From contig JAIDHX010000038.1 of NCBI GenBank assembly GCA_029053015.1, positions 1-64,000 of the forward strand: DNA of 64,000 nt, written 5' to 3'. The notes under the pieces are model-generated. The model had not been told where the DNA came from. It worked only from the letters and a program-made list of their open reading frames with translations, and searched no databases. The position numbers were made by a program, and so were the translations under genes. Shown here piece after piece: positions 1 through 64,000 of this stretch (position 1 is the stretch's first letter; every line of letters begins with the position of its first letter). This stretch comes from Lachnospiraceae bacterium (GTDB lineage: Bacteria > Bacillota > Clostridia > Lachnospirales > Lachnospiraceae).

Positions 1-47
1 CTTGCCGGACTCTGCGCCAAAAATGCAATCTGCAGCCGTCAAAAACC

Positions 48-76
48 TTGAAAATTCTGAATATACATTATACAAT
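48..76 (+). promoter_or_regulatory. possible weak promoter of the HerA-like gene
   Basis: TTGAAA at 48-53 and TATACA at 69-74 are separated by 15 bases, shorter than the usual 17. The region is AT-rich and lies about 55 bases before the start codon at 131. Spacing makes this only a weak call. Nothing else is recognisable in bases 1-130. Confidence 0.3.
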
Positions 77-130
77 ACAAATAAATACTTGTGAAAAATC
101 AGCCGTTCGTCGGCAGAATGAGAGGACGCT

Positions 131-1708
131 ATGTATCAGGACAACAAAATCTGGATTGGAAGCGCAGGTAACAAAAAAGTATACATTTACCCCAAAATGG
201 CAAACCGCCACGGCATGATAGCCGGAGCCACCGGAACCGGAAAAACCGTTTCTCTGAAGGTATTGGCAGAATCCTTCAGCAACTGCGGCGTGCCTGTTTT
301 TATGGCAGATGTAAAAGGCGATTTGTCCGGCATCTGCATGGATGGTGTTGAAAATGAAAGTATTGCGCGGCGCATCGATGCGCTGGGACTTATGGAAGAA
401 GGCTTCTTTTTCCGCGGCTGCCCGACTGCCTTTTGGGATATCTACGGCGAAAAAGGGCTTCCTTTGAGAACCACCATCTCCGAAATGGGACCTCTGCTTC
501 TCGCAAAAATCATGGGACTGAATGATACGCAGTCCGCCATTCTCTCCATCGTCTTTAAGATTGCCGATGACGAAGAGCTTCTGTTAATTGATACCAAGGA
601 TTTGCGTTCCATGTTACAGTATGTAGGAGAAAACGCAAAAGAGTACACCCTGCGGTACGGCAATATTTCCACCGCCAGCCTCGGCGCCATCGCCAGAGCA
701 CTCACCACGCTGGAAAGCGAAGGCGGCGAACTGTTCTTCGGAGAACCGGCGCTCAATATCGGCGACTGGTTCTGCACGGATACAAGCGGACGCGGCACCA
801 TACAGATACTGGACTGCCAAAGACTGATAAATAATCCGACCATGTACTCTACCTTTATGCTCTGGCTGATGTCCGAGTTGTTTGAAGTTCTGCCTGAAGC
901 AGGCGATTTGGAAAAACCGAAAATGGTATTCTTCTTTGACGAAGCACACCTTTTATTTGACAACGCTTCCAAAGAGCTTTTGGGCAAGGTGGAACAGGTT
1001 GTGAAGCTGATCCGCTCCAAGGGCGTTGGCATCTATTTTATCACGCAGAACCCTAAGGATATCCCGAACGGCGTATTGAGCCAGCTCGGCAATAAAATCC
1101 AGCATGCACTTCACGCTTACACACCGAGCGAGCAGAAAGCGGCAAAGGCATGTTCACAGTCCTTCCGTGAAAATCCCGAATTCAATACCTATGAAACCCT
1201 GCTGCAGCTTGGCATTGGAGAAGCTTTGGTATCCGTACTGGACGAAAGCGGTATTCCTACCATGGTGGAGCGCTGCACCATCCTTCCCCCGCAAAGCATG
1301 ATGAGCCCCTTGGACGATGCAGAACGGCAAAAGCTGATACAGAACCACCTTTTATATGTCCGCTATTCACGGACAGAAGACCGTGATTCCGCCTATGAAT
1401 TTTTACAGCGGAAATTCCTTGCCGATGCGGAAAGTGCACAGATGGCAAAGGAAACGGCTGCCGCCGAAAAGCAGCGTTTAAGAGAAGAGGCCGCTGCCAA
1501 AAAAGCAGCGGAAAAGAAAGAGGCCGCAAAGGACAAACGGGTTAAGTCTGCTGCCAAAAATGTTGCAAGCAGCGCGGCCGGTACTATCGGACGGGAAATC
1601 GGCAACTCCGTAGGCTCCTCCATTGGTGGTAAATTCGGCAAAAAGCTGGGCGGCAATCTTGGCGCTTCTTTGGGGCGCAATCTCCTCGGCACATTATTCG
1701 GAAGATAA
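131..1708 (+). CDS. HerA-like DUF853-family ATPase
   Basis: A 525-residue P-loop ATPase of the HerA/FtsK-like DUF853 type (relatives of E. coli YjgR). Walker A, GATGTGKT, is at residues 32-39. Walker B, VFFFDEAH, is near 265, followed by a sensor-like IYFITQNP. The C-terminal 90 residues are first Ala/Lys/Glu-rich and helical, then a Gly-rich tail with repeated GxxxG spacing (GSSIGGKFGKKLGGNLG) that could pack against a membrane or oligomerise. GAGAGGA lies 6 bases before the ATG. The family probably forms hexameric DNA or protein pumps, but no function is established and no NurA-type nuclease partner is next to it. It stands alone and converges on the HD-GYP gene, with a terminator between them. 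Confidence 0.85.
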   Translation: MYQDNKIWIGSAGNKKVYIYPKMANRHGMIAGATGTGKTVSLKVLAESFSNCGVPVFMADVKGDLSGICMDGVENESIARRIDALGLMEEGFFFRGCPTAFWDIYGEKGLPLRTTISEMGPLLLAKIMGLNDTQSAILSIVFKIADDEELLLIDTKDLRSMLQYVGENAKEYTLRYGNISTASLGAIARALTTLESEGGELFFGEPALNIGDWFCTDTSGRGTIQILDCQRLINNPTMYSTFMLWLMSELFEVLPEAGDLEKPKMVFFFDEAHLLFDNASKELLGKVEQVVKLIRSKGVGIYFITQNPKDIPNGVLSQLGNKIQHALHAYTPSEQKAAKACSQSFRENPEFNTYETLLQLGIGEALVSVLDESGIPTMVERCTILPPQSMMSPLDDAERQKLIQNHLLYVRYSRTEDRDSAYEFLQRKFLADAESAQMAKETAAAEKQRLREEAAAKKAAEKKEAAKDKRVKSAAKNVASSAAGTIGREIGNSVGSSIGGKFGKKLGGNLGASLGRNLLGTLFGR

Positions 1709-1723
1709 TAATAGAAACAAACA

Positions 1724-1752
1724 GGGCACAGCATTTTCCTTTGCTGTGCCCT
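1724..1752. terminator. bidirectional intrinsic terminator
   Basis: Perfect 10-bp inverted repeat (GGGCACAGCA at 1724-1733, TGCTGTGCCC at 1742-1751) with an 8-base loop, between convergent genes. The minus-strand reading is followed by a T-rich stretch. It serves the HerA-like gene and the HD-GYP gene. Confidence 0.8.
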
Positions 1753-1784
1753 TCATTTATGATAATGTTACTGCCGTATATTGC

Positions 1785-4736
1785 CTACTGCCTTACTGCT
1801 TCCGCCAACTCGCCGCCCTCAATCATGCCAATCATAAGCTGCACAATCTCCGCATTGAGCTGCGTTCCTGCAATTCTCCGAAGCTCTGCCAAAATATCGT
1901 CCTTCTTCAGTCTCTCGCGATAGGGTCTGGTGGAATTCATGGTATCGAAGGTGTCCGCCACCGCAATAATCTGTGCAATCTTCGGAATTTCTTCTCCTTT
2001 TTTCCCAAACGGGTATCCATGTCCATCTATGCGCTCATGATGATAACCCGCTCCCAGCGAAAGTTCCGGCGAAATTTCAATCTTCTTTAAGATATCATAG
2101 CCATTTTTCGCATGCTGTTTCATAATTGTGTATTCTTCGTCGGTCAGCTCCTGCGGCTTGTTTAAGATATCGTCCGGAATCGTGATTTTTCCGATATCAT
2201 GCAGCAGGGCAATGTCGTAAATTTCCGAGACTTTATCATTGTCGTAGCCCAGTTTTTCTGCAAGCTTTGCCGCATATTTTGCCACACGGAAAGAATGTCC
2301 TTTGGTATATTTGTCTTTTAAATCGATGCAGGTTGCAAACGCCTGAATCATCTGATTTTTGAAAATCTTATTTTCCTTCTGCTTCACCATCAGCTTTCCG
2401 GTTTTACGACGGGTGTAAACCACTGCAAATACGGAAACCAGAATCACAGCAGACATAAAGAGCAGCGCCCAGAAGATACCCCTTTCATGGAGCCGCTTTT
2501 CCTTAATTAACGTCACGGAAATGGTGTTGACCTCCTTGCCCGTCATGGTGTCAATCACCGAAAAATGGAATATGTATTTTCCGCCGCTCAGATTGGTGTA
2601 ACTGACCGGCTGCATCTCCCGACGGGACGCGGACGCCGTCTCTTTATCGAATCCCTCCAGATAGTAACTCAGTCTCGGATTTTGAAGCGAGTAAGTAAGT
2701 GCATATGCATGTATGGTAAGACGCCTGCAGTCAGAAGGAATCTGCACGGTTTCCCCATCCCGCAGCGCAATTACCTGCCCGTCCGCTTCCACAAAGGGTA
2801 TGGACAGTTTTATCGCCTCATCCCCTGTCTGCTTTTCATAGATATTGATACAGCTCACGCCGCGCGAACCCGAAATATACAACACTCCGTCCTCCGACAA
2901 ATGGCTCCACGAGTTAGCCGTTGCCACGCAGGGCAGTCCGCAGCTCATATCATAAAAGAGATACTCCGGTTCCTCGTCCTGCAGCATTTGCTCGCCGCTT
3001 ACCACATAGATGCCGCTGCTGCTCAAAACCCAGATACCGCCGTTATTATCAAAGTATAAATCAAAATTATTAGAATATGGGAAATTAGACAACGTATAAA
3101 TCTGCCCGTCCTTCATATAGGATATGGAGTTGCTGGTAATAATCCAATACAAGGAACGCTCAGGATCCTTTTTCATCCGCAGAATGATTTCCGACCGCAG
3201 TCCGTCCTCCATGCCCAGATTATAGACCTCTTTGCCGTCAACCACATAGATGCCGTTGCCATCGCTCCCCAAATATATCCTGCCGTTATCATCCTCACAA
3301 ATTGTCAGAATTTCTGTGTTGATGATGCCGTCCGCTTCATCATAGGTGTCAGTCACCTTTCCGTCTTTGATTAGATGCACCCCGCCGTTGGTTGCCGCTG
3401 CAATCGTACCATCCGACAGTTCACTTACCGTGCGGACCCGGTCCGAGTTCAGACCGGATTCTTTGTTGTAAATATCATAGGCGCCGTCCCCGTGATAGCA
3501 GATTAACCCAAGCTCACTGTAACTGCACAGCCACAGATTGCCTGCGCTATCCTCTTTGATACAGCGAATTCGGATTCCTTCCAGCAATTCCGTCATCACA
3601 TTTTCTTTCTGTTGGTAATTTTCATCCAGCAGACGCAGACCGGAATCCGTTCCGATATACAAATCTCCCTGATAAATACAGGTAGAATTTACCACCTCGT
3701 TCTTTAAACCCGCAATTCTGCTGATGTCCGTAAAACGGTTGCCCACCAGCTTCATAACGCCCTGCCTCGAGGAGACAAACCAACGGTTTCCCTCATAGTC
3801 CACCATCATCTCATCAACTGAATTGTCCATCGGAACATCCTGAAGCTCACTATACCGGCCGTTTTCGTCAAAATAACCGATTCCGTTATCCGCACAAATC
3901 CATAACCTTTCCGAAGACTCCGGATAAATCGCATTGATATTGACCTGCGGCGAAACGGAAAGCGTCTGGTAATTTTCCATGCCGTCCCGCATATTTCCAT
4001 ATATTACCGTGGATTCTTCCGTTCCCAGATAGACAAAACCCGCTTCGCCCGGCACAGGGCAGATACAGGATATCACGCCCATTCCAAGCTCCTGTCCTTT
4101 GTAAAATGCGGCAACTTTAAGTCCTTTCAGATAAAAAAAGTCACCTTTCAAGGTACAGCCATAAACCGTACCGTCGTCTGCCCGCCTTATCTCGCAGATA
4201 TATTCTGTATTGATGCGGTCGTCGTCTATCACATGCAGCGCACCCTGCCTGTCAATGTAAACCATCCCCTGCGTTGTTGCAAAGATAATATTGCCTTCTC
4301 CGTCCTCGGCAATGGATCTGACCGACAGGGAAGGCAGCCCCTCGCTTTTCCCAAAAAAGCTGAATTCGCCTTCTTCATGCAGCACGATGCCGCTGTCATT
4401 TGTTCCGATCCACAGCCTATCCTTGGAATCCACATACAGGCTCACCACGCTTGCAATCCCCACAGAAGAATCGAAGCGGTAAAAATCATTTCCATCATAG
4501 CGTATCAGCCCACTGTAACTCCCGACCCAGATAAAACCATCCTGTGACTGTACGATGGCATTCGCCTCCGATGTCGGCAATCCGTTGCTGTTGTTATACA
4601 GAACAGAAGAATAATCTCTCCCCTCCTGCCCCATTACACTTGTTCTTGGGGTCGCCGCCTCGCATACTGTGCTCAGAAAGAAAAGCATGGCAAATAACGG
4701 CAGGGTAATACGGCTTATTTTTATCAGATGTCGCAT
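1785..4736 (-). CDS. membrane beta-propeller sensor with HD-GYP domain
   Basis: A 983-residue protein. Order: signal peptide (about 1-28), an extracytoplasmic double beta-propeller of two-component-regulator repeats (about 45-640, repeated WxGT/LWIGTNDSG motifs), a Y_Y_Y Ig-like domain (about 660-740), one membrane span (about 752-775) and a cytoplasmic HD-GYP domain (about 800-970). The HD-GYP signature is intact: LLHDIGK, then HHERIDGHGYP. HD-GYP proteins hydrolyse c-di-GMP. The propeller/Y_Y_Y sensor is the type found in hybrid two-component systems of gut Bacteroides that bind carbohydrate, but here it is joined to an HD-GYP output and no kinase. The ligand is unknown; a glycan is an inference. 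AAGGAGG precedes the start by 5 bases. Monocistronic, with its own sigma-A promoter. Confidence 0.88.
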   Translation of the reverse strand: MRHLIKISRITLPLFAMLFFLSTVCEAATPRTSVMGQEGRDYSSVLYNNSNGLPTSEANAIVQSQDGFIWVGSYSGLIRYDGNDFYRFDSSVGIASVVSLYVDSKDRLWIGTNDSGIVLHEEGEFSFFGKSEGLPSLSVRSIAEDGEGNIIFATTQGMVYIDRQGALHVIDDDRINTEYICEIRRADDGTVYGCTLKGDFFYLKGLKVAAFYKGQELGMGVISCICPVPGEAGFVYLGTEESTVIYGNMRDGMENYQTLSVSPQVNINAIYPESSERLWICADNGIGYFDENGRYSELQDVPMDNSVDEMMVDYEGNRWFVSSRQGVMKLVGNRFTDISRIAGLKNEVVNSTCIYQGDLYIGTDSGLRLLDENYQQKENVMTELLEGIRIRCIKEDSAGNLWLCSYSELGLICYHGDGAYDIYNKESGLNSDRVRTVSELSDGTIAAATNGGVHLIKDGKVTDTYDEADGIINTEILTICEDDNGRIYLGSDGNGIYVVDGKEVYNLGMEDGLRSEIILRMKKDPERSLYWIITSNSISYMKDGQIYTLSNFPYSNNFDLYFDNNGGIWVLSSSGIYVVSGEQMLQDEEPEYLFYDMSCGLPCVATANSWSHLSEDGVLYISGSRGVSCINIYEKQTGDEAIKLSIPFVEADGQVIALRDGETVQIPSDCRRLTIHAYALTYSLQNPRLSYYLEGFDKETASASRREMQPVSYTNLSGGKYIFHFSVIDTMTGKEVNTISVTLIKEKRLHERGIFWALLFMSAVILVSVFAVVYTRRKTGKLMVKQKENKIFKNQMIQAFATCIDLKDKYTKGHSFRVAKYAAKLAEKLGYDNDKVSEIYDIALLHDIGKITIPDDILNKPQELTDEEYTIMKQHAKNGYDILKKIEISPELSLGAGYHHERIDGHGYPFGKKGEEIPKIAQIIAVADTFDTMNSTRPYRERLKKDDILAELRRIAGTQLNAEIVQLMIGMIEGGELAEAVRQ

Positions 4737-4783
4737 AGCGCCTCCTTGTTCTGACAGATTTCTACAAGTTCTCTAATGGTTTC

Positions 4784-4812
4784 ATTATACTTAGTTATAG
4801 CATAAAAATCAA
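4784..4812 (-). promoter_or_regulatory. sigma-A promoter of the HD-GYP gene
   Basis: On the minus strand TTGATT (4812-4807), 17 bases, then TATAAT (4789-4784). The -10 is perfect and the -35 is 4 of 6. The start codon at 4736 gives a leader of about 40 bases. Confidence 0.75.
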
Positions 4813-4855
4813 TCTTTCGTTTTATGCGGGGTGGAATGGGGGTGGGGCGAGTCAC

Positions 4856-4991
4856 GCCGGAGGTGGAGCCCAATGTCTGTGCAGACGCGCTCTCGCTCGG
4901 ATAAAAACACAGCGGTACTAGGCTCGAAAAAACCTCGCCAAGTGCCGGTGTTTTTATACGGTCTGCACAGACATAGGGCTCCACCTCCGGC
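4856..4991 (+). repeat. long hairpin element, copy 1
   Basis: A 136-base imperfect palindrome. The outer arms (4856-4886 and 4961-4991) are 31 bases and match in 30. Inner arms ATAAAAACAC (4901-4910) and GTGTTTTTAT (4948-4957) pair perfectly, and 4913-4923 pairs further with 4937-4947. The left side carries an unpaired block of 14 bases (4887-4900, GCGCTCTCGCTCGG) opposite only 3 bases, so the hairpin has a defined asymmetric bulge. The tip contains GGCTCGAAAAAACCTCGCC. It has no coding potential, no T-tract and no recognised transposase. Copy 2 (5127-5261) has different arms but the same bulge and tip blocks in the opposite orientation. Confidence 0.85.
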
Positions 4992-5126
4992 TGGCCATCG
5001 CAAAAGGACACTTTCCACCCACTAAAACTCTCGCTAAAGGGGCAGCATGGCAAGCCTGCGGCAGAAGGGGACGTTACTCCACCCACTCCGCGGCGAGTTT
5101 ACACCGCCGCTTACAGCATGGCAACA
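4992..5126. other. spacer between the two hairpin elements, with short direct repeats
   Basis: A non-coding stretch with two short direct repeats: CAGCATGGCAA at 5043-5053 and 5114-5124, and CCACCCACT at 5015-5023 and 5079-5087. The offsets are similar (71 and 64 bases), so this spacer may itself be a decayed duplication flanking the hairpins. Confidence 0.5.
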
Positions 5127-5261
5127 GCCCGAACCGCAAGCAATTCCCGAAGGAGCCCTTTAAGAAACGTCAGTGCTTAGCGAGGTACTTTCGAGCTTAG
5201 CACTGCTACGTTTCTTGCTGAGCGAGAGCGCGGCTCCTTGGGAATTGCTTGCGGTTCGGGC
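5127..5261 (-). repeat. long hairpin element, copy 2 (inverted relative to copy 1)
   Basis: Outer arms 5127-5157 and 5232-5261 match over 30 bases with one extra base at 5149. Inner arms 5162-5177 and 5199-5216 pair, apart from a 2-base bulge at 5206-5207. The asymmetric block is now on the right (5217-5231) and its reverse complement, GCGCTCTCGCTCAGC, matches the copy 1 block in 12 of the first 13 bases. Read on the minus strand the tip is GCTCGAAAGTACCTCGC, against GCTCGAAAAAACCTCGC in copy 1. The outer arms of the two copies are unrelated, yet each is self-complementary. The architecture, not the arm sequence, is conserved. Confidence 0.85.
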
Positions 5262-5294
5262 GTCCCTCGCTGCACCCCCCTGTTCAACCGCCCC

Positions 5295-5320
5295 AAAAAA
5301 GCGCCCCTTAGCTCGGGCGC
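5295..5320 (-). terminator. intrinsic terminator after the 5330-5983 gene
   Basis: On the minus strand GCGCCC (5320-5315), a loop, GGGCGC (5306-5301), then six T (5300-5295). It lies just past the stop codon at 5330. Confidence 0.8.
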
Positions 5321-5329
5321 CTCTTTGTC

Positions 5330-5983
5330 TTAAATCCGAATATCCATTGGTCTGTACAACTGCTTCAGTTCTTCCTGCTTCTGCATATCTATGCCGCCCT
5401 GCTGCAAAGCCTGCTCCTCCGGCGGCAGTTCCGTGAGCGCCTCCAGATTCTCTGTTTCTTCCGCAATCGCTTCGTCCATCGTTTCCGGCATGGCATCCTG
5501 CAGCTCTTCCAGCGCTTCTGCGGCTTCGTCCAGAATTTCTTCCAGCATACCGTCGCCATCTTCGATACCCAGCGCTTCCTTCGCCATATCTTCTCTTCTT
5601 TCTTCCGGTGTCTTCGGCTCGGTTTTTTCCAGGCCTTCTGCAATCTTCTTTCCGACTTCTTCTGCCTCGTCAAGGACGTGGAACATCTGCTCCCTGTTGT
5701 AGGATGCTTTGGCCGCGGCAATCTCATCTTCGTAGGTATGGAGCATATCCAGCTTTTTCGCAATATCTTCTATGCTGTTGCATTTCATGCCTTTCAGGCT
5801 ATCTTTCCGCCCCTCCCAAAAAGAGATTTCATCATCGGTCTTCTGCCTGCGCTGTGCCTTTTCCTGCCCGCTCTTTAATCCAGTCCCGCTCAGCATAGGG
5901 AGATTCCCCATATAAAATGACTTTACTTTATAGTTTGCAGGCGCTCCTGCGCTTCCTCCTAAACTTGAAATGTTCATACGCAA
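5330..5983 (-). CDS. unknown acidic helical protein, sigma-D operon
   Basis: 217 residues, not recognised. Residues 1-35 are low-complexity with a Gly/Ser-rich start (MRMNISSLGGSAGAP). The middle (45-110) is charged and helical. The end (120-200) is strongly acidic, rich in Glu and Ala, with predicted coiled-coil character. There is no signal peptide, membrane span or cysteine pair. It begins 4 bases after the 5988-6656 gene, so the two form an operon. The upstream gene starts like a flagellar hook-filament protein and the operon has a sigma-D-type promoter, so a role linked to motility is inferred, not shown. Confidence 0.7.
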   Translation of the reverse strand: MRMNISSLGGSAGAPANYKVKSFYMGNLPMLSGTGLKSGQEKAQRRQKTDDEISFWEGRKDSLKGMKCNSIEDIAKKLDMLHTYEDEIAAAKASYNREQMFHVLDEAEEVGKKIAEGLEKTEPKTPEERREDMAKEALGIEDGDGMLEEILDEAAEALEELQDAMPETMDEAIAEETENLEALTELPPEEQALQQGGIDMQKQEELKQLYRPMDIRI

Positions 5984-5987
5984 CCCT

Positions 5988-6656
5988 CTAACCCCAAAAA
6001 CTGTACTTGCTGGCAGCCGCCGTCTGGCTTAAGCTTCCTGCCGCAGTGTACTGATTGGAAACACTCTTCACATTGGCTTCTGCATTGTCCGAAATTTTCC
6101 CCGCCAAAAATGCAACTCTGGATACAAAATTTCCCGATTTGCCAAGTACCTTTTCAATCTCTGCCGGATCCGCCTGTTTCAGTTTATTCTTATCAAGGCT
6201 CATCGTGCCGTCCTTCGACAACGTGATACCAATCGCCTTTAACGCCTCGCTGTTCTTCTCAGCTTCATCCTGCAGGCTCTTGCAATAGAAATTCTCCATT
6301 GTTCCTGCAACGGCGCGCAAAGTCTTCAGCGTGTCATTATAGCCGTTCAGAAAATCTGCAATTTTGTCGTAAAGCGCTTCCTTTCCCTCTTCCATATCCG
6401 CCTTTGCAAATACAGAATCTTCAGCATTTGAAACAAGGTCTGCCGCACTCTTGGAAAGTTTGCCCGACGCATTTTCCACCTTCTCATAACTGCTCTTCTG
6501 TGCAGCGGAAACACTCTTTCCCTTATTTTTATTTAACGTACTTAACAGGTTCTTTTCCGAACTGTTTCCATTCACATAGTTTAAAAGCGAATTTCCATTA
6601 ACCGGAAGCCCTGCCTTCTGTGCCGAATCGTTCAACATCTTTGTTGTTACTCTCAT
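5988..6656 (-). CDS. unknown protein with flagellar-like N terminus
   Basis: 222 residues from ATG 6656. This start is chosen because GGAGGG lies 8 bases upstream; a longer reading to 6785 would add a hydrophobic stretch without a ribosome site and would cross the terminator and the sigma-D promoter. The first residues, MRVTTKMLNDSAQKAGLP, resemble the N terminus of flagellar hook-filament junction proteins (FlgL class: MRxTxxM). The rest is helical with alternating Lys/Ser/Ala and no FlgL length (FlgL is usually about 300 residues or more). The pairing of FlgL-like start and sigma-D promoter suggests a secreted or flagellum-associated helical protein. The exact family is not recognised. Confidence 0.7.
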   Translation of the reverse strand: MRVTTKMLNDSAQKAGLPVNGNSLLNYVNGNSSEKNLLSTLNKNKGKSVSAAQKSSYEKVENASGKLSKSAADLVSNAEDSVFAKADMEEGKEALYDKIADFLNGYNDTLKTLRAVAGTMENFYCKSLQDEAEKNSEALKAIGITLSKDGTMSLDKNKLKQADPAEIEKVLGKSGNFVSRVAFLAGKISDNAEANVKSVSNQYTAAGSLSQTAAASKYSFWG

Positions 6657-6699
6657 TAAAAATCCCTCCTGCCTGTCAACATCTGTCAGTATAATTTTA

Positions 6700-6726
6700 T
6701 TATCGGACAAAAATAGGAAAACGTTA
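6700..6726 (-). promoter_or_regulatory. sigma-D (flagellar) type promoter
   Basis: On the minus strand TAAC (6726-6723), 15 bases, TCCGATAA (6707-6700). The known clostridial/Bacillus sigma-D pattern is TAAA-N15-GCCGATAT, so the spacing is exact and most positions match. It sits 44 bases before the ATG at 6656 and would drive the two genes 6656-5330. Confidence 0.6.
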
Positions 6727-6759
6727 AAAAAATGTAATGAGCAGGCGATAAAATGTAAT

Positions 6760-6798
6760 AAAAAGACGGGCAATGAACACGCCATCCTTTGCCCGTCT
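6760..6798 (-). terminator. intrinsic terminator after the DUF6033-like gene
   Basis: Inverted repeat AGACGGGCAA (6764-6773) and TTGCCCGTCT (6789-6798). Read on the minus strand it is followed by TTTTTATT. It lies 20 bases past the stop codon at 6819. Confidence 0.8.
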
Positions 6799-6818
6799 CT
6801 TAATTTTACCTATTCTTT

Positions 6819-7559
6819 TTAACAGCGGAAGTTGAAATTCTGTCCTACCAGTCTCTCATAATCCGTCTGCGCAGAGTCGCTCATCGCCTCATAGACAGTA
6901 TCGTCAACCTTTCTCAGCAGATCCTCAACAGAGGACGCCGACACCGTAACCAAGTCCTTTTCAGACTCAACTTTTTCAGAACGCTTTTCGGCCAGCTTTT
7001 CAGCTTTCTTTTCTTCGGCTGCCTTTTTCTCTTTCCTCTTTGCGTCTACTTTCTTCTGCTCCGCCTTTTTTGCCCCGCTCGCCTTTATCCTGTCGCGCTG
7101 TGCTGCAAGAGACTTGTCAACCACCGCAAAGAATGAAGCGTTGCCGCCATCGTTAATCTGCATACCAAACGCCTTGACGCCGGGCTTATTGGCAAGCTGA
7201 CTTTGAAGCTGCGGAAGCTTCACTGCCGCGTTACTGATAATGCCTTCGTACTGCTTGCGGAAGTTCTCATCTGACGCCATTCTTTCCACTTTTTCCTCGT
7301 CAATCAGAACCACCATTCTGTGCGGGTTGGCATAACTGCCGGCCTGCGCCTTAGCCGCTGCCTTCATGTCCTTGCTAACCAGCACAAAATCCATGTTGGA
7401 GTATTTTTTCTTTAACTCCTCATAATACTTCTGTCCTTTTTCGCTCAATTCCGGCTTTCCTATCGTCTTGCCGTAATTTGCGTTCTTTTTCTGTGCGCCG
7501 GAAGTCTGATACACTTCGCCTGTCTGCACGTTGTTTTCAACCTGCGCTATTGTTCCCAT
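6819..7559 (-). CDS. DUF6033-like protein, sigma-D controlled
   Basis: 246 residues. It looks like the DUF6033 family seen in Lachnospiraceae; the assignment is from memory of the family and not tested. Residues 1-165 form a compact domain (SEKGQKYYEELKKKYSNMDF near the start, with HRMVVLIDEE in the middle), then a Lys/Glu/Ala coiled coil (about 165-205) and a short acidic tail. No signal peptide. SD AGGAGG precedes the start. A near-consensus sigma-D promoter sits 54 bases upstream, so expression should follow flagellar genes. The function is unknown. Two neighbouring genes downstream have a second sigma-D-like promoter. Confidence 0.7.
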   Translation of the reverse strand: MGTIAQVENNVQTGEVYQTSGAQKKNANYGKTIGKPELSEKGQKYYEELKKKYSNMDFVLVSKDMKAAAKAQAGSYANPHRMVVLIDEEKVERMASDENFRKQYEGIISNAAVKLPQLQSQLANKPGVKAFGMQINDGGNASFFAVVDKSLAAQRDRIKASGAKKAEQKKVDAKRKEKKAAEEKKAEKLAEKRSEKVESEKDLVTVSASSVEDLLRKVDDTVYEAMSDSAQTDYERLVGQNFNFRC

Positions 7560-7585
7560 ATCGTTTCCTCCTTGACCTTTGTTAC

Positions 7586-7639
7586 GCGAAATCCATTTCG
7601 CCTATACAGACTATATCGGCAGAAAGGCAAGATTCCTTA
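7586..7639 (-). promoter_or_regulatory. sigma-D promoter with 5' leader hairpin
   Basis: On the minus strand TAAG (7639-7636), 15 bases, GCCGATAT (7620-7613), a near-perfect sigma-D promoter. The transcript would begin with a hairpin of 7-bp arms, GCGAAAT-GG-ATTTCGC (7600-7585 region). About 40 bases of this promoter and leader recur at 15329-15368. Confidence 0.8.
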
Positions 7640-7728
7640 TAGCATATTGCTGAATGTCCTTTAAATTTTCATTTTTAGCAAAATCCAGTTAATGTTCATT
7701 TTATAAATCTGCCATAATAAATCAAAAA

Positions 7729-10700
7729 CTATTTATTTCTTCTGTGGGAATACTGGTATGCATCCAATGGAAGTCTGCGTAATTCTTTCATAATGTACTC
7801 AGCACCTGAATTGTTAGTGACATTTGGACAGTTAATTGAAATGTTGTCTATATGCACCATATTTTGCTCCGGATTTGTATTGTTTAAAACATGGGAATAA
7901 TCCATATTAGGAAGGTTTATCATTGCACTGAGGGGCTGCTGCATAAGACTCTGGAAATTGAAATCTGAAGGCTGCATATTTCTGATTCGTTCAAACAATG
8001 CACTCATTCCTTCACTCTGTACAGGTTCTATATTACCCGTGTCAAGCATTGCCCTCGTTTCTTCCGTATTTTTGACAACTTCGCCGCCTTCCATGGGAAT
8101 CAGAGTTGGCTTTGTCACAAGTGCAACATTGCCGTCATTGTCAATGAAGGTTTCTGTTCCGTCCTCACCTACAAGGTTAAGGCCTTTCCTTGCATGGTCT
8201 GTGCCGGAAGCGTATCTTTTCGCATAGGATAAGTTGTTAACGGCAATGCCTTTACTTTTATCCATGGGAATCGTTTTTTTCTTTAAGGAAGTAAAAAGTG
8301 TTTCTGTTGCATTGGCTAAGCCTTCGCTTATTGTCTTGGCTATGGTTTCCAATGTTTGTTCAAACGAGCCGCTATTACCGTCTTTATTTGCATCACTATC
8401 CTTGTCGTCTGTATCTGGATTACCTACATTTCTACCTGTGGTACTGCCTGCTTCGGCTTCTGCTCTGATCCTTGCCGCATTGACGGCTGCATCAGCCTGT
8501 GCCTGCTGCAGCGCAATATACTGTTCTGTGAAGCTCTGTAAAGTATCAAGCCTTCCTTTCAGGATATCGCGTTCCCATTCAGACCCCATGATTTCAGCCG
8601 CAAGGAGTTTATCCTGCTGTTTCTGGTACACATCTGAGATTTCGTTCCATTTGCTCTTATAGGCTTCCAATGCGTCAATCTGGTTATCGAGGCTCTTTGT
8701 TGCATTTTCCATTTCCTCTTTGAGCAATTCTATCTGTGTTTCCAGTTGGGAAATGTTCATTTGGAATTCCTTGTCTGCCAAATCGTCTTCAGCGTCACGG
8801 ACCGCGTCCATGTCTGCCGCATAGACAAACTGGCTGCCATCGTACACTTTATTTACACGCTGGTTCCTTGCACGCTCTGCCTCATACTGTGCTTTTTCGA
8901 GGTCAATCTGTTTCTGGCGCGCATCATTTGCCTTGTTTAAGGCGTCGATTTCTTCCTGTATGGCATCGATTCTTACCTGATAGGAGTTTTCGATGGCTTC
9001 TCTCTGGTCTTTTAGCTTGTCAATCTCGTCATCAATTCTGTCTGTGACAGCATTTACCACCCTGTCATAAAGGGAAAGCTGATGGTTATACATGCTTTCA
9101 AGGGCATCGTAATATTCTTCCGCCTTGATTTTGCCGTCACGGTAATAGTCCTTAATGATCTTCCTGCGCTTGTCTGTGTATTCCTGAAAGGTAATGACGT
9201 TTGCCACAAGCTGTTTTTCGAGAAGGTCGGTTTCTTTGTCAAGAACGTTTTTCCAGTCTTTCTCTGCCTGTTTGGCGGCGGAAGAGGAGGCTGATGATTT
9301 ACCGCCATCAGGTGTTTTGAATTCTATGCCTACAGGGTCTAGTTCAAAGTTATTGACTTCATCTTCAAATTGTTTTTCGGCCGTTTTCATTCTGAACCAA
9401 GTGTCAGCCATGTCTTTTAGCGCTGCTACTTTATCCAATCCCGTTTCTGCCATATTGAAGTTTTCCCTGGCATTTTCATATTCATCCTTAAGCGCTGCAA
9501 ATTCAGACAAATATGTTGTGGCAATGCCGGCAGCTTTTGCAAGAGCCATTACATTATTGATGTCTGTCTCAGTATCAAGAAGAGTGCCGTTTACAAGAAG
9601 CTTCTTTAACTGTAATGCCGCAAGCGCACTGCCACAGTGGCCAGCTTCAACCTGTTCTGCTACAAATGCCAGTACTTCACTGTCTGTTGCTTCACTTAAT
9701 TCTTTGCTGTTCCGTGCAAGATATTCCTTTGACAGAGCAAGCTCTTCATTCTTAAGTGTTAAGGCCTCTGCCACAACTGTTTCCGCATTGACAACACCCA
9801 TCTGTTCAAGCTGTTTCTCGATTGCATTGGCTGTCTCATCATTTAGCTGTTCTAATATGTCTGTGCTGTAGAGGTATGCAGTGGCCAGGTCATTGAAGGC
9901 TTGCTTTACTTCAGCCTCAGAACCGCCATTCATAAGAGTGTCAAAGAATGATTCTAACTGGGCAGGGTCAAAGGTAACACCAATTTCTTCTCCTATTTCT
10001 GCAAATGATTTGCGCAGGCTTTCCAGCGTAGAAAAGTCTACGGAATCAGGGGAGAATATTACATTCCCGTTGTCGTCAGTCTGGAATATTTCATTGTAGA
10101 TTTTGCCCAGTTCTGTGAACTGTGGTTCTAATTGCGTTGCAATCGTGGAAATGGAAGAGGAGATGGTTGGAACTAATGTGTCATCTTCAAAGTCTGCAAA
10201 TGCTGACGCTAAATATTTCTCCATTGCCTCTTCTTTTGTTTCAGATTCTTCTAGGCACTGATTCCAAAAGGCAATTTCGTCCTGTGTGTTAATGGAGTTT
10301 TCTTCTGCAAAGGCTTCCAATGCTGCTCGTTCTTGTTTAAATAGTTCTTTTTCTTCCTGTGTGACTGGCATGCGCGTGCCATACTGAGGGTTTACACCAC
10401 TAAACTTTTCGGTTGCTTTCAGCATGACCGCGTTGTAGTTACGTGCTATGGTGTCTACATCTTCAAAGCCAAAACGAATTTTTAATTCCAGTTCATCTTC
10501 ATCAAGTGCTTCTGCAATACATCCTATGTACTGGTCTACGACTTCCTTCGCCTGTCGGGGAGACAGTTCTGATAAATTCTCCGTAAACAACCCGACAAGT
10601 GCGTTACGGACTTCCGGGTTAGTCTTGATAGTATTCACAATATCAGCAACATAAATGCCAACATCTTCTTTTTTTGCGAATCCGCTGGCAATGCGTTCAT

Positions 10701-13700
10701 TAATGCTGTTTACGATGATGGAAGCTGCGTTTTGAGACTGTTCATCAAGGGAAGCATAGTCTGCATTGGTCATCAGATAGGCATTTGCAAGTGTCTGGAC
10801 ATTTTTCAAGGCAGAGTCCATTTCAGCCTGATAGGTTTGGGCAAGTACTCTTGCCTGTTTTTTTGCTTTTTCAAACTCTTCGTCTGTTACATCAGCGGTA
10901 ATGCCCAAAGTATAATATATGTAATTTCCATATCCGATAGCTCGTTCAATATCAGAGAGAGCGTCAATCTGTTCACGTGTTTCTGAGTCTGTTATTTTTT
11001 TGATGTTTCTGTAGACGTCAGCGAACAATCCAAAAGGTTCTTCTGACAGTTCATCAGAAAGAGCGCCAATCTGTTCATGTGTTTCTGAGTCTGTTATTCT
11101 TTTAATCCTTCTGTATGTCTCAGCATCCATTTCAGAAAGTGCTTTTAACTGTTCGATTGCTTCTCGTGTAGAAATATATCCACCAACTTTAACTTTGCCA
11201 ATATCAAAAAATTCATCCCAAAACCCAGTTTCCTGCAAGTTTTGAAAGTTCGTGATAATATCATTTCCATTAGAATCCTTACCCGATACAATCAGCATAT
11301 TATATGCTTCCTGTTGTGCAGCCTTATATGCATCCCTTAATCCTTCTACATTGCCTTTAAGTGATAAAATAGCATTGCCTTCGCTTGTGTAACCTTGTAT
11401 AAGGCTAGGGAACATGTCTGCAATCCGGTTTACAATCTTATTGTACTCAGCATATTCATCTGTTGTCAGGGATACACTTTCTCCAAGATTGTTTACGCCT
11501 TTTGATAAGGTTTCATATTTGTCTGCAAGTTCTTCAACTGTTTGTGCGTTGCTGTTTGCCTCATCTAAGGCAGACTGATAGGATGACATTAGATTGTCTA
11601 CTCGTTCTTTACAGTGTTCGGCAGAATGAATAATGTTATCTGCCAATTCAAAAATTTTCTGTAGTGCAAAACCAATCCCGAAACTAATTGCTGCATTTAA
11701 CAGCAAGGTTTTCAATCTTAAGGCATCTGTCGACACGCCGGCAGCTTGGAGATGGGATTTGTACCCTTCCAACGAGGCGGGAGCATCTGTGGAACATGTG
11801 GACAGGTATTCTTTTAGCTGGGCATTGTTTTGGACAACAGATTCGTTAAAATCATTAATATCTGTATGGCCGTTATGCAATTCCTTATTCCACCTAGCTA
11901 TAGCCCCTTCCGCTTCCGAAAAATGGTTCTTCATGTTTTTTATCGCGGTAAAGTCTATGCCAAACAGATTCCCCTGCAAATCAACCTTCTTTTTATCGCT
12001 GTTCCATATCTGGGTGATACCATAATCCTTATTCTTCAAAACCATTGCCGAATGCAAGGCGGTAAGCATGACGGGTATTTCGCCAACTTTATCCACCAAT
12101 GTCTCGGCGCCCTGAATCAGCCTGTCAAAGAAGGATATGCCTTCAATGACTGCCTGCTTATTTGTCAGTGTATTGACAAAGCTGTCAAAACTGTTTTGCA
12201 GGCGGTTCAGGGAACCTTCCCATGAATCAGCCGTCTTTTCAGCATCTGCAGCCAGAGAACCGGTTCCTTCGGCATACTGCTGTATCATGGATTCATAGGT
12301 ATCCCACCGACGGAGCAGCGCATCCAACTGTGTCGCATCGGCCCCGCCGCCAACAGAACTAAGCAGATTGTTTCTGCGGCTGTCTGTTTCCTCAAGCTTG
12401 TTGTATGCAATGGATAATTCCCTGAGCACTTCCATCGGGTCGCGAAGCGAGACCATTCCGTTTTTGGTTTCTTTTAACTTAACATTCAAATCATTGCAGG
12501 CGGCTTCATATCTTGCAAGTCCTTCTGCGTCAATGCCTGCGTCCGCGTCAGATACCTGCCTGATATAGAGCAGAATATCTTTAAATGCCTTTGCCACTTC
12601 GGCGCCGCTCTGATGCGTTGCGGCAATCATGGTTGCCAGAGCGGCAGCAGTTTCTTCCACGCTGATTCCCAAAGAAGTGGCGGTTGCGCCGGCAGCGGAC
12701 ATGGCTTCCGATAATTCGGTCATGTTGACGGCATTGTGATTTGAGATATAATACATGCCGTCTAACACCTTTGTCAGTTCTGAAACAGAACCGTTCATTT
12801 TATATGCTTCGTCAGTTGCCATAATCATCCGGTTTGCCAGTTCGGCAGTCATATTGCCGGCGCTTTGTACAGCCAGCGATAATGCAGCAATGCTTTCTGC
12901 GTTTTTGTAACCGGCACGGGAAGCTTCTTGTACGCCCGATAAATACTCCATTGCAGTCCTGCCGTATTTACTCGCGACATCAAAAGAATGATTTCCAATG
13001 TCGTTTAAATCCTGTCCGGACAGTTTATCGTTGATTTTGCTGATTTCTGTCAGAATCGTGTCAATGCTTTTCAGGGTATTCAGCGACTTCTTAAAATTAC
13101 TGACCGCCATGGAAGTAAGCCCCAGAAAACCGCTTATTTTCTTGATATGGGACAGCATGGACTTGATTTTATCGGCAGTGCTTTTGGTGGCATATCCTGT
13201 GGCACGTACCTCAGACTCATAAAGCCGGAAGGCGTCCGTGGCTTCCTGTAAGGTTTCCTTATCGTTTATGGAATCGATAAGTTCCCTGATTCTTTGGCTT
13301 TCTGCGGTAAGGGCGCCTGATTCCTGAATTTTTGTGTTTTTATTAAGGAACGTGGTCAAATCGTTATTCAATTTTTCTTTCTTCGCTTCGAAATTGACAA
13401 ATACCGGGGTTCGCTCAGCAAACGCCTTCACGTCTGCCACGACTTTTCGGAGTTTCAGCTTGGTTTTGCCGGCGTCCACCTTTAATGCATCAATTTCTTT
13501 GAACGTTACGTTCTGCAGGCTTTTATCCATTTCACGTTTCAGGTTCCTGCTGTCGATTTTTCCCTTCAGCTTTACATGGTTCAGTTTTGCGCCCAAATCC
13601 TTGAGCCACTGGTTCAGCTCTTTTTTGGTCTCTCCTTTGGCAAATGTCCCCGTAATCCTTAACATGTTGATGGTTTTCTGGATCTGGCGGATATCTGCAT

Positions 13701-13773
13701 TAATCTGTTTCTTTGTTTTTGCCTGTTCAAGGCTTCCTGTAAGTTTCAAAATAAATTCATTACTGTTGCTCAA
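7729..13773 (-). CDS. phage tail tape-measure protein (TP901 type), orphan
   Basis: 2014 residues. The N-terminal 230 residues are Lys-rich and helical. Residues 240-600 carry the conserved TP901 tape-measure core (SIDTILTEISKINDKLSG, MTELSEAMSAAGATATSLG, VEETAAALATMIAATHQSG). A hydrophobic helix lies near 700. A 34-residue segment is duplicated in tandem (about 885-960). Long coiled coils occupy roughly 1550-1780, and the C-terminal 200 residues are Asn/Pro-rich and end in basic YSHRRNK. Tape-measure proteins set tail length and reach the host membrane. Such genes normally lie among tail genes; here no portal, capsid, tube, baseplate, lysis or integrase gene lies on either side. AGGAGG precedes the ATG. 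No frameshift is visible in over 6 kb, so the frame has been kept open. Confidence 0.88.
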   Translation of the reverse strand: MSNSNEFILKLTGSLEQAKTKKQINADIRQIQKTINMLRITGTFAKGETKKELNQWLKDLGAKLNHVKLKGKIDSRNLKREMDKSLQNVTFKEIDALKVDAGKTKLKLRKVVADVKAFAERTPVFVNFEAKKEKLNNDLTTFLNKNTKIQESGALTAESQRIRELIDSINDKETLQEATDAFRLYESEVRATGYATKSTADKIKSMLSHIKKISGFLGLTSMAVSNFKKSLNTLKSIDTILTEISKINDKLSGQDLNDIGNHSFDVASKYGRTAMEYLSGVQEASRAGYKNAESIAALSLAVQSAGNMTAELANRMIMATDEAYKMNGSVSELTKVLDGMYYISNHNAVNMTELSEAMSAAGATATSLGISVEETAAALATMIAATHQSGAEVAKAFKDILLYIRQVSDADAGIDAEGLARYEAACNDLNVKLKETKNGMVSLRDPMEVLRELSIAYNKLEETDSRRNNLLSSVGGGADATQLDALLRRWDTYESMIQQYAEGTGSLAADAEKTADSWEGSLNRLQNSFDSFVNTLTNKQAVIEGISFFDRLIQGAETLVDKVGEIPVMLTALHSAMVLKNKDYGITQIWNSDKKKVDLQGNLFGIDFTAIKNMKNHFSEAEGAIARWNKELHNGHTDINDFNESVVQNNAQLKEYLSTCSTDAPASLEGYKSHLQAAGVSTDALRLKTLLLNAAISFGIGFALQKIFELADNIIHSAEHCKERVDNLMSSYQSALDEANSNAQTVEELADKYETLSKGVNNLGESVSLTTDEYAEYNKIVNRIADMFPSLIQGYTSEGNAILSLKGNVEGLRDAYKAAQQEAYNMLIVSGKDSNGNDIITNFQNLQETGFWDEFFDIGKVKVGGYISTREAIEQLKALSEMDAETYRRIKRITDSETHEQIGALSDELSEEPFGLFADVYRNIKKITDSETREQIDALSDIERAIGYGNYIYYTLGITADVTDEEFEKAKKQARVLAQTYQAEMDSALKNVQTLANAYLMTNADYASLDEQSQNAASIIVNSINERIASGFAKKEDVGIYVADIVNTIKTNPEVRNALVGLFTENLSELSPRQAKEVVDQYIGCIAEALDEDELELKIRFGFEDVDTIARNYNAVMLKATEKFSGVNPQYGTRMPVTQEEKELFKQERAALEAFAEENSINTQDEIAFWNQCLEESETKEEAMEKYLASAFADFEDDTLVPTISSSISTIATQLEPQFTELGKIYNEIFQTDDNGNVIFSPDSVDFSTLESLRKSFAEIGEEIGVTFDPAQLESFFDTLMNGGSEAEVKQAFNDLATAYLYSTDILEQLNDETANAIEKQLEQMGVVNAETVVAEALTLKNEELALSKEYLARNSKELSEATDSEVLAFVAEQVEAGHCGSALAALQLKKLLVNGTLLDTETDINNVMALAKAAGIATTYLSEFAALKDEYENARENFNMAETGLDKVAALKDMADTWFRMKTAEKQFEDEVNNFELDPVGIEFKTPDGGKSSASSSAAKQAEKDWKNVLDKETDLLEKQLVANVITFQEYTDKRRKIIKDYYRDGKIKAEEYYDALESMYNHQLSLYDRVVNAVTDRIDDEIDKLKDQREAIENSYQVRIDAIQEEIDALNKANDARQKQIDLEKAQYEAERARNQRVNKVYDGSQFVYAADMDAVRDAEDDLADKEFQMNISQLETQIELLKEEMENATKSLDNQIDALEAYKSKWNEISDVYQKQQDKLLAAEIMGSEWERDILKGRLDTLQSFTEQYIALQQAQADAAVNAARIRAEAEAGSTTGRNVGNPDTDDKDSDANKDGNSGSFEQTLETIAKTISEGLANATETLFTSLKKKTIPMDKSKGIAVNNLSYAKRYASGTDHARKGLNLVGEDGTETFIDNDGNVALVTKPTLIPMEGGEVVKNTEETRAMLDTGNIEPVQSEGMSALFERIRNMQPSDFNFQSLMQQPLSAMINLPNMDYSHVLNNTNPEQNMVHIDNISINCPNVTNNSGAEYIMKELRRLPLDAYQYSHRRNK
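10961..11130 (-). repeat. in-frame tandem duplication inside the tape-measure gene
   Basis: Two copies of about 66 bases, starting near 10961 and 11063, 102 bases (34 codons) apart. They encode RIKRITDSETHEQIGALSD and NIKKITDSETREQIDALSD. A shift by whole heptad-like units changes predicted rod length without breaking the frame. Confidence 0.75.
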
Positions 13774-13813
13774 GTTTTTTTCCTCCTGGTTCTAATATAA
13801 TTTTTAATATAAT

Positions 13814-13845
13814 AAAAGAGAGGTCATCGAAATAACCTCTCTTTT
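13814..13845. terminator. bidirectional intrinsic terminator
   Basis: Perfect 11-bp arms AAAAGAGAGGT (13814-13824) and ACCTCTCTTTT (13835-13845) with a 10-base loop. On the minus strand it ends transcription of the zinc-ribbon genes before the tape-measure gene. That gene must therefore start from the short AT-rich stretch 13774-13813 or by read-through. Confidence 0.8.
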
Positions 13846-13923
13846 ATATGCCATGTGATTCAGTTGTTCATTCCTTTATTTGGGGTGATGGCTGCATTGC
13901 AGATCTGCTTTGCGTTGGCACAA

Positions 13924-14388
13924 TTAAAATTCCTTTTTGCATCTGTTGCATACCCTTTTTACGTTTCCGCTGCCTAAAAAGCCCGTCAGAATCGAGTAAC
14001 CCCGGTTTAATAAGGTAAACTCGTTGCATCCGCACCGGGGACAGAATACAGTGGCTGCTTTTTTAGGTTCCGCAAAAGCGTCGGGTACATAAGTGCGCAG
14101 TATTTCCTTGGCTTTTTCAGAACTGCCCGCTGAATCTCTGGGCGGTGCTTTGAATTCTTGAATAAGTTCAAATTCCTCTGGATGCAGGGGTGGTTTATCC
14201 CATAAAGCATAACCACCAAATTCAATGTCTTTATAATACCACCATGTAATCCAGTCCGGATGTTCTTCCGCACCCTGTAATTCCTCCCCGCACATGGGAC
14301 AGGTATCACAATTGCCCTGTTTTCCCATCAGAAACATCTTATTGAAGGTAGTGCCGCATTTCGGGCATTTTACATTGTCGTTTTCCAT
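13924..14388 (-). CDS. zinc-ribbon protein, tandem copy A
   Basis: 154 residues from ATG 14388, with GAGAGGG upstream; a longer frame to 14514 exists but copy B has nothing equivalent. Two zinc sites: N-terminal CPKC (8-11) with CDTCPMC (27-33), and C-terminal CPRCGC with CNRCKKEF. The C-terminal ribbon brackets a hydrophobic GYSILTGFLGSG segment, a layout common in small phage or membrane-linked zinc-ribbon proteins. The middle contains a Trp-rich DWITWWYYKD motif. No catalytic residues are recognised, so a scaffold or nucleic-acid-binding role is only a guess. Copy B lies 614 bases upstream and is nearly identical, marking a recent duplication. Confidence 0.75.
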   Translation of the reverse strand: MENDNVKCPKCGTTFNKMFLMGKQGNCDTCPMCGEELQGAEEHPDWITWWYYKDIEFGGYALWDKPPLHPEEFELIQEFKAPPRDSAGSSEKAKEILRTYVPDAFAEPKKAATVFCPRCGCNEFTLLNRGYSILTGFLGSGNVKRVCNRCKKEF

Positions 14389-14439
14389 AATTGAATCCCT
14401 CTCGTTCTTTTTATCATTTTTAAAGTCTCTTTCCAACAC

Positions 14440-14517
14440 TGATATATACGCAGCAAAAATCACCCATAAAGCGCACAAAATCAAGGAAAAATGGAAATTT
14501 CTATTTCGGGACATAAA
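14440..14517 (-). repeat. upstream repeat of zinc-ribbon unit, copy 1
   Basis: A 78-base block about 90 percent identical to 15135-15212. Each lies upstream of a zinc-ribbon gene on the minus strand. Read as protein both give a similar hydrophobic peptide beginning MSRNRNFHFSLIL, but the differences include Cys/Arg and Trp/Arg replacements, so conservation as coding sequence is doubtful. It may hold the promoter. Confidence 0.7.
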
Positions 14518-14537
14518 AGATTTTTATGCCATCATCA

Positions 14538-15002
14538 TCAAAATTCCTTTTTGCATCTGTTGCATACTCTCTTTACGCTTCCGCTTCCTAAAAAGCCTGT
14601 CAGAATCGAGTAACCCCGGTTTAATAAGGTAAACTCGTTGCAGCCGCACCGGGGACAGAATACAGTGGCTGCTTTTTCGGGTTCTTCAAAAGCATCGGGT
14701 ACATAGGTACGTAATATTTCTTTGGCTTTTGCAGAACTGCCCGCTGAATCTCTGGGCGGTGCTTTGAATTCTTGAATAAGTTCAAATTTCTCTGGATGCA
14801 GGGGTGGTTTATCCCATAGACTAAGATCACCATACTCAATGTCTTTATAATACCACCATGTAATCCAGTCAGGGTGTTCATCCACATCCTGTAATTCCGC
14901 GCCGCACATGGGACAGGTATCACAATTGCCCTGTTTTCCCATCAGGAACATCTTATTAAAGGTAGTGCCGCATTTCGGGCATTTTACATTGTCGTTTTCC
15001 AT
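14538..15002 (-). CDS. zinc-ribbon protein, tandem copy B
   Basis: 154 residues, the paralogue of 13924-14388. It keeps all cysteine pairs, the DWITWWYYKD motif and the GFLGSG segment. Differences are concentrated at positions 35-70 (for example GEELQGAEEHP against GAELQDVDEHP) and in the linker. Both copies look intact, so neither is an obvious pseudogene. The ATG at 15002 has GAGAGGG upstream exactly as in copy A. Further upstream lies a remnant of a third copy and a patchwork non-coding region. Confidence 0.75.
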   Translation of the reverse strand: MENDNVKCPKCGTTFNKMFLMGKQGNCDTCPMCGAELQDVDEHPDWITWWYYKDIEYGDLSLWDKPPLHPEKFELIQEFKAPPRDSAGSSAKAKEILRTYVPDAFEEPEKAATVFCPRCGCNEFTLLNRGYSILTGFLGSGSVKRVCNRCKKEF

Positions 15003-15134
15003 AATCGAATCCCTCTCGTTCTTTTATTTTATAATTATAGCAATAACAAAGTACCGGTGCAACAGAAAACCACAAACTGCAAAATCCTGCTATCCGACCG
15101 ATTGCGCGGTCTCTGTCAAAGAAGTTTTTCCCTA

Positions 15135-15212
15135 TTGATATATATGAAGCAAAAATCACCCGTAAAGCGCGCAAAATCAAAGAAAAGTGGAAATTTCTAT
15201 TTCGTGACATAA
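15135..15212 (-). repeat. upstream repeat of zinc-ribbon unit, copy 2
   Basis: Second copy of the 78-base block at 14440-14517. It directly abuts the remnant of a third zinc-ribbon gene at 15211-15243, so the unit [gene end + spacer + upstream block] was once present at least three times. Confidence 0.7.
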
Positions 15213-15243
15213 AACTCGCTGCTTCCGCACCGGGGACAGAATC
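15211..15243 (-). pseudogene. remnant of a third zinc-ribbon gene
   Basis: About 31 bases match 14633-14664 of copy B with 3 differences. On the minus strand they read FCPRCGSSEF, matching the C-terminal ribbon FCPRCGCNEF of the intact copies. Everything before and after is missing. Confidence 0.65.
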
Positions 15244-15250
15244 ATCAACC

Positions 15251-15285
15251 AAAAAAGGAGCTCCTTTGTCGCCAAATGAAGCTCC
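15251..15285 (-). terminator. intrinsic terminator past the chemotaxis receptor gene
   Basis: On the minus strand GGAGCT...AGCTCC (15285-15257, with inner TTTG/CAAA pairing) followed by TTTTTT (15256-15251). It ends both the long sugar operon and any short RNA from the sigma-D promoter at 15356-15382. Confidence 0.75.
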
Positions 15286-15297
15286 CTCTAACGGACT

Positions 15298-15335
15298 GCC
15301 GTCACATCAGTTCATTCCCAGTTTTTGTGTGAAAT
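15298..15335 (-). repeat. copy of the aldo/keto reductase-AraC gene junction
   Basis: 38 bases that match 35964-36001 in 36 positions. At 35964-36001 this sequence is the last codons of the ferredoxin-type reductase gene plus the start of the AraC gene. Here it codes for nothing. A displaced fragment. Confidence 0.7.
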
Positions 15336-15382
15336 ACACTTCGCCTATACAGACTATATCGGCAGAAATATTATTTTCTTTA
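15329..15382 (-). promoter_or_regulatory. sigma-D promoter copy inside the end of the receptor gene
   Basis: On the minus strand TAAA (15382-15379), 15 bases, GCCGATAT (15363-15356): a perfect sigma-D consensus. The -35 overlaps the stop codon of the chemotaxis receptor. About 40 bases (15329-15368) match the promoter and leader of the DUF6033-like gene at 7586-7625 with 3 differences. Downstream there is no convincing gene before the terminator at 15251-15285, so it would give an RNA of roughly 90-100 bases. Confidence 0.65.
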
Positions 15383-17140
15383 TCCTTGTTCTGCAGAATT
15401 GGTAATAAAACCTTCTGCTTCCTCTTTCAGTTCTATTGCCGCCTCCTTGTTTTTACGGCTTTCATTGCAAATATTATCAACGGCTCCGGAAATCACCACC
15501 ACACTGTCAGCGGCATTTTGGATTCCGGCCGCGCTTTCTTCTGCTGACACTGCGATACTTCCGATGTTTTCCGCCACCATGCCAATCTGCTGATTGATGT
15601 GATTGACACTGTTTTGCACCGTATCCATTATTTCCATCACAACATCTGCATCATCAGAATAACGAACCGACATCATCTCAAAATTTTTATAATTTTCCGT
15701 TACCTCCGTATCCACAAAAGCAACCATCTCCTCGCTGCATGTGCACAAAGACTGTACCGCCGAAATAACACTGCTGTTCAGACTCTGTATGGCACTGGCA
15801 TTCTGCCGGCTGTTGTCCGCCAGCACACGTATTTCGTCGGCAACTACAGCAAAGCCTTTTCCTGCTTCCCCTGCCCTTGCAGCCTCGATGGCGGCATTTA
15901 ACGCCAGCAGATTAGTCTTTGAGGCAATCGCCAGAATTTCTTTTGTAAACTCATTTACTTTACTGATGTTCCGGCTTCCCTCAATGCTCGCTTTCATAGT
16001 TGACTTAATCGTCCCTGCAACGTCGTCTGCCCTCGTCCTGCTCTCCATTATTTTTGTCCGTATATATTCGGCTCTTTCCTTCAGTTCTTTGGCAAAGTCT
16101 GTCCCCTGCTTCATTTCGTCGCTGATACTGCCGGTCTCACCCGAAACTGCCTGCATTTTGCCCTGCATTTGGTTGACCAGTGCCGAAACCTCTTCACTGC
16201 CTGCTGAAAGCTCCTCCATGGCTGCAGATAAATCACTGATTTTACCGGTTGCATCTGCCAGTGATACCTCCGTCCGGCTGGCCGCATTTCCCATATATTC
16301 CGTATTTTTCTGGATATTGGAAGTTATTTTGCCAAAAGCTCCCAGAAGCTGGTTCACACTCTCCTTCAGATACCCGATTTCATCTTTCCTTTTAACCGGA
16401 AAGCGTTCTGTCAGGTCCCCTTTTCCTTCGGATACTGTCCGCGCAATCTGCTGCATCCTGCTGCTCATCTGCTTTATCGGCTTTAATACTTCTCTGTGAA
16501 TCAAAAAAATAGAACTTACAACACACATTATACAGACAATCGACACAATTCCATTGCTGAACCCGGCAAGCCGAATACTGCTCTCAGAATTTGATTGCGC
16601 CGCTTCCATACTCCTATGAAAGGCTTCTTCCAATTCCGCGCACAATTGTTCCTGCCCCAAAATGGCAACAAGCGCATCCGTCCCTAAGTATTGCTTGATT
16701 CCCGCAAAATCATGGTCTTTTCTCAAGTCACTGCAGTGCTGCATATGGGCAAGCAATGACCTGCAGCCGTTTATGTAATTATCATACAATGCAATCAAAT
16801 CGTCATCCCCTGTTTTCCGGCTATGTTCTTTTAATTCTTCAAGCAATTTGGTTACCGCAGCCATCTCCAAATCCATTGATCCATAAATATCGCCCGCAAT
16901 TGCAAGATCCTCATCAGAGCTGCCCGCCAGAATATTGACATACTTTTGTATCATCTCAACCTTCTTTTCAACAGTTCCGTATAACGCCTGCATTTCTACG
17001 TAAACCTCATTCATGTTAGATACTGTTCTTTCAATCCGGTTTAAGTTTACCTTAGAAAAAATGGTATTAAATAACACCGCACCCAAAATAACGGACATAC
17101 TTACCATAATTTTAAACTGATTTGACATACTCCTCCTCAT
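15380..17140 (-). CDS. methyl-accepting chemotaxis receptor
   Basis: 586 residues. A membrane span (about 8-30), an extracellular four-helix-type sensor domain (35-185), a second span (about 190-212), HAMP (215-270) and the cytoplasmic signalling coiled coil. The hairpin tip motif is near 405-440 ([20 protein letters not shown]). It signals to CheA/CheW, which are not in this window. The start codon overlaps the stop of the sugar-binding/GGDEF gene by 4 bases (ATGA), a classic coupling. It is therefore the last gene of the rhamnoside operon, and its ligand may be a sugar released or bound by that system; that is an inference from position. Confidence 0.92.
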
Positions 17141-19008
17141 ACCTCTGCCCGTCCCTTCTTTTTCTTCATCTTGTACATTTCTCTGTCAGCCTCTTCCATC
17201 AGCCTGTCAAGCTTAAACTCTTTTGTAATAAGAACAGACCGAAATCCAATACTAACACTCATCTCATATGGTTTTTCATGCTGTCTTGCATACGCGTTTA
17301 AATTCAGATTTAATTTATCTATATAATCAGCAAATTCATCTCCTTTCGCAAGCTCTCCCAAAACAACAAACTCATCTCCCCCATACCGCATAATGAGCTG
17401 TCCTTCCTTTTTCAAGTTTTTCAGATGTCCGGCAACAGACTTAATGTAAAAATCCCCTTCCTCATGTCCATAGCCGTCATTTACTTTTTTCAATTTGTTG
17501 ATGTCTGCAAACAGTATGCCAATCGGTGTGTTATGACTCCTGCATGCTTCAAGAAGCCTGTTCGCATAATGAAAAAAGCCGGCCCTGTTATAAAGCTGCG
17601 TCAAGTTATCCAACATCCATACACGATTCAATACCTTTACAAGTCTCTTCAACTCGCCTTGTTTACGGATATTCTCAAGGGCATTTGACATATTCATAAT
17701 CCAATTCTGAAACTGTACGCTATTAAACGGAAGTTCGCTGCCACACATAACGCAATACCCAAGGCAGTTTCTTCTAAAATGAACCGGCGCAACGATACAC
17801 GCCTTTCCCTTCAGCTTTTCCTTACATATCGCCGGCAGAATTTCCTTACTGGAAAAATAAGAGTATTCTGTAAAGCACCCTTCCTCATACGCAATGGGAA
17901 CATACATCCGCTCTGCATAATCCGTTCTGATTTTATAGTCGTATTCCGTTTTGTCTTTTTCCGTTTCTTCTTCACAAAGACATAAATAAACAAAAGTAAA
18001 ATCAAACTGCACAATATAATTCTTTAAACATTCACAGAAATCCTGTAAATTATCGCAGTCATTTAAACCTGTCCCCATGCTTTTATTGATTTCCGCCATG
18101 TTGACAGATTCTATCTTATGCTTTACGTTTTTCATCTGCACTTCAGAAAGCTTCCGGCTTTCCCGCTCCGGACAGCCGCAGCTTCCCCTGTAACAGCATT
18201 TCACACGAAATTTACGTTTTTGTACCATGCTGCCTTCCGCCAGGCTTTTACATGCCTCATACCCGATTTGCATCTGCGGCTTTTCTATCGTTGTAATAGC
18301 AGGCGCCAAATCAGCAGCATCGGAAATATGGTCATACCCCGTCAGCAGTATATCCTTTCCGATTTGGATATTATGGCTATGTAGTTCCAGATAAACGCCC
18401 AGCGCCATATCGTCATTTGCACATACAATCGCATCCGGCAGCTTCCTTCCGTCCTCTGTCAGCTGCTCTACAAGTCTTTTGCCGCTGTCCATCCAGTAAT
18501 TCCCATAATAAATATTATTTTCGTCCAGCAGCAATCCATGTTCATTCGCAGCTTCCATAGCGCCCTTTAATCTTTCTTCGCTTTCCGGATTCTGCCTTGG
18601 TCCGGAAAGATAGCAAATATTTTTGACGCCATGTACTTCTATCAAGTGTGTTACCATTTCCCGCATGGCTTCCCTGTTGTCAACATAAAACACAGACATT
18701 CCGGAAACAGTATTATCAATACTGATTGCAGGCGTTTTTGCAGCTCTGATTTTCTCCGTAATCTCGTCTGCAACCTTCTCGTTCTGAATGGTATCCCTTA
18801 CAAAAATAATGCCGTCATACTGCGTTAAATCCGGCAGGTTAAAAATCTGATATTCTCCCATTCCGTACTCCGACTGCCTATAAATATCCCCATTACAGGT
18901 AAATACATAAATACTGATATTTTGCTCATCGGCATACTTCATAATTCCTCTCAGGAGACGCTTTTGCATTTCATATGCAATGCCGCCAACCAGTACCGCA
19001 ATTTTCAT
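17137..19008 (-). CDS. LacI-type sugar-binding domain fused to GGDEF diguanylate cyclase
   Basis: 623 residues from ATG 19008, with GGGGGT upstream. Residues 1-285 are a periplasmic-binding/LacI-type sugar domain without the usual helix-turn-helix and without signal peptide, so it is cytoplasmic ([13 protein letters not shown] start; [33 protein letters not shown]). A Cys-containing linker ([11 protein letters not shown]) and a middle domain follow, then GGDEF at about 460-620 with an intact RYGGDEF active site near 540. No RxxD inhibitory site is seen at the usual place. It should make c-di-GMP under control of a bound sugar, since the DNA-binding part of LacI proteins is replaced by linkage to an enzyme. 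Lying between the rhamnosidase and the chemotaxis receptor it plausibly senses rhamnose or a rhamnoside. Confidence 0.88.
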
Positions 19009-19010
19009 AA

Positions 19011-21566
19011 TTATACCCCCGCATATAGCGCGCATACAAAATCGTATATTCCATGTGTCAACAGATGGCTTTCACCATTCGGCAATATTACCTTTGCTTT
19101 TGCATTAAAGGGAATTTCAAAATGATACCGAACCCCCTCTTTCACATCATAATGCCACTCACTCACATAGGTTCCGCACACAGATTCCCATGTCCCCTTT
19201 ACGAAAGAAAACCTTGCATCCGGCATCGGTCTGATTTGCATGCTGATATCCTGCGACATATCAGGACAAAATCCGCACATATAACGGTACATCCAATCCG
19301 CAATGCTTCCGTAGGCATAGTGGTTGAGGCTGTTCATTCCCGTTCCGCTAATCATGCCTGTTTCATCCAAAGAATTCCATCTCTCCCAGACTGTAGTAGC
19401 GCCCAGCTTGACCTCATGAAGCCAGCCGGGATACTCTTCATTCAAAAGTAAATCGTACGCCATTCCGTTGAGTCCGTTTTCCGATAATGCCGGACACAGC
19501 ACCGGTGTTCCGACAAATCCGGTATTGAGATGCCCGCTATTTTCCCGAATCAGCTGCGCCAAAGTGTCCTTCAGCTTTTCTCTCGCATTTTCCGGATACA
19601 ATCCTATGTAAAGCAGAAAAGCGCACGCTGTCTGCGTTGCATCTATGCGCAGCTCGCCATCTTCCGCAAAATAATATTTGATAAAAGCTGTTTTGATGCT
19701 GCCGGCAAGTTCCCTGTATTCTGCTTCTTCTTCAAGCTCCAGAACTTTGGCAGCCTTTGCCAGCGTCAATACCGACTGATAGTAGCAGGCAGAAGCCAAA
19801 AATCCACAATCCGTTTTTCCAATCGGGTTTCTGATGTCTCCATTGTCCAACGCCAGCCAGTCGCCCAACTGCCTGTCGTTCTGCCATAAATCCGGCGTTT
19901 CGTTTTCCTTCGCCCTTCCGCGGACATATGCAACCCACTCCTTCATCATCGGATACTGCTCCCGCAGCAAGGCAGCATCGCCATAATACTGGTACAATGT
20001 CCACGGCAGCATGGTAGCTGCATCTCCCCAGATACAGACTCCGCCATCCAGATAAAACGGGTTTGTGTTATCCCTGACCGGAACCTTAGGCCTGGGTGCA
20101 AAGAAAGGAACCGCGCCCTTCATCAGCCTCTGCTCCAGATACAGGCTTCTCGTGTAGTGTCTGAAAAATGCGGCGCTGTCCATATGAAAGCATGCCGTGC
20201 GGGCAAAAATATTAGCGTCGCCCGTCCAACCCATACGCTCATCTCTTTGCGGACAGTCTGTAGGAATATCCAGAAAATTACACTTCTGGGAGCGCAGCGT
20301 ATTTTCAAACAGCTTGTTGACGTTTGCATCGGAAGTTTCTATTCTGCCCGTTTCCGCGATATCCGACATGATACGGTATGCCCGAAAAGTAAGTTCTTCT
20401 TCTCTTTCCAGTCCTTCCACCTTAACATAGCGGAAGCCATAATAGGTAAAATGAGGGCGCACTGTTTTCTCACTTCCGTCTGAAGTATAGACAAATTCTG
20501 CTTTTGCTGTCCGCAGGTTTTCCCGATAAAAGCCCTGCTCCTGTAGTACTTCTCCGTACTGAAACCGAATTTGCTGCCCTTTTTTCAGTTTTCCCGAAAA
20601 CTCTGTCCAGCCGGTAATGCTTTCTCCAAAATCAAGCAGTAAATAGCCGTCCTTATGCCATATTTTTGATATAGGATCAAACTCCCGTACCTTGCGGATG
20701 GGAGGATTGGATCTCGCTGTCAGAAGAGACTTATCATCCTGCAATACCTCCACCGTTAAAGGCATCGTCTCCGCCGTATCATCCTGCCACTCTCCATCAT
20801 AAATACCATTCTCCGCAATATGACTCTCACACGCCTTCCAGCTCTCATCCGTGTAAAGGTGCTCCATTTCACCGGATTCATATTGCATATATATTTCCGC
20901 AATACACTTCTTTCTGTCCCCATATAAATTCTTATATACGTCGTCAAAACCAAAGCGCCCCTTATACCAGCCTTCTCCCAACAGTATTTCTACGCGGTTT
21001 TCACCTGCTTTCAAAAATTCCGTAATGTCAAAGGTCTGATATTCCAGCAACAGGTCATAAGAATGATAACCGGGAAGCAGATACTCGTCCCCCACCTTTT
21101 TTCCGTTTATGCTCACTTCATAGAGCCCTGCCCCAAAGGCATAAAGTCTGACACATTGGGGTCTGTCCGTTACAGAAAAATCCCGATACAGAATCGGCAT
21201 TTGGGTATTCTCTCCTGCTGCCGCAATCCATTTGGCCTCCCATTTTTCTGAAATTTTTGCCGTCTCAAACCATGCTGTTCCGCTCTCTGCTTTTTCTCCG
21301 ACTTCTGTCTGTATAAACACCTTCCAGAAATAACGCTTTCTCGGTTTTAGCTGTAAATCCACCGTCAATTGACACTGTCTGAATCCGCACATAACGCCAC
21401 TGTCATATATCAGTCGGTACATATCCTCATCTTCTGCAACAAGCAGTCTCACCTCATCAGAAAAGCTTTCCCTGGTTTCCTCTACCCGCCATGAAAACGT
21501 CAGATAAGGGAAATCATAGCCAAGCGGATTTTCCAGATGATTGACTTTTAAATGCTCTATTTTCAT
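19011..21566 (-). CDS. GH78 alpha-L-rhamnosidase
   Basis: 851 residues, the usual length for bacterial GH78. The N-terminal beta-domains (1-330) precede the (alpha/alpha)6 barrel. The hallmark segment DCPQRDERMGWTGDANIF is near 430-450, and the family acidic residues lie in it. No signal peptide, so it acts in the cytoplasm on imported rhamnosides. GGGGAGA is 9 bases upstream of the ATG. The stop codon TAA is part of the ribosome site region of the next gene. It releases L-rhamnose, for which the catabolic genes lie 10 kb away at 30-35 kb. Confidence 0.92.
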   Translation of the reverse strand: MKIEHLKVNHLENPLGYDFPYLTFSWRVEETRESFSDEVRLLVAEDEDMYRLIYDSGVMCGFRQCQLTVDLQLKPRKRYFWKVFIQTEVGEKAESGTAWFETAKISEKWEAKWIAAAGENTQMPILYRDFSVTDRPQCVRLYAFGAGLYEVSINGKKVGDEYLLPGYHSYDLLLEYQTFDITEFLKAGENRVEILLGEGWYKGRFGFDDVYKNLYGDRKKCIAEIYMQYESGEMEHLYTDESWKACESHIAENGIYDGEWQDDTAETMPLTVEVLQDDKSLLTARSNPPIRKVREFDPISKIWHKDGYLLLDFGESITGWTEFSGKLKKGQQIRFQYGEVLQEQGFYRENLRTAKAEFVYTSDGSEKTVRPHFTYYGFRYVKVEGLEREEELTFRAYRIMSDIAETGRIETSDANVNKLFENTLRSQKCNFLDIPTDCPQRDERMGWTGDANIFARTACFHMDSAAFFRHYTRSLYLEQRLMKGAVPFFAPRPKVPVRDNTNPFYLDGGVCIWGDAATMLPWTLYQYYGDAALLREQYPMMKEWVAYVRGRAKENETPDLWQNDRQLGDWLALDNGDIRNPIGKTDCGFLASACYYQSVLTLAKAAKVLELEEEAEYRELAGSIKTAFIKYYFAEDGELRIDATQTACAFLLYIGLYPENAREKLKDTLAQLIRENSGHLNTGFVGTPVLCPALSENGLNGMAYDLLLNEEYPGWLHEVKLGATTVWERWNSLDETGMISGTGMNSLNHYAYGSIADWMYRYMCGFCPDMSQDISMQIRPMPDARFSFVKGTWESVCGTYVSEWHYDVKEGVRYHFEIPFNAKAKVILPNGESHLLTHGIYDFVCALYAGV

Positions 21567-21587
21567 GTTGAAATCTCCCCATATTTC

Positions 21588-23270
21588 TCAATAAGCAAGT
21601 TCCGGTCTTCCGCAAAAGGGGTCTACGGGATTCTTTCCCTTAAAACTGCTTTCTCCGGTTATCTTCCCGATAACTGCCCTCAGGACAAATTCATTGTTGG
21701 AATAGCAGTTGATATAGGTCTTTATCATCGGCACATCCAGCAAGTGATAGGGATTTGCCACGCTGATAAACAGAACCGGAACCTCCCCCACAAACCATGG
21801 TACATTATTGCCCTGTCCCCAGAAGGTGTACCAGTTTAACCGGCTTGTCGTCTTATTACTTGCATTTTCCACATTGCCGATGTAAATAACCAAATCGTAC
21901 TTTTCTTTAAATGTCTTTACATTATCAACGCCTTTTTCAAAATTCTCTTTTTCATACACTGTAACCTGAAATTGCCTCTTTTCCAATTCTTCCTTCACCT
22001 GAGACAACACACGCTCATTAGACGGAAAATCTCCCAGAATCTCAAGTAAAACCCTTTTATACTTTGAGGCGCTCACAGGAAGCAGCTTTTGCGTGTCCTT
22101 TACCAGTGTAATTGATTCATCCGCCAATTCCTCTGCCCACTCCACATGCTGCTTGTTTCGCAGTATACTGAGGCTTTCCGCATCAGGAACCAATGTGCCT
22201 GCCGCACTCTTTTCCGGAAGCTTAAGCGCCGCCTTCAAGGCAAGTATTCTTCTGTTTGCCTCCGTCAGACGTTTTTCAGAAAGCAGTCCGTTTCTGTATC
22301 CCGCCATCATAAACTCATAATCCTCTGCCAAATCCTTATTAAATAAAAACATATCGCAGCCACTTTCAATGGCAAGCGGAACTGCCTTCTCTCTTTCCAT
22401 AGCAGATGTAAAGCCCACCATCGGTGTTGCATCACTAATGACCAATCCATTAAATCCGAGTTTTTCCCGCAACAGCTTATGGAGCAGCTCCTTTGATAAG
22501 GAAGCCGGAATCACCTGCCCCCTGCTCTGCGGATTATAATATTCCTGATAGGCAGGCAGCGCGATATGTCCCGCCATAACCGTCAGTGCGCCCTCTGCAA
22601 TCAGTTCCTTGTACACTCTTCCATAGGTCTCATCCCACTCTTCCATTGAAAGGCTGTTCACGGAAGTAAGAAGATGCTGATCCCTCTCGTCCACGCCGTC
22701 TCCCGGGAAATGCTTCAGCGATACCGCAACCTGACACTCCGTTGCCGCGCGCATATACTCTCTGGCAAACGCAAGGACTGTATCCGGGTTATCCCCGTAG
22801 GTTCTTACATTTGTGATGGGATTGTGATAATTTCTATCAATGTCCACCACGGGAGCAAACGCCCAGTTAATCCCAATTGCAGCAGCTTCCGTACAGGCAA
22901 TTTTTCCAAGCCTGTAGGCATACTTTACATCTCCCGCAGCCGCACATGCCATCTGCTTTCCATAAGGAGTGCCGTCCGTAGCTGCCCCGTCTCCTCCCGC
23001 TTCAAGATTGGAAGGAATCAACAGCGGAATACGGGAATGTGCCTGCGCATAGGCAAAAGTCTTTCTCATTTCTTCCCCTGCGCCGTCGCGGAAAAACAAT
23101 CCTCCTATATGAAAATTTATCAATTCATCCAAATACTCAGGGTCAGTTGAATATCCGATCGGGCAAAACAACTGTCCGATTTTTTCCTCCAGCCTCATTT
23201 GACTCAGGGTTTTTTCTACCCATGCAATATGCGCGTCATCTAAATAAAAAGGTGCTTTCTTTAAGTCCAT
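21588..23270 (-). CDS. GH3 glycosidase, NagZ-like
   Basis: 560 residues, shorter than classical GH3 beta-glucosidases and built like the NagZ-type branch with an added C-terminal domain. KHFPGDG is near 186, followed by the Asp-x-His pair (DQH) that serves as acid/base in this branch. The nucleophile is probably the Asp of VISDA near 276. Cytoplasmic. It could be a beta-N-acetylglucosaminidase, a beta-glucosidase or a glycoside phosphorylase; GH3 members with an Asp-His dyad include phosphorylases, which would fit the beta-phosphoglucomutase gene immediately upstream. Specificity cannot be read from sequence alone. Confidence 0.82.
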   Translation of the reverse strand: MDLKKAPFYLDDAHIAWVEKTLSQMRLEEKIGQLFCPIGYSTDPEYLDELINFHIGGLFFRDGAGEEMRKTFAYAQAHSRIPLLIPSNLEAGGDGAATDGTPYGKQMACAAAGDVKYAYRLGKIACTEAAAIGINWAFAPVVDIDRNYHNPITNVRTYGDNPDTVLAFAREYMRAATECQVAVSLKHFPGDGVDERDQHLLTSVNSLSMEEWDETYGRVYKELIAEGALTVMAGHIALPAYQEYYNPQSRGQVIPASLSKELLHKLLREKLGFNGLVISDATPMVGFTSAMEREKAVPLAIESGCDMFLFNKDLAEDYEFMMAGYRNGLLSEKRLTEANRRILALKAALKLPEKSAAGTLVPDAESLSILRNKQHVEWAEELADESITLVKDTQKLLPVSASKYKRVLLEILGDFPSNERVLSQVKEELEKRQFQVTVYEKENFEKGVDNVKTFKEKYDLVIYIGNVENASNKTTSRLNWYTFWGQGNNVPWFVGEVPVLFISVANPYHLLDVPMIKTYINCYSNNEFVLRAVIGKITGESSFKGKNPVDPFCGRPELAY

Positions 23271-23308
23271 AATTTTCCTCTCATTCTGCCTCCCAATTGC
23301 GGCTTATT

Positions 23309-23342
23309 AAAAATCAGCCAAAGGATTTTCTCCCCGGCTGAT
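23309..23342 (-). terminator. intercistronic terminator between pgmB and the glycosidases
   Basis: On the minus strand ATCAGCC (23342-23336), a 16-base loop, GGCTGAT (23319-23313), then TTTT. It lies inside an otherwise co-linear gene series. Partial read-through would make glycosidase/cyclase/receptor genes less expressed than the transporter. Confidence 0.6.
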
Positions 23343-23345
23343 ATT

Positions 23346-23981
23346 TCAAACAATTTTAAGCAAATCGCCAAAGGAACTAATTGCATAGGTAACATCTTTA
23401 CTGGCTGCTGCCTCTCCTATGCCCGCGCTGTCAAAGCCCCCGTTTTTGGCTGCTTCGATTCCTGCCTTCGCATCCTCTACCACCAGACATTTATCCGGCT
23501 CTATATGTAAAAACTCTGCTGCCTTCAGAAATACTTCCGGATTCGGTTTTGACTTTGCAATATTGGTCCCATCACTGACTGCTTCAAAGTAATCTTTAAG
23601 CCCTAAACGCCCCAGTATTAATTTTGCGTTTCTGCTGGAAGAGCCGATTGCCAGTTTTAATCCCTTCCCTCTAAGCTGCTCCAGCGTTTCCCATACCTCA
23701 CCGGACAAATCTGCAGCCGTCATTTCACCAAGCAAATTTACATACCGTTCATTTTTTTCTGCCGCCAGTTTTTCTTTCTCCGCGTCAGAAAAGGTTCTGC
23801 TGCTTCCTTCCAGAATTATTTCCAGACTTTCCATACGGCTGACTCCGCGCAGCCGGTTGTTTATCTCTTCGTCAAAATGAATGTTTAAATCATCCGCCAT
23901 TTGCTTCCATGCCAGATAATGATATTTATCTGTATGGCAAATCACACCGTCCAAATCAAAAATAACTGCCTGATATTTCAT
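23346..23981 (-). CDS. pgmB: beta-phosphoglucomutase
   Basis: 211 residues from ATG 23981 (GGAGG 7 bases upstream). HAD-superfamily phosphatase fold with the nucleophile motif FDLDGVI at the N terminus, the cap region (40-90), SSSRN as motif II and the late VVEDAKAGIEAA acidic motif. Sequence features RGVSRMESL and KPNPEVF fit beta-phosphoglucomutase, which converts beta-glucose 1-phosphate to glucose 6-phosphate. That substrate is normally made by inverting phosphorylases, so a phosphorylase activity in the neighbouring GH3 protein is worth considering. Confidence 0.85.
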   Translation of the reverse strand: MKYQAVIFDLDGVICHTDKYHYLAWKQMADDLNIHFDEEINNRLRGVSRMESLEIILEGSSRTFSDAEKEKLAAEKNERYVNLLGEMTAADLSGEVWETLEQLRGKGLKLAIGSSSRNAKLILGRLGLKDYFEAVSDGTNIAKSKPNPEVFLKAAEFLHIEPDKCLVVEDAKAGIEAAKNGGFDSAGIGEAAASKDVTYAISSFGDLLKIV

Positions 23982-23999
23982 TTCAGCCTCCGATACCAC

Positions 24000-24995
24000 C
24001 TATTTGGTTTTCTTTTTCAAATGCTTCTTCAGCATAACCAGTTCGATTACTTTATTTTCATTATTCAAATAAATCAGAAAGACTACCAGTATCAGCGCCG
24101 TTACAATCTGCTGAATGGAAGAATCTACATTCAGCCTTGCATACATCAGGGAAATAAACGCCGTGGTAACTGCCCCCAGCAGATAACCAATTTTTTCATT
24201 GCAGAATCTTCCGATAAACCCGCCTATAAACATAGGCAGAAATGCGGTAAACATAACGCCAATCGAACCAAAATTCAGCGCCATCTGGATGGTACCGGTA
24301 TTGGTTGCACTGATGAAACCAACTACACCCATAAGTGCACCTGCAATGACATAACAGCCGACCGCATTGGGGATTTCTTTGATTCCCATATTGACAGACA
24401 CCTTCTGCCCCGACAGAAGTGCCTTGTAATCATAACCAAACTGCGTATAGTCGAAGACAAAGATAAAGAAGAATAACCCGCCCAAAATGACAAGTGCATA
24501 GTGAAGAACACTGGGAAAGCTTGTCAATTCTTTATTTGCCACGAACGATACACCATAACCGTTTGTAACCGCAAACGCCAGTCCTTCATAAAAAAGCGCT
24601 ACACCAAGCGATACAATAATCGGCGGAAGCTTTACAATGACATAAATGCCTCCCGATAAGAGCCCCAGCACAGCTCCGGCCACAATAGATATCACCAGCA
24701 TAGCTGCACTCGGCAATCCTTTTGATGTACATATGGAGGCGCTGATTACGGAGGAAAGCAGCGCAATGGAACCGATGGAAAAATCAAATCTTCCACTGTT
24801 CAGGTTCAAGGACAGCGCAAAGGTCGTCAGCATAACGGAAGCTGTTGCCCTGAAAAACAGAATCCAGTTTCCTTTTGTCTCAAATAATTTTACGCCATTT
24901 GCACTGCAAAGCAAAAACACAAGCAAAAGCGTTCCTGCCGGAATGACGGCAATTTTTACGATTCTTTTAAAAATATCCATACCCTTTGTCTTCAT
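24000..24995 (-). CDS. sugar ABC transporter permease
   Basis: 331 residues from ATG 24995; an earlier ATG at 25016 is possible, but AGAGGA precedes the later one. About 8-10 hydrophobic spans, with a loop NLNSGRFDFSIGSIALLSS typical of ribose-type (RbsC/BPD_transp_2) permeases. It probably pairs with the permease at 26380-27339 as a heterodimer. Second of the two permeases of the operon. Confidence 0.88.
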   Translation of the reverse strand: MKTKGMDIFKRIVKIAVIPAGTLLLVFLLCSANGVKLFETKGNWILFFRATASVMLTTFALSLNLNSGRFDFSIGSIALLSSVISASICTSKGLPSAAMLVISIVAGAVLGLLSGGIYVIVKLPPIIVSLGVALFYEGLAFAVTNGYGVSFVANKELTSFPSVLHYALVILGGLFFFIFVFDYTQFGYDYKALLSGQKVSVNMGIKEIPNAVGCYVIAGALMGVVGFISATNTGTIQMALNFGSIGVMFTAFLPMFIGGFIGRFCNEKIGYLLGAVTTAFISLMYARLNVDSSIQQIVTALILVVFLIYLNNENKVIELVMLKKHLKKKTK

Positions 24996-25103
24996 ATTTC
25001 CAAGTCCTCTTTGCATGTTTTCTGTGCCTTTGCTTCTTTATCCGGCTGCCGGCGCTTTTTCATGTTTGCACCGGCAGCCCGATTATGCAGGCAAATCCAT
25101 TTT

Positions 25104-26321
25104 TTACTTCATCTTCTGAATTTCTTCAAAGCTGTACTGGCTGACAAATTTTTCAAATGCCGCATAATCTGCCGTCAGCAAGGTATCCAGTAATTCTTTT
25201 GTATATGCGGGAGAATCCACACTGCTGTCTACTGCATAATAGTTGTTAAATTCCTCCGCGCTTGTAGCTATCCAGTAACCCTGGCTTAATGCAAGTGCAT
25301 TTCCTTCCGATGTGCGTATCGGTGAACCAAGTGCTGCCCTGTAGGAAGCGATAAAGATAGGTCCTATGCTCGCAGAAAACTTTCCAGCAAGATAATCCAG
25401 CATACCAGCCTCCATTGCCTCGCCGTAACTACTTGCATAAGCATCCACGCTGGCAATCAGGACATCTGTTCCGGCAGCGGCTGTTCCAAAGAAATCGGAA
25501 CCGTTTCCTACTGCAAGAATCACTTCCAGTCCCGGTGTCTGCGCCATCTGTGCGCATTTTCCAAACCATGCATCGTCCATATCATATCCGCCTACATAGC
25601 CGGAAATATTGATATTTCCGATTTCTCCCGTCGTTACTTCGCCGTCTGCAAAAATCTGTCCGATAATGGACATTTTATCCGTTGCTCCCTTGTAATTTGC
25701 GCCTTCTCCGCCGGCTTCAACCATCGCCGTCAGCATACCGGCTGCACGGTAAATATGCATTTCCGTATAATATGGAATAGCGCCGCCAAAAATTGCGAAA
25801 TTTGTCTTTCCCTGATCGAGATAATACTTTGCCATGTTATAACCGGTTTCAAATTCAACATCAAGGGAAGGTCCTATAGCGCCTACATAATGCTCGTAAG
25901 TCTTGTAGGTCTCATACTCTTCCTCTGTCAGCGTGCCGGTTGCAACGGCATAATATACGCCTGCATCCTCGCACTGTTGAATCTGTGCAGCACGGTCAAA
26001 GGACGAAAACGATATAATCACCTGACAGTTATTGGTGATAAAGGTATCGATTGCAGAGGTTTCTCCTGCTGCATCCGTAAGCTCGTCAGAGTATATCAGT
26101 TCCACATTATACTGCCCCTGAATATATTCCGTGTAATAGGTGCGGAAAGCAAGCGCCTCTGCGCTCGTTGCATCCGAAACCAGAATACCCATTTTTATGG
26201 TTTTACTCATATCCAGCCCGGTATTTCCGCCTCCCGTTCCTCCTTTGTTTTCATCACCGCAACCCGTCAGTAGAGATACCGATAGAACTGCTGCCAACAA
26301 TAACGCTAAAAACTTTTTCAT
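25104..26321 (-). CDS. DUF3798-type substrate-binding lipoprotein
   Basis: 405 residues from ATG 26321 (GGAGG 8 bases upstream). A lipoprotein signal peptide ends in LLTGCGDE, so Cys is the lipid anchor. The mature protein is a periplasmic-binding fold of the DUF3798 type (MGILVSDATSAEALAF; QVIISFSSFDRAAQIQQC; GGYDMDDAWFGKCAQMA). It should capture the sugar ligand outside the membrane and hand it to the two permeases. DUF3798 proteins accompany ribose-type ABC transporters in Firmicutes; the ligand is not established. Context suggests a rhamnose-containing glycoside. Confidence 0.85.
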   Translation of the reverse strand: MKKFLALLLAAVLSVSLLTGCGDENKGGTGGGNTGLDMSKTIKMGILVSDATSAEALAFRTYYTEYIQGQYNVELIYSDELTDAAGETSAIDTFITNNCQVIISFSSFDRAAQIQQCEDAGVYYAVATGTLTEEEYETYKTYEHYVGAIGPSLDVEFETGYNMAKYYLDQGKTNFAIFGGAIPYYTEMHIYRAAGMLTAMVEAGGEGANYKGATDKMSIIGQIFADGEVTTGEIGNINISGYVGGYDMDDAWFGKCAQMAQTPGLEVILAVGNGSDFFGTAAAGTDVLIASVDAYASSYGEAMEAGMLDYLAGKFSASIGPIFIASYRAALGSPIRTSEGNALALSQGYWIATSAEEFNNYYAVDSSVDSPAYTKELLDTLLTADYAAFEKFVSQYSFEEIQKMK

Positions 26322-26379
26322 TGTAATGCCTCCTTTTTTATTTTTATGTATTAAGTGTACACACTGAATACCAAACTCA

Positions 26380-27339
26380 TCATCTGGGGAGCATTTTCCC
26401 CCTCTGGTCACTGGTTGCCAAAAATACCACCAGAATAAAGATTGCCGCTTTTACCATCTGCCCGATTCCGGAATTTAAGTTGAACATCACCATAATCTGA
26501 CTAAGAATCGTCATGGAAAAAGCACCTATGACTGCGGCATAAATTTTACTCCTTGCACCTCCCGATACCGGCATCCCGCCAAATACAATGGCGATAATTA
26601 CATTCATTCCCACACTGGAAGCAGTGTTTCGGGTAAGCGTCGGCGCATAGACGATGGAAAGAAATGCCCCAAGTCCTACCCCGATGCCCGACATTGCAAA
26701 GGCTATCACCGCCATTTTCTTTTCTGAAATACCGCTCAGCTTTGCGCAAATCGGATTGCCTCCCTGAAATTTCTGCATCCTGCCAATCTTTGTAAAGCTG
26801 AAAATGAAAATACACAGCAACAGATAAATGACTAACACGATTATTTTAAATGTTGTGGTGTTAAGCGCCTTGACTGCTGCCGCCGGAACTGCAATTTCAG
26901 AACCGGTTCCATTGATTTTAATCAGCACCAGCACCAAGGCATTCAACACGCTCAGCATAGCAATTGTTGTGACAAACACCGGCAGATTAAACACCGAGGC
27001 AAGCACGGAATTAAACAAGCCAACCAATACCGCCACTCCCACACAGACAAAGAGCATTGCTGCCAGACTCCCTGTCTTGTTATATATCATGCCGCCGATC
27101 AGGGCGCTTACTGCGACAGAGGCGCCAAGGCTGATATCAAAGGAGCCTAAGGTGTAGATAAAAATTGCTCCTGTTGCAACCACTGCAACTACGACGGATT
27201 GATTAAAAATGCTTTTCAAGCCATAAGAAATATTGATATCCCGCATTTTTCCAAGTATCAGAAAAGCGGCAAACAGCACAAGCAGTCCAAAAAGAGGAGT
27301 CAGTGTTGTGATATACTTTTTCACATTGTTCTTTTTCAT
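26380..27339 (-). CDS. sugar ABC transporter permease
   Basis: 319 residues with about 9 hydrophobic spans and the ribose-type permease loop (TLGSFDISLGASVAVSALI). AGGAGG precedes the ATG by 8 bases. It lies between the ATPase (12 bases) and the lipoprotein gene (58 bases). First of the two permeases; it probably forms the translocation pore with the 24000-24995 protein. Confidence 0.88.
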   Translation of the reverse strand: MKKNNVKKYITTLTPLFGLLVLFAAFLILGKMRDINISYGLKSIFNQSVVVAVVATGAIFIYTLGSFDISLGASVAVSALIGGMIYNKTGSLAAMLFVCVGVAVLVGLFNSVLASVFNLPVFVTTIAMLSVLNALVLVLIKINGTGSEIAVPAAAVKALNTTTFKIIVLVIYLLLCIFIFSFTKIGRMQKFQGGNPICAKLSGISEKKMAVIAFAMSGIGVGLGAFLSIVYAPTLTRNTASSVGMNVIIAIVFGGMPVSGGARSKIYAAVIGAFSMTILSQIMVMFNLNSGIGQMVKAAIFILVVFLATSDQRGKMLPR

Positions 27340-27351
27340 TCTACATTCCTC

Positions 27352-28869
27352 CTAAATCATGTACTGGATAATATCCGCTTCGCTAAGCGTTTCGCTTCTC
27401 TCAAACTCTTTCTTTATCTCGCCGTCCTTCATAATAACCAGACGGTCAGCCATTCCGATTAATTCCGTCATTTCCTCAGATATGATGACAATGGATTTAC
27501 CTTCCTTTTTCATACGGTACATCAACTGGTACATCGCCTGCTTGACACCGATATCAACCCCTCTGGTAGGGCAGTCAAGAATTAATATCTCGCTCCCTCT
27601 TCCAATCCATTTTCCAAATACTACCTTCTGTTTATTTCCGCCGGATAAAGCCGATACATACTGATCCATCTGTGCGCACTTTACACTCAGATTGTCAATC
27701 TGCTCATTGACATATTTCTTTTCCCTGCTTGGAAGAAGCAGAAAATGTTGTATTGCAAAACGGTCAAGACCACCTATTGCAATGTTGTCACGAATGCTGG
27801 CATTCAGGCACAACGATTCGGTATCTCTGTCCTTTGCTGCGTAACCAACCTGCTGCCGCATAGCGTCTGCTTCATCTTTCAACTCTTTATTTTTTACAAT
27901 CACTTTACCTGACGACGGTTTTACGGCACCGAACAGCACTTTTCCGAGTGTGTGCATACCGCAATGGGAAAGACCGCCAATTCCCAGTATCTCGCCCTTA
28001 TGTACCTGCAGGTTAAAGTGCCTGAGCTGGTTCCCCAACTCTGCATCCCTGACCTCCATAACAACTTCTTCGCTATAACTGCCGTCATAATCGCTTCGGT
28101 AATAATCTCCCTGCATTTCCCGTCCTATCATGCTGGTCTTAATCGAATCCTCGTCAAAGTCCTCTTTTGCAAACGTCACAATAATTTTTCCGTCTCTTAA
28201 TACCGTAAGCGAATCACATACATTCATGATTTCATCTAAGTCATGCGAAATAAAAACGACCGCTTTATTTTCTTCCTTCATCTGCTCCATGATTTTGTAG
28301 ATGATGTCACGTCCAATCTGAGACAGAGCTGTTGTCGTTTCATCTACCACCAGAATTTCCGGCTTCTTTATCATGATTTTGGCGATTTCTATGAGCTTGC
28401 GGTCCTGCATATCCAGACCTGCCGTCAACTGTTCCGCCCTGATATGGGAAGCGCCGATTGCATCCAGCGCCCCCTGTGCTTCCCGCAGCATTTCTTTTCG
28501 ATTAACTACTCCCCACTTTTTCTCTTTTCCCCAAACCTTAAAGCGGTTTGTCTCTCCCAGAAAAATATTTTCTGCAACGCTGATTCCCGAAACTGTTCCG
28601 CTTTCCTGCACAATCATGCCGATTCCTTTTTCCAGAGCCCACAGCATGGAATGGGGCTCCCACTTCTGGTTTTTAAAAACCATTTCCCCCTTGTCGGCCT
28701 TCTGCATACCGGAAAGAATAGAAGTCACCGTAGACTTTCCTGAACCGTTTTCCCCAATCAATCCCAGAATTTCACCCCGCCTGATTTCAATACTGACATC
28801 ATTTAAGGCGATTGTGGAACCAAACCGTTTATCCATATGCTTTATTTCAGCAATCACTTCTTTTCCCAT
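27352..28869 (-). CDS. sugar ABC transporter ATPase with two nucleotide-binding domains
   Basis: 505 residues, RbsA/MglA type. First domain: Walker A GENGSGKST near 40, with signature and LVVDETTTALSQ Walker B. The second domain (about 265-505) has the degenerate P-loop GLSHCGMHTLG usual for this class, and SALSGGNKQKVVFGKW with ILDCPTRGVD as its signature and Walker B. Powers uptake through the two permeases. It is the first gene of the 9-gene operon, 187 bases from the divergent AraC gene. Confidence 0.9.
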   Translation of the reverse strand: MGKEVIAEIKHMDKRFGSTIALNDVSIEIRRGEILGLIGENGSGKSTVTSILSGMQKADKGEMVFKNQKWEPHSMLWALEKGIGMIVQESGTVSGISVAENIFLGETNRFKVWGKEKKWGVVNRKEMLREAQGALDAIGASHIRAEQLTAGLDMQDRKLIEIAKIMIKKPEILVVDETTTALSQIGRDIIYKIMEQMKEENKAVVFISHDLDEIMNVCDSLTVLRDGKIIVTFAKEDFDEDSIKTSMIGREMQGDYYRSDYDGSYSEEVVMEVRDAELGNQLRHFNLQVHKGEILGIGGLSHCGMHTLGKVLFGAVKPSSGKVIVKNKELKDEADAMRQQVGYAAKDRDTESLCLNASIRDNIAIGGLDRFAIQHFLLLPSREKKYVNEQIDNLSVKCAQMDQYVSALSGGNKQKVVFGKWIGRGSEILILDCPTRGVDIGVKQAMYQLMYRMKKEGKSIVIISEEMTELIGMADRLVIMKDGEIKKEFERSETLSEADIIQYMI

Positions 28870-28903
28870 AACGCTTCTGTCCTTTCCGTTTGTTTATAGT
28901 TTC

Positions 28904-28931
28904 ATTATAGGTTTATCCTCTTTCTTTTCAA
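28904..28931 (-). promoter_or_regulatory. sigma-A promoter of the sugar transport operon
   Basis: On the minus strand TTGAAA (28931-28926), 16 bases, TATAAT (28909-28904). The ATPase start codon is 35 bases downstream. It is back to back with the AraC-gene promoter. Confidence 0.7.
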
Positions 28932-28953
28932 TTGTTTGAATAGACCAATATAA

Positions 28954-28982
28954 TTGACTTTTTTATAAACTAATGTTATAAT
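28954..28982 (+). promoter_or_regulatory. sigma-A promoter of the divergent AraC gene
   Basis: TTGACT (28954-28959), 17 bases, TATAAT (28977-28982). The -10 is perfect and the -35 is 5 of 6. About 70 bases to the start codon. The AraC-binding site probably lies between the two promoters, but no clear operator repeat could be picked by eye. Confidence 0.75.
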
Positions 28983-29055
28983 TCATACATATTTATTGAT
29001 TATATTTGACATTTCATGATGGGATTGTTTATTTCTAAATGCGAGGTGCAAGCGA

Positions 29056-30102
29056 ATGGATTACGAGACACTAAAAAGTGAGATTTATAAATTGAATGAG
29101 GAAGAATCGTTTTACCGGAAATATTACTACGCCAGACAACAGGAATATTCTTTGGAAAAATTTCTCTCCCAGCTTGACATGAACATGGTATACGAAAAGC
29201 ATCTGCTTGTTCCCGAAATCGCTGATACCATCCCGCCACGCTTTGAAGATTCTTTTTTCTTTAATATGAACAATCACTCCTCCATCATCACCATGCGGCA
29301 TAACCGATACAGTCCGGCGATTGTCCATGAACACACTTTTTTTGAACTGATTTATGTCTATGATGGAAAATGTGCACAAACTATCAGTAACAACAATCTG
29401 GCTTTGCAGGCAGGCGATATCTGCATTGTCCCACCCGGCATCAAGCATTCCATCGGTGTGTTTGACGACAGCATCGTCTTAAACTGCCTGATTCGAAAGA
29501 GTACTCTGCACAATATATTTTTTAACTTTTTAAGCAATCCCAACATTCTTACCGCATTTTTCCTGAATAACATATATTCAGAAAACGGAAATGATTACAT
29601 TATCTTTCACACCGGAAGCGACTTTGAAATCCAGCGTGGTTTTCTGTACATGTATTGGGAATCCGTCAATCAGGATCTGTATTGGGAGCAAATGATTCCG
29701 AATACCTTAATGTTGATTTTCGGACTTCTGATACGCAATTATGAGAAAAGCATTGAGGTTCCCACCTTTACCCAGAAAGCCGATGTACAGCGTTTTGCCC
29801 TGCTTCAGTATATACAAAGTAATTTTGCCGCTGTGACTTTGGAACAGATTGCCGCCAAATTTCACTATACGCCGGAGTACACTTCCCGCCTGATAAAATC
29901 TACTACCGGTAAAACTTTTACGCAGATTTTGCAGCAGGTGCGTTTAGAAAAGGCGCAGGTATTGCTTCAGGATACCAATCTTTCCATTGCCAACATTGCC
30001 AATCAGATTGGTTACGAGACGCCGGAACATTTCATTCGTATCTTTAAGAAACAAATGCATTTGACGCCCACAGAATATCGCAGAAAAGGAATTATTATTT
30101 AA
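29056..30102 (+). CDS. AraC-family regulator of the sugar transport operon
   Basis: 348 residues. The middle holds a cupin sensor (about 85-170: HNRYSPAIVHEHTFFELIY, GDICIVPPGIKHSI). The C-terminal 100 residues carry two helix-turn-helix units (LEQIAAKFHYTPEYTSRLI and NIANQIGYETPEHFIRIFKK). GAGGTG precedes the ATG. Divergent from the transporter operon, so it most likely activates it in response to a sugar. The first 60 residues are charged and helical. Confidence 0.88.
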   Translation: MDYETLKSEIYKLNEEESFYRKYYYARQQEYSLEKFLSQLDMNMVYEKHLLVPEIADTIPPRFEDSFFFNMNNHSSIITMRHNRYSPAIVHEHTFFELIYVYDGKCAQTISNNNLALQAGDICIVPPGIKHSIGVFDDSIVLNCLIRKSTLHNIFFNFLSNPNILTAFFLNNIYSENGNDYIIFHTGSDFEIQRGFLYMYWESVNQDLYWEQMIPNTLMLIFGLLIRNYEKSIEVPTFTQKADVQRFALLQYIQSNFAAVTLEQIAAKFHYTPEYTSRLIKSTTGKTFTQILQQVRLEKAQVLLQDTNLSIANIANQIGYETPEHFIRIFKKQMHLTPTEYRRKGIII

Positions 30103-30108
30103 GCAAAA

Positions 30109-30141
30109 ATACCTGCCGTGGTTTTATCCACAGGCAGGTAT
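30109..30141. terminator. bidirectional intrinsic terminator
   Basis: ATACCTGCC (30109-30117) and GGCAGGTAT (30133-30141), with TGG/CCA pairing inside the loop. It separates the convergent AraC gene and fucO. Confidence 0.8.
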
Positions 30142-30156
30142 CTTCGTTTAATTACA

Positions 30157-31305
30157 TTATATCAGCGACTCATACAGCTTCGTGATATCTTCTACACTGG
30201 TTTCCTTCGGATTACCGGGTCTGCACGCATCATCGTAAGCAGACTGTGCAAGGAACGGAATATCCTCTCTCTTCACAATTTCCTTTAAGTCAGCGGGAAT
30301 TCCCACATCCGCGGACAATTTTTTAACCGCATCGACTGCCGCTTTTCTGTACTCTTCCTGCGACATGGAGTCCACATCCTTGACGCCCATCGCTCTTGCA
30401 ATTTCACGATATTTCTCACCGGTTGCCTCCGCATTGTATTCCATAACCGTAGGCAGAATGATGGCATTCGCCACACCGTGCGGCGTATCGTACAGTGCGC
30501 CAAGCGGATGCGCCATGGAATGTACAATACCAAGACCTACGTTGGAGAAGCCCATTCCCGCAACATACTGTCCAAGCGCCATATCCGCCCTTCCCTCAGG
30601 CGTATTCTCTACGGCTCCCCTCAAGGAACGCGAAATGATTTCTATTGCTTTTAAGTGGAACATATCAGACAATTCCCATGCTCCGGCTGTAATATAGCCC
30701 TCGATGGCATGTGTCAGTGCGTCCATACCCGTCGCCGCCGTTAGGCCCTTCGGCATGGTTGACATCATATCCGGATCAACAAACGCAACCACCGGAATGT
30801 CCTTAGGGTCAACGCAGACCATTTTACGGTTCTTTGCCGCATCCGTGATAACATAATTGATAGTTACCTCTGCAGCCGTTCCTGCTGTGGTCGGAACTGC
30901 AAAAATGGGAACAGATTTGTTTTTGGTGGGCGCTACTCCCTCAAGGCTTACCACATCTGCAAATTCAGGATTATTTATAATAATACCGATTGCCTTTGCC
31001 GTGTCCATGGAAGAACCGCCGCCGACTGCTACCAGATAATCTGCGCCGGACTTTTTGAACGCTTCCACACCATTCTGTACATTTTCAATCGTCGGATTGG
31101 GCTTGATATCAGAGTAAATCTCATAGTCAAGCTTTGCATCAGAAAGCACCTCAAATACCTTCTTTGTCACGCCGAACTTAATCAAATCCGGGTCAGAGCA
31201 CACAAATGCCTTTTTGAATCCCCTTCCTTTTGCTTCCGTTGCAATTTCCGAAATCGCGCCGGCTCCGTGGTAGGATGTCTCGTTGAGTACAAATCTGTTT
31301 GCCAT
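30157..31305 (-). CDS. fucO: lactaldehyde reductase
   Basis: 382 residues, the usual length of FucO (about 382-383). Iron-dependent alcohol dehydrogenase fold: GGGSSMDTAKAIG binds NAD, PTTAGTAAEVT is a family motif, and the metal ligands lie in DALTHAIEGY and HSMAHPLGALYDTPHG. Reduces L-lactaldehyde, made by the aldolase step, to 1,2-propanediol. AAGGAG is 8 bases before the ATG. Last gene of the rhamnose series, 32 bases after rhaD. Confidence 0.92.
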   Translation of the reverse strand: MANRFVLNETSYHGAGAISEIATEAKGRGFKKAFVCSDPDLIKFGVTKKVFEVLSDAKLDYEIYSDIKPNPTIENVQNGVEAFKKSGADYLVAVGGGSSMDTAKAIGIIINNPEFADVVSLEGVAPTKNKSVPIFAVPTTAGTAAEVTINYVITDAAKNRKMVCVDPKDIPVVAFVDPDMMSTMPKGLTAATGMDALTHAIEGYITAGAWELSDMFHLKAIEIISRSLRGAVENTPEGRADMALGQYVAGMGFSNVGLGIVHSMAHPLGALYDTPHGVANAIILPTVMEYNAEATGEKYREIARAMGVKDVDSMSQEEYRKAAVDAVKKLSADVGIPADLKEIVKREDIPFLAQSAYDDACRPGNPKETSVEDITKLYESLI

Positions 31306-31337
31306 AATACTTCTCCTTTAAATTTATATTTTATTTT

Positions 31338-32162
31338 TTACTTCTCATATAAAAATTTCTCCGGCAGCGTCACCTTAAAATCCTTCGCCAGCTTTCTGAA
31401 ATCGTCCGGTAAAATGGTCTGCCGTTTGTTTGGCTGCATGGACAAAAGCTTTACCAGAATCTCAGCCGCCTTCTCAATGGTATGCATAAGCCCAAATGTC
31501 AAATCAAAATCCTCGCCTGCAGCAAACAAGCCGTGATGCGCCCAGACTGCCGCATCATATTCCTTCATCAGACGGCTGGTCTCCACTGCAATCTCCCTGC
31601 CGCCCGGCACCATCCATGGCACAACACCGATTCCACCGGGAAATACCACGGGACATTCCGTCGCCATTTCCCATAACTCCCTTGTAAATACCTCATCTGA
31701 CAGCGGCAGCACAAAGGTAAGGGCAATCACATTTGTGGTGTGAGCATGGTAAATAACCCGATACCTTCCGCCCGTCAATTCCTTTTTCACCTCATGATTC
31801 ATCAGATGGGTTGGCAGTTCGGAGGTGGGTCTGCCGCCATTCACAAGCCCCCATATAATTCGGTAGTTTTCCCCTTTTTCATCCAGTTCAATCATACAGA
31901 TAGAATCTTCCGGCTTGATAATAACATTTCTGAAATACTTTCCGCTTCCCGTCACTAAAAAGTACTCGCCGGCAAGCTTCGGTACTGATGTGCCGATCGG
32001 CTGCCAGTCCCTGACGCTGAAATTTTCCTTTACACTCTCCACTTCTTCCGGCTTTACGCGGTAGGACAGGTTGCCGCCATTCCTCTCATGCCAGCCCTGC
32101 TCCCAACCGTCATTTGCCATTCTGATAAAGCCTTGTACAAATTCTGCTTCCAAGAATTTCAT
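31338..32162 (-). CDS. rhaD: L-rhamnulose-1-phosphate aldolase
   Basis: 274 residues, the RhaD length. The class II aldolase zinc site is visible as IYHAHTTN and WAHHGLFA, with a Glu in GGRPTSELPTH. It splits rhamnulose 1-phosphate into dihydroxyacetone phosphate and lactaldehyde. 38 bases after rhaA, with the Shine-Dalgarno AAGGAACGG. Confidence 0.93.
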   Translation of the reverse strand: MKFLEAEFVQGFIRMANDGWEQGWHERNGGNLSYRVKPEEVESVKENFSVRDWQPIGTSVPKLAGEYFLVTGSGKYFRNVIIKPEDSICMIELDEKGENYRIIWGLVNGGRPTSELPTHLMNHEVKKELTGGRYRVIYHAHTTNVIALTFVLPLSDEVFTRELWEMATECPVVFPGGIGVVPWMVPGGREIAVETSRLMKEYDAAVWAHHGLFAAGEDFDLTFGLMHTIEKAAEILVKLLSMQPNKRQTILPDDFRKLAKDFKVTLPEKFLYEK

Positions 32163-32200
32163 TTCAATATCCGTTCCTTTCTTAAAATTATAAATTGTCC

Positions 32201-33457
32201 TTACCGCTTCCGCAACACTTCCTCATCGTACTTTTTCACGGTTTCAAGCCAGCTCTTGTCCGCTGTTACACCGCAGCGCTCGCAATATTCTGTCCAAACT
32301 GCCCCAAAGGGATAGTTTTTCAGTTCTTCCTGCCATACCATCAGCTCTGTCATACGGTTTTCATCCTGCAGCCTTGCAAGCATATCGTTCGGCGTACAAA
32401 GAGCGCCAAGCAGCGCCTTCTGCCAGCTTCTGAAGCCGACTACCCATGCCGCTATCCGGTTGATACTTGCATCAAAATAATCAAGCGCCATGTAGACACG
32501 GTTCAAGGCATTGCAGCGTACAATTTCTTTTGCCATCTCCTTCGTTTCGTCATCAAAAAGCACTACATGGTCGCTGTCCCAGCGCACCGGTCTCGTGATA
32601 TGCAGTGCAATTTCAGGATAAAAGCACAAAAGCGCCGGAATCTTGTCGGACACAAACTCAGTTGGATGGTAATGCCCGTTGTCCATCAGCGGAAGACAGC
32701 CCTCATGCGTTGCCGCAAAACTCAAGGTAAATTCTGCACTGCCAGCCGTATAGGACTCCACGCCAATGCCAAACACCTTGGATTCCACACAGGGCTTCAC
32801 CAACTTCTTGTCATAAGGCTCCGCTAAAATCTGCTCAATGGAATCCTTGTAGCGCATACGGGGCGCCATTCGGTCCGCCGGAATGTCCTTATAGCCATCG
32901 CCCGTCCAGATATTCATGACACAGGGCGTTCCCGTCTCTTTTGCAAAGTATTCCGATATGCGGATACATGCCTTACCGTGCTCTATCCAGAACCTTCTTG
33001 TCTCCTCGTCCGGACTTGAGAGCGTCAGACCATCCTTTATTCTATCATGAGAAAAGAAGGTTGGATTAAAATCAATTCCCATGTTTCTTTCTTTTGCAAA
33101 TGCCACCCATTTTGCAAAATGCTTCGGTGCAAGTTCATTGCGGTCTGCATGTTCTCCCTCTTCAAAAATAGCATAGCTTGCATGCAGATTCAGTTTTTTC
33201 TTTCCCGGCATCAAGGAAAGCGCCATATCCATGTCCTGCATAAGCTGCTCCGGCGTCTTTGCCTTTCCGGGGTAATTTCCTGTGGTCTGGATGCCGCCGG
33301 TCAGGGGACCCTCATGGTCGAAGCCCGTCACGTCGTCTCCCTGCCAGCAGTGCAGGGAAACCGGAATTTCCTTTAATTTTTCCATGGCGGCGTCGGTGTC
33401 CACCCCAATTGCCGCATACATCTCTTTCGCTGCCTGATAAGTTTCTTTTTGATTCAT
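32201..33457 (-). CDS. rhaA: L-rhamnose isomerase
   Basis: 418 residues from ATG 33457 (AAAGGAAG upstream), matching the usual 419-residue family length; a longer frame to 33520 lacks this. TIM-barrel isomerase with the metal-site segments DFNPTFFSHD, NGHYHPTE and RPVRWDSDHVV. Converts L-rhamnose to L-rhamnulose. Middle gene of rhaB-rhaA-rhaD-fucO. Confidence 0.94.
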   Translation of the reverse strand: MNQKETYQAAKEMYAAIGVDTDAAMEKLKEIPVSLHCWQGDDVTGFDHEGPLTGGIQTTGNYPGKAKTPEQLMQDMDMALSLMPGKKKLNLHASYAIFEEGEHADRNELAPKHFAKWVAFAKERNMGIDFNPTFFSHDRIKDGLTLSSPDEETRRFWIEHGKACIRISEYFAKETGTPCVMNIWTGDGYKDIPADRMAPRMRYKDSIEQILAEPYDKKLVKPCVESKVFGIGVESYTAGSAEFTLSFAATHEGCLPLMDNGHYHPTEFVSDKIPALLCFYPEIALHITRPVRWDSDHVVLFDDETKEMAKEIVRCNALNRVYMALDYFDASINRIAAWVVGFRSWQKALLGALCTPNDMLARLQDENRMTELMVWQEELKNYPFGAVWTEYCERCGVTADKSWLETVKKYDEEVLRKR

Positions 33458-33521
33458 TTTTGCTCTTCCTTTCTTTATTTTTGATGAATGTTTTCGGAAA
33501 ACAAGATCGTAATTATTCATT

Positions 33522-34922
33522 TTAGGGAGTATACTGCACGATGGGGAAGGACTGCCCGATTACATGCCTTGCCTCCTGTAAATCCGCCAGTTCACCCGCT
33601 GCTATCATCTGCGCTGCTATATTTCCGATTGCGGTCGCCTCCACGGGCCCCGCATAGACGGTTCTTCCTGTCGCTTTGGCAGTAAGACGGTTTAAATAGT
33701 CCGCATTTGCACCGCCGCCCACAATATGAATATTGGAATAGTGTACACCTGTCCTCTCTTCAATTTCCTCTATGGCTTCTGCATAGCATTTTGCAAGACT
33801 GTTGTAGATAACCGCAGCCACCTGCGCAATGCCTTCCGGAACCTGCTGTCCCGATTGACGGCATGCCTCCTGCACCTGTTCCGTCATGCTTTTGGGCGCA
33901 AGAAAACAATCGTCATTGCAATCCACAATAGAGGCTATTTCACTTTGGGAAGCCATATCACAGATTTCCCCGTAACCCAGATTTCCGCCTATTTCCTTTT
34001 TTACGGACTGTATCATCCAAAGCCCCATGATATTTTTCAGATAACGGAAGCGCCCGTCATAGCCGCCCTCGTTTGTCAGGTTGTGCCGTCTGCTCTCAAG
34101 AGAACAGTCCGCCGCTGCAAGTTCCGTCCCCATCAGCGACCATGTGCCTGAACTGATGTAGAGCATTTCCTCTCCCTCCTCCGGCACCGCCACCACCGCC
34201 GAACCGGTATCATGGGTTGCGGGAAGCACCACCTGGCAATCATAGCCAACCTCTCTTTGAATTTCCTCTCGCAAACTGCCAAGCCTGCTGCCAGGCATCA
34301 GGATATCCTGAAAAATCTCTTTGGGATAACCCAGTCTGTTTATCAGTTCATCGTCCCAAGTCTTTGTCATCGGGCTTACCAACTGTGTGGTTGTAGCGTT
34401 TGTGTACTCTGACGCCGCCCTGCCCGTAAGAAGAAAATGAAGGTAGTCGGGAATCAGCAAAAGCTTTTTCGCTGCCTTTAACTGTTCCGGCTTTTTCTCT
34501 TTTAACGCCATAAGCTGATAAATGGTGTTAAACGGCTGCTTCTGGATTCCCGTTGCCGCATACAGCGCTGCTTCATCCACGCTTTCGTACACCTTTCTAT
34601 CCATGCCCTTCGTCCTGCCGTCGCGGTAAGCCACCGCATTGCCGATTTTCTTATCAGCCTCGTCAAGGAGCACAAAATCCACCGCCCATGTGTCAATCCC
34701 CATGCTCGCAGGTATCTTCCCAAGCTCCCTGCATTTTTTCATGCCGGTAAGGATTTCTGCAAAAAGCCTGTCTGTATCCCACACCAGCTCACCGTCTTTT
34801 TCCAACATACCGTTCGGAAAACGATGCACCTCTTCTGTGATGATTTTTCCGTTTTCCTGATGTGCCAGTATATGCCGCCCGCCGGAAGCACCAATATCAA
34901 CTGCAAGATAATACTTTTTCAT
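33522..34922 (-). CDS. rhaB: rhamnulokinase
   Basis: 466 residues from ATG 34922, with GGGAGGG upstream; the 57 bases before it do not read as a plausible N terminus. FGGY kinase: the phosphate-binding DIGASGGR near the start, MGIDTWAVDF, PATHDTGSAVVAVP and YISSGTWSLMG, with a C-terminal GGGANADYLNRLTA ATPase motif. Phosphorylates L-rhamnulose. It follows the terminator at 34967-35000, so it has its own weak promoter or depends on read-through from the AraC gene. Confidence 0.93.
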   Translation of the reverse strand: MKKYYLAVDIGASGGRHILAHQENGKIITEEVHRFPNGMLEKDGELVWDTDRLFAEILTGMKKCRELGKIPASMGIDTWAVDFVLLDEADKKIGNAVAYRDGRTKGMDRKVYESVDEAALYAATGIQKQPFNTIYQLMALKEKKPEQLKAAKKLLLIPDYLHFLLTGRAASEYTNATTTQLVSPMTKTWDDELINRLGYPKEIFQDILMPGSRLGSLREEIQREVGYDCQVVLPATHDTGSAVVAVPEEGEEMLYISSGTWSLMGTELAAADCSLESRRHNLTNEGGYDGRFRYLKNIMGLWMIQSVKKEIGGNLGYGEICDMASQSEIASIVDCNDDCFLAPKSMTEQVQEACRQSGQQVPEGIAQVAAVIYNSLAKCYAEAIEEIEERTGVHYSNIHIVGGGANADYLNRLTAKATGRTVYAGPVEATAIGNIAAQMIAAGELADLQEARHVIGQSFPIVQYTP

Positions 34923-34966
34923 TCCATACCCTCCCGTTTTTTTAATTTTATCTAAAAGCCGGCAAT

Positions 34967-35000
34967 AAAAAAAGAACACCTTTTGTTTAAAAAAGTGTCC
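34967..35000 (-). terminator. terminator between AraC gene and rhaB
   Basis: On the minus strand GGACACTTTT ... AAAAGGTGTTC (35000-34974) followed by seven T (34973-34967). No convincing promoter is visible in the 45 bases between it and the rhaB start. It may therefore act as an attenuator that lets the regulator gene and the catabolic genes be expressed at different levels. Confidence 0.7.
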
Positions 35001-35014
35001 TTATTTGCCACACG

Positions 35015-35971
35015 TTACCGCATCCGGTATCTGCGCGGCGTCATACCGTAACGCTTATCAAAAATGCGGTGGAAATAACTGATATTGTCATACCCTACCG
35101 CCACGGCGATATCCGCGACGGACATTGCCGTATGCTCCAAGAGATATGCCGCCTGATTCAGCCGTTTTTCCTGTAAAAGTTCCGTGTAGGTCTTTCCCGT
35201 TACTTTTTTAATTTCCTTAGAAAGCCAGTAAAAATCATAGTGAAGCTGTCCGGCAAGCTCTGATAACCCACCGTCCCGATAATGCTCTTCAATATAATCC
35301 AGCACAGCAATTGCAATCCTCTGCTGCCCGCTTTCTGCGCTCATCTCCATGCGGTCTAAATGATTCATCAACTGAAGAAAAAGGAGACCCATTGTCGCCT
35401 GATTGATGCTTCGTCTGTTGGGCTGTCGGTTTTTGACGGACCATATCAGATTTTCCACCAGATTTTGCACCGGAAGAATGTCCGCCACCTTAAAGTGCAT
35501 ATAGCCTGATGTCGCATTTTCACCCTTAAGGCAGTCAATCACAAAATCCCTGAGCTGGTTCTTTTCCTCCCCCATCATCTTAAGGCTGTAGTCAAAAAAC
35601 TCCGGCAGGATAATAAAATTGATTGCTATGTCATTTTCCCCCGCCGGATATATCTCCTGTACCGCCTTTTGGTTGAGGAACAAAAGCTCGCCCTCCTGTA
35701 AAACCACATCGGCGTCATCTATGATGTGGCGGGTGCTGCCCGTACACATATAGATGACTTCGATATAATTATGAGTATGCTTCGGAAAATGCACAAACCG
35801 CGTATGGGTTCTCGCCTGAATCAGTTTCCCCGCCTCCAGCAGTTTTCGCGCGTCAACGATATCTTCCCCGGCGGACATATAAATTTCCTTTTCAATTTCC
35901 GTCCTGCCCGCCAGAATATTTTCTTCCTCCGGCGTGATTTTTTTAAGCTCTTCCAGTAACTCCGCCGTCAT
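35015..35971 (-). CDS. AraC-family regulator, rhamnose type
   Basis: 318 residues with an N-terminal cupin (about 55-130: RTHTRFVHFPKHTHNYIEVIY and EGELLFLNQKAVQEIYP) and two C-terminal helix-turn-helix units (ELAGQLHYDFYWLSKEIKK; VADIAVAVGYDNISYFHRIF). The start codon lies one base after the stop of the reductase gene, so translation is coupled. Position before rhaB suggests it is the rhamnose-responsive activator of the catabolic genes, as RhaS/RhaR are in other bacteria, though it is not an orthologue by order. Confidence 0.85.
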   Translation of the reverse strand: MTAELLEELKKITPEEENILAGRTEIEKEIYMSAGEDIVDARKLLEAGKLIQARTHTRFVHFPKHTHNYIEVIYMCTGSTRHIIDDADVVLQEGELLFLNQKAVQEIYPAGENDIAINFIILPEFFDYSLKMMGEEKNQLRDFVIDCLKGENATSGYMHFKVADILPVQNLVENLIWSVKNRQPNRRSINQATMGLLFLQLMNHLDRMEMSAESGQQRIAIAVLDYIEEHYRDGGLSELAGQLHYDFYWLSKEIKKVTGKTYTELLQEKRLNQAAYLLEHTAMSVADIAVAVGYDNISYFHRIFDKRYGMTPRRYRMR

Positions 35972-35972
35972 A

Positions 35973-37109
35973 TCAGTTCATTCCCAGTTTTTGTGTAAAA
36001 TCCGACATTGCCGCTGAAATCTTGAGCTGCTGCGGGCATACGGCTTCACAGCTCTTGCAGCCAATGCAGGCGGAAGGCAGTTTCTCCTTCGGAACCGCCA
36101 TCAGCGCCATCGGTGCGATAAAACCGCCTCCGGTGAAGCAATGCTCATTATACAATTCAATCAGTTCCGGAATATTCAACCCTTTCGGACAATGGCTCAC
36201 GCAGTAGTGGCATGCCGTACAGGGCAGGCTGTCTTTCTTTACCATTTCCTCTGCAATGCCAAGCAGGGCTTTCATCTCCTCATCATGTAAGGGCTTATCC
36301 GTCTCACAGGTGTGAATATTGTCCTGAAGCTGCTCCATGCTCGACATACCCGAAAGCACCACTTTTACCTCCGGTATCGTCTGCAGGAAACGGAACGCCC
36401 ACGCCGGTATTCCCTCATCCGGCCGCAACGCCTTCAGTTTTGCCGCATCCGTCTCAGGAAGGGAAGCCAGCCGTCCGCCCCGCAGAGGCTCCATCACCCA
36501 TACGGGAATTCCGTACTCCTTTAACAATTCCACCTTCGCCTTTGCATCCTGAAAACTCCAGTCCAGCCAGTTGAGCTGAATCTGGCAGAACTCCATATGC
36601 TCACCATAGGCATCCAGAAAACGCTTTATAATATTATAGCTTCCGTGTGCCGAAAAACCGAGATGCCGTATGCGGCCGTTCTCCTTCTGCTTCATTAAAT
36701 ATGCAAAGATACCGTATTTCTCGTCCAAATATGCATCGATATTCATCTCGCACACATTGTGGAACAGGTAAAAGTCAAAGTATTCCACACGGCATTTTTC
36801 AAGCTGGCGCTCAAATATCTCCTCCACCTTTCCCATGTTGGAGAGATCATAGCCGGGGAATTTTGTCGCAAGATAATAGCTTTCCCGCGGATAACCGCTT
36901 AAAATTTTCCCTAAAACCAATTCAGAATTACCGTCATGGTAACCCCAAGCGGTGTCATAATAGTTGATTCCCTTCTCCATCGCGCTGGCAACCATCTCGG
37001 CAGCCTTTTCCTCGTCGATTTTAGCATCGTCGCCGTCCACTACCGGCAGACGCATAGCACCCAATCCAAGTGCTGAAAGCTTTAAATCCTGATACTCCTT
37101 GTAAAGCAT
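35973..37109 (-). CDS. aldo/keto reductase with C-terminal ferredoxin domain
   Basis: 378 residues. TIM-barrel aldo/keto reductase (1-275; catalytic Tyr in YYDTAWGYHDG, Lys in LATKFPG, His in FHNVCEMN) joined to a two-cluster ferredoxin tail. The Cys motifs are CTACHYCVSHCPKG near 295 and CIGCKSCEAVCPQQ near 350. This fused type is common in Clostridia and could reduce an aldehyde or sugar with electrons from ferredoxin or deliver them to one. Its location suggests work on lactaldehyde or a rhamnose-derived aldehyde. AAGGAGG precedes the ATG. Confidence 0.88.
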   Translation of the reverse strand: MLYKEYQDLKLSALGLGAMRLPVVDGDDAKIDEEKAAEMVASAMEKGINYYDTAWGYHDGNSELVLGKILSGYPRESYYLATKFPGYDLSNMGKVEEIFERQLEKCRVEYFDFYLFHNVCEMNIDAYLDEKYGIFAYLMKQKENGRIRHLGFSAHGSYNIIKRFLDAYGEHMEFCQIQLNWLDWSFQDAKAKVELLKEYGIPVWVMEPLRGGRLASLPETDAAKLKALRPDEGIPAWAFRFLQTIPEVKVVLSGMSSMEQLQDNIHTCETDKPLHDEEMKALLGIAEEMVKKDSLPCTACHYCVSHCPKGLNIPELIELYNEHCFTGGGFIAPMALMAVPKEKLPSACIGCKSCEAVCPQQLKISAAMSDFTQKLGMN

Positions 37110-37110
37110 G

Positions 37111-37701
37111 TTACATTCCTCCTTCTACCTTTTCCTTTTTCATTTTATGAAAATGCACAAGCCCCGTCCTGTTCAAAACCAGCATCAGCGCCGGAATAAA
37201 GATAAGCTGCAGGATAATCCCGGGAATCGCGTTTAAAAAAGCGCCCGCCATAAACATTTTCCACGAGAAAGCATTTCCCATAGCACCGAACATCACCACA
37301 CGGACTACGCCCCATACGATACGCCCGCCTATCATGGCAATAATCAGGGAACGGTATAGGGATACGATGCACTGCCAGCGCGAACGGTTGTAAAGAAATC
37401 CGACGATTGCACCGTAAGCCGCCAATTCAAACGCCATGGCAATTCCATTTGGCATGGGCGGCGTTGTAAAAAGCACATAGCGCAGCAGGGGCAGGATAAA
37501 ACCCACGATACCGCCGTACTGCCATCCGCAAATCAACCCGCACACAAGCACCGGAATATGCATGGGCAGAAGCATATTCCCAATCTGTGGTATCTGTCCT
37601 GTGAAAAAGGGCAGTACAATGCCCACCGCCAGCAGCATGGCTGCCAAAACCATTGTCTTTAATTGTTTCTTTCCATTTGTCTGTTCCACAATCTCCTCCA
37701 T
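37111..37701 (-). CDS. ECF transporter S component
   Basis: 196 residues with 5-6 hydrophobic spans. Sequence type of the ECF-family substrate-specific component (MAFELAAYGAIVGFLYN; LRYVLFTTPPMPNG). It would need the shared energizing module (EcfA, EcfA', EcfT), which is not in this window. Ligand unknown; the rhamnose context is only circumstantial. The assigned start at 37701 lacks a good ribosome site upstream, as the nearest GGAGGAG lies just inside the frame, so the true start may be slightly later. Confidence 0.75.
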   Translation of the reverse strand: MEEIVEQTNGKKQLKTMVLAAMLLAVGIVLPFFTGQIPQIGNMLLPMHIPVLVCGLICGWQYGGIVGFILPLLRYVLFTTPPMPNGIAMAFELAAYGAIVGFLYNRSRWQCIVSLYRSLIIAMIGGRIVWGVVRVVMFGAMGNAFSWKMFMAGAFLNAIPGIILQLIFIPALMLVLNRTGLVHFHKMKKEKVEGGM

Positions 37702-37753
37702 TCCACGCAGTTACAGTCGTGTTTTTTATTGTTTGTACAGATATGATATTGCC

Positions 37754-38377
37754 TTAAAATAATCCGTCTGTGTTTACGGTAAGACTGCTCCGGTCTTCTA
37801 TTGCATAATGTGCAAAATACATCTCCTCCAAAGGAATCCACCGTTCCACAAAGGCTTCATATCTGTTTCCCTCCCTCGCTTTCAGCCGTCTTTCCTGCTC
37901 CTCTTTGGAACAGGTAAAAAACAGCCGCAGGTCATACTGTCCGGCAAGAAGCGGATGGCTGCAGTAACTGCCCTCCACCACGATAAGGGGCTTCTCCCGC
38001 AGTTCCCAAGCCTCTTTGTATTGTCCCTCTCTGCAGCTATAGGGCCGGTAAAAGGCCTGTCGGCCTTCTCTGAGAGGAAGCAGCACTTCTACAAGAAGTC
38101 TTTCAAAATCTATATTGCCGCCGGAAACAGACATCCAGTCTGAGGCGCGCCTGTCCATGGGCAGATAGAAATCATCCACATGCACAATATTACAGGAAAA
38201 ATACTTTTCCAGTAACTCCGCAAAATAGGTCTTGCCACTTCCACAGCGCCCGTCTATTCCGACAACAACAGGTACTTTTGTATGTGCTTTTTTCACAGTG
38301 CGAAGCAGCGCCTCGATGCGGTCAACTGCTGAAGCGTAGACTTCATATCCCTTCTCTGTAAGCAGACGCTCCCTCAT
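37754..38377 (-). CDS. uridine kinase-like P-loop kinase
   Basis: 207 residues. Walker A GRCGSGKTYF near 45 and DDFYLP fit the uridine/nicotinamide-riboside kinase fold, with an LID-like region rich in Arg (KEEQERRLKAREGNRYE). A cytoplasmic nucleoside or sugar kinase. AAAGGATGGGG precedes the ATG. First gene of the minus-strand group, 52 bases before the ECF gene and divergent from the LysM gene. Its substrate is not determinable from the sequence. Confidence 0.75.
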   Translation of the reverse strand: MRERLLTEKGYEVYASAVDRIEALLRTVKKAHTKVPVVVGIDGRCGSGKTYFAELLEKYFSCNIVHVDDFYLPMDRRASDWMSVSGGNIDFERLLVEVLLPLREGRQAFYRPYSCREGQYKEAWELREKPLIVVEGSYCSHPLLAGQYDLRLFFTCSKEEQERRLKAREGNRYEAFVERWIPLEEMYFAHYAIEDRSSLTVNTDGLF

Positions 38378-38495
38378 TTTTCCCCATCCTTTCGCAATGT
38401 TATCCTCATTCCGGCCGCCAAAGCTGACCTGTATTTCAATTTTAATACTTAAAGCCCGCTTTAAGTCAAGATTTTTTTGACGCTATGTACCTGTT

Positions 38496-38522
38496 ACCGT
38501 TTTCCCCTGCATTCATATACTA
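38496..38522 (+). promoter_or_regulatory. possible sigma-K (sporulation) promoter
   Basis: AC at 38496-38497, 16 bases, CATATACTA at 38514-38522. The late mother-cell pattern is AC-N16/17-CATANNNTA. No good sigma-A promoter lies upstream of the next gene. Short motifs like this occur by chance, but the encoded protein is spore-type. Confidence 0.45.
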
Positions 38523-38562
38523 TTGTAATAGATAAATTTAAAAACAAGGAGAATTGCATCCT

Positions 38563-40380
38563 ATGGCTATCGGCTATTTAAGCATACAGACACGGACAGC
38601 CCAGGAAGCCGTACCTTTAAGTGGCGTGCGGATTCAGATTTTAGATGATATGGGCAACACTGTCTATACGCTGACAACTGACGAAAGCGGAGAAACAGAG
38701 GCTATGCCCCTGGAAACCGTAGATAAAAGCTTTTCCTTAAATCAGTACTACGCAGGAACGCCCTACGTGAATTACAGCGTGCTTGCACAGGCTGCAGGCT
38801 TTAACTCGCTTCTGGTCTCGGATATTCCCATTTTTGACGGGGAAACCGCCTCGCTGCCGATTACGCTGATTCCCATGCAGGAGGCACAGCGCCGTTCGAC
38901 ACAGGCAGAAATCACCATCGGACAGCCCGCCGTCTCCATGCAGGAACAACGCAATCAGGAAGGCTCTACAGCAGCGCCGTATGTACTGCGTCAGGTCGTA
39001 ATCCCGAACCCTATTACAGTTCATCTCGGCGCACCGAGTGCATCCGCTGCCAATGTACAGGTTTCCTTCCCCGATTATGTCAAAAATGTAGCAAGCAGCG
39101 AAATTTACCCTACCTGGCCCGAAACGGCTCTGACTGCCAATATCTACGCCATCATCACCTTTGCGCTGAACCGGATTTATACAGAGTGGTACAGAAGCCG
39201 CGGCTACAACTTTGATATCACAAACAGTACCGCCTACGACCAGTATTTTGTATACGGGCGTCCGATTTATGACTCCATCAGCAGAATTGTGGACAGAATT
39301 TTCAACCAGTATGTCCGCAGGCAGGGACAGAACGCGCCTTATTTTACTTCCTTCTGCAACGGCACTACTGCTTCCTGTCAGGGGATGTCGCAATGGGGGA
39401 CGGTTACTCTGGCAAACAGAGGGCTGACGCCCATCGAAATTCTGCGCTCTTATTATCCCGATGATATAGAAATCGCAGAGACCAACATCATAACCGGCGT
39501 TCTTTCTTCTTATCCCGGGACGCCCTTAAGAAGCGGCAGCACCGGACTTGATGTGCAGACCATTCAGACTTATCTGAACAGAATCCGCAGGAATTATCCT
39601 GCCATTCCCGCTATCACCGACGAAGCGGGTACTTTCGGCGACAGCACAAAAAATGCCGTGACCAGTTTCCAGCGCATTTTCGGGCTTTCGCCTGACGGCA
39701 TTGTGGGTAAAGCAACATGGTATAAAATTTCCAGTCTGTATACTGCCGTGACAAGGCTCTCCGATTTGGACAGCGAAGGAAACACTCTGGGAATCGGAAC
39801 CGTTCCTCCCTCCTCAGTGCTGCGGCAGGGTTCCAGAGGACCCGACGTAATTACACTGCAGTATCTTTTAAATGTAATATCCGAATACTATCCAAGTGTT
39901 CCCGCACCGGCACAGGACGGCGTATTTGGCAGCGGAACGCAGCAGTCCGTCACTGCATTCCAGCGTGCTATGCAGCTTACGCCCGACGGCATGGTAGGAC
40001 CTCAAACGTGGCGTGCCTTGTATGAAGTGTATCAGGGCATAGAACAAAATATTCCTTCCATCGGACCGGAAACAGGCTCATTTGAATATACGGTTCGTGC
40101 AGGAGACAGTTTATGGCTGATTGCCAATAAATACGGCACTACCGTTGACGCCATCAAACGGCTGAACGGACTGACAAGCGATTTGCTGAACATTGGGCAG
40201 GTGTTAAAAATACCCTCTAACCAGAATATGCCTTATATTGAATATACCGTGCGCCCCGGCGACACGCTCTGGATACTTGCCAGAAGATATGAAACTACCG
40301 TTGACGCCATCAAGCGGCTGAACGGGCTGACAAGCGATTTGCTGAACGTTGGGCAGATGCTGCGGATTCCCAAAAGTTAA
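38563..40380 (+). CDS. SpoIID-like / peptidoglycan-binding / LysM protein, probable spore-coat or cortex protein
   Basis: 605 residues from ATG 38563, with AAGGAG 12 bases upstream; a TTG at 38554 is closer but worse spaced. N-terminal Ig-like carboxypeptidase-regulatory domain (1-110), a region 150-250 with conserved aromatic residues, a SpoIID-like segment (about 255-310, SQWGTVTLANRGLTPIEIL), two peptidoglycan-binding domains (about 325-395 and 425-490), and two LysM domains (about 505-555, 560-605). No signal peptide, so the protein stays in the cell that makes it, as expected for mother-cell spore proteins. LysM binds peptidoglycan. It has a possible sigma-K promoter. Confidence 0.82.
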   Translation: MAIGYLSIQTRTAQEAVPLSGVRIQILDDMGNTVYTLTTDESGETEAMPLETVDKSFSLNQYYAGTPYVNYSVLAQAAGFNSLLVSDIPIFDGETASLPITLIPMQEAQRRSTQAEITIGQPAVSMQEQRNQEGSTAAPYVLRQVVIPNPITVHLGAPSASAANVQVSFPDYVKNVASSEIYPTWPETALTANIYAIITFALNRIYTEWYRSRGYNFDITNSTAYDQYFVYGRPIYDSISRIVDRIFNQYVRRQGQNAPYFTSFCNGTTASCQGMSQWGTVTLANRGLTPIEILRSYYPDDIEIAETNIITGVLSSYPGTPLRSGSTGLDVQTIQTYLNRIRRNYPAIPAITDEAGTFGDSTKNAVTSFQRIFGLSPDGIVGKATWYKISSLYTAVTRLSDLDSEGNTLGIGTVPPSSVLRQGSRGPDVITLQYLLNVISEYYPSVPAPAQDGVFGSGTQQSVTAFQRAMQLTPDGMVGPQTWRALYEVYQGIEQNIPSIGPETGSFEYTVRAGDSLWLIANKYGTTVDAIKRLNGLTSDLLNIGQVLKIPSNQNMPYIEYTVRPGDTLWILARRYETTVDAIKRLNGLTSDLLNVGQMLRIPKS

Positions 40381-40385
40381 TAGGC

Positions 40386-40431
40386 AAAAAGTCTGCCGAC
40401 AGCCTCTTGTAAGCTGACGGCAGACTTTTTT
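40386..40431. terminator. bidirectional intrinsic terminator
   Basis: AAAAAGTCTGCCG (40386-40398) and CGGCAGACTTTTT (40418-40430), a perfect 13-bp stem with T tract on both strands. It separates two convergent genes. Confidence 0.85.
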
Positions 40432-40452
40432 ATGTAAATTCATAACGAGCAA

Positions 40453-42360
40453 TCAGAAATCCGCCTCCGCAACAAACCGCAGAAACTCGTCTGCCGGAAG
40501 AGGCTTGGAGAAATAGTAGCCCTGGATATACTCTATCCCCAGCGCGGCTACTGCTTCCATCTGCTCCTTCGTCTCCACGCCTTCCGATACTATTTCAAGC
40601 CCCATATCATGAATCATATGCATGGATGCCTCCATCACAAATTTTGCTTTTTGATTTGCAAAATAAGCCTGACTCATATCCCTGTCAAATTTCACGATGG
40701 ACACCGGCATATCTACAATATAGTTCAGGTTGCTCTCTCCGTTTCCAAAATCGTCCAAAGAAAATTTCACGCCGTAGTCAATCAGCACCTCCATGTTTTT
40801 CAACAGGTTATTTCTACGCCGTATGGAAGCAGATTCCGTAATTTCCAGATTAACACAGGACGGATCCAAATTATGTTTCTCCATAAGCAAAATATAAGTA
40901 TCCGCCAGGCTGGTATCCTCGCACTGCCTGACTGAAAGATTTACTTCTACATACTTGATTCCATAACGCTCCCTCAGCTGATTTTCCTTGATAAAGATGC
41001 AGGTCTTTTCAAACACACGCTCCCCAATCCGGGAAATCAGCCCGTTCTTTTCCGCTATCGGAATAAATTTTCCCGGAGGCACAATGTTCCCGTCCTTGTC
41101 GCGGATACGTGCCAGCGCTTCCGCCGAGACAAATTTATGCTCTTTTATAGAATAAATAGGCTGGTAGAACACTTCAATCCTATCTTCTGCAAGCGCCGCC
41201 TTAATCATCGCCTCTATTGTTTCCTGTTCTTTGAAATGCGCAATCTTCTCCTCATCCAGAATAATACCGTTTCCTTCCAGTGCTTTCCGCACTTCCACTC
41301 TGGAATGACGCAGCAATTGGAAAACCTCCTCCACATTCCGCAGCATCGAGGAATCCGGCAAAAGCACATAGCTGGGCGACACCTGGGCCAGCGCCTCTTC
41401 CCGGTTTTCTCCCCATATATTTTCCATATATCTCTTCACATCCTGGAATACTTCCTGCATCCGTTCCCCATCTGCAGTCACCAATATAAGTTCACGTTCC
41501 AGGGTTTTAAAGACCTTTACGTCCTTTAATTTTTCCGCATAACGCACCATACTGCAAAGCAGCACACTGACCTGCGAAGAATTATCCTCTTCTGAAGCAA
41601 CCACTGCGTCGTTTAATGCCAGCAGCAGCGCGGAAAACGGTTCCTGCCTCCTGTACGACTGCTTTGCATACTCTCCCAGCGCATGCGCATTGTAGGCACC
41701 CGTTTCTTTGTCAATGCTGGCTTCCGGATTCTCCAGTTCAAAAAACAGAGTCACCACACCAATCACAGAAGCAAAGCCGACCAACAGTAAGCTTGCATTT
41801 AAAAACTGCGTCACTGCCGCAACAATCCAGATGAACATCCACATGAGAATTGCCCTTCTTCTTTTGGGGTTTATTTCCTTTCCCTTCACGCCAACCTTAT
41901 ACAAAGTCGCCAAAACAAAGAGAAGCGCAAATATGTAGGTGGCAATACAGCTGGGCCCGTAGGTATAGACAACCACCCCCTCATGATAATAGTAAATCGG
42001 CAGAACATATATCAGTACCGTGCCTGTCAGCGCCATTACGGTGTATATACGGTTTCTCTTTCTAAAATCCTCCTTAGCTGCAACAAAATCATTGCCGGAA
42101 TAAATCAGTCCGCAGTATCCCACCCAAACCAAAGAGACAATATATGTTTTACAAATCATTTCCAATAAAAATACAGGAATCAGTTCACGATAACAGATTG
42201 CCACAACGGAGACAATATCCAGGACAAGACAGAAAGACGTCACGCCCATCGTCAACAGGAACAGCTTTTGGGATTCCAGCCCGAGAGGCTTCTGTCTCAA
42301 AGAAAAATACCATATTAACATCAGAATCACAACACCACAGCATTGCACTTCTATATTCAT
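40453..42360 (-). CDS. membrane c-di-GMP phosphodiesterase (EAL)
   Basis: 635 residues from ATG 42360 (GGGGGTAG upstream). N terminus: seven predicted membrane spans (about 5-215). Then a degenerate GGDEF domain (about 220-385: ETGAYNAHALGEY in place of the usual LTGLYNR, no GGDEF motif) and an intact EAL domain (395-635). The catalytic set is visible: SAEALARI, VNLSVRQ, LEITESAS, SLDDFGNGE, VSEGVET, IQGYYFSKPLP. It should hydrolyse c-di-GMP to pGpG. The window contains three c-di-GMP enzyme types (HD-GYP, GGDEF, EAL), consistent with a motile cell. The membrane part resembles a 7TM sensor. Confidence 0.88.
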   Translation of the reverse strand: MNIEVQCCGVVILMLIWYFSLRQKPLGLESQKLFLLTMGVTSFCLVLDIVSVVAICYRELIPVFLLEMICKTYIVSLVWVGYCGLIYSGNDFVAAKEDFRKRNRIYTVMALTGTVLIYVLPIYYYHEGVVVYTYGPSCIATYIFALLFVLATLYKVGVKGKEINPKRRRAILMWMFIWIVAAVTQFLNASLLLVGFASVIGVVTLFFELENPEASIDKETGAYNAHALGEYAKQSYRRQEPFSALLLALNDAVVASEEDNSSQVSVLLCSMVRYAEKLKDVKVFKTLERELILVTADGERMQEVFQDVKRYMENIWGENREEALAQVSPSYVLLPDSSMLRNVEEVFQLLRHSRVEVRKALEGNGIILDEEKIAHFKEQETIEAMIKAALAEDRIEVFYQPIYSIKEHKFVSAEALARIRDKDGNIVPPGKFIPIAEKNGLISRIGERVFEKTCIFIKENQLRERYGIKYVEVNLSVRQCEDTSLADTYILLMEKHNLDPSCVNLEITESASIRRRNNLLKNMEVLIDYGVKFSLDDFGNGESNLNYIVDMPVSIVKFDRDMSQAYFANQKAKFVMEASMHMIHDMGLEIVSEGVETKEQMEAVAALGIEYIQGYYFSKPLPADEFLRFVAEADF

Positions 42361-42491
42361 ATCTTCTACCCCCGGCCCTTCCGCACTTTTGTTATCTTCC
42401 GTGCGCGGCATTTTTGTGCTTTATGCTTTATGGTATCTATTATAATACTTCTTTCCTGTTTTGTCTCGGTTTTATTGGAAATCTTTTCTTA

Positions 42492-43865
42492 CTATGCGGA
42501 AACCTGATTCTCGTCTGCCACATTCAACTGCTTCCAAAGTCCAATCATGACAACCGCCGTAATGGCAGCCGCAAGAATATCTGCTGCGGGAGCCGCCCAG
42601 AAAATACCGGTAACGCCAAGGAACACCGGCACAATCAGAGAGAGTACAATCAGGAACACATCACGGAGCACAGACAAAGGCGCCGCTGCTTTGGCATGGC
42701 CGATGGACTGTAGGAAAATAGCACATACCTTCTGCACACATGTCAGTATAATCAGAGAGAGATAAATCCGCAGGCACATAACTGCAAACTGTGTATAAAG
42801 CTCTCCGTCAGCACCAAACATACGAATAAACACCTGTGGAATTGCCTCAAATAGTACCGTACATACCAGGCAGACAACAACTGTCCATGTAATAATAAGC
42901 TTTAACAGTTCCTTCACACGCCCAAATTTTCTCGCTCCATAATTGTACCCAACAATGGGCTGTGCACCGGCAGCAATACCAATTGCAATGTTTAGCACTA
43001 TCTGGAACAGCTTCATAATGACAACAAAAGCTGCAAGCGGAATATCCTCACCATAGGCTGACACGGCACCGTAACGCACCAACAGGATATTATTGATAAC
43101 AGTAATGATAACAATGGACAACTGGGTCAAAAGACTTGATGTTCCCAGCGCCATAATTTTCTTTAACTGTGAAAAATCCAGTTGGAAACTGCCTGCAGAA
43201 ATATGGAAGGTTTTACTTTTTGCCAGATAGACAGCACATATGATAAAACTTACAAACTGCCCTAAAATGGTTGCATATGCCGCCCCCTGAACCCCCATGT
43301 CCAAGACAAAAATGGCGAGAGGGTCGCCAATAATATTGATAACTGCACCTACCAACATTGCGCCCATCGCATAACGTGGGCTTCCGTCTGCCCGGATAAT
43401 GGAAGCAAGTGTATTCTGTACCATGGCAAGCGGCATCATGGCATAAATGATAAATCCGTAATCATGCGCCATGGAGAGATTGGCATCTGTCGCGCCAATC
43501 ATCTGCAGCAGACTATCTCCGCCAAGATAACTGATTGCAATAATAACGATACCGGACAAAAAAGAACACAAGATGGCATTGCCCACTCCCCTGTGTATTG
43601 TCTCCGTTTCATTCCGTCCCAGCGATACGCTCAAATGCGCGGCCGCACCATCGCCGAAAAACAGCGACATACCCCATCCTACAACAGTAATCGGGAAAAT
43701 AACGCCCGTCGCCGCATTGCCCAGATATCCGACGCCATTGCCGACAAAAATCTGGTCTACAATGTTATAAAGGCATGATATGATAAGGGAAAAGATACAC
43801 GGAATCGCAAACTTACCCAACAGCTTTCCTACCTTTTCCGTGCCAAGATAATGATTATTTTCCAT
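42492..43865 (-). CDS. MATE-family multidrug exporter
   Basis: 457 residues from ATG 43865 (GGAGG 6 bases upstream). Twelve predicted membrane spans with two homologous halves; typical motifs include FVGNGVGYLGNAATGV near the start and PIVGYNYGARKFGR in the middle. Sodium- or proton-driven efflux, substrate unknown. An attenuator-like leader hairpin with a T7 tract ends immediately before the ribosome site, so expression is probably controlled by early termination. Confidence 0.9.
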   Translation of the reverse strand: MENNHYLGTEKVGKLLGKFAIPCIFSLIISCLYNIVDQIFVGNGVGYLGNAATGVIFPITVVGWGMSLFFGDGAAAHLSVSLGRNETETIHRGVGNAILCSFLSGIVIIAISYLGGDSLLQMIGATDANLSMAHDYGFIIYAMMPLAMVQNTLASIIRADGSPRYAMGAMLVGAVINIIGDPLAIFVLDMGVQGAAYATILGQFVSFIICAVYLAKSKTFHISAGSFQLDFSQLKKIMALGTSSLLTQLSIVIITVINNILLVRYGAVSAYGEDIPLAAFVVIMKLFQIVLNIAIGIAAGAQPIVGYNYGARKFGRVKELLKLIITWTVVVCLVCTVLFEAIPQVFIRMFGADGELYTQFAVMCLRIYLSLIILTCVQKVCAIFLQSIGHAKAAAPLSVLRDVFLIVLSLIVPVFLGVTGIFWAAPAADILAAAITAVVMIGLWKQLNVADENQVSA

Positions 43866-43884
43866 AAATCCTCCTTTTTTGCGC

Positions 43885-43944
43885 AAAAAAACACATGCAG
43901 CATCCGTACCGTAATCAGATTTACGCGCGGTGCGCTACATGTGT
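43885..43944 (-). promoter_or_regulatory. attenuator-type hairpin in the leader of the MATE gene
   Basis: On the minus strand a 16-bp imperfect stem (43944-43928 with 43906-43891), extended by CGTAA/TTACG inside, is followed by seven T (43891-43885). The Shine-Dalgarno of the exporter begins 12 bases later. A terminator between the promoter side and the gene it precedes is the mark of transcriptional attenuation. Upstream there is a candidate leader peptide at 43979-44020. Confidence 0.65.
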
Positions 43945-43978
43945 CGTTTATTGCTTTTATTTATTTCCAGAAGATATT

Positions 43979-44020
43979 TTATCTCTTCGCCCTTTTAAAA
44001 TCAAAGGACATTTTATACAA
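43979..44020 (-). CDS. candidate leader peptide of the MATE gene
   Basis: A 13-codon frame starting at TTG 44020, with AGGAG (44030-44026) 5 bases upstream. It ends at 43979 and its last residues are FKRAKR. An alternative ATG start is at 44011. Placed ahead of the terminator hairpin it fits the pattern of drug-sensing leader peptides of resistance genes, but could be chance. Confidence 0.35.
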   Translation of the reverse strand: MYKMSFDFKRAKR

Positions 44021-44058
44021 TCTTTCTCCTCTGCGCATTTGTGAATATTGCCCGCTTT

Positions 44059-44616
44059 TTACTTTAATTGACTGCCATCTGCGAAAGCATTACCTACTTT
44101 CTCACCCAGCTTCAAGTAAGCGTTGTTCACAGGGTCAAAAGAGATTGCCTGCAGTTTTGCAGCATCCACCATGCCGTTTTCTCCAAGGATACTCTCATCA
44201 GCGCTGACATTGACAATTTCACCTATGATACAGCCGTCCTCGTTTACCTTTAACAGCTTACATTCCAGCGCCATGGGAAGTTCCTCGATGATCGGTGCAT
44301 CCACATATTCACTTTTGACGGTATGGAAGCCCGCTTTCTCCAACTTATCCGGCACATCATTGGCGGATACAATTCCCACATAATCTGCTTCTACAACATG
44401 CGCCGCATCTGCAAAGCTGACCGTAAATGCCCCTCTCTTCTTGATGTTCTGTGTGGTCTTGTGCCCTTCGCTCAAACAGAGCATAACCTGATTGGAATCA
44501 TAAATGCCGCCCCACGCCGCATTCATGGCATCTGCCGCTCCCTCCTCATCATAGCTGCCGATAATCAGCACCGGCAAGGGATACATCCACGTTTTCTTTC
44601 CGAAATTTTTTCTCAT
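44059..44616 (-). CDS. flavin reductase-like FMN-binding protein
   Basis: 185 residues. Flavin reductase family (split beta-barrel), with the FMN-binding segments VLIIGSYDEEGAADAMNAAW, CLSEGHKTTQNI and AFTVSFADA. It probably reduces flavin or another substrate with NAD(P)H. GGAGG is 8 bases before ATG. Alone between APH and MATE. Confidence 0.85.
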   Translation of the reverse strand: MRKNFGKKTWMYPLPVLIIGSYDEEGAADAMNAAWGGIYDSNQVMLCLSEGHKTTQNIKKRGAFTVSFADAAHVVEADYVGIVSANDVPDKLEKAGFHTVKSEYVDAPIIEELPMALECKLLKVNEDGCIIGEIVNVSADESILGENGMVDAAKLQAISFDPVNNAYLKLGEKVGNAFADGSQLK

Positions 44617-44654
44617 GACAATACCTCCGTTTTTTATTTTTTATATAGGCTTCC

Positions 44655-45452
44655 CTAAAACAGCTCATCTAACAAAATATAGTATTTCAGTTTCTCCCAA
44701 TCGGGCTTAACGCCCAACCTCTCAAACAGCATTTCCGGATAGTAGCCGCCATATACTTTTCCCCCGTTGTATTTTCCTTCGAAATTGTGCTTCAAGCTTC
44801 TGTAGCAAAGCGCAATATCCTGCCAGCGGTCTGCAACTCCCATTTTTCCCAAATCAATAAAACCCGTGACCCTGTCCCCGTCTGCAAACAAATTCGGCAG
44901 GCAGAAATCCCCATGGGAAAACACCAAATCTTCCTCCGGCCGATTATCTTCCAGCCACCGGAGCAGCTCTGCCGGGGAAGCAAACCCATTTTCGCCGAAA
45001 GTTTCCGGCTCCACATTATCCAAATCGACCAGTCCGTTTTCCACATTGTACCTTGCCATTGCAAGCTTTACGGAAAGGGAATTGTCACAGGGGCAGTCTG
45101 CAATATCCACATTCCACAACATTTGCAGCGCCTTCGTCACAATATCTAAAAGCCTCACAGGATTTTCCATATAAGTCTCATCACAAGCCATTTTTCCGTA
45201 AATTCTGGACATGAGACTATATGCTTTTTTGTCCGCAACACAGTATGCCTCTATTCGCGGCACAGGAATCCTGTCCTTCAGCCAGCGGCAGACGCAAACC
45301 TCGTTTTCCGTCTCTTCGGAAGCCGCCTGAATTTTCAGCACCATATCATCATACATAAAAACTTGCGAATCCGACATACCTATGTTGTTCTTTTCACAGG
45401 GTTTATCCTGTACAATGGATTGTATTTCGTCCGGCAGCCATATTTCTTCCAT
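44655..45452 (-). CDS. APH(3')-type aminoglycoside phosphotransferase homologue
   Basis: 265 residues, the size of APH(3') enzymes. The motifs HGDFCLPN near 177 and IDLGKMGVADRWQD near 200 are the catalytic HGDxxxxN and metal-binding segments. The C terminus, GVKPDWEKLKYYILLDELF, is nearly the same as that of APH(3')-IIIa, and IADCPCDNSLS also resembles it. Elsewhere it diverges clearly. It could be an intrinsic, ancestral member of the family; whether it confers resistance is unknown. No mobile element flanks it. GGAGGGG precedes the ATG. Confidence 0.85.
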   Translation of the reverse strand: MEEIWLPDEIQSIVQDKPCEKNNIGMSDSQVFMYDDMVLKIQAASEETENEVCVCRWLKDRIPVPRIEAYCVADKKAYSLMSRIYGKMACDETYMENPVRLLDIVTKALQMLWNVDIADCPCDNSLSVKLAMARYNVENGLVDLDNVEPETFGENGFASPAELLRWLEDNRPEEDLVFSHGDFCLPNLFADGDRVTGFIDLGKMGVADRWQDIALCYRSLKHNFEGKYNGGKVYGGYYPEMLFERLGVKPDWEKLKYYILLDELF

Positions 45453-45487
45453 GTAAAGGGCCCCTCCTTTATTTTATAAAATATATT

Positions 45488-47833
45488 TTATTTTTTCAAC
45501 ATCTCTTTGATTCCCCGAATATAGTGTCCGTTTGCCATTTCCAAAAGCCCTTTTGCCAGAGATTCGGACATGGCGCCGTCGGAACAAATAACGGCAGCAC
45601 GCAGGGGACAATCGGTGGCACAGACCATCATCATCTTAAAAGACGGGTCTGAATAGTCTTTCTTTCCGCCGAAGCTTTTTGCGATAATGTTTTCCGTAAC
45701 CTTATACTGGATTTTCATAATAAAAGAGGAATCCTTCATCTCCAGACAGGAATTGTCCAAAGTAAATTGTCCTTTTTTCGCTTCAGGAACAATTGCGACA
45801 GAATGTCCCATCGCTTTTTCCCATTCCTCACGGGACGGATTGCCGGAAAGCGTCTCATACCAGCTTCCCGCCTGCCATTTTGGAGCCTCTAGAGTTTCTC
45901 CCGTAACTTCAATAAATCCGCGCAGGCGGATATCCTCTGATGAAGCGGCAAGCAGCACCTCATATCTGCCGCCCGATACCTTCCAGCCGTCCGCCCAAAC
46001 AGCAAAGCTGCGCTCATCAAGCGTAAATGTAACCTGCCTGCTCTCACCCGGCAAAAGTTCCACACGGACAAAGCCCTTTAATTCTTTGATCGGACGATGG
46101 ATTCCATTCTGCGGCGGCGTAATATATAGCTGTACCACTTCTGCTCCGGAAACGCTTCCGCTATTTGTGACGGTCGCCGTCACCGTGCGGTCATGGATTT
46201 GCAAATCGCTGTAAGTAAACTCTGTATAACTCAGCCCATATCCAAAAGGAAAACGAACGGCAGCACGGGCTTTCTCATAATAGCGATAGCCCACATAAAT
46301 GCTTTCCCGATATTCCACATTGCGCTTTCCGAAGGTGTCCCGCGATATCACATCTTTATATTGCAGCGGCCAGGTTTCCGTCAGTTTGCCGCCGGGATTT
46401 GCTTTTCCGGTGAGCAGATTGGCACAGGCCCGGCCGCCCGCCTGACCGGACAAGCCCATATAGAGAATTGCTTTCACCTCGTCAAACCAAGGCAGTTCCA
46501 TTGCGCTTCCCCCTAACAGTACCACCACAGTATTGGAATTGGCGGCGGCAACACTTTCAATCATGCGGTTATGACCATCCGGCATTTTCATGTTATCACG
46601 GTCAAATCCCTCGGACTCATAACTATCCGGCAGTCCTGCCACAACCACAGCAATTTTTGCCTTTTTCGCCGCTTCAGCCGCTTCCCGCAAAGCCTCCTCC
46701 GTTACCTTGCCGTCCGCCTCACAGCAGGCGAAGTAAGGAACCTCCGGCAACGCATCCACAAGGCTCGTCAGCCTGATGGGATTGATATGACTGGAGCCTG
46801 CACCCTGATAGCGGAAATTCTTTGCCATATCGCCAATCAAAACCATATCTTCTGCTTTCGCAGGCAGAATATCTCCATCATTTTTCAGCAGTACCGCACC
46901 CTGTTCTGCGACTGTGCAGGCAAGTTTGTCATGCGCTTCGGCTTCAAAACTGCCTTCTTTTTTTCTTTCTGCGGAATGAAGCGCCAAGCGGATAATTCGC
47001 TCTACTGCTGCATCAATATCTGATTCGGACAGCGTTCCGTTCTTAACTGCTTCCAGCGCATCCTTTTCCATATATTTTGAGCCGCCCGGCATATTGAAAT
47101 CACACCCGGCCTTGTAGCCCTTTATCCGGTCGTTTAATGCCCCCCAGTCTGTCACCACCATGCCGTCAAAGCCCCATTCGTCACGCAGCACATCGGTGAG
47201 CAGCCACTTATTGTCGCTGGCATGAACGCCATTGATTTTATTATAAGAACACATCACGGTTCCGGGTCTGCCCTCTTTCACCGCAGTTTCAAAGGGCGCC
47301 AGATAGATTTCGCGCATCGCACGCTCATCCACCTGACTGTCGCCGTTTTGCCGCTTGTACTCCTGATTGTTGACTGCAAAATGCTTCACGCTGGACGAAA
47401 CGCCCGCGCTCTGCTGTCCCTCTATAAAAGCGGCAGCCATTTTCCCTGCAAAATACGGGTCTTCCGAGAGATACTCAAAATTCCTGCCGCACAGGGGATT
47501 GCGCTTGATATTGCACCCCGGGCCTAAAACCACATCAACGCCGTACTTCACGGCTTCCTCGCCGATTGCCCTTCCCTCAGCCGCATAAAGCTCCGGATTC
47601 CATGTAGCTCCTGCCGTTACTGCCGTGGGAAAACAAGTTGCAGGACTCGACTCATGTACTCCTATCATATCCGCCTCACCGCTCTGGTAACGCAGCCCAT
47701 GCGGGCCGTCGGACATGGTAAAAGCCGGGATTCCATATTGCTCCATCTTCTTGGATCTCCAAAAATCCGCACCCGTGCAGAGGCTGATTTTATCCTCCAA
47801 TGACATTTGGGACAGAATTGCTTTTATATTCAT
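45488..47833 (-). CDS. GH3 beta-glucosidase
   Basis: 781 residues, usual length for a full GH3 enzyme with a C-terminal fibronectin-type domain (about 555-640). N-terminal barrel: SDGPHGLRYQ, KHFAVNNQE, and the nucleophile Asp in VVTDWGA near 224. Then the alpha/beta sandwich (about 310-530), and after the fibronectin-type part about 140 more residues. No signal peptide, so cytoplasmic. It hydrolyses beta-linked glucosides or xylosides; GH3 specificity varies. AAGGAG precedes the start. Confidence 0.9.
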   Translation of the reverse strand: MNIKAILSQMSLEDKISLCTGADFWRSKKMEQYGIPAFTMSDGPHGLRYQSGEADMIGVHESSPATCFPTAVTAGATWNPELYAAEGRAIGEEAVKYGVDVVLGPGCNIKRNPLCGRNFEYLSEDPYFAGKMAAAFIEGQQSAGVSSSVKHFAVNNQEYKRQNGDSQVDERAMREIYLAPFETAVKEGRPGTVMCSYNKINGVHASDNKWLLTDVLRDEWGFDGMVVTDWGALNDRIKGYKAGCDFNMPGGSKYMEKDALEAVKNGTLSESDIDAAVERIIRLALHSAERKKEGSFEAEAHDKLACTVAEQGAVLLKNDGDILPAKAEDMVLIGDMAKNFRYQGAGSSHINPIRLTSLVDALPEVPYFACCEADGKVTEEALREAAEAAKKAKIAVVVAGLPDSYESEGFDRDNMKMPDGHNRMIESVAAANSNTVVVLLGGSAMELPWFDEVKAILYMGLSGQAGGRACANLLTGKANPGGKLTETWPLQYKDVISRDTFGKRNVEYRESIYVGYRYYEKARAAVRFPFGYGLSYTEFTYSDLQIHDRTVTATVTNSGSVSGAEVVQLYITPPQNGIHRPIKELKGFVRVELLPGESRQVTFTLDERSFAVWADGWKVSGGRYEVLLAASSEDIRLRGFIEVTGETLEAPKWQAGSWYETLSGNPSREEWEKAMGHSVAIVPEAKKGQFTLDNSCLEMKDSSFIMKIQYKVTENIIAKSFGGKKDYSDPSFKMMMVCATDCPLRAAVICSDGAMSESLAKGLLEMANGHYIRGIKEMLKK

Positions 47834-47850
47834 TCTATATCTCCTTCCGG

Positions 47851-49716
47851 CTATTCTCCCAGCGAATATAGGGATAAGCTTCTTTGGCGTGCATCTGTAA
47901 AAGCCTTGATAGCGCTTAAAAACCGCTTTCCATATTTTTTCAGTTTACTCTCTCCCACACCAGAGACCTGCAGCAAATCATGTTCATCCTTAGGCAGCTT
48001 CACGCACATATCAATCAGCGTCTTATCATTAAAGATAATGTAGGGCGGCAGTGACTCCTCTCGCGCAATTTCAAGGCGGAGTTTTCGTAATTCCTCAAAC
48101 AAATCGTAACCCGCAGCCGTAAGAGAATCCGTGTTTTTCCTCCGCGCAGGCTTTTTCTTTTTCTCCGGTTCCTTCTCCTCATAGGTGCGCATAACCACGC
48201 GGGCGTTTTCATCTCCGAGCGGCGTAATATCCCCCAGCCTCAGCACACTGTATTTATCCTCCGTCTGATAGAGATATCCTTCCTCCACCATCTGGCTGAT
48301 CAGACTTCGTATCAAAGCTTCACCCGTATTTTTTAACGCTCCATACGATTTATAATTCACAGTGCCGAGCTCCCGCAGTCTTGCCCTGTCAGCGCCTGCC
48401 AGAGTTCCCAGCACGACGGTTAAGCCATATCGTCCCCTTGTCTCCGCCACACACTGTATGACCTGCCTTGCCTCAGCGGTCATATCCACTTCCTTATATT
48501 CTCTGTGACAGTTACCGCAATTATCACAGGGCATAGCAGTCTTTTCGCCAAAATAATTTAAAATATAATTCCGCAGACAGCCTGTCGTTCTACAGTATCC
48601 CTCCATCGTCTGCAGACGGCGCATATCCCGCTGCTTGACCAGTTCCGCATCTTCATCATCTAAGCCTGAAAAATCCTTCTGCTCCAGAAGAAATTTATTG
48701 ATGACGATATCCTGTGCTGAGAAAAGCAGAATACACTGCGCCGGTTCACCGTCACGTCCGGCTCGTCCCGCCTCCTGATAATAATTCTCCATGCTCTGCG
48801 GCATATTATAATGAATAACATATCTGACATTGGATTTATCAATCCCCATGCCAAATGCATTGGTAGCCACAATTACAGGCGCACGGTCGTATATAAAGTC
48901 ATCCTGATTTTTCTTTCTGGTTTCATTGTCAATACCCGCATGATATCTGGTAACAGAAACCCCTCTTTTGTACAGCGCTTCAAAAAGATTGTCCACATTT
49001 TTTCTGGTTGCACAATAAATAATTCCGCTGTCTTTCGGGTGCTTCTCTATGTAATGGATTACAAAATCCTCTTTCCTTCGTATATTTTCCACACTATAAT
49101 ACAGATTTTCCCTGTCAAAGCCTGTCACGGTCACATTTGGATTTACAAGATTCAGGATACACAAAATATCTTCCTTCACCTCTTCTGTCGCAGTTGCCGT
49201 AAACGCACTGACAATCGGTCTCTTCGGAAGATTCTTGATAAAATTCACAATTTTTAAATAACTCGGCCTGAAGTCCTGTCCCCACTGGGAGATACAATGC
49301 GCCTCGTCAACCGTTACCATGGAAATATCTGCGTGATATGCAAAATCTATGAAATCATAACTTTCCAGCCGTTCCGGCGCCACATAAATAATCTTGTATG
49401 TGCCCTTTGCCGCCAGATTTAACGCTTTTCTAATCTGCGTCTCAGTAAGAGATGAATTAATGAATGCAGCATGGATTCCGGCCTCGTTCAGCGCCTTCAC
49501 CTGGTCCTGCATAAGAGAAATAAGCGGTGATATTACGATGGTAATTCCTGAGAGCATCAGTGCCGGAACCTGATAACAGATAGACTTGCCCGCGCCCGTC
49601 GGCATAATGGCAAGCCCATCGCGCCCTTCTAAAATTGACTCAATGATACCTTCCTGCCCTTCTCTGAAAGAATCATATCCGAAAAAGATTTTTAACGTTT
49701 CCTTTGCATTTGCCAT
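47851..49716 (-). CDS. recQ: ATP-dependent DNA helicase RecQ
   Basis: 621 residues. Superfamily 2 helicase: GAGKSICYQVPA (I), DEAHCISQWGQDFRP (II), AFTATAT (III), QEAGRAGRDG (VI). A zinc-binding RQC region (CRTTGCLRNYILNYFGE with CDNCGNC) and winged helix follow, and a C-terminal HRDC domain (about 525-610, ending near SGVGESKLKKYGKRF). GGGGA before the ATG. It is the last gene of the tight run RecQ-ArsC-GNAT-PP2C, so it may share transcripts with the signalling operon. Confidence 0.94.
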   Translation of the reverse strand: MANAKETLKIFFGYDSFREGQEGIIESILEGRDGLAIMPTGAGKSICYQVPALMLSGITIVISPLISLMQDQVKALNEAGIHAAFINSSLTETQIRKALNLAAKGTYKIIYVAPERLESYDFIDFAYHADISMVTVDEAHCISQWGQDFRPSYLKIVNFIKNLPKRPIVSAFTATATEEVKEDILCILNLVNPNVTVTGFDRENLYYSVENIRRKEDFVIHYIEKHPKDSGIIYCATRKNVDNLFEALYKRGVSVTRYHAGIDNETRKKNQDDFIYDRAPVIVATNAFGMGIDKSNVRYVIHYNMPQSMENYYQEAGRAGRDGEPAQCILLFSAQDIVINKFLLEQKDFSGLDDEDAELVKQRDMRRLQTMEGYCRTTGCLRNYILNYFGEKTAMPCDNCGNCHREYKEVDMTAEARQVIQCVAETRGRYGLTVVLGTLAGADRARLRELGTVNYKSYGALKNTGEALIRSLISQMVEEGYLYQTEDKYSVLRLGDITPLGDENARVVMRTYEEKEPEKKKKPARRKNTDSLTAAGYDLFEELRKLRLEIAREESLPPYIIFNDKTLIDMCVKLPKDEHDLLQVSGVGESKLKKYGKRFLSAIKAFTDARQRSLSLYSLGE

Positions 49717-49726
49717 ATATCGTCCC

Positions 49727-50077
49727 CTATTTGATTTTCTCTGCCCACTCCGTTTCCTTAAATCCTGTCAGCACCAGCTTTTCATCTACAATAAGCGGAC
49801 GCTTCACAAGCATTCCATTGGAAGCAAGAAGCTGTAACTGCTCTTCCTCGCTCATAGCCGGAAGCTTATCCTTAAGCTGCAGTTCCTTGTATAAAAGACC
49901 GCTTGTATTGAAAAATTTCTTAAGCGGCAGCCCGCTTTTCTCATGCCATTCCTTTAATTCGTCATACGACGGATTATTCTCCACAATATGACGCTCCGTA
50001 TAGGCAATGTGATTTTCCTCCAGCCATTTTTTAGCCTTTTGGCAAGTTGTACATTTTGGATATTCTATCAATAACAT
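49727..50077 (-). CDS. ArsC/Spx-family thioredoxin-fold protein
   Basis: 116 residues. CTTCQKAKKWL near the start is the CxxC of the Spx/YffB branch, and KRPLIVDEK carries the conserved Arg-Pro of this fold. True arsenate reductases of the ArsC family often have a single catalytic Cys, so the CxxC points to the Spx/YffB side. Its function is uncertain. AGGAGG precedes the ATG. It lies 10 bases upstream of recQ. Confidence 0.8.
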   Translation of the reverse strand: MLLIEYPKCTTCQKAKKWLEENHIAYTERHIVENNPSYDELKEWHEKSGLPLKKFFNTSGLLYKELQLKDKLPAMSEEEQLQLLASNGMLVKRPLIVDEKLVLTGFKETEWAEKIK

Positions 50078-50099
50078 GCTGTCATTCCTCCTTTTATAT

Positions 50100-50618
50100 T
50101 CAAATCGTATAACTCATCTCGTGCCACTCTTCGCCGCCCCAGGTTGAATCTGCAATTCCGTGATCGCAAAATCCCATTTTCTCATACATCTTCACCTTCG
50201 ACTGCAAGCATGTAAGCAGAAGCATTTTTCTGCCATTCTCCCGTTCCCGCCTCAGATATTGAAATACTAATTCCCTTCCCAACCCCTGCCTGCGGTATTG
50301 TGGCAGTACATCAAGCCCTAATATCATAATGTTCTTTCCGGTCGGATTATATAAATTTGCATCCGTAAAAAACGCATCTCTGAAAATAGATTCATCTGTG
50401 GAAAGACCATTCAAAAAACCGGCCAGCTTACCTGTCTCTTTATCTACCGCAACCAGAAATAATTCCGGAGCCTTTGCAATCCGCTCCTTCATATGCTGCT
50501 CCGAGCACGCCTCATTCGGTGGAAAGCAAATCTGTTCAATCTCCACAGCCTGCTCTGCTTCCTCCTGTCGGATATTGCGAAATTCATATTTTTCCGGAAT
50601 ACCCTTTTCTGCAATCAT
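50100..50618 (-). CDS. GNAT-family acetyltransferase
   Basis: 172 residues from ATG 50618. An alternative TTG at 50627 would overlap the stop of the PP2C gene by 4 bases (TTGA). The acetyl-CoA motif is LDVLPQYRRQGLGRELV. It acetylates an unknown amine. It directly follows the phosphatase gene, so it could be part of the signalling operon, or simply transcribed by read-through. Confidence 0.75.
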   Translation of the reverse strand: MIAEKGIPEKYEFRNIRQEEAEQAVEIEQICFPPNEACSEQHMKERIAKAPELFLVAVDKETGKLAGFLNGLSTDESIFRDAFFTDANLYNPTGKNIMILGLDVLPQYRRQGLGRELVFQYLRRERENGRKMLLLTCLQSKVKMYEKMGFCDHGIADSTWGGEEWHEMSYTI

Positions 50619-50623
50619 GGTTA

Positions 50624-51388
50624 TCAATTTTTATCACCCATATCCTCTTCCGTTTCAATTAGTACTGCAGTGCAATCATCCAGACTTCCTTTTTCTACAG
50701 CTAATGAAACTAATCGGTTGACTTTATCTTTGGAAATCATGCTCTCATCAGTTACTATATCTTCTATTTCATCAATATCCAAAACGTCATGAATTCCATC
50801 CGATGTCATAAGAATCTTTCTTGGAAATCCTTTTTCAAAAATATTGTTTACAATAAGCGTATCTGCGAATTTAGGTGTTCCTCCGCCAAAAGCACCCCTT
50901 ATTTCGCTTTTATTACAATGTTCCGCTATCTCATCCTGACCTTTGTCTAACAACCATTGATATGTAGTCTGATCCGAGGTAACCTGCTTCAAAAAGCTGC
51001 CTTGCAGTGCGTATATCCTGGTATTTCCGCAGTGTGCCAACACTACACGATTATTTTCAAAAATAAGTCCTGTTATCGTAGTTGCCATTGACTCGTGACC
51101 CGAAATACTTTTGGCATATTCGATGAGTGCATCATTAACAGATAAAAGCCGAGCCTTTATTATTTCATTTGACTCATCTAATGAGAGATCAGATAATTGG
51201 TTCATTACGAACAAGGAAGCTTCATCTCCTCCTGCATTACCTCCCACCCCATCACTTATAAAGACTTTCCCTGTAGTATTCATTTTAAGGTCGCCCATTT
51301 CGTCATTAACCACCTGAGAGCCAATAAGCGCTGAATCATCACATTTATCTTTTTTGATTCCTCTTTGAATTTTATATGTGATTATCAT
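50624..51388 (-). CDS. PP2C-type serine/threonine phosphatase
   Basis: 254 residues from ATG 51388, chosen because GGAGG lies 7 bases before it; an ATG at 51394 is too close. The PP2C fold motifs are present: DGVGGNAGGDEAS, MATTITG, AHCGNTRIYAL, LMTSDGIHD and the C-terminal SLDDCTAVLI with the metal Asp. So a metal-dependent phosphatase, expected to reverse the kinase of the same operon. No TM or signal. Confidence 0.88.
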   Translation of the reverse strand: MIITYKIQRGIKKDKCDDSALIGSQVVNDEMGDLKMNTTGKVFISDGVGGNAGGDEASLFVMNQLSDLSLDESNEIIKARLLSVNDALIEYAKSISGHESMATTITGLIFENNRVVLAHCGNTRIYALQGSFLKQVTSDQTTYQWLLDKGQDEIAEHCNKSEIRGAFGGGTPKFADTLIVNNIFEKGFPRKILMTSDGIHDVLDIDEIEDIVTDESMISKDKVNRLVSLAVEKGSLDDCTAVLIETEEDMGDKN

Positions 51389-51400
51389 CGCCATTCCTCC

Positions 51401-52171
51401 TTAGCATTCGTTCTTTATCATTTCTGATATTTCTTTTAAGTATCTGCAATCCTTCCTTGAAAACGTTCTCTCAGTTATCTCCTCCAGCAATTCAGTTTTA
51501 TTTTGCATTATACTATTGACATCAATACTTATAGCCGATAGCATTTTCTCTTTCGTATTTATATTCAGACAATATCTTGAAGAAACATCTGCAATACTTG
51601 CCAGCACATTCGCATCCTTTTTTGTCCTCGCGCTAATATATGCATTTTCTAATGTGTTATCAGTAATTATGCTTAGCAACGAAACCAAATCATCGGAGGC
51701 TTTGTAAGAACCATTTAGATTTGTTATTTCGTGTGTAATTTCCTGCAACGCATTAATCTGGTTCTTAAGTTGCATTTTAATGTTATAGGCTAAATTCTCT
51801 GCCTTAGTTTCAAAACAAACTTCAAAGGGCTTGGAAACAACGCGACCAATGAACCAGTATACGATTTGGTCGAAAAACACCGTAAGCAATCTAAAATTGA
51901 CTCCATCATATTCCCAATAATACGGAGCTTCTGTTTTCCCTAAAATAATCAGTTGAACTACGCCAACACATACTATAATACCTAAGGTTAATGCCGGATT
52001 CTTTATTTCCTTTACTCTAACATAACAAATAGTAATACAGAGAATTATGATGCATATAATAGTTGCTATCCAAGGTCCCGGTGTATTCGCTTCACTTAAA
52101 TACATACTATAAACCAAAACCCAAAAACCGGAAAATAATAACCATAATCCTATTGCAATTATCCACATCAT
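51401..52171 (-). CDS. unknown membrane protein with cytoplasmic helical domain
   Basis: 256 residues, not recognised. Three clear membrane spans (about 3-23, 33-51, 60-78), a probable fourth (about 94-112), then a soluble helical region (115-256) with heptad-like LKNQINALQEITHEITNL and MLSAISIDVNSIM. It lies between the Clp-like gene (17 bases) and PP2C (6 bases), so it probably anchors the operon's proteins to the membrane. GTP- or ATP-binding motifs are absent. Confidence 0.75.
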   Translation of the reverse strand: MMWIIAIGLWLLFSGFWVLVYSMYLSEANTPGPWIATIICIIILCITICYVRVKEIKNPALTLGIIVCVGVVQLIILGKTEAPYYWEYDGVNFRLLTVFFDQIVYWFIGRVVSKPFEVCFETKAENLAYNIKMQLKNQINALQEITHEITNLNGSYKASDDLVSLLSIITDNTLENAYISARTKKDANVLASIADVSSRYCLNINTKEKMLSAISIDVNSIMQNKTELLEEITERTFSRKDCRYLKEISEMIKNEC

Positions 52172-52188
52172 TAATCTTTACTTTCCTT

Positions 52189-54063
52189 TCATTTATTTAC
52201 GACACATTCCAATGAATATGGCATATTGACGGTATCAATAGAGGTGATTGTAATCTCGCAATCCGAAAAAAGCTCATGATCAAACATATATCTCGACAAA
52301 GGATTTATAAGGAGACTCTCGACAATATTTCCAATTCCACGTCCGCCGTTATCAAGATTATCAATGGCCTTCTGTCGCAAAGTATTTACCGCAGTTTCCG
52401 ATATTTTCAAGTCAATATTTTTATCCATCTTTAAAGTTCTGATAATCTTTTTAATCTGGGACTGCAGAATTTCTTCGGCAGCACCTTCGCGGATAAAATC
52501 AAATACCACAATATTCTCGCCGATTCTATTTAAAATCTCCGGTCTTCCAAGTTGTAATTTAAAATAATCCTCTATCCCTTTTCGTACTTTCTCTTGAACC
52601 TGCGCATATGTCATATCTGAAGTGACACTCTGGTATCTTTCACCCCTTTCATTTACTTTGTATATCCCAAGATTACTGGTGAATATAATGATTGTCTCAG
52701 AGAAATAGACTGTATTCCCCTGCCCATCAGTCATACGGCCATCTTCCAGAATCTGAAGGAACTTATCAAAAATGGATGGATGCGCCTTTTCAATTTCGTC
52801 AAACAAAAGGATTGAAAACGGATTATTCCTTACTGCATTTGTAAGCTGCCCTCCGGCCTCATAACCAACATATCCCGGAGGCGCTCCCAGCAATTTTTGG
52901 TCGCTATGTGACTGACCATACTCACTCATATCAAATCTTATGCAACAGCTTTCATCACCAAAAAGCTTTTCAGCTAAAGTTTTTGCCGTCTCTGTTTTAC
53001 CGGTACCTGTCGGTCCTGCAAAAAACAGAATCCCCTTTGGTTTGCCATGTGAAGAAGACTGTAATCCGGCCATTCCGGTTATAGCTCGCTTTACTACATC
53101 AAGTGTTTTTGTCAAGGCATATTCTTGTCCCTTAATACGCTTTTGAAAATCCTCATATGCATTCTTCATTTCTTCATAATTCAGAGAATTCCATGGATTT
53201 TCCTTGATTCCAAACTTATAAAGTTCTATCACATCACACATATTTTTAATATGGATTCTCTGGTTTTTACAAAGACGCCGTAACCCATTCAATTCAGTAA
53301 ATGAAAATCCCTCTGTAAGACCTACAAATCTATCTTGAATCTTTTCTAACTCTTCCGGAAATTCTTCATAATGCGGGTATTCGTCAACATAAATATCTCC
53401 TGCAAAAAAGCTCGGAAAATTATCTCCCTTTACAAGCTGCTCGCGCTCTTCTTTAGCAGGTGTCTTTAGCATTACACTTTTTACATTTGGATTATCCAAA
53501 TAAAACCATGCGGGTACATCATTTACTTTGTTTACTAAAACCACCACAAGATTTTTTAATATTCCCTGCTCTGTTCTTACATCTTTACCTTCAAGGGATG
53601 ATTGCAGTAATATTGTAAACCCATCTATTTCCGACTGCTCCATATTCGTTGGGTCTGTAATATATCTTGAAGCAAAATCCAAAACAACAACTGTCGCCTC
53701 TTCAGATTGCGTAAGCGCAGTTCTAATATATGTTGCTGCTGTATTATTTTTCCCTTTAAATTCCGCCTTGATCGTATCTGCATCAATCGTTCCGCCAACC
53801 AATCCGGCAAACCGCTGAACATATCCTTCTTCACAGTTATTGTAAAAGCCACGAATACTATCATAAAAAGCAATGTTCTGATATCCTTGATCCTTAAAAT
53901 AATAATGTAAGTACTCTGCTAATCTCAATATACTTCCCTTACCAACGCTTCCATCAACAGGATATTGGTAACGATCCAAAACATTACCCTCTAATATGAT
54001 TATTGGCTTTATCTTACAGAATATATCCAGTTCCCTATGCCATTTAGGTATAAATTCTTCCAT
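52189..54063 (-). CDS. Clp-type AAA+ ATPase with degenerate N-terminal P-loop-like domain
   Basis: 624 residues. Residues 300-620 are a Clp D2-type AAA+ domain: Walker A AGPTGTGKTETA near 350, pore loop PPGYVGYEAGG near 395, Walker B LLFDEIEKAHP near 416, sensor 1 IIIFTSNLG, box VII RPEILNRIGE and sensor 2 GGRGIGN. This is the ClpB/ClpV second ring without the first. Residues 1-290 are a distinct domain that looks AAA-like but lacks a Walker A Lys; it has VVVLDFASRY, a Walker B-like stretch. No ClpP-binding IGF/IGL loop. It should be a protein unfoldase or remodeller. GGAGG precedes the ATG. Confidence 0.85.
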   Translation of the reverse strand: MEEFIPKWHRELDIFCKIKPIIILEGNVLDRYQYPVDGSVGKGSILRLAEYLHYYFKDQGYQNIAFYDSIRGFYNNCEEGYVQRFAGLVGGTIDADTIKAEFKGKNNTAATYIRTALTQSEEATVVVLDFASRYITDPTNMEQSEIDGFTILLQSSLEGKDVRTEQGILKNLVVVLVNKVNDVPAWFYLDNPNVKSVMLKTPAKEEREQLVKGDNFPSFFAGDIYVDEYPHYEEFPEELEKIQDRFVGLTEGFSFTELNGLRRLCKNQRIHIKNMCDVIELYKFGIKENPWNSLNYEEMKNAYEDFQKRIKGQEYALTKTLDVVKRAITGMAGLQSSSHGKPKGILFFAGPTGTGKTETAKTLAEKLFGDESCCIRFDMSEYGQSHSDQKLLGAPPGYVGYEAGGQLTNAVRNNPFSILLFDEIEKAHPSIFDKFLQILEDGRMTDGQGNTVYFSETIIIFTSNLGIYKVNERGERYQSVTSDMTYAQVQEKVRKGIEDYFKLQLGRPEILNRIGENIVVFDFIREGAAEEILQSQIKKIIRTLKMDKNIDLKISETAVNTLRQKAIDNLDNGGRGIGNIVESLLINPLSRYMFDHELFSDCEITITSIDTVNMPYSLECVVNK

Positions 54064-54064
54064 C

Positions 54065-54670
54065 CTATGTTTCCTCCAATCCTTTGTTTTTCGTTATAGT
54101 GCTTAGCTTGTCCTCATATTCCGGTAAATGTATTCCAACAGATATGATTCCATCTGATGTTGTAAAATTCTGAATCTTACTATGAGCATGTTTTAAATAT
54201 TCAATGTATCTTTCTTTAATCGACCTATTCAAATATATAATCCGCTGATTATCTGACCCTTTCAGCATGGCTCCATGATTTTCAGCTTCCACATACGGCC
54301 CGTCTATTATCACAGAAATATCTTTCAGTATATCATGGTATCGTCCAACCAGTTCTTCATACTGATATCCGGTATAGACCAAAATGTCATCGCTAATCGA
54401 ATGCAAATAGGGTAATAACTCTCTTAATGCATCCGATTGAAAAAAAGGATCACCGCCGGTTAACGTAAATCCATCTACTTTACAATTATCACAAATGGTC
54501 TTTAAGACTTTGATGATACCTTCTAATGAAATCTTATGCTCATCTTTCTGTTCCCATAGTTCGGGATTACTACAGCTAACACAACGATGCTCGCAGCCGG
54601 ATAACCAAAGAGCTACTCTGTTTCCCGGTCCCAAGACCTTCACCGGATATAAAATTCTTGCTATATACAT
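54065..54670 (-). CDS. NrdG-like radical SAM activating protein
   Basis: 201 residues. The 4Fe-4S cluster triad is C26, C30, C33 in GCEHRCVSCSNPE. GGDPF (TLTGGDPFFQ) is the second SAM-binding motif, as in NrdG/PflA activases. Length and order resemble NrdG, but there is no glycyl-radical enzyme or ribonucleotide reductase next to it. It overlaps the FHA gene by 10 bases and is 1 base from the Clp-like gene, so it is inside the operon. Target unknown: it could activate or modify a component of this system. Confidence 0.85.
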   Translation of the reverse strand: MYIARILYPVKVLGPGNRVALWLSGCEHRCVSCSNPELWEQKDEHKISLEGIIKVLKTICDNCKVDGFTLTGGDPFFQSDALRELLPYLHSISDDILVYTGYQYEELVGRYHDILKDISVIIDGPYVEAENHGAMLKGSDNQRIIYLNRSIKERYIEYLKHAHSKIQNFTTSDGIISVGIHLPEYEDKLSTITKNKGLEET

Positions 54671-55275
54671 GAGCCAATCCTTACCTGGAAATAAGCCGCC
54701 TCATCCTGTCTATTTCCATTTTGCATATTTCCGCCAAGACCTATCTCATCACCATCATGAAGTTCCTGTTTTCCCTCCGGTATTTTTATGTTGTTCACGT
54801 ATGTATAATTCGTTTGACTGATATTTCTTATAAAAAGGCAATTACCTTCCACGATTAACTCGGCGTGTTGTCTGCTCACATATGACTTTGCAGATAGATA
54901 CTCCTGCATTACTGCTTCGCGCCCTATAATGATTGACTGTTCCGCCAATTCATACGCATATGCGCCATCAAGAGATGCCAATGCAATGTGGTCATCTACT
55001 TGCTTCTCTTTATATTCCTCAACAGGAACTACATCCGATATATCCTCTCCACATTTTTCACATTTTCTGGCATTAACCGGATTGTGGGCTCCACAATCAC
55101 ATACTCTGACCATTTTCGCAGCAGTTTCTGCCTGCTCTTTTTTTTCAATACTCTTTTGTTCTATCTCTTCATCTATTACCCGAACATTTGATAAATCGGT
55201 TTCACATTGAATACATTCCAGCATTTTGGGTGGATTATGTTTTCCACAGTACGGACATACCTTGTATTTTTCCAT
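54661..55275 (-). CDS. zinc-ribbon and FHA domain protein
   Basis: 204 residues from ATG 55275, with AAGGAAGG 6 bases upstream. Two zinc-ribbon motifs: CPYCGKHNPPKMLECIQC near 5-25 and VRVCDCGAHN with CEKCGED near 60-80. The C terminus (about 110-195) is a forkhead-associated domain: IIIGREA, YVSRQHAEL and the Asn-Thr of NYTYVNN. FHA domains bind phosphothreonine, so it most likely reads phosphorylation by the adjacent kinase. It overlaps the stop of the coiled-coil gene by design of the operon. Confidence 0.85.
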   Translation of the reverse strand: MEKYKVCPYCGKHNPPKMLECIQCETDLSNVRVIDEEIEQKSIEKKEQAETAAKMVRVCDCGAHNPVNARKCEKCGEDISDVVPVEEYKEKQVDDHIALASLDGAYAYELAEQSIIIGREAVMQEYLSAKSYVSRQHAELIVEGNCLFIRNISQTNYTYVNNIKIPEGKQELHDGDEIGLGGNMQNGNRQDEAAYFQVRIGSCI

Positions 55276-55277
55276 AA

Positions 55278-56543
55278 TCATCCTTCCTTATGTAACTGCT
55301 TTTCCGCAACAGCCTTCTTCTTTTCTTTTTTATATGTTTCAACCGGACGCTTTAGTTCATAATCAGATGTATTGAATATCTGGGCATATTCTGCGGATGG
55401 CGGCAAAATAGATATCCTATTCATCATAACGCCTTTCTCAGCCAGTTTCTTTTCAAGAGCTGCATAATCTGCGCAAAAAGCGTACATATCATCTGCCAAA
55501 TCTATCGCTTCAGCTTCTGTCGGAATACGATCCTTGGTATCCAAGGCGCCCAATTCCATTGATATCTGCCCTGAATCTGAGAAAGTAACATTCACGGCAG
55601 TTCCTTCTTCCAACATATAAAGACCATTTCTGAATTTCTTACCACTCTTTTTCGTGACAGATTTCTCCCCTATCAGCTCGTATCCCATTTCAATCATTGC
55701 TTCATCAACTGCAGTACTGATATATTCCTGTTCTTTTTGGCACATCATTATTTGGTGCAATCTCGATATCTCCGACTGCAGTTTTCCGATATTTTCTTCA
55801 GAAAAAGCAAAATACTTTGCCGGTTCGCCCGTCTCTGCTGCCAGATAGGAATAATGAGACACAAGCTCTTTAAATTCAGAAATATGGTCTCTATAAAATT
55901 CACACTCATGGACGAACGGATATACCTGCATTGAACAAAAATTTTCCAAAAAATCTATGTTTTTTATTTCATCGGCACGCTTTTTTAACAAGGAATACTT
56001 TTCTTCTAATTCAGGTATCAGTTCAATAACCTCCGCCTTTTTAAGCGCCTCGTTAATCTTTACAATAAACGGATTGTCTTTTACCTTTCTATTTTTGCCC
56101 AATCCCGCAAAAGTCAAATCAAATCCTATCGAAATATCCGCTGATAATTCTCGTTGATAATCAGCAGCTATTTTGCGCACTATGTTTCTTCCAGTTATGT
56201 TAAGTTCCTGCATTTGTCCCAGAATTGTCTCCAAACGCCGGTTATCTTTTTTTAAAGACTCCAGAGAATCAAGTGCATTTGTGACCGAAAACAACTTTGC
56301 AAGTTCTGATTTTTTTGTTTCCAAAGTTTGAAGCTCTTCTATTCCCATATCAGATTCCATGCATAATCTTCTTAGATCTTCTATAACCGAAGCGATTTCC
56401 GATAACTTACCTGAACACCTCTTTTGCAAATCATTCTGTCTATCCCGTTCGATTTTGGTTTCTCTAATGATTCTTTCCCGCTCTTCAATCCTTCTTCTTT
56501 GCGCTTCTGTCAGAACATATCTGGCTGTTTTTGGTCCACTCAT
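55278..56543 (-). CDS. coiled-coil protein of unknown function (MSGPK start)
   Basis: 421 residues, not recognised. Starts MSGPKTARYVLTEAQRRRIEE, then heptad-rich helices (20-130) and a middle region that mixes Leu/Lys coils. The C-terminal 150 residues form a domain around GYELIGEKS, GTAVNVTFSDSGQISMELG and DLADDMYAFCADY. No signal, span or cysteine cluster. It is 51 bases after the kinase gene and next to the FHA gene. It could be the scaffold or substrate of the kinase. The N-terminal Ser/Thr-rich start would be a plausible phosphorylation site, but that is inference. Confidence 0.75.
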   Translation of the reverse strand: MSGPKTARYVLTEAQRRRIEERERIIRETKIERDRQNDLQKRCSGKLSEIASVIEDLRRLCMESDMGIEELQTLETKKSELAKLFSVTNALDSLESLKKDNRRLETILGQMQELNITGRNIVRKIAADYQRELSADISIGFDLTFAGLGKNRKVKDNPFIVKINEALKKAEVIELIPELEEKYSLLKKRADEIKNIDFLENFCSMQVYPFVHECEFYRDHISEFKELVSHYSYLAAETGEPAKYFAFSEENIGKLQSEISRLHQIMMCQKEQEYISTAVDEAMIEMGYELIGEKSVTKKSGKKFRNGLYMLEEGTAVNVTFSDSGQISMELGALDTKDRIPTEAEAIDLADDMYAFCADYAALEKKLAEKGVMMNRISILPPSAEYAQIFNTSDYELKRPVETYKKEKKKAVAEKQLHKEG

Positions 56544-56594
56544 ATCAATACCTTTTCCCTATTTACTAAATTCTTTTCAGCTTCATCAACTGCC

Positions 56595-58286
56595 CTAATC
56601 TTGTAAACTTTTTCTCCACCGTGCTATCTCATACTTCTTACCTAATGCACACAGCCAACTCTCAAATTGAATATCGAGATTATCATTATTATCAATCAGG
56701 TCTCGGCATAACTTTTCAAATTCGTCATAAGAACGCTCCATCGCATTCTTTAAAAACTCCGCCAATTCTTCGACGTTTTTGAATTCAACTCCTTTTTTAT
56801 AAAGGACTTTTCTTCCTGATAACATATATGCAAGCAAATAATAGTTTATTGTTCTCTGCCTGTCATCATTTATAAAAGCACGGTAGGATGACTCTATTGC
56901 TTTTACTGCATTTGCCTTTTGCGTATCATTCTCGTCCAGGCAGATTATATACTGCGATAAAACTCCCTTTTGCAATAATTCATCCACAAATGGATGCATC
57001 GATGTGTTGTTTTTCCACAATGCTTCAAGCAATTCATTTCCGAGTATCGAAATATCTTCGTATTGCTTTTCTTTCCAGAAAAACCGTGTCATAGTAGAAT
57101 CTATTTTATAAAGCGTTTTAAAGAAAATGATATCCTCATCTCCTTGTGACACTTCGCCTTCCGCATCCATACAGAACCCGGCAATTTCAGCATCAAATTC
57201 TTTGAAATACGCTGACAGCAGGCCCCTAAACAACTGCTTCTTTCCATCATTCCAATGTTCTATAAACGCATCAATCAGTTTTTTCTTATCTGTATATGTT
57301 TTTCTCAAAAATTTATACGGTCTGATATCCCCTGATACTGCCGTCGCACCCGTTATTTCTCCCGGAACAGGCTGCTTAATTCCAACACACCACTTTAGGA
57401 TTTCTTCGTACCCCCAACGCCGATTAGGGTTGGATTTATTCTTTCTATTTGTAATATCCGGATAAGTCAATGCACTAATTAAGACCTTTAATTCGTCCTC
57501 CATATCCGTAGGCAGTGGCAATTTCTGCACGGATACAAACTGCTCAATCTCGTCCTGAGTCATCTGAGCATATGGCGTATGTCCACAATACAATTCATAT
57601 AGAGTTATCCCCAAGGAATAATAATCTGACTCACTTAAAAACAAACTTTTAAATGTCTCCGGCGCTGAGTACTCCGGCGTCATTCCCGTTCTTGTTACAA
57701 TGACAGTATTTCCATCTTCTCTAATCGAACTGATTCCAAAATCAATAATAGCTACATCCTGACCATTATCCGCCAACATAATGTTTGACGGTTTTAAATC
57801 TTTATGAATTATTCCGTTATCATGTAACACCTTTAACCCTTCATTAAGAGCCGGAATAATACTTGTTTTAAGCTGATCATAGGAGAACTTTTTCTTTTCA
57901 AGACTTCCGTTTTTGTAGTACGGCAATACCTCGTACGGATACCCATCTATCTCTCCGGTAGCATATACTTTTGCCACATACGGAGAATCAATAGCCTGTA
58001 ATTTTTCTGTTACCTCTTCCTTGACTGCAACCTTTCGCCTATATATCTTTGCCACATAGCTGCTAATACCATCTGAGCCAATATATAAGTCTGCCTCTCC
58101 TGAAGATGTATTCATCTTGGATTGTATTGTGTATTTTCCACACAATGTTTCACCAATAACAACTCTTCCCGAATTCATAATCTGCTCATTGAGTACAGTA
58201 CTATTGCCTGAGGTCTGTGTGTTCAAAACTGTTGCATTCCGATTTCCATTTAACTGGGTTTTGTCGTTCATCTTTAAATTCTCCAT
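56595..58286 (-). CDS. Ser/Thr protein kinase (Hanks type)
   Basis: 563 residues. Catalytic set: ATP-binding Lys in VAKIYRR near 80, the HKDLKPSN catalytic loop near 162, DFGIS near 180, and TPEYSAPE. The N-terminal 45 residues are Asn/Thr-rich (NRNATVLNTQTSGNST), a good autophosphorylation region for FHA binding. The C-terminal 260 residues are helical and unknown. Start ATG 58286 overlaps the stop of a 32-codon small frame (TAATG), suggesting coupling; a second ATG at 58271 has GGAG 9 bases before it and is an alternative. It heads the operon and has a strong promoter. Confidence 0.88.
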   Translation of the reverse strand: MENLKMNDKTQLNGNRNATVLNTQTSGNSTVLNEQIMNSGRVVIGETLCGKYTIQSKMNTSSGEADLYIGSDGISSYVAKIYRRKVAVKEEVTEKLQAIDSPYVAKVYATGEIDGYPYEVLPYYKNGSLEKKKFSYDQLKTSIIPALNEGLKVLHDNGIIHKDLKPSNIMLADNGQDVAIIDFGISSIREDGNTVIVTRTGMTPEYSAPETFKSLFLSESDYYSLGITLYELYCGHTPYAQMTQDEIEQFVSVQKLPLPTDMEDELKVLISALTYPDITNRKNKSNPNRRWGYEEILKWCVGIKQPVPGEITGATAVSGDIRPYKFLRKTYTDKKKLIDAFIEHWNDGKKQLFRGLLSAYFKEFDAEIAGFCMDAEGEVSQGDEDIIFFKTLYKIDSTMTRFFWKEKQYEDISILGNELLEALWKNNTSMHPFVDELLQKGVLSQYIICLDENDTQKANAVKAIESSYRAFINDDRQRTINYYLLAYMLSGRKVLYKKGVEFKNVEELAEFLKNAMERSYDEFEKLCRDLIDNNDNLDIQFESWLCALGKKYEIARWRKSLQD

Positions 58287-58384
58287 TAATAACCTGTACT
58301 TTTCTCTTGAAGCTTAAAATGCTGCGCACATTGAAAAATAAAATAAAACGCAAAGAGCACCACCTTTACAGGTAATGCCCCCAT
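58286..58384 (-). CDS. candidate 32-residue hydrophobic small protein
   Basis: ATG at 58384, TAA ending at 58286, overlapping the kinase start as TAATG. The peptide begins MGALPVKVVLF, has a membrane-length run of Phe/Tyr/Ile residues (about 7-18) and a Cys/Lys-containing tail. The ribosome site is weak (a GGG 10 bases upstream). The overlap and the hydrophobic composition argue for a real small membrane peptide; a chance frame is not excluded. Confidence 0.45.
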   Translation of the reverse strand: MGALPVKVVLFAFYFIFQCAQHFKLQEKSTGY

Positions 58385-58467
58385 TGGTAAGTAACCCGCA
58401 AACCATTTTACAGGTCTAGAATTTTTGACATTCTCTTTGATTAACTACGCCACAGAATTCACTTGTT

Positions 58468-58496
58468 ATCATACTCATTTTAGCGAAATTTGTCAA
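58468..58496 (-). promoter_or_regulatory. strong sigma-A promoter of the kinase operon
   Basis: On the minus strand TTGACA (58496-58491), 17 bases, TATGAT (58473-58468): a perfect -35 and 5 of 6 at -10. The leader is about 77 bases to the small frame and about 175 to the kinase. The rest of 58289-58582 has no gene. Within it GCATTACC and GGTGGTGC can pair around a TGTAAA loop (58379-58358 region) and are followed by a T-rich run, a possible attenuator that overlaps the small frame. Confidence 0.75.
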
Positions 58497-58582
58497 TGAA
58501 ATCTTCCATTGCAATTTAATTGGCTTTCTTCTTGGATATGTTAAACTGCAGACCCTTTCTGTCCACAATCAGCAATGGGCCT

Positions 58583-59047
58583 TTATAAATTTTTTCTCAA
58601 CATAATAATTTCGTCTGTTCTATATTCTTCTTCAAAACCATTTTTCAGGAACAATGCTATTGCAGAATTGTCAATCGCAATGTCATCATACAATATTGTG
58701 ACGCCGTTTTCTTTTGCCAGACAGCAAAGTAGTTTTAACCCCTGATTCCCAAAACCATTACCCCTATACTCTGCTTTTACTATGACATTCGCCACATACT
58801 GTTCCGTTTCTTCATCCAAATGATATGCTATTTCCCCGACAAATCCCCTTTTATCGTCTTTCAGATATCTGTAAAAGCGTTTATTTTCATGATTTACAAC
58901 CCAATAGTTGTACCAATCCTCCCATGCCTCTTTCGGAAAAGGAATCGTACCTCCCCAAACATGATTATATGACATGGTTTCTTCGTCAGACATCATACTC
59001 TGTCGGAACCATAAATCTTCTAATTGGGGTGTATAACCTTGTAACAT
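58583..59047 (-). CDS. GNAT-family acetyltransferase
   Basis: 154 residues. The acetyl-CoA motif is VKAEYRGNGFGNQGLK, with the usual late NSAIALFLKNGFEEE. AAGGAG precedes the ATG. Substrate unknown. It lies just outside the signalling operon promoter on the same strand. No paralogy to the other acetyltransferases of the window beyond the fold. Confidence 0.82.
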   Translation of the reverse strand: MLQGYTPQLEDLWFRQSMMSDEETMSYNHVWGGTIPFPKEAWEDWYNYWVVNHENKRFYRYLKDDKRGFVGEIAYHLDEETEQYVANVIVKAEYRGNGFGNQGLKLLCCLAKENGVTILYDDIAIDNSAIALFLKNGFEEEYRTDEIIMLRKNL

Positions 59048-59102
59048 ATTTTTTCTCCTTAAAAATTATTTTAATTTGCTTTTACTCCCCGGCCAGTTTT
59101 TC

Positions 59103-60374
59103 TTAATTGGCCGTCAACGGAATATGATGTTCCGTTTTTATCGCTGACGCCCAACTATATAATGCTTCTGTTTCAAGTCCCTTGCTTCTGCGCAAAATGT
59201 AATCAAACCCTTGGCGCACACTTCTTGCGGCATCAATATCTTTTGGATTCTCGGTAAGCCAGCCATTCAACGCCTTTTCACATATATTGATAAGCTCATC
59301 ATATTTTGATATGGCCGTTTCAAGTGATTCCCTGTCAATCCCGCTAACAGTATGAATACAAAGTTCCAAGAATTGTTTGATGCACATCTTATTCTCATAA
59401 TGTATGAAAATGTGGGGATACAGACAATCTATCGTTTCCAGATTTTTTTCATTCTCCATCCTGAGCTCATTTCTCCAGTTTTCATATATAATCAGTCCAT
59501 ATCCGACAAGCGGCTGATCGAACTGATGAATTTCATTGCTGAGCAGCCGGTATCCTTCACACAAAGCCTCTTTGCATGCATCTTCAACGCTCACCTTATC
59601 CGCCGATGGCTTTATCAGAATAAGCTTTACTTTTTTCTTATACCAGCCCGGAAAGTCATATAACTGCTTAAAAGACATAACAGAATTCTTATCATCATCA
59701 CCATCCAAAAATGATATCCCTTTCAATACCTTTCCGTTATAGGAAAAACCTGATGCAAGTATTATGTCTTCATATTCTTTGGGCTCAACGACTACCGGAT
59801 ATCCTTTTAATATATTTTCTGTTGCCAGATACATAAGTGTCTCGGCATCATACTGCTCACTGTCATAAACTTCGCAAGACAATCCGTACACTGCCAGACA
59901 ATTTTTTCCAGGCATTTCCTGTCCCCATGAATAACCAAAGCAGGTGGATGTATACGCAGATTGGAGAATATATTCCGTATCATCATTCATCTGTCGTTTT
60001 CTAGAGTCCTTATGACACTCCAATCCCATAAATAACTTAATTGCCGATAAAATTGCAGGCCATGCTATACTTCTGGGCCATTTTCTTCCGGAAAAATCTG
60101 CTATTTCATTGTATGGTAATAAAACATGTTCAAAGTTCGCATTAACCGGTATCATGCTTGTCGGCAAAAGAATCTCATCAATCGTCGCGCCCAAAATTTT
60201 TGACAGTTCCGCCAGTATGGAGACTTCCGGCATAGTGTGGCCATTCTCCCACTTACTGACGGCCTGCGGACTCACCGAAAGCCTCTGCGCCAATTCCTCC
60301 TGTGTTATGCCTTTGTTCTTTCTCAAAAAAGCGATCTGTTTTCCTGCTTTGTAACTATCAAACAAAATTTTCAC
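59103..60374 (-). CDS. XRE-family regulator with a large C-terminal domain
   Basis: 423 residues from GTG 60374, with AGAGG 7 bases upstream. N-terminal helix-turn-helix (about 10-65: GITQEELAQRLSVSPQAVSKWENG). The remaining 340 residues are one large domain with SWGQEMPGKNCLAVYG and YLATENILKGYPVVVE. It has some resemblance to BtrH-like or C39-like peptidase N-terminal domains, but this is not certain. It probably senses a metabolite and controls a nearby gene, possibly its own. Confidence 0.7.
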   Translation of the reverse strand: MKILFDSYKAGKQIAFLRKNKGITQEELAQRLSVSPQAVSKWENGHTMPEVSILAELSKILGATIDEILLPTSMIPVNANFEHVLLPYNEIADFSGRKWPRSIAWPAILSAIKLFMGLECHKDSRKRQMNDDTEYILQSAYTSTCFGYSWGQEMPGKNCLAVYGLSCEVYDSEQYDAETLMYLATENILKGYPVVVEPKEYEDIILASGFSYNGKVLKGISFLDGDDDKNSVMSFKQLYDFPGWYKKKVKLILIKPSADKVSVEDACKEALCEGYRLLSNEIHQFDQPLVGYGLIIYENWRNELRMENEKNLETIDCLYPHIFIHYENKMCIKQFLELCIHTVSGIDRESLETAISKYDELINICEKALNGWLTENPKDIDAARSVRQGFDYILRRSKGLETEALYSWASAIKTEHHIPLTAN

Positions 60375-60539
60375 GTCCTTTCCTCTATATTCTTTTGCGA
60401 TGAAAGGTTCCGCTTCCTGTTGTAGCCCTCATCGTATCACCTCTCTGAGCATATTATGCCACGACAGAATAGGTAAATCCATAAAGCAGATGTTGACCAA
60501 AACAGAATAAAACTCAACTTAAAGTTTAGCAGCAAAACT

Positions 60540-60637
60540 GCACATAAACTTCCTTGTTGCTGACTTTTTTAAGAAGCTCCTCCACTACCGGCTTTTCATC
60601 AATGCTTCAACCAAAATGGCAGCGGAGGAGCGGATGG
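60540..60637 (-). pseudogene. possible degraded gene fragment
   Basis: Between the XRE gene and the DUF6483-like gene. On the minus strand, two short overlapping frames (AIRSSAAILVEALMKS and then EKPVVEELLKKVSNKEVY) look like one protein split by a frameshift. Not recognised, and the evidence is weak. The rest of 60375-60539 shows nothing clear. Confidence 0.25.
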
Positions 60638-61015
60638 CTATAGCAAAATCATCTCTGCGAAACTATCAATCCCATATCTGGACAAAACATCTTTTAATCC
60701 CTGCCTTACCTCTTCACGGCTGAAATTATGTTCTTCTAAAAATGCATCAGACTTATCGTTTAGATATGAGTAGAACAGTATCGCAATTTCTAAATTCTTT
60801 TTATCCCTTTCTTCTGTTATTTCATATATTTTATTTTCTGCCTCGTCTATCCTGCCATCATCTATCATATTCATGAGTGATTCCAGCATCGCTTTATCTT
60901 CTGTCTCCTTCAACAAATCTGTGGAGGGAGAGTCTGTATCAATATTAAATAACAACTTTAATATTGCCCTAACCATTTCCTTTATAAGCCGCATAATATA
61001 ATCTTGTTCAAACAA
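60638..61015 (-). CDS. DUF6483-like protein
   Basis: 125 residues from TTG 61015, with GGAG 8 bases before it. Entirely helical: the N terminus MFEQDYIMRLIKEMVRAI and an acidic C terminus. Resembles the DUF6483 family of Firmicutes (name from memory of the family, not tested). No catalytic motif. It lies 37 bases from a small membrane protein gene. Confidence 0.65.
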   Translation of the reverse strand: MFEQDYIMRLIKEMVRAILKLLFNIDTDSPSTDLLKETEDKAMLESLMNMIDDGRIDEAENKIYEITEERDKKNLEIAILFYSYLNDKSDAFLEEHNFSREEVRQGLKDVLSRYGIDSFAEMILL

Positions 61016-61052
61016 TCTCTATTCTCCTTTCTGCTTTTTAGTGCAGAAAGAA

Positions 61053-61358
61053 TCAATTATTCATACGAACTTTTAATGTAATGATGGTATCTCCTCTGGG
61101 GAGTCTAAGCATATATGCCGCAAATATCATGTAAATAATGCAAAGCCAAATTTCAAACCAGATATTGTAAACATTTACACCCTTAACCTGCTTTCTATTC
61201 TCAAATACCTGCCTTTCTTCAGAGATTTTTGAATCTTCATCACTTGTTACGGTTGATGATGTAATCTCTCCAAATAAGCCATATGTATTGATTAATCCAT
61301 TAGGTAAAACTGTTATAGATACGGAAACCGAAAATAGAAAGATAAATAATTTTTTCAT
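61053..61358 (-). CDS. small membrane protein, unknown
   Basis: 101 residues from ATG 61358; the 35-residue extension upstream lies inside the neighbouring phosphodiesterase gene and is rejected. Two spans: an N-terminal one (about 2-20, MKKLFIFLFSVSVSITV) that may be a signal peptide, and a second (about 68-88). The middle is Ser/Asp/Glu-rich and exposed. Not recognised. It begins 8 bases after the phosphodiesterase gene. Confidence 0.55.
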   Translation of the reverse strand: MKKLFIFLFSVSVSITVLPNGLINTYGLFGEITSSTVTSDEDSKISEERQVFENRKQVKGVNVYNIWFEIWLCIIYMIFAAYMLRLPRGDTIITLKVRMNN

Positions 61359-61365
61359 AGTCACA

Positions 61366-62049
61366 CTACTTCCCCCAAATATCCAGTCTGTCCAGTATTC
61401 CCTGCACATCAATCCCTTGATGTGTTGTATAAATCTGCAGTATCTGATTTGCCAGTTCCGCATCTATCCTGTTTCTCCCGACAATCTCGCTAACCGGCTT
61501 GCCCGCATCCATCTGTTTCATAATTCTGCTGATAAGCTTTGCCATATCTTTATCAGGAAGTTTGGCACTGCCAGCCGTAAGCTGTGGTGAGCAGTCAACC
61601 TTCTCAAATGAAAAGCTCTTATCTTCTTCGTCAATCGTCAGGATTGCCATGGTAATTTCCTGATGGAACCGCCTCGGTCCGCAGCTGCCCGGATTGAAAT
61701 AACATACATCCGCTTTGTACTCCTCAGAATATTTATGAGAATGTCCATAAATTACTATATCCTTGTCCGATACATCTTCCTGAATCTGTCTGCGGTTGTG
61801 GATGACAAAAATTTTCAATCCAAAAAGCTCCAGCTCTCTGCTGAAAGGTATCTCATCTGCCCAACTATCCTTGTCCGCATTTCCCCTGACAAAATATGTC
61901 GTTCCAAGAGATTTGATTTTTTCTGCAGTTTCTTTTGAGGCAATGTCCCCTGCGTGCACAATCAGCTCGCACTCTCTTATTTTTTCTATAATCTCCGGCC
62001 GCAATAATGAATGTGTATCGGAAATAACTGCTATCTTATGTTTCGACAT
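61366..62049 (-). CDS. YfcE/MJ0936-type phosphodiesterase
   Basis: 227 residues from ATG 62049 (GGAGG 9 bases upstream). Calcineurin-type metal motifs: ISDTHS, HAGDIAS, RGNAD, YGHSHK and NPGSC. The first 155 residues are the usual compact YfcE/MJ0936 phosphodiesterase, followed by about 70 extra residues (KLPDKDMAKLISRIMKQMD) not found in short members. Substrate unknown. Confidence 0.85.
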   Translation of the reverse strand: MSKHKIAVISDTHSLLRPEIIEKIRECELIVHAGDIASKETAEKIKSLGTTYFVRGNADKDSWADEIPFSRELELFGLKIFVIHNRRQIQEDVSDKDIVIYGHSHKYSEEYKADVCYFNPGSCGPRRFHQEITMAILTIDEEDKSFSFEKVDCSPQLTAGSAKLPDKDMAKLISRIMKQMDAGKPVSEIVGRNRIDAELANQILQIYTTHQGIDVQGILDRLDIWGK

Positions 62050-62111
62050 ACATTTTTCCTCCACCTTTCAAGCACTATAGTAGTAGTGTTTATAGTCCCC
62101 TCAAAGAGTAT

Positions 62112-62567
62112 TCACAATTCTTTTTCCATAACCTCATATACAAGAATCACTCCATTATCTACTTCCCATTTTCGATGCTCTATGGTAACATATCCTCGCT
62201 TTTCATACAAATGACTTGCCGGTAAGGAGGCATCCAAATACGCTTTTTTATAAATTTCAGATATTTTTTCTTCTAAACAATTCATTATATATGTCCCATA
62301 ACCCTTACCTTGAAATTCGGGAAGAACATATACTCTTGTTATGTGATTTTCTATATAGCACCCGGTTCCTATAAAGTGTTCTCCATCTTTAAGCAATCCA
62401 ACAGAACCGCCACAAATATCTTTTTCAATACTCTCAAGATTATGCAATTCGCAAAAGAACTTAACTACCTCTTGCGGATAATACTTTGGATATATGTATT
62501 TAATTGTTTTTTGTACAATATCAAACACTATTTGTAAGTCATTTTTTTGAGCCAATATGTATTCCAT
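62112..62567 (-). CDS. GNAT-family acetyltransferase
   Basis: 151 residues. The acetyl-CoA motif is VYVLPEFQGKGYGTYIMN, with the typical YEKRGY near the end. GGAG is 9 bases before the ATG. No operon partner with a clear function. Confidence 0.8.
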   Translation of the reverse strand: MEYILAQKNDLQIVFDIVQKTIKYIYPKYYPQEVVKFFCELHNLESIEKDICGGSVGLLKDGEHFIGTGCYIENHITRVYVLPEFQGKGYGTYIMNCLEEKISEIYKKAYLDASLPASHLYEKRGYVTIEHRKWEVDNGVILVYEVMEKEL

Positions 62568-62848
62568 GTAAAATTCTCCATATCTTCCCGTTTCTCATAA
62601 TCGCACTTATGTCCGTGTGTCATGAAACGGTGATTGTATCCATAATAATAATTTTTTGACATAATAAAAATTCACATACAGGTGGCAATTCATTACGCTG
62701 CACACATCGGAATCGCACCGCACATCTGCTGTGCATTTTGTCAGGTTTTTATCGCTCCATGCCTTTGCTTCAATGCCATATCCTCACGTCCTGTATGTAA
62801 TCTGTCATTACATGTTTGTAAGGCTTCGCTAGTCCAAAGTTTTAGAGT
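62568..62848. other. gene-poor region with a candidate Cys-rich small frame
   Basis: On the minus strand a frame rich in Cys and Asp (KCTADVRCDSDVCSVMNC) lies at about 62760-62660 but has no normal start codon. An overlapping 38-codon frame with ATG also exists. Neither has a clear ribosome site. No tRNA, terminator or long repeat was seen. Confidence 0.3.
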
Positions 62849-63598
62849 TTATTCTATGTAAACCGCTCTACCTGCACTTATTGTTTCCACATATCGAAAT
62901 CCGGCATCATAATATATTTTCTCAGGATATTCCCCGTCAGGCCAATGAAAAACTGTGCGAATACCATGCTCTTTACACCACCTAACATAATGATAAGTTA
63001 AAGTTCTTCCTGCACCTACATTACGATGTTGTTTTGACACAAGCACATAGTTTCCACGGCAAATATTTCCATCCATGAGACAGTACAAAAATCCAATTGG
63101 TTTTTCATCAAAATACACTACCCAGAGCGCAGTATTAGGATTGCAAAGCGCCCTTTTTACCACTTCGATTTCCCATGGTTCTTCTGCTTCCATAAAAATC
63201 TGAACAAATGAATCATCCCACTTCTCTATCTTTCTCACAGCAAGATTTTCATTTGGAATAATTCTATTTTCTTCCATAAGAACCATAAATCGCTGTTCTT
63301 CCATCCAGCTATCAAAGCCCGCTAGAGCAAGTTCTTTATTTATTTCCCCAAAATATCCACTATCTAGTGTAGACTGATAAATCGTTGGTTTTATTTCTTT
63401 TTCAGTATAAAAAGCAATAACATCCTTTAATATCTTGGACAAATCATCTATTTGATCCCGAAAAATCACTGCATGATTAGAATCATAGGAATCCTTGTTT
63501 GTTGTATTATAAAAAAGTATCCCATAGGGCCTCTCTTCATAATCGGTAAAACTTTTAGGAAACATATCTTCTAGCATAAAACATTCTTGTAAATTCAT
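62849..63598 (-). CDS. GNAT-family acetyltransferase, two-domain
   Basis: 249 residues. The C-terminal half (about 110-249) is a GNAT domain with VLVSKQHRNVGAGRTLTYH; the N-terminal half (1-105) probably carries a second degenerate GNAT fold. It lies between the adenosine-deaminase-like gene (9 bases) and other acetyltransferases, so may be in one operon with the former. The ribosome site is weak. Confidence 0.78.
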   Translation of the reverse strand: MNLQECFMLEDMFPKSFTDYEERPYGILFYNTTNKDSYDSNHAVIFRDQIDDLSKILKDVIAFYTEKEIKPTIYQSTLDSGYFGEINKELALAGFDSWMEEQRFMVLMEENRIIPNENLAVRKIEKWDDSFVQIFMEAEEPWEIEVVKRALCNPNTALWVVYFDEKPIGFLYCLMDGNICRGNYVLVSKQHRNVGAGRTLTYHYVRWCKEHGIRTVFHWPDGEYPEKIYYDAGFRYVETISAGRAVYIE

Positions 63599-63606
63599 GA
63601 TAAAGC

Positions 63607-64000
63607 TTATTCACCCCCGAGCCTTAACCCTTTTAATCGAATCTCATTTAATTGCTTTGCACTAAGCGCACCCTCACGATATAGTAGCAAGTATTCATTT
63701 TCAATTGAGCTGTCAAAAATAAGCAGATCGTCTGTATTGATTGTAACACTAACCCCATTTTCATAAAGCTCTTTAATCGGATGTTCCTTGTAGCTCTGCG
63801 CATATCCCAGCATTACATTGCTGCTTGGACACACATTAAGCTGTATCCTACTATCTGCAAGAAATCGCATAACTTCTTTCGAATTTACAGCATTTATTCC
63901 ATGATGGACTTCGTCAAGTCCCAAAATATCAACAGCCCTTCTTATATCCTCGGCTGTTCCGCTTTCCCCAACATGCATCCTTTTAATCAGATGATATTTT
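63607..64000 (-). CDS. adenosine deaminase-like protein, C-terminal part only
   Basis: The frame stays open to base 64000, so the start lies beyond the window. The last 130 residues show the amidohydrolase pattern of adenosine deaminase: HVGE (normally HAGE), HHGINAV (normally RIGHG), LNVCPSSN and TINTDDLL. It should deaminate adenosine or a related purine; the changed residues leave some doubt about the exact substrate. The C terminus ends soon after the TDD motif, making it shorter than typical. Confidence 0.8.
   Translation of the reverse strand, partial: KYHLIKRMHVGESGTAEDIRRAVDILGLDEVHHGINAVNSKEVMRFLADSRIQLNVCPSSNVMLGYAQSYKEHPIKELYENGVSVTINTDDLLIFDSSIENEYLLLYREGALSAKQLNEIRLKGLRLGGE

Follow-up and report, generated by a model that had tools for sequence, protein, structure and literature searches.

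The seven genes examined here, within a 64-kb stretch of Lachnospiraceae DNA that we call the window, are one copy of a recurrent cassette rather than a chance cluster. The cassette order is Ser/Thr kinase (STK), MSGPK coiled-coil protein (CC), zinc-ribbon/FHA protein, NrdG-like radical SAM protein (rSAM), ClpB-D2 motor and PP2C phosphatase, and the window belongs to this linked set, with a membrane protein as its seventh gene. An already named system with the same genes was looked for and none was found in Pfam, NCBIfam, PADLOC or the open-licence papers searched; the gene set is apparently undescribed. Because a helicase-nuclease stands beside the cassette in many relatives, comparison of loci points to a probable role in bacterial immunity, and we give about an even chance to the cassette being the horizontally moving, phospho-switched remodelling chassis of an anti-phage (anti-mobile-element) system with exchangeable effectors.

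Operon layout and leader

All seven genes lie on the minus strand and span 50624-58286 in the ORF list of the window (Table 1). From the ORF coordinates, the joints in transcription order measure +51, -4, -10, +1, +17 and +6 bases, two of them overlaps, which bears out the compact same-strand run described in the sequence-only reading, with its gaps of at most 51 bases. The domain identities given there for the kinase, FHA, radical SAM, Clp D2 and PP2C proteins were confirmed by Pfam and NCBIfam. The promoter proposed at the head of the run is also present and is the top of 38 promoter-like sites in a 9.7-kb scan, although 38 is no excess over shuffles (32.6, sd 5.8), and the alignable block of the G017 copy stops beside it, at 58497.

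The leader hairpin, identical in sequence in the G017 copy, is a possible attenuator. Terminator-like sites overall are in no excess (4 vs 5.0 in shuffles), the leader fold has a z of -1.86 with 10/200 shuffles equally good, and the leader RNA had no Rfam match at gathering level. At the other end, there is a 4-base overlap between the PP2C gene and the following GNAT gene (50100-50627, TTG start), and therefore the transcript may extend beyond PP2C, past the seven genes and into GNAT.

Table 1. Features of the operon in the window
Feature	Position	Strand	Evidence
Sigma-70-type promoter of the operon, TTGACA-17-TATGAT	58468..58496	-	11/12 consensus matches
Leader hairpin, terminator-like, possible attenuator	58353..58382	-	13-pair stem then TGCGTTTTAT
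Ser/Thr kinase, 563 aa	56595..58286	-	Pkinase 4.3e-31, Pfam match 94-281
Kinase N-terminal tail, residues 1-37	58176..58286	-	three T-x-L-N motifs: T10, T19, T30
MSGPK coiled-coil protein, 421 aa	55278..56543	-	N-terminus and C-terminal domain conserved (alignments A1, A4)
Two zinc ribbons and FHA domain, 206 aa	54661..55281	-	FHA 1.8e-12; Zn_Ribbon_1, two stretches (Pfam)
NrdG-like radical SAM protein, 201 aa	54065..54670	-	CX3CX2C intact; Fer4_12 3.4e-30
ClpB-D2-type AAA+ motor, 624 aa	52189..54063	-	AAA_2 7.6e-50 at 342-515
Membrane protein, 256 aa	51401..52171	-	three hydrophobic stretches, then soluble part (hydropathy)
PP2C phosphatase, 256 aa	50624..51394	-	Stp1_PP2C_phos 1.4e-31 (below its cut-off)

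A candidate phospho-switch

Pattern checks found the signatures VAK, HKDLKPSN and DFG intact in the kinase, GR and SRQH in the FHA protein, and SDGVG and DDCT in the phosphatase. No Pfam family was recognized in the kinase outside residues 94-281, and the T-x-L-N motifs of its tail are likely candidates for phospho-Thr docking sites of the FHA protein. Family-wide, the Thr motif occurs 140 times in kinase tails against 15.3 in shuffles (sd 3.7), and its serine version 8 times against 12.8, in a test that kept 57/73 kinases and dropped 16 for lack of a glycine-loop pattern, for being too short or for a short tail. The intact catalytic signatures and the repeated tail motifs support the earlier claim of a kinase/FHA/phosphatase set tied to a Clp-type remodeller. 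A point against our best explanation is that the Thr motif is enriched in the CC (72 vs 33) and FHA proteins (92 vs 24) too; by eye, part at least of the signal in these two proteins comes from a single conserved site (T-A-V-N, T-Y-V-N).

Recurrence and spread of the cassette

Using the rSAM N-terminus alone as the query, we collected 80 loci among the matches listed, a sample that is biased because it was found by similarity to that segment. It overlaps other fetched records (L023=L006, L068=L007, L085=L019, L091=L017, L093=L020) and contains near-identical sets (L028/L029, L047/L052, L088/L089/L090). Among these listed matches, at least four of the six core genes are present in 68/80 loci, at least five in 57/80 and all six in 37/80, so the linkage in other genomes anticipated from the window was found. 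Most arrangements are cyclic permutations of one order. Counting core genes only and ignoring intervening ones, the neighbours among the matches listed are CC-FHA in 61/61, FHA-rSAM in 66/68, rSAM-Clp in 62/69, Clp-PP2C in 53/53, STK-CC in 47/56 and PP2C-kinase in 13/41.

The cassette is patchy, occurring in about 2-3% of sampled genomes; with its own genome counted, relatives were found in 2/61, 8/391 (including two weak matches without the cassette) and 9/299 genomes. Cassette dS is 0.06-0.14, against 0.18-0.28 for the flanking RecQ, ArsC and GNAT genes, a difference that favours the horizontal movement proposed in our best explanation. GNAT orthologues in seven same-genus regions shared no synteny beyond scattered HTH-type matches, and therefore no empty insertion site is demonstrable. 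Viral carriage was considered and set aside: viral contigs scanned with a three-row CC alignment gave no relative, no phage record matched the Clp motor at E 1e-60, and the annotated ones among 20 listed of 1376 phage matches to the radical SAM protein are named as parts of anaerobic ribonucleotide reductase.

Helicase-nuclease partners, fusions and plasmid forms

Among the matches listed, a protein of one BLAST cluster (c0) is present in 24/55 loci with informative flanks and 31/55 are without a helicase, the 80 loci comprising these 55, 22 without a visible upstream region and 3 with fewer than three core genes. In 20 of the 24 listed, c0 abuts the kinase (gaps -44 to +67 nt), in 3 a single 80-82-aa ORF separates c0 from the kinase, and in L086 c0 lies downstream; L030, counted in the 24, holds only a 229-aa end of c0 at a contig edge, and c0 is also found in two of the 25 excluded loci (L051, L069). 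We scanned 27 of 30 c0 proteins, leaving out one duplicate and two short fragments; many are cut at contig ends, and the scan found the MTES_1575 nuclease in 25, AAA_11 and AAA_12 in 25 and DUF4011 in 17. DUF4011 occurs in 29/291 genomes of the class and had 0 matches in the window's own genome (97.8% complete). The helicase is absent from the loci of the window's clade, and the window copy is without a nuclease; the missing nuclease, the DUF4011 result in its own genome and the 31 helicase-less loci listed stand against a role in defence.

In Rhizobium, a 2086-aa fusion carries Pkinase, DUF4011, AAA_11/12 and MTES_1575 in one polypeptide, and a 2101-aa Caballeronia fusion matches a PADLOC kinase and PDC-S37. 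Clp, rSAM and MSGPK proteins adjoin both, the MSGPK proteins matching the family moderately (E 1.8e-4, probability 48.7%); a Geminocystis coiled-coil protein matched it at E 9e-10 with a search space of 1000. In Proteobacteria, a five-gene plasmid form carries a Mokosh-A-like helicase (340 bits) and a PIN gene. Clp and rSAM persist in five plasmid loci where neither kinase nor PP2C is annotated alongside; the coiled-coil proteins of these loci start with MSRAD, MSAIH, MSEYH, MSKIE and MYLDR, and hhalign did not show them to be homologous to the MSGPK family (probability 0.13%).

These loci bear on a doubtful alternative, in which the set is a toxin-antitoxin or abortive infection system like KKP, with the kinase as toxin, PP2C as antitoxin, FHA for targeting, and Clp and rSAM as accessories. 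The available part of the KKP report describes an anti-phage system in which a PP2C is followed by two kinases, of which one carries CSD and the other FHA (PMC11341870); kinase, PP2C and FHA are all in the window set, and the helicase-less loci listed also suit this reading. However, the rSAM-Clp adjacency among the matches listed is stricter than that of PP2C and kinase, the plasmid loci retain precisely Clp and rSAM, and the terms Clp and radical SAM are absent from that paper (PMC11341870).

Membrane protein and flanks

The membrane protein had no Pfam match and changes fast in the window and two close relatives (dN/dS 0.69, against 0.06-0.19 for the other six genes), making it a candidate sensor or effector. 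Its own genome has a second, eroded cassette copy with an unrelated membrane protein (dN/dS 0.68); the membrane proteins of the two paralogous loci have no BLASTP similarity (best E 0.67). A dN/dS below 1 in these proteins can reflect relaxed constraint, and their fast change fits conflict but relaxed constraint as well.

Defence islands are not clearly recognizable in the flanks of the helicase-less clade. Among scanned neighbours, one of four at L024 matched a GlgB-like model and three are without a match, neither of two at L025 matched, and four of six in the window flank were without a match; there, an HTH gene matched HTH parts only, and RecQ matched the RecQ-like DpdF, a match taken as generic. 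A GmrSD/DUF4268 gene, 303 bases away from the G017 copy, counts in favour of defence.

A role in stress or envelope homeostasis, in which the membrane protein would sense the envelope, Clp and rSAM would repair or mature a cytosolic complex and the helicase would be a repair enzyme, draws on the window copy with its membrane protein and no nuclease, on other loci where the STK-CC slot holds membrane proteins and LRR-type proteins occur around the rSAM-Clp slot, and on at least one housekeeping-like (GlgB-like) flank. We consider it unlikely, as patchy spread, dS below that of the flanks and plasmid carriage are unlike a housekeeping stress system, and the partner families are listed as defence; the fast membrane-protein change suits conflict, but also relaxed constraint.

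Motor, coiled-coil protein and radical SAM protein

The motor has about 300 aa without a recognized family followed by the D2 domain, with Walker A, Walker B and the pore loop GYVGY present by pattern check. A ClpP-loop pattern was sought in it and is absent, and therefore the ring probably remodels rather than degrades. Its top NCBIfam match is ClpB (267 bits vs 229 for ClpV, both far below cut-off), limited to motor residues 297-608 (model 554-845 of 853); it is not a full ClpB disaggregase with N domain, two AAA domains and middle domain.

For the CC protein, Pfam and NCBIfam gave chance-level matches only (best E 0.01), and a search of solved structures with its profile gave 22 sequences, all generic helical proteins (best E 5e-4). 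The MSGPK start occurs in 66/77 ORFs labelled coiled-coil, a count of all such ORFs including duplicates, plasmid records and truncated ORFs. The radical SAM protein scored 110.4 bits (E 8e-32) against NrdG (TIGR02491), under the cut-off of 126.1, so it is not assigned as the NrdG ribonucleotide reductase activase. Two further NrdG-like matches occur in its own genome (C23 and C55, 29% identity), and a sequence search of solved structures gave it no relatives but pyruvate formate-lyase activase (2 distinct sequences).

Likeness to NrdG and the pyruvate formate-lyase activase, together with the MSGPK N-terminus, which recurs in the distant Rhizobium and Caballeronia proteins, would suit a cassette with the radical SAM protein at its core, serving to activate or repair a glycyl-radical client (the site may be Gly3 in the MSGPK protein) that Clp opens for the radical enzyme. 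This is improbable, since the plasmid forms keep the radical SAM gene beside coiled-coil proteins without the MSGPK start and no glycyl-radical enzyme family was found among the seven proteins (Pfam); the invariance of M1-G3 in alignment A8 is by construction, because its rows were selected for an MSG[PF] start.

A proposed defence mechanism

In the anti-phage reading that we prefer, infection or damage would lead the kinase to phosphorylate its own tail at the repeated Thr motifs. The FHA protein would then bind the tail phospho-Thr and recruit the Clp ring together with the radical SAM protein. In this complex the ring would unfold or load a partner, for which the MSGPK protein is the best candidate, whether as client or as scaffold. 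This step would arm an effector, which in many relatives would be the helicase-nuclease and in the window copy the membrane protein. Because the rSAM gene mostly stays next to Clp, the radical SAM protein may modify, and so license, the motor or client, and PP2C would reset the switch and hold the off state in healthy cells. The sequence-only reading had left defence, stress and surface-complex assembly side by side; the helicase-nuclease partners tilt the choice to defence, with the nuclease-free window copy weighing on the other side.

More tentatively, and with less than even confidence, the cassette may represent a new class of immune machine, in which a kinase whose tail bears several phospho-Thr sites would, through a zinc-ribbon FHA adaptor, set a dedicated unfoldase and the radical SAM protein to arm interchangeable effectors (helicase-nuclease or membrane protein) after translation, with radical-SAM chemistry acting on an immune protein. 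If so, Hanks-type phosphorylation, FHA reading, AAA+ unfolding and radical-SAM chemistry would meet in one immune system, helicase-nucleases now catalogued as defences would have an overlooked signalling and remodelling layer beside them, and immunity may be gated by anaerobic or redox conditions. The fast-changing membrane protein would be the place to seek a phage-facing surface.

Comparison with known systems

The type VI threonine-phosphorylation pathway consists of PpkA, PppA, Fha and ClpV. The window resembles it in having a kinase, PP2C, FHA and Clp-type motor in one locus, and differs in its zinc ribbons, radical SAM and coiled-coil proteins and ClpB-like motor. Secretion or surface assembly under such control, to which the membrane protein and the large Ig-like-repeat protein upstream in L096 could be added, is very improbable, given that the VipB/TssC sheath (PF05943) has 0 matches in the genome (1/14 control genomes, E. 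coli, matched), the motor is nearer ClpB than ClpV (TIGR03345, 229 bits vs cut-off 885), the FHA protein reaches 21 bits against TagH (cut-off 120), and of the recurrent neighbour clusters c0-c6 those scanned, c0-c4, are not secretion families. The kinship to type VI control first proposed is thus not upheld by the sheath and motor results.

In PADLOC, the window kinase scores 119 bits to Mad6 and the motor 25 bits to Mad8 of MADS, matches confined to the generic kinase or AAA domain; the coiled-coil, FHA, rSAM, membrane and PP2C proteins of the window had no match. KKP, as far as the available part of its report goes, shares PP2C, kinase and FHA with the window and is likewise a Ser/Thr phosphorylation system, with anti-phage activity (PMC11341870); the window, with a single kinase without FHA or CSD, is not KKP as described in that part. 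The P. aeruginosa core defence hotspot cDHS1, whose edge holds a large DUF4011 gene together with one for a radical SAM protein, is likened here by description only; the available part of the report regards the two as core genes flanking the hotspot and does not treat them as a system (PMC10250203).

With no helicase among its seven proteins (Pfam), the window is not Mokosh. In the Polaromonas plasmid form, the helicase scores 340 bits to MkoA and the PIN protein matches MkoB (E 1e-4); further MkoA matches come from a Moellerella helicase and from both the Rhizobium and the Caballeronia fusion. The MkoB match spans only 9-209 of 610, and the plasmid-form Clp, radical SAM and coiled-coil proteins are without a Mokosh match. 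The window is not PDC-S37 or Hhe either, as the DUF4011 helicase-nuclease was not found in its genome; these model names presumably denote single proteins (S = single). The likeness to them lies in the usual upstream partner of the cassette, one representative of which scores 1324 bits to PDC-S37 and 565 bits to Hhe, with helicase and nuclease domains in 25/27 scanned partners.

Results

The sequence-only reading had described a compact minus-strand set of seven genes, and its layout matched, with the domains borne out by Pfam and NCBIfam: a Ser/Thr kinase (STK), a coiled-coil protein starting MSGPK (CC), a zinc-ribbon FHA protein, an NrdG-like radical SAM protein (rSAM), a Clp motor, a membrane protein and a PP2C phosphatase. 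No family could be assigned to the coiled-coil and membrane proteins of the window. The motor has a ClpB-type second AAA domain at residues ~297-608, preceded by ~300 residues without a recognised family. Clp motors that lack the ClpP loop are remodellers rather than feeders of a protease and, because a pattern search found no ClpP loop in the window motor (it was found in 3 of 82 family members), remodelling is probably its activity. In the promoter-kinase leader, the second of the predicted hairpins is terminator-like and a possible attenuator.

Locations and signatures of features in the window and related loci
Feature	Location	Strand	Signature or content
Seven-gene set	window 50624-58286	minus	
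Kinase		minus	VAK lysine, HKDLKPSN, DFG (pattern match)
FHA domain		minus	GR and SRQH (pattern match)
Radical SAM protein		minus	CX3CX2C and TGGDP (pattern match)
Clp motor		minus	Walker A, Walker B, GYVGY pore loop (pattern match)
PP2C phosphatase		minus	SDGVG and DDCT (pattern match)
Promoter-kinase leader	window 58353-58420		two predicted hairpins, CCTGTAAA common to both
RecQ gene	window 47851-49716		621 aa
Second cassette, contig C5 of the window's genome	L005 7578-12552		eroded
Radical SAM maturase-like genes (by eye)	L005 1371-5593		three in tandem, near second cassette
Kinase with very long tail	L034 3880-6327		ten T-x-[ILVM]-[NMP] motifs, highest of any tail
TraG/VirD4-type coupling protein gene	L020 7443-9317; L093 6187-8061		624 aa, immediately precedes coiled-coil gene

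Genome contigs scanned with the radical SAM N-terminus alone gave at least 80 loci. Among the 80 matches listed, many of them cut off by a contig edge, we found STK in 60, CC in 66, FHA in 71, rSAM in 76, Clp in 72 and PP2C in 53; all six core genes were present in 37, at least five in 57 and at least four in 68. By record title, most hosts among these matches belong to Clostridia; Selenomonadales, Bacilli and Succinivibrionaceae are also represented, and single MAGs, whose labels are possibly wrong, come from Muribaculaceae, Fibrimonadales, Chloroflexi and Abditibacteriota; no cassette was found in the Abditibacteriota locus (L049). Occurrence is patchy: with the window's own genome included in every count, the cassette is in 2 of 61 relatives, the coiled-coil profile matches 8 of 391 class genomes (G268 and G328 weakly and without a cassette) and the Clp N-terminal profile 9 of 299 phylum genomes.

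Gene order was compared in those 57 of the matches listed that have five or more core genes on the same strand. Most describe a single circle and differ in the cut point: STK-CC-FHA-rSAM-Clp-PP2C in 25, CC-FHA-rSAM-Clp-PP2C-STK in 7, Clp-STK-CC-FHA-rSAM in 4, Clp-PP2C-STK-CC-FHA-rSAM in 2 and rSAM-Clp-PP2C-STK-CC-FHA in 1, while 18 have other orders, ten being five-gene runs of the first. These cyclic permutations (L023-L102) look as if the ends had been shifted by tandem duplication and deletion. In or near the rSAM-Clp slot, L032, L033, L035, L041, L046, L048, L055, L061 and L077 carry members of a BLAST cluster of BspA-type LRR proteins (assigned from one member scanned); by eye they have no signal peptide and several start with a coiled coil, and they are possible cytosolic sensors.

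The neighbour that recurs upstream is a helicase-nuclease (BLAST cluster c0; longest member 2099 aa), present in 24 of the 55 informative loci among the matches listed (visible upstream, at least three core genes) and absent in 31 with visible upstream. It abuts the kinase gene in 20 of the 24 (gaps -44 to +67), is separated from it by one 80-82-aa ORF in 3, and lies downstream at the edge of the locus in L086. Its identity was strengthened by a domain scan of 27 of 30 c0 proteins, many c0 proteins being cut off at contig starts, which gave MTES_1575 nuclease in 25, AAA_11 and AAA_12 helicase in 25 and DUF4011 in 17; the L028 representative scored 1324 bits against PDC-S37 and 565 bits against Hhe in PADLOC. 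DUF4011 occurs in 29 of 291 class genomes, and therefore the abutment with the kinase is not chance; a search of the window's genome for this domain found none. In 15 of the 80 matches listed, PP2C is followed by a DUF4236-type protein (cluster c2, typed from a single scanned member). These partners point to a putative role in defence.

A quick tree of 75 Clp proteins, with SH-aLRT as its only support, placed the window within a six-row Lachnospiraceae group in which none has the helicase, nested in a 46-row group with the helicase in 21 of 32 scored rows. Helicase presence required at least 8 changes on this tree, of which starred branches forced 5; shuffles gave 17.2, and 0 of 500 were as low as observed.

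On plasmids, kinase and helicase-nuclease are found in one protein in Rhizobium (2086 aa; domains by Pfam and PADLOC) and Caballeronia (2101 aa; by PADLOC). Both fusions have N-terminal zinc-ribbon-like cysteine pairs (by eye) and adjoin Clp, radical SAM and a protein starting MSGPK, and the Caballeronia locus has an additional DUF4236-like gene (by eye). A five-gene form with the same layout each time (helicase, PIN, coiled-coil-like protein, Clp and radical SAM) is carried by plasmids of Polaromonas, Leisingera, Photobacterium, Moellerella and Acinetobacter; on Polaromonas plasmid pPNAP02 its arrangement is compact. A Succinatimonas locus instead carries PDC-M26A-like and DUF2357 genes upstream. 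The Clp and radical SAM genes abut in 8 of 10 plasmid loci examined and are ~9 kb apart in Geminocystis, and no Clp of the cassette type is labelled in the Rhodococcus locus. That these two genes mostly stay together suggests that their products act jointly.

The Clp-PP2C slot holds the membrane protein in the window, L024 and L027, a different gene in L031 and nothing in L025. Compared with the copy in genome G017, the window's membrane protein is 83% identical and the other six proteins 97-99%, with dN/dS of 0.69 against 0.06-0.19 and differing positions of 44/257 against 52/2277 for the rest (Fisher p 3e-20). The eroded second cassette on C5, also seen in L007, runs kinase, membrane protein, coiled-coil, FHA remnant and radical SAM, the last followed by a hemerythrin/response-regulator-like protein (by eye); neither Clp nor PP2C was matched in the L005 stretch examined around it. 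Its coiled-coil gene is 37% identical to the window's, and its membrane protein has no BLASTP similarity to the window's. Here dN/dS is 0.68 for the membrane protein; the neighbouring kinase, coiled-coil and radical SAM genes have 0.17-0.20 and other nearby genes 0.07-0.40. As the membrane-protein values are below 1, they may reflect relaxed constraint just as well as positive selection.

Cassette dS between window and G017 is 0.06-0.14, against 0.28 for the adjacent GNAT, 0.26 for ArsC and 0.18 for RecQ; around C5 it is 0.05-0.10 in the cassette and 0.10-0.31 in its surroundings, an adjoining gene going down to 0.10. The alignable block stops at 58497, at the promoter, past which the window has GNAT and helix-turn-helix genes (partly by eye) and G017 a GmrSD/DUF4268 gene. 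The lower dS and the block's end fit a recent cassette exchange. The G017 RecQ has 785 aa, including a stretch near the C-terminus that is missing in the window.

In 57 kinase N-terminal tails, the pattern T-x-[ILVM]-[NMP], picked after the tails had been inspected, occurs 140 times against 15.3 in 1000 shuffles (sd 3.7, maximum 30), and its serine version 8 times against 12.8. At least two motifs are present in 45/57 tails and none in 8/57, with a density of 4.56 per 100 aa against 0.13 in the remainder of the kinases. Some lineages have tail repeats of another type, ERIPTMPQ, several of them near-perfect in L094, L095 and L096. The motif is also enriched in the CC and FHA proteins, by eye at least partly as one conserved site each.

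Discussion

FHA domains bind phospho-threonine with selectivity at +3, so the kinase-tail motifs are the best candidates for putative phosphorylated docking sites of the FHA protein. We give an even chance to a phospho-switched unfoldase chassis that arms exchangeable effectors in anti-phage defence. The main rivals to this defence chassis are a KKP-like kinase/phosphatase toxin module, which we consider unlikely, and a non-immune stress system, which is about as unlikely. It is tempting to see the MSGPK N-terminus as a candidate radical SAM substrate; it is absent in five plasmid forms that retain the enzyme.

With PADLOC at E 0.1, five of the seven window proteins had no match and the remaining two matched generic kinase or AAA models only. 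No published account of the cassette gene set was found by title and abstract among open-licence full texts, and none of six terms sought was present in PMC12458937. Among known systems, Mokosh resembles the plasmid form, as the Polaromonas helicase matches MkoA with 340 bits and its PIN protein matches MkoB weakly, and the DUF4011/radical SAM pairing of P. aeruginosa cDHS1, compared by its description in passages of PMC10250203, may equal the pairing in the cassette.
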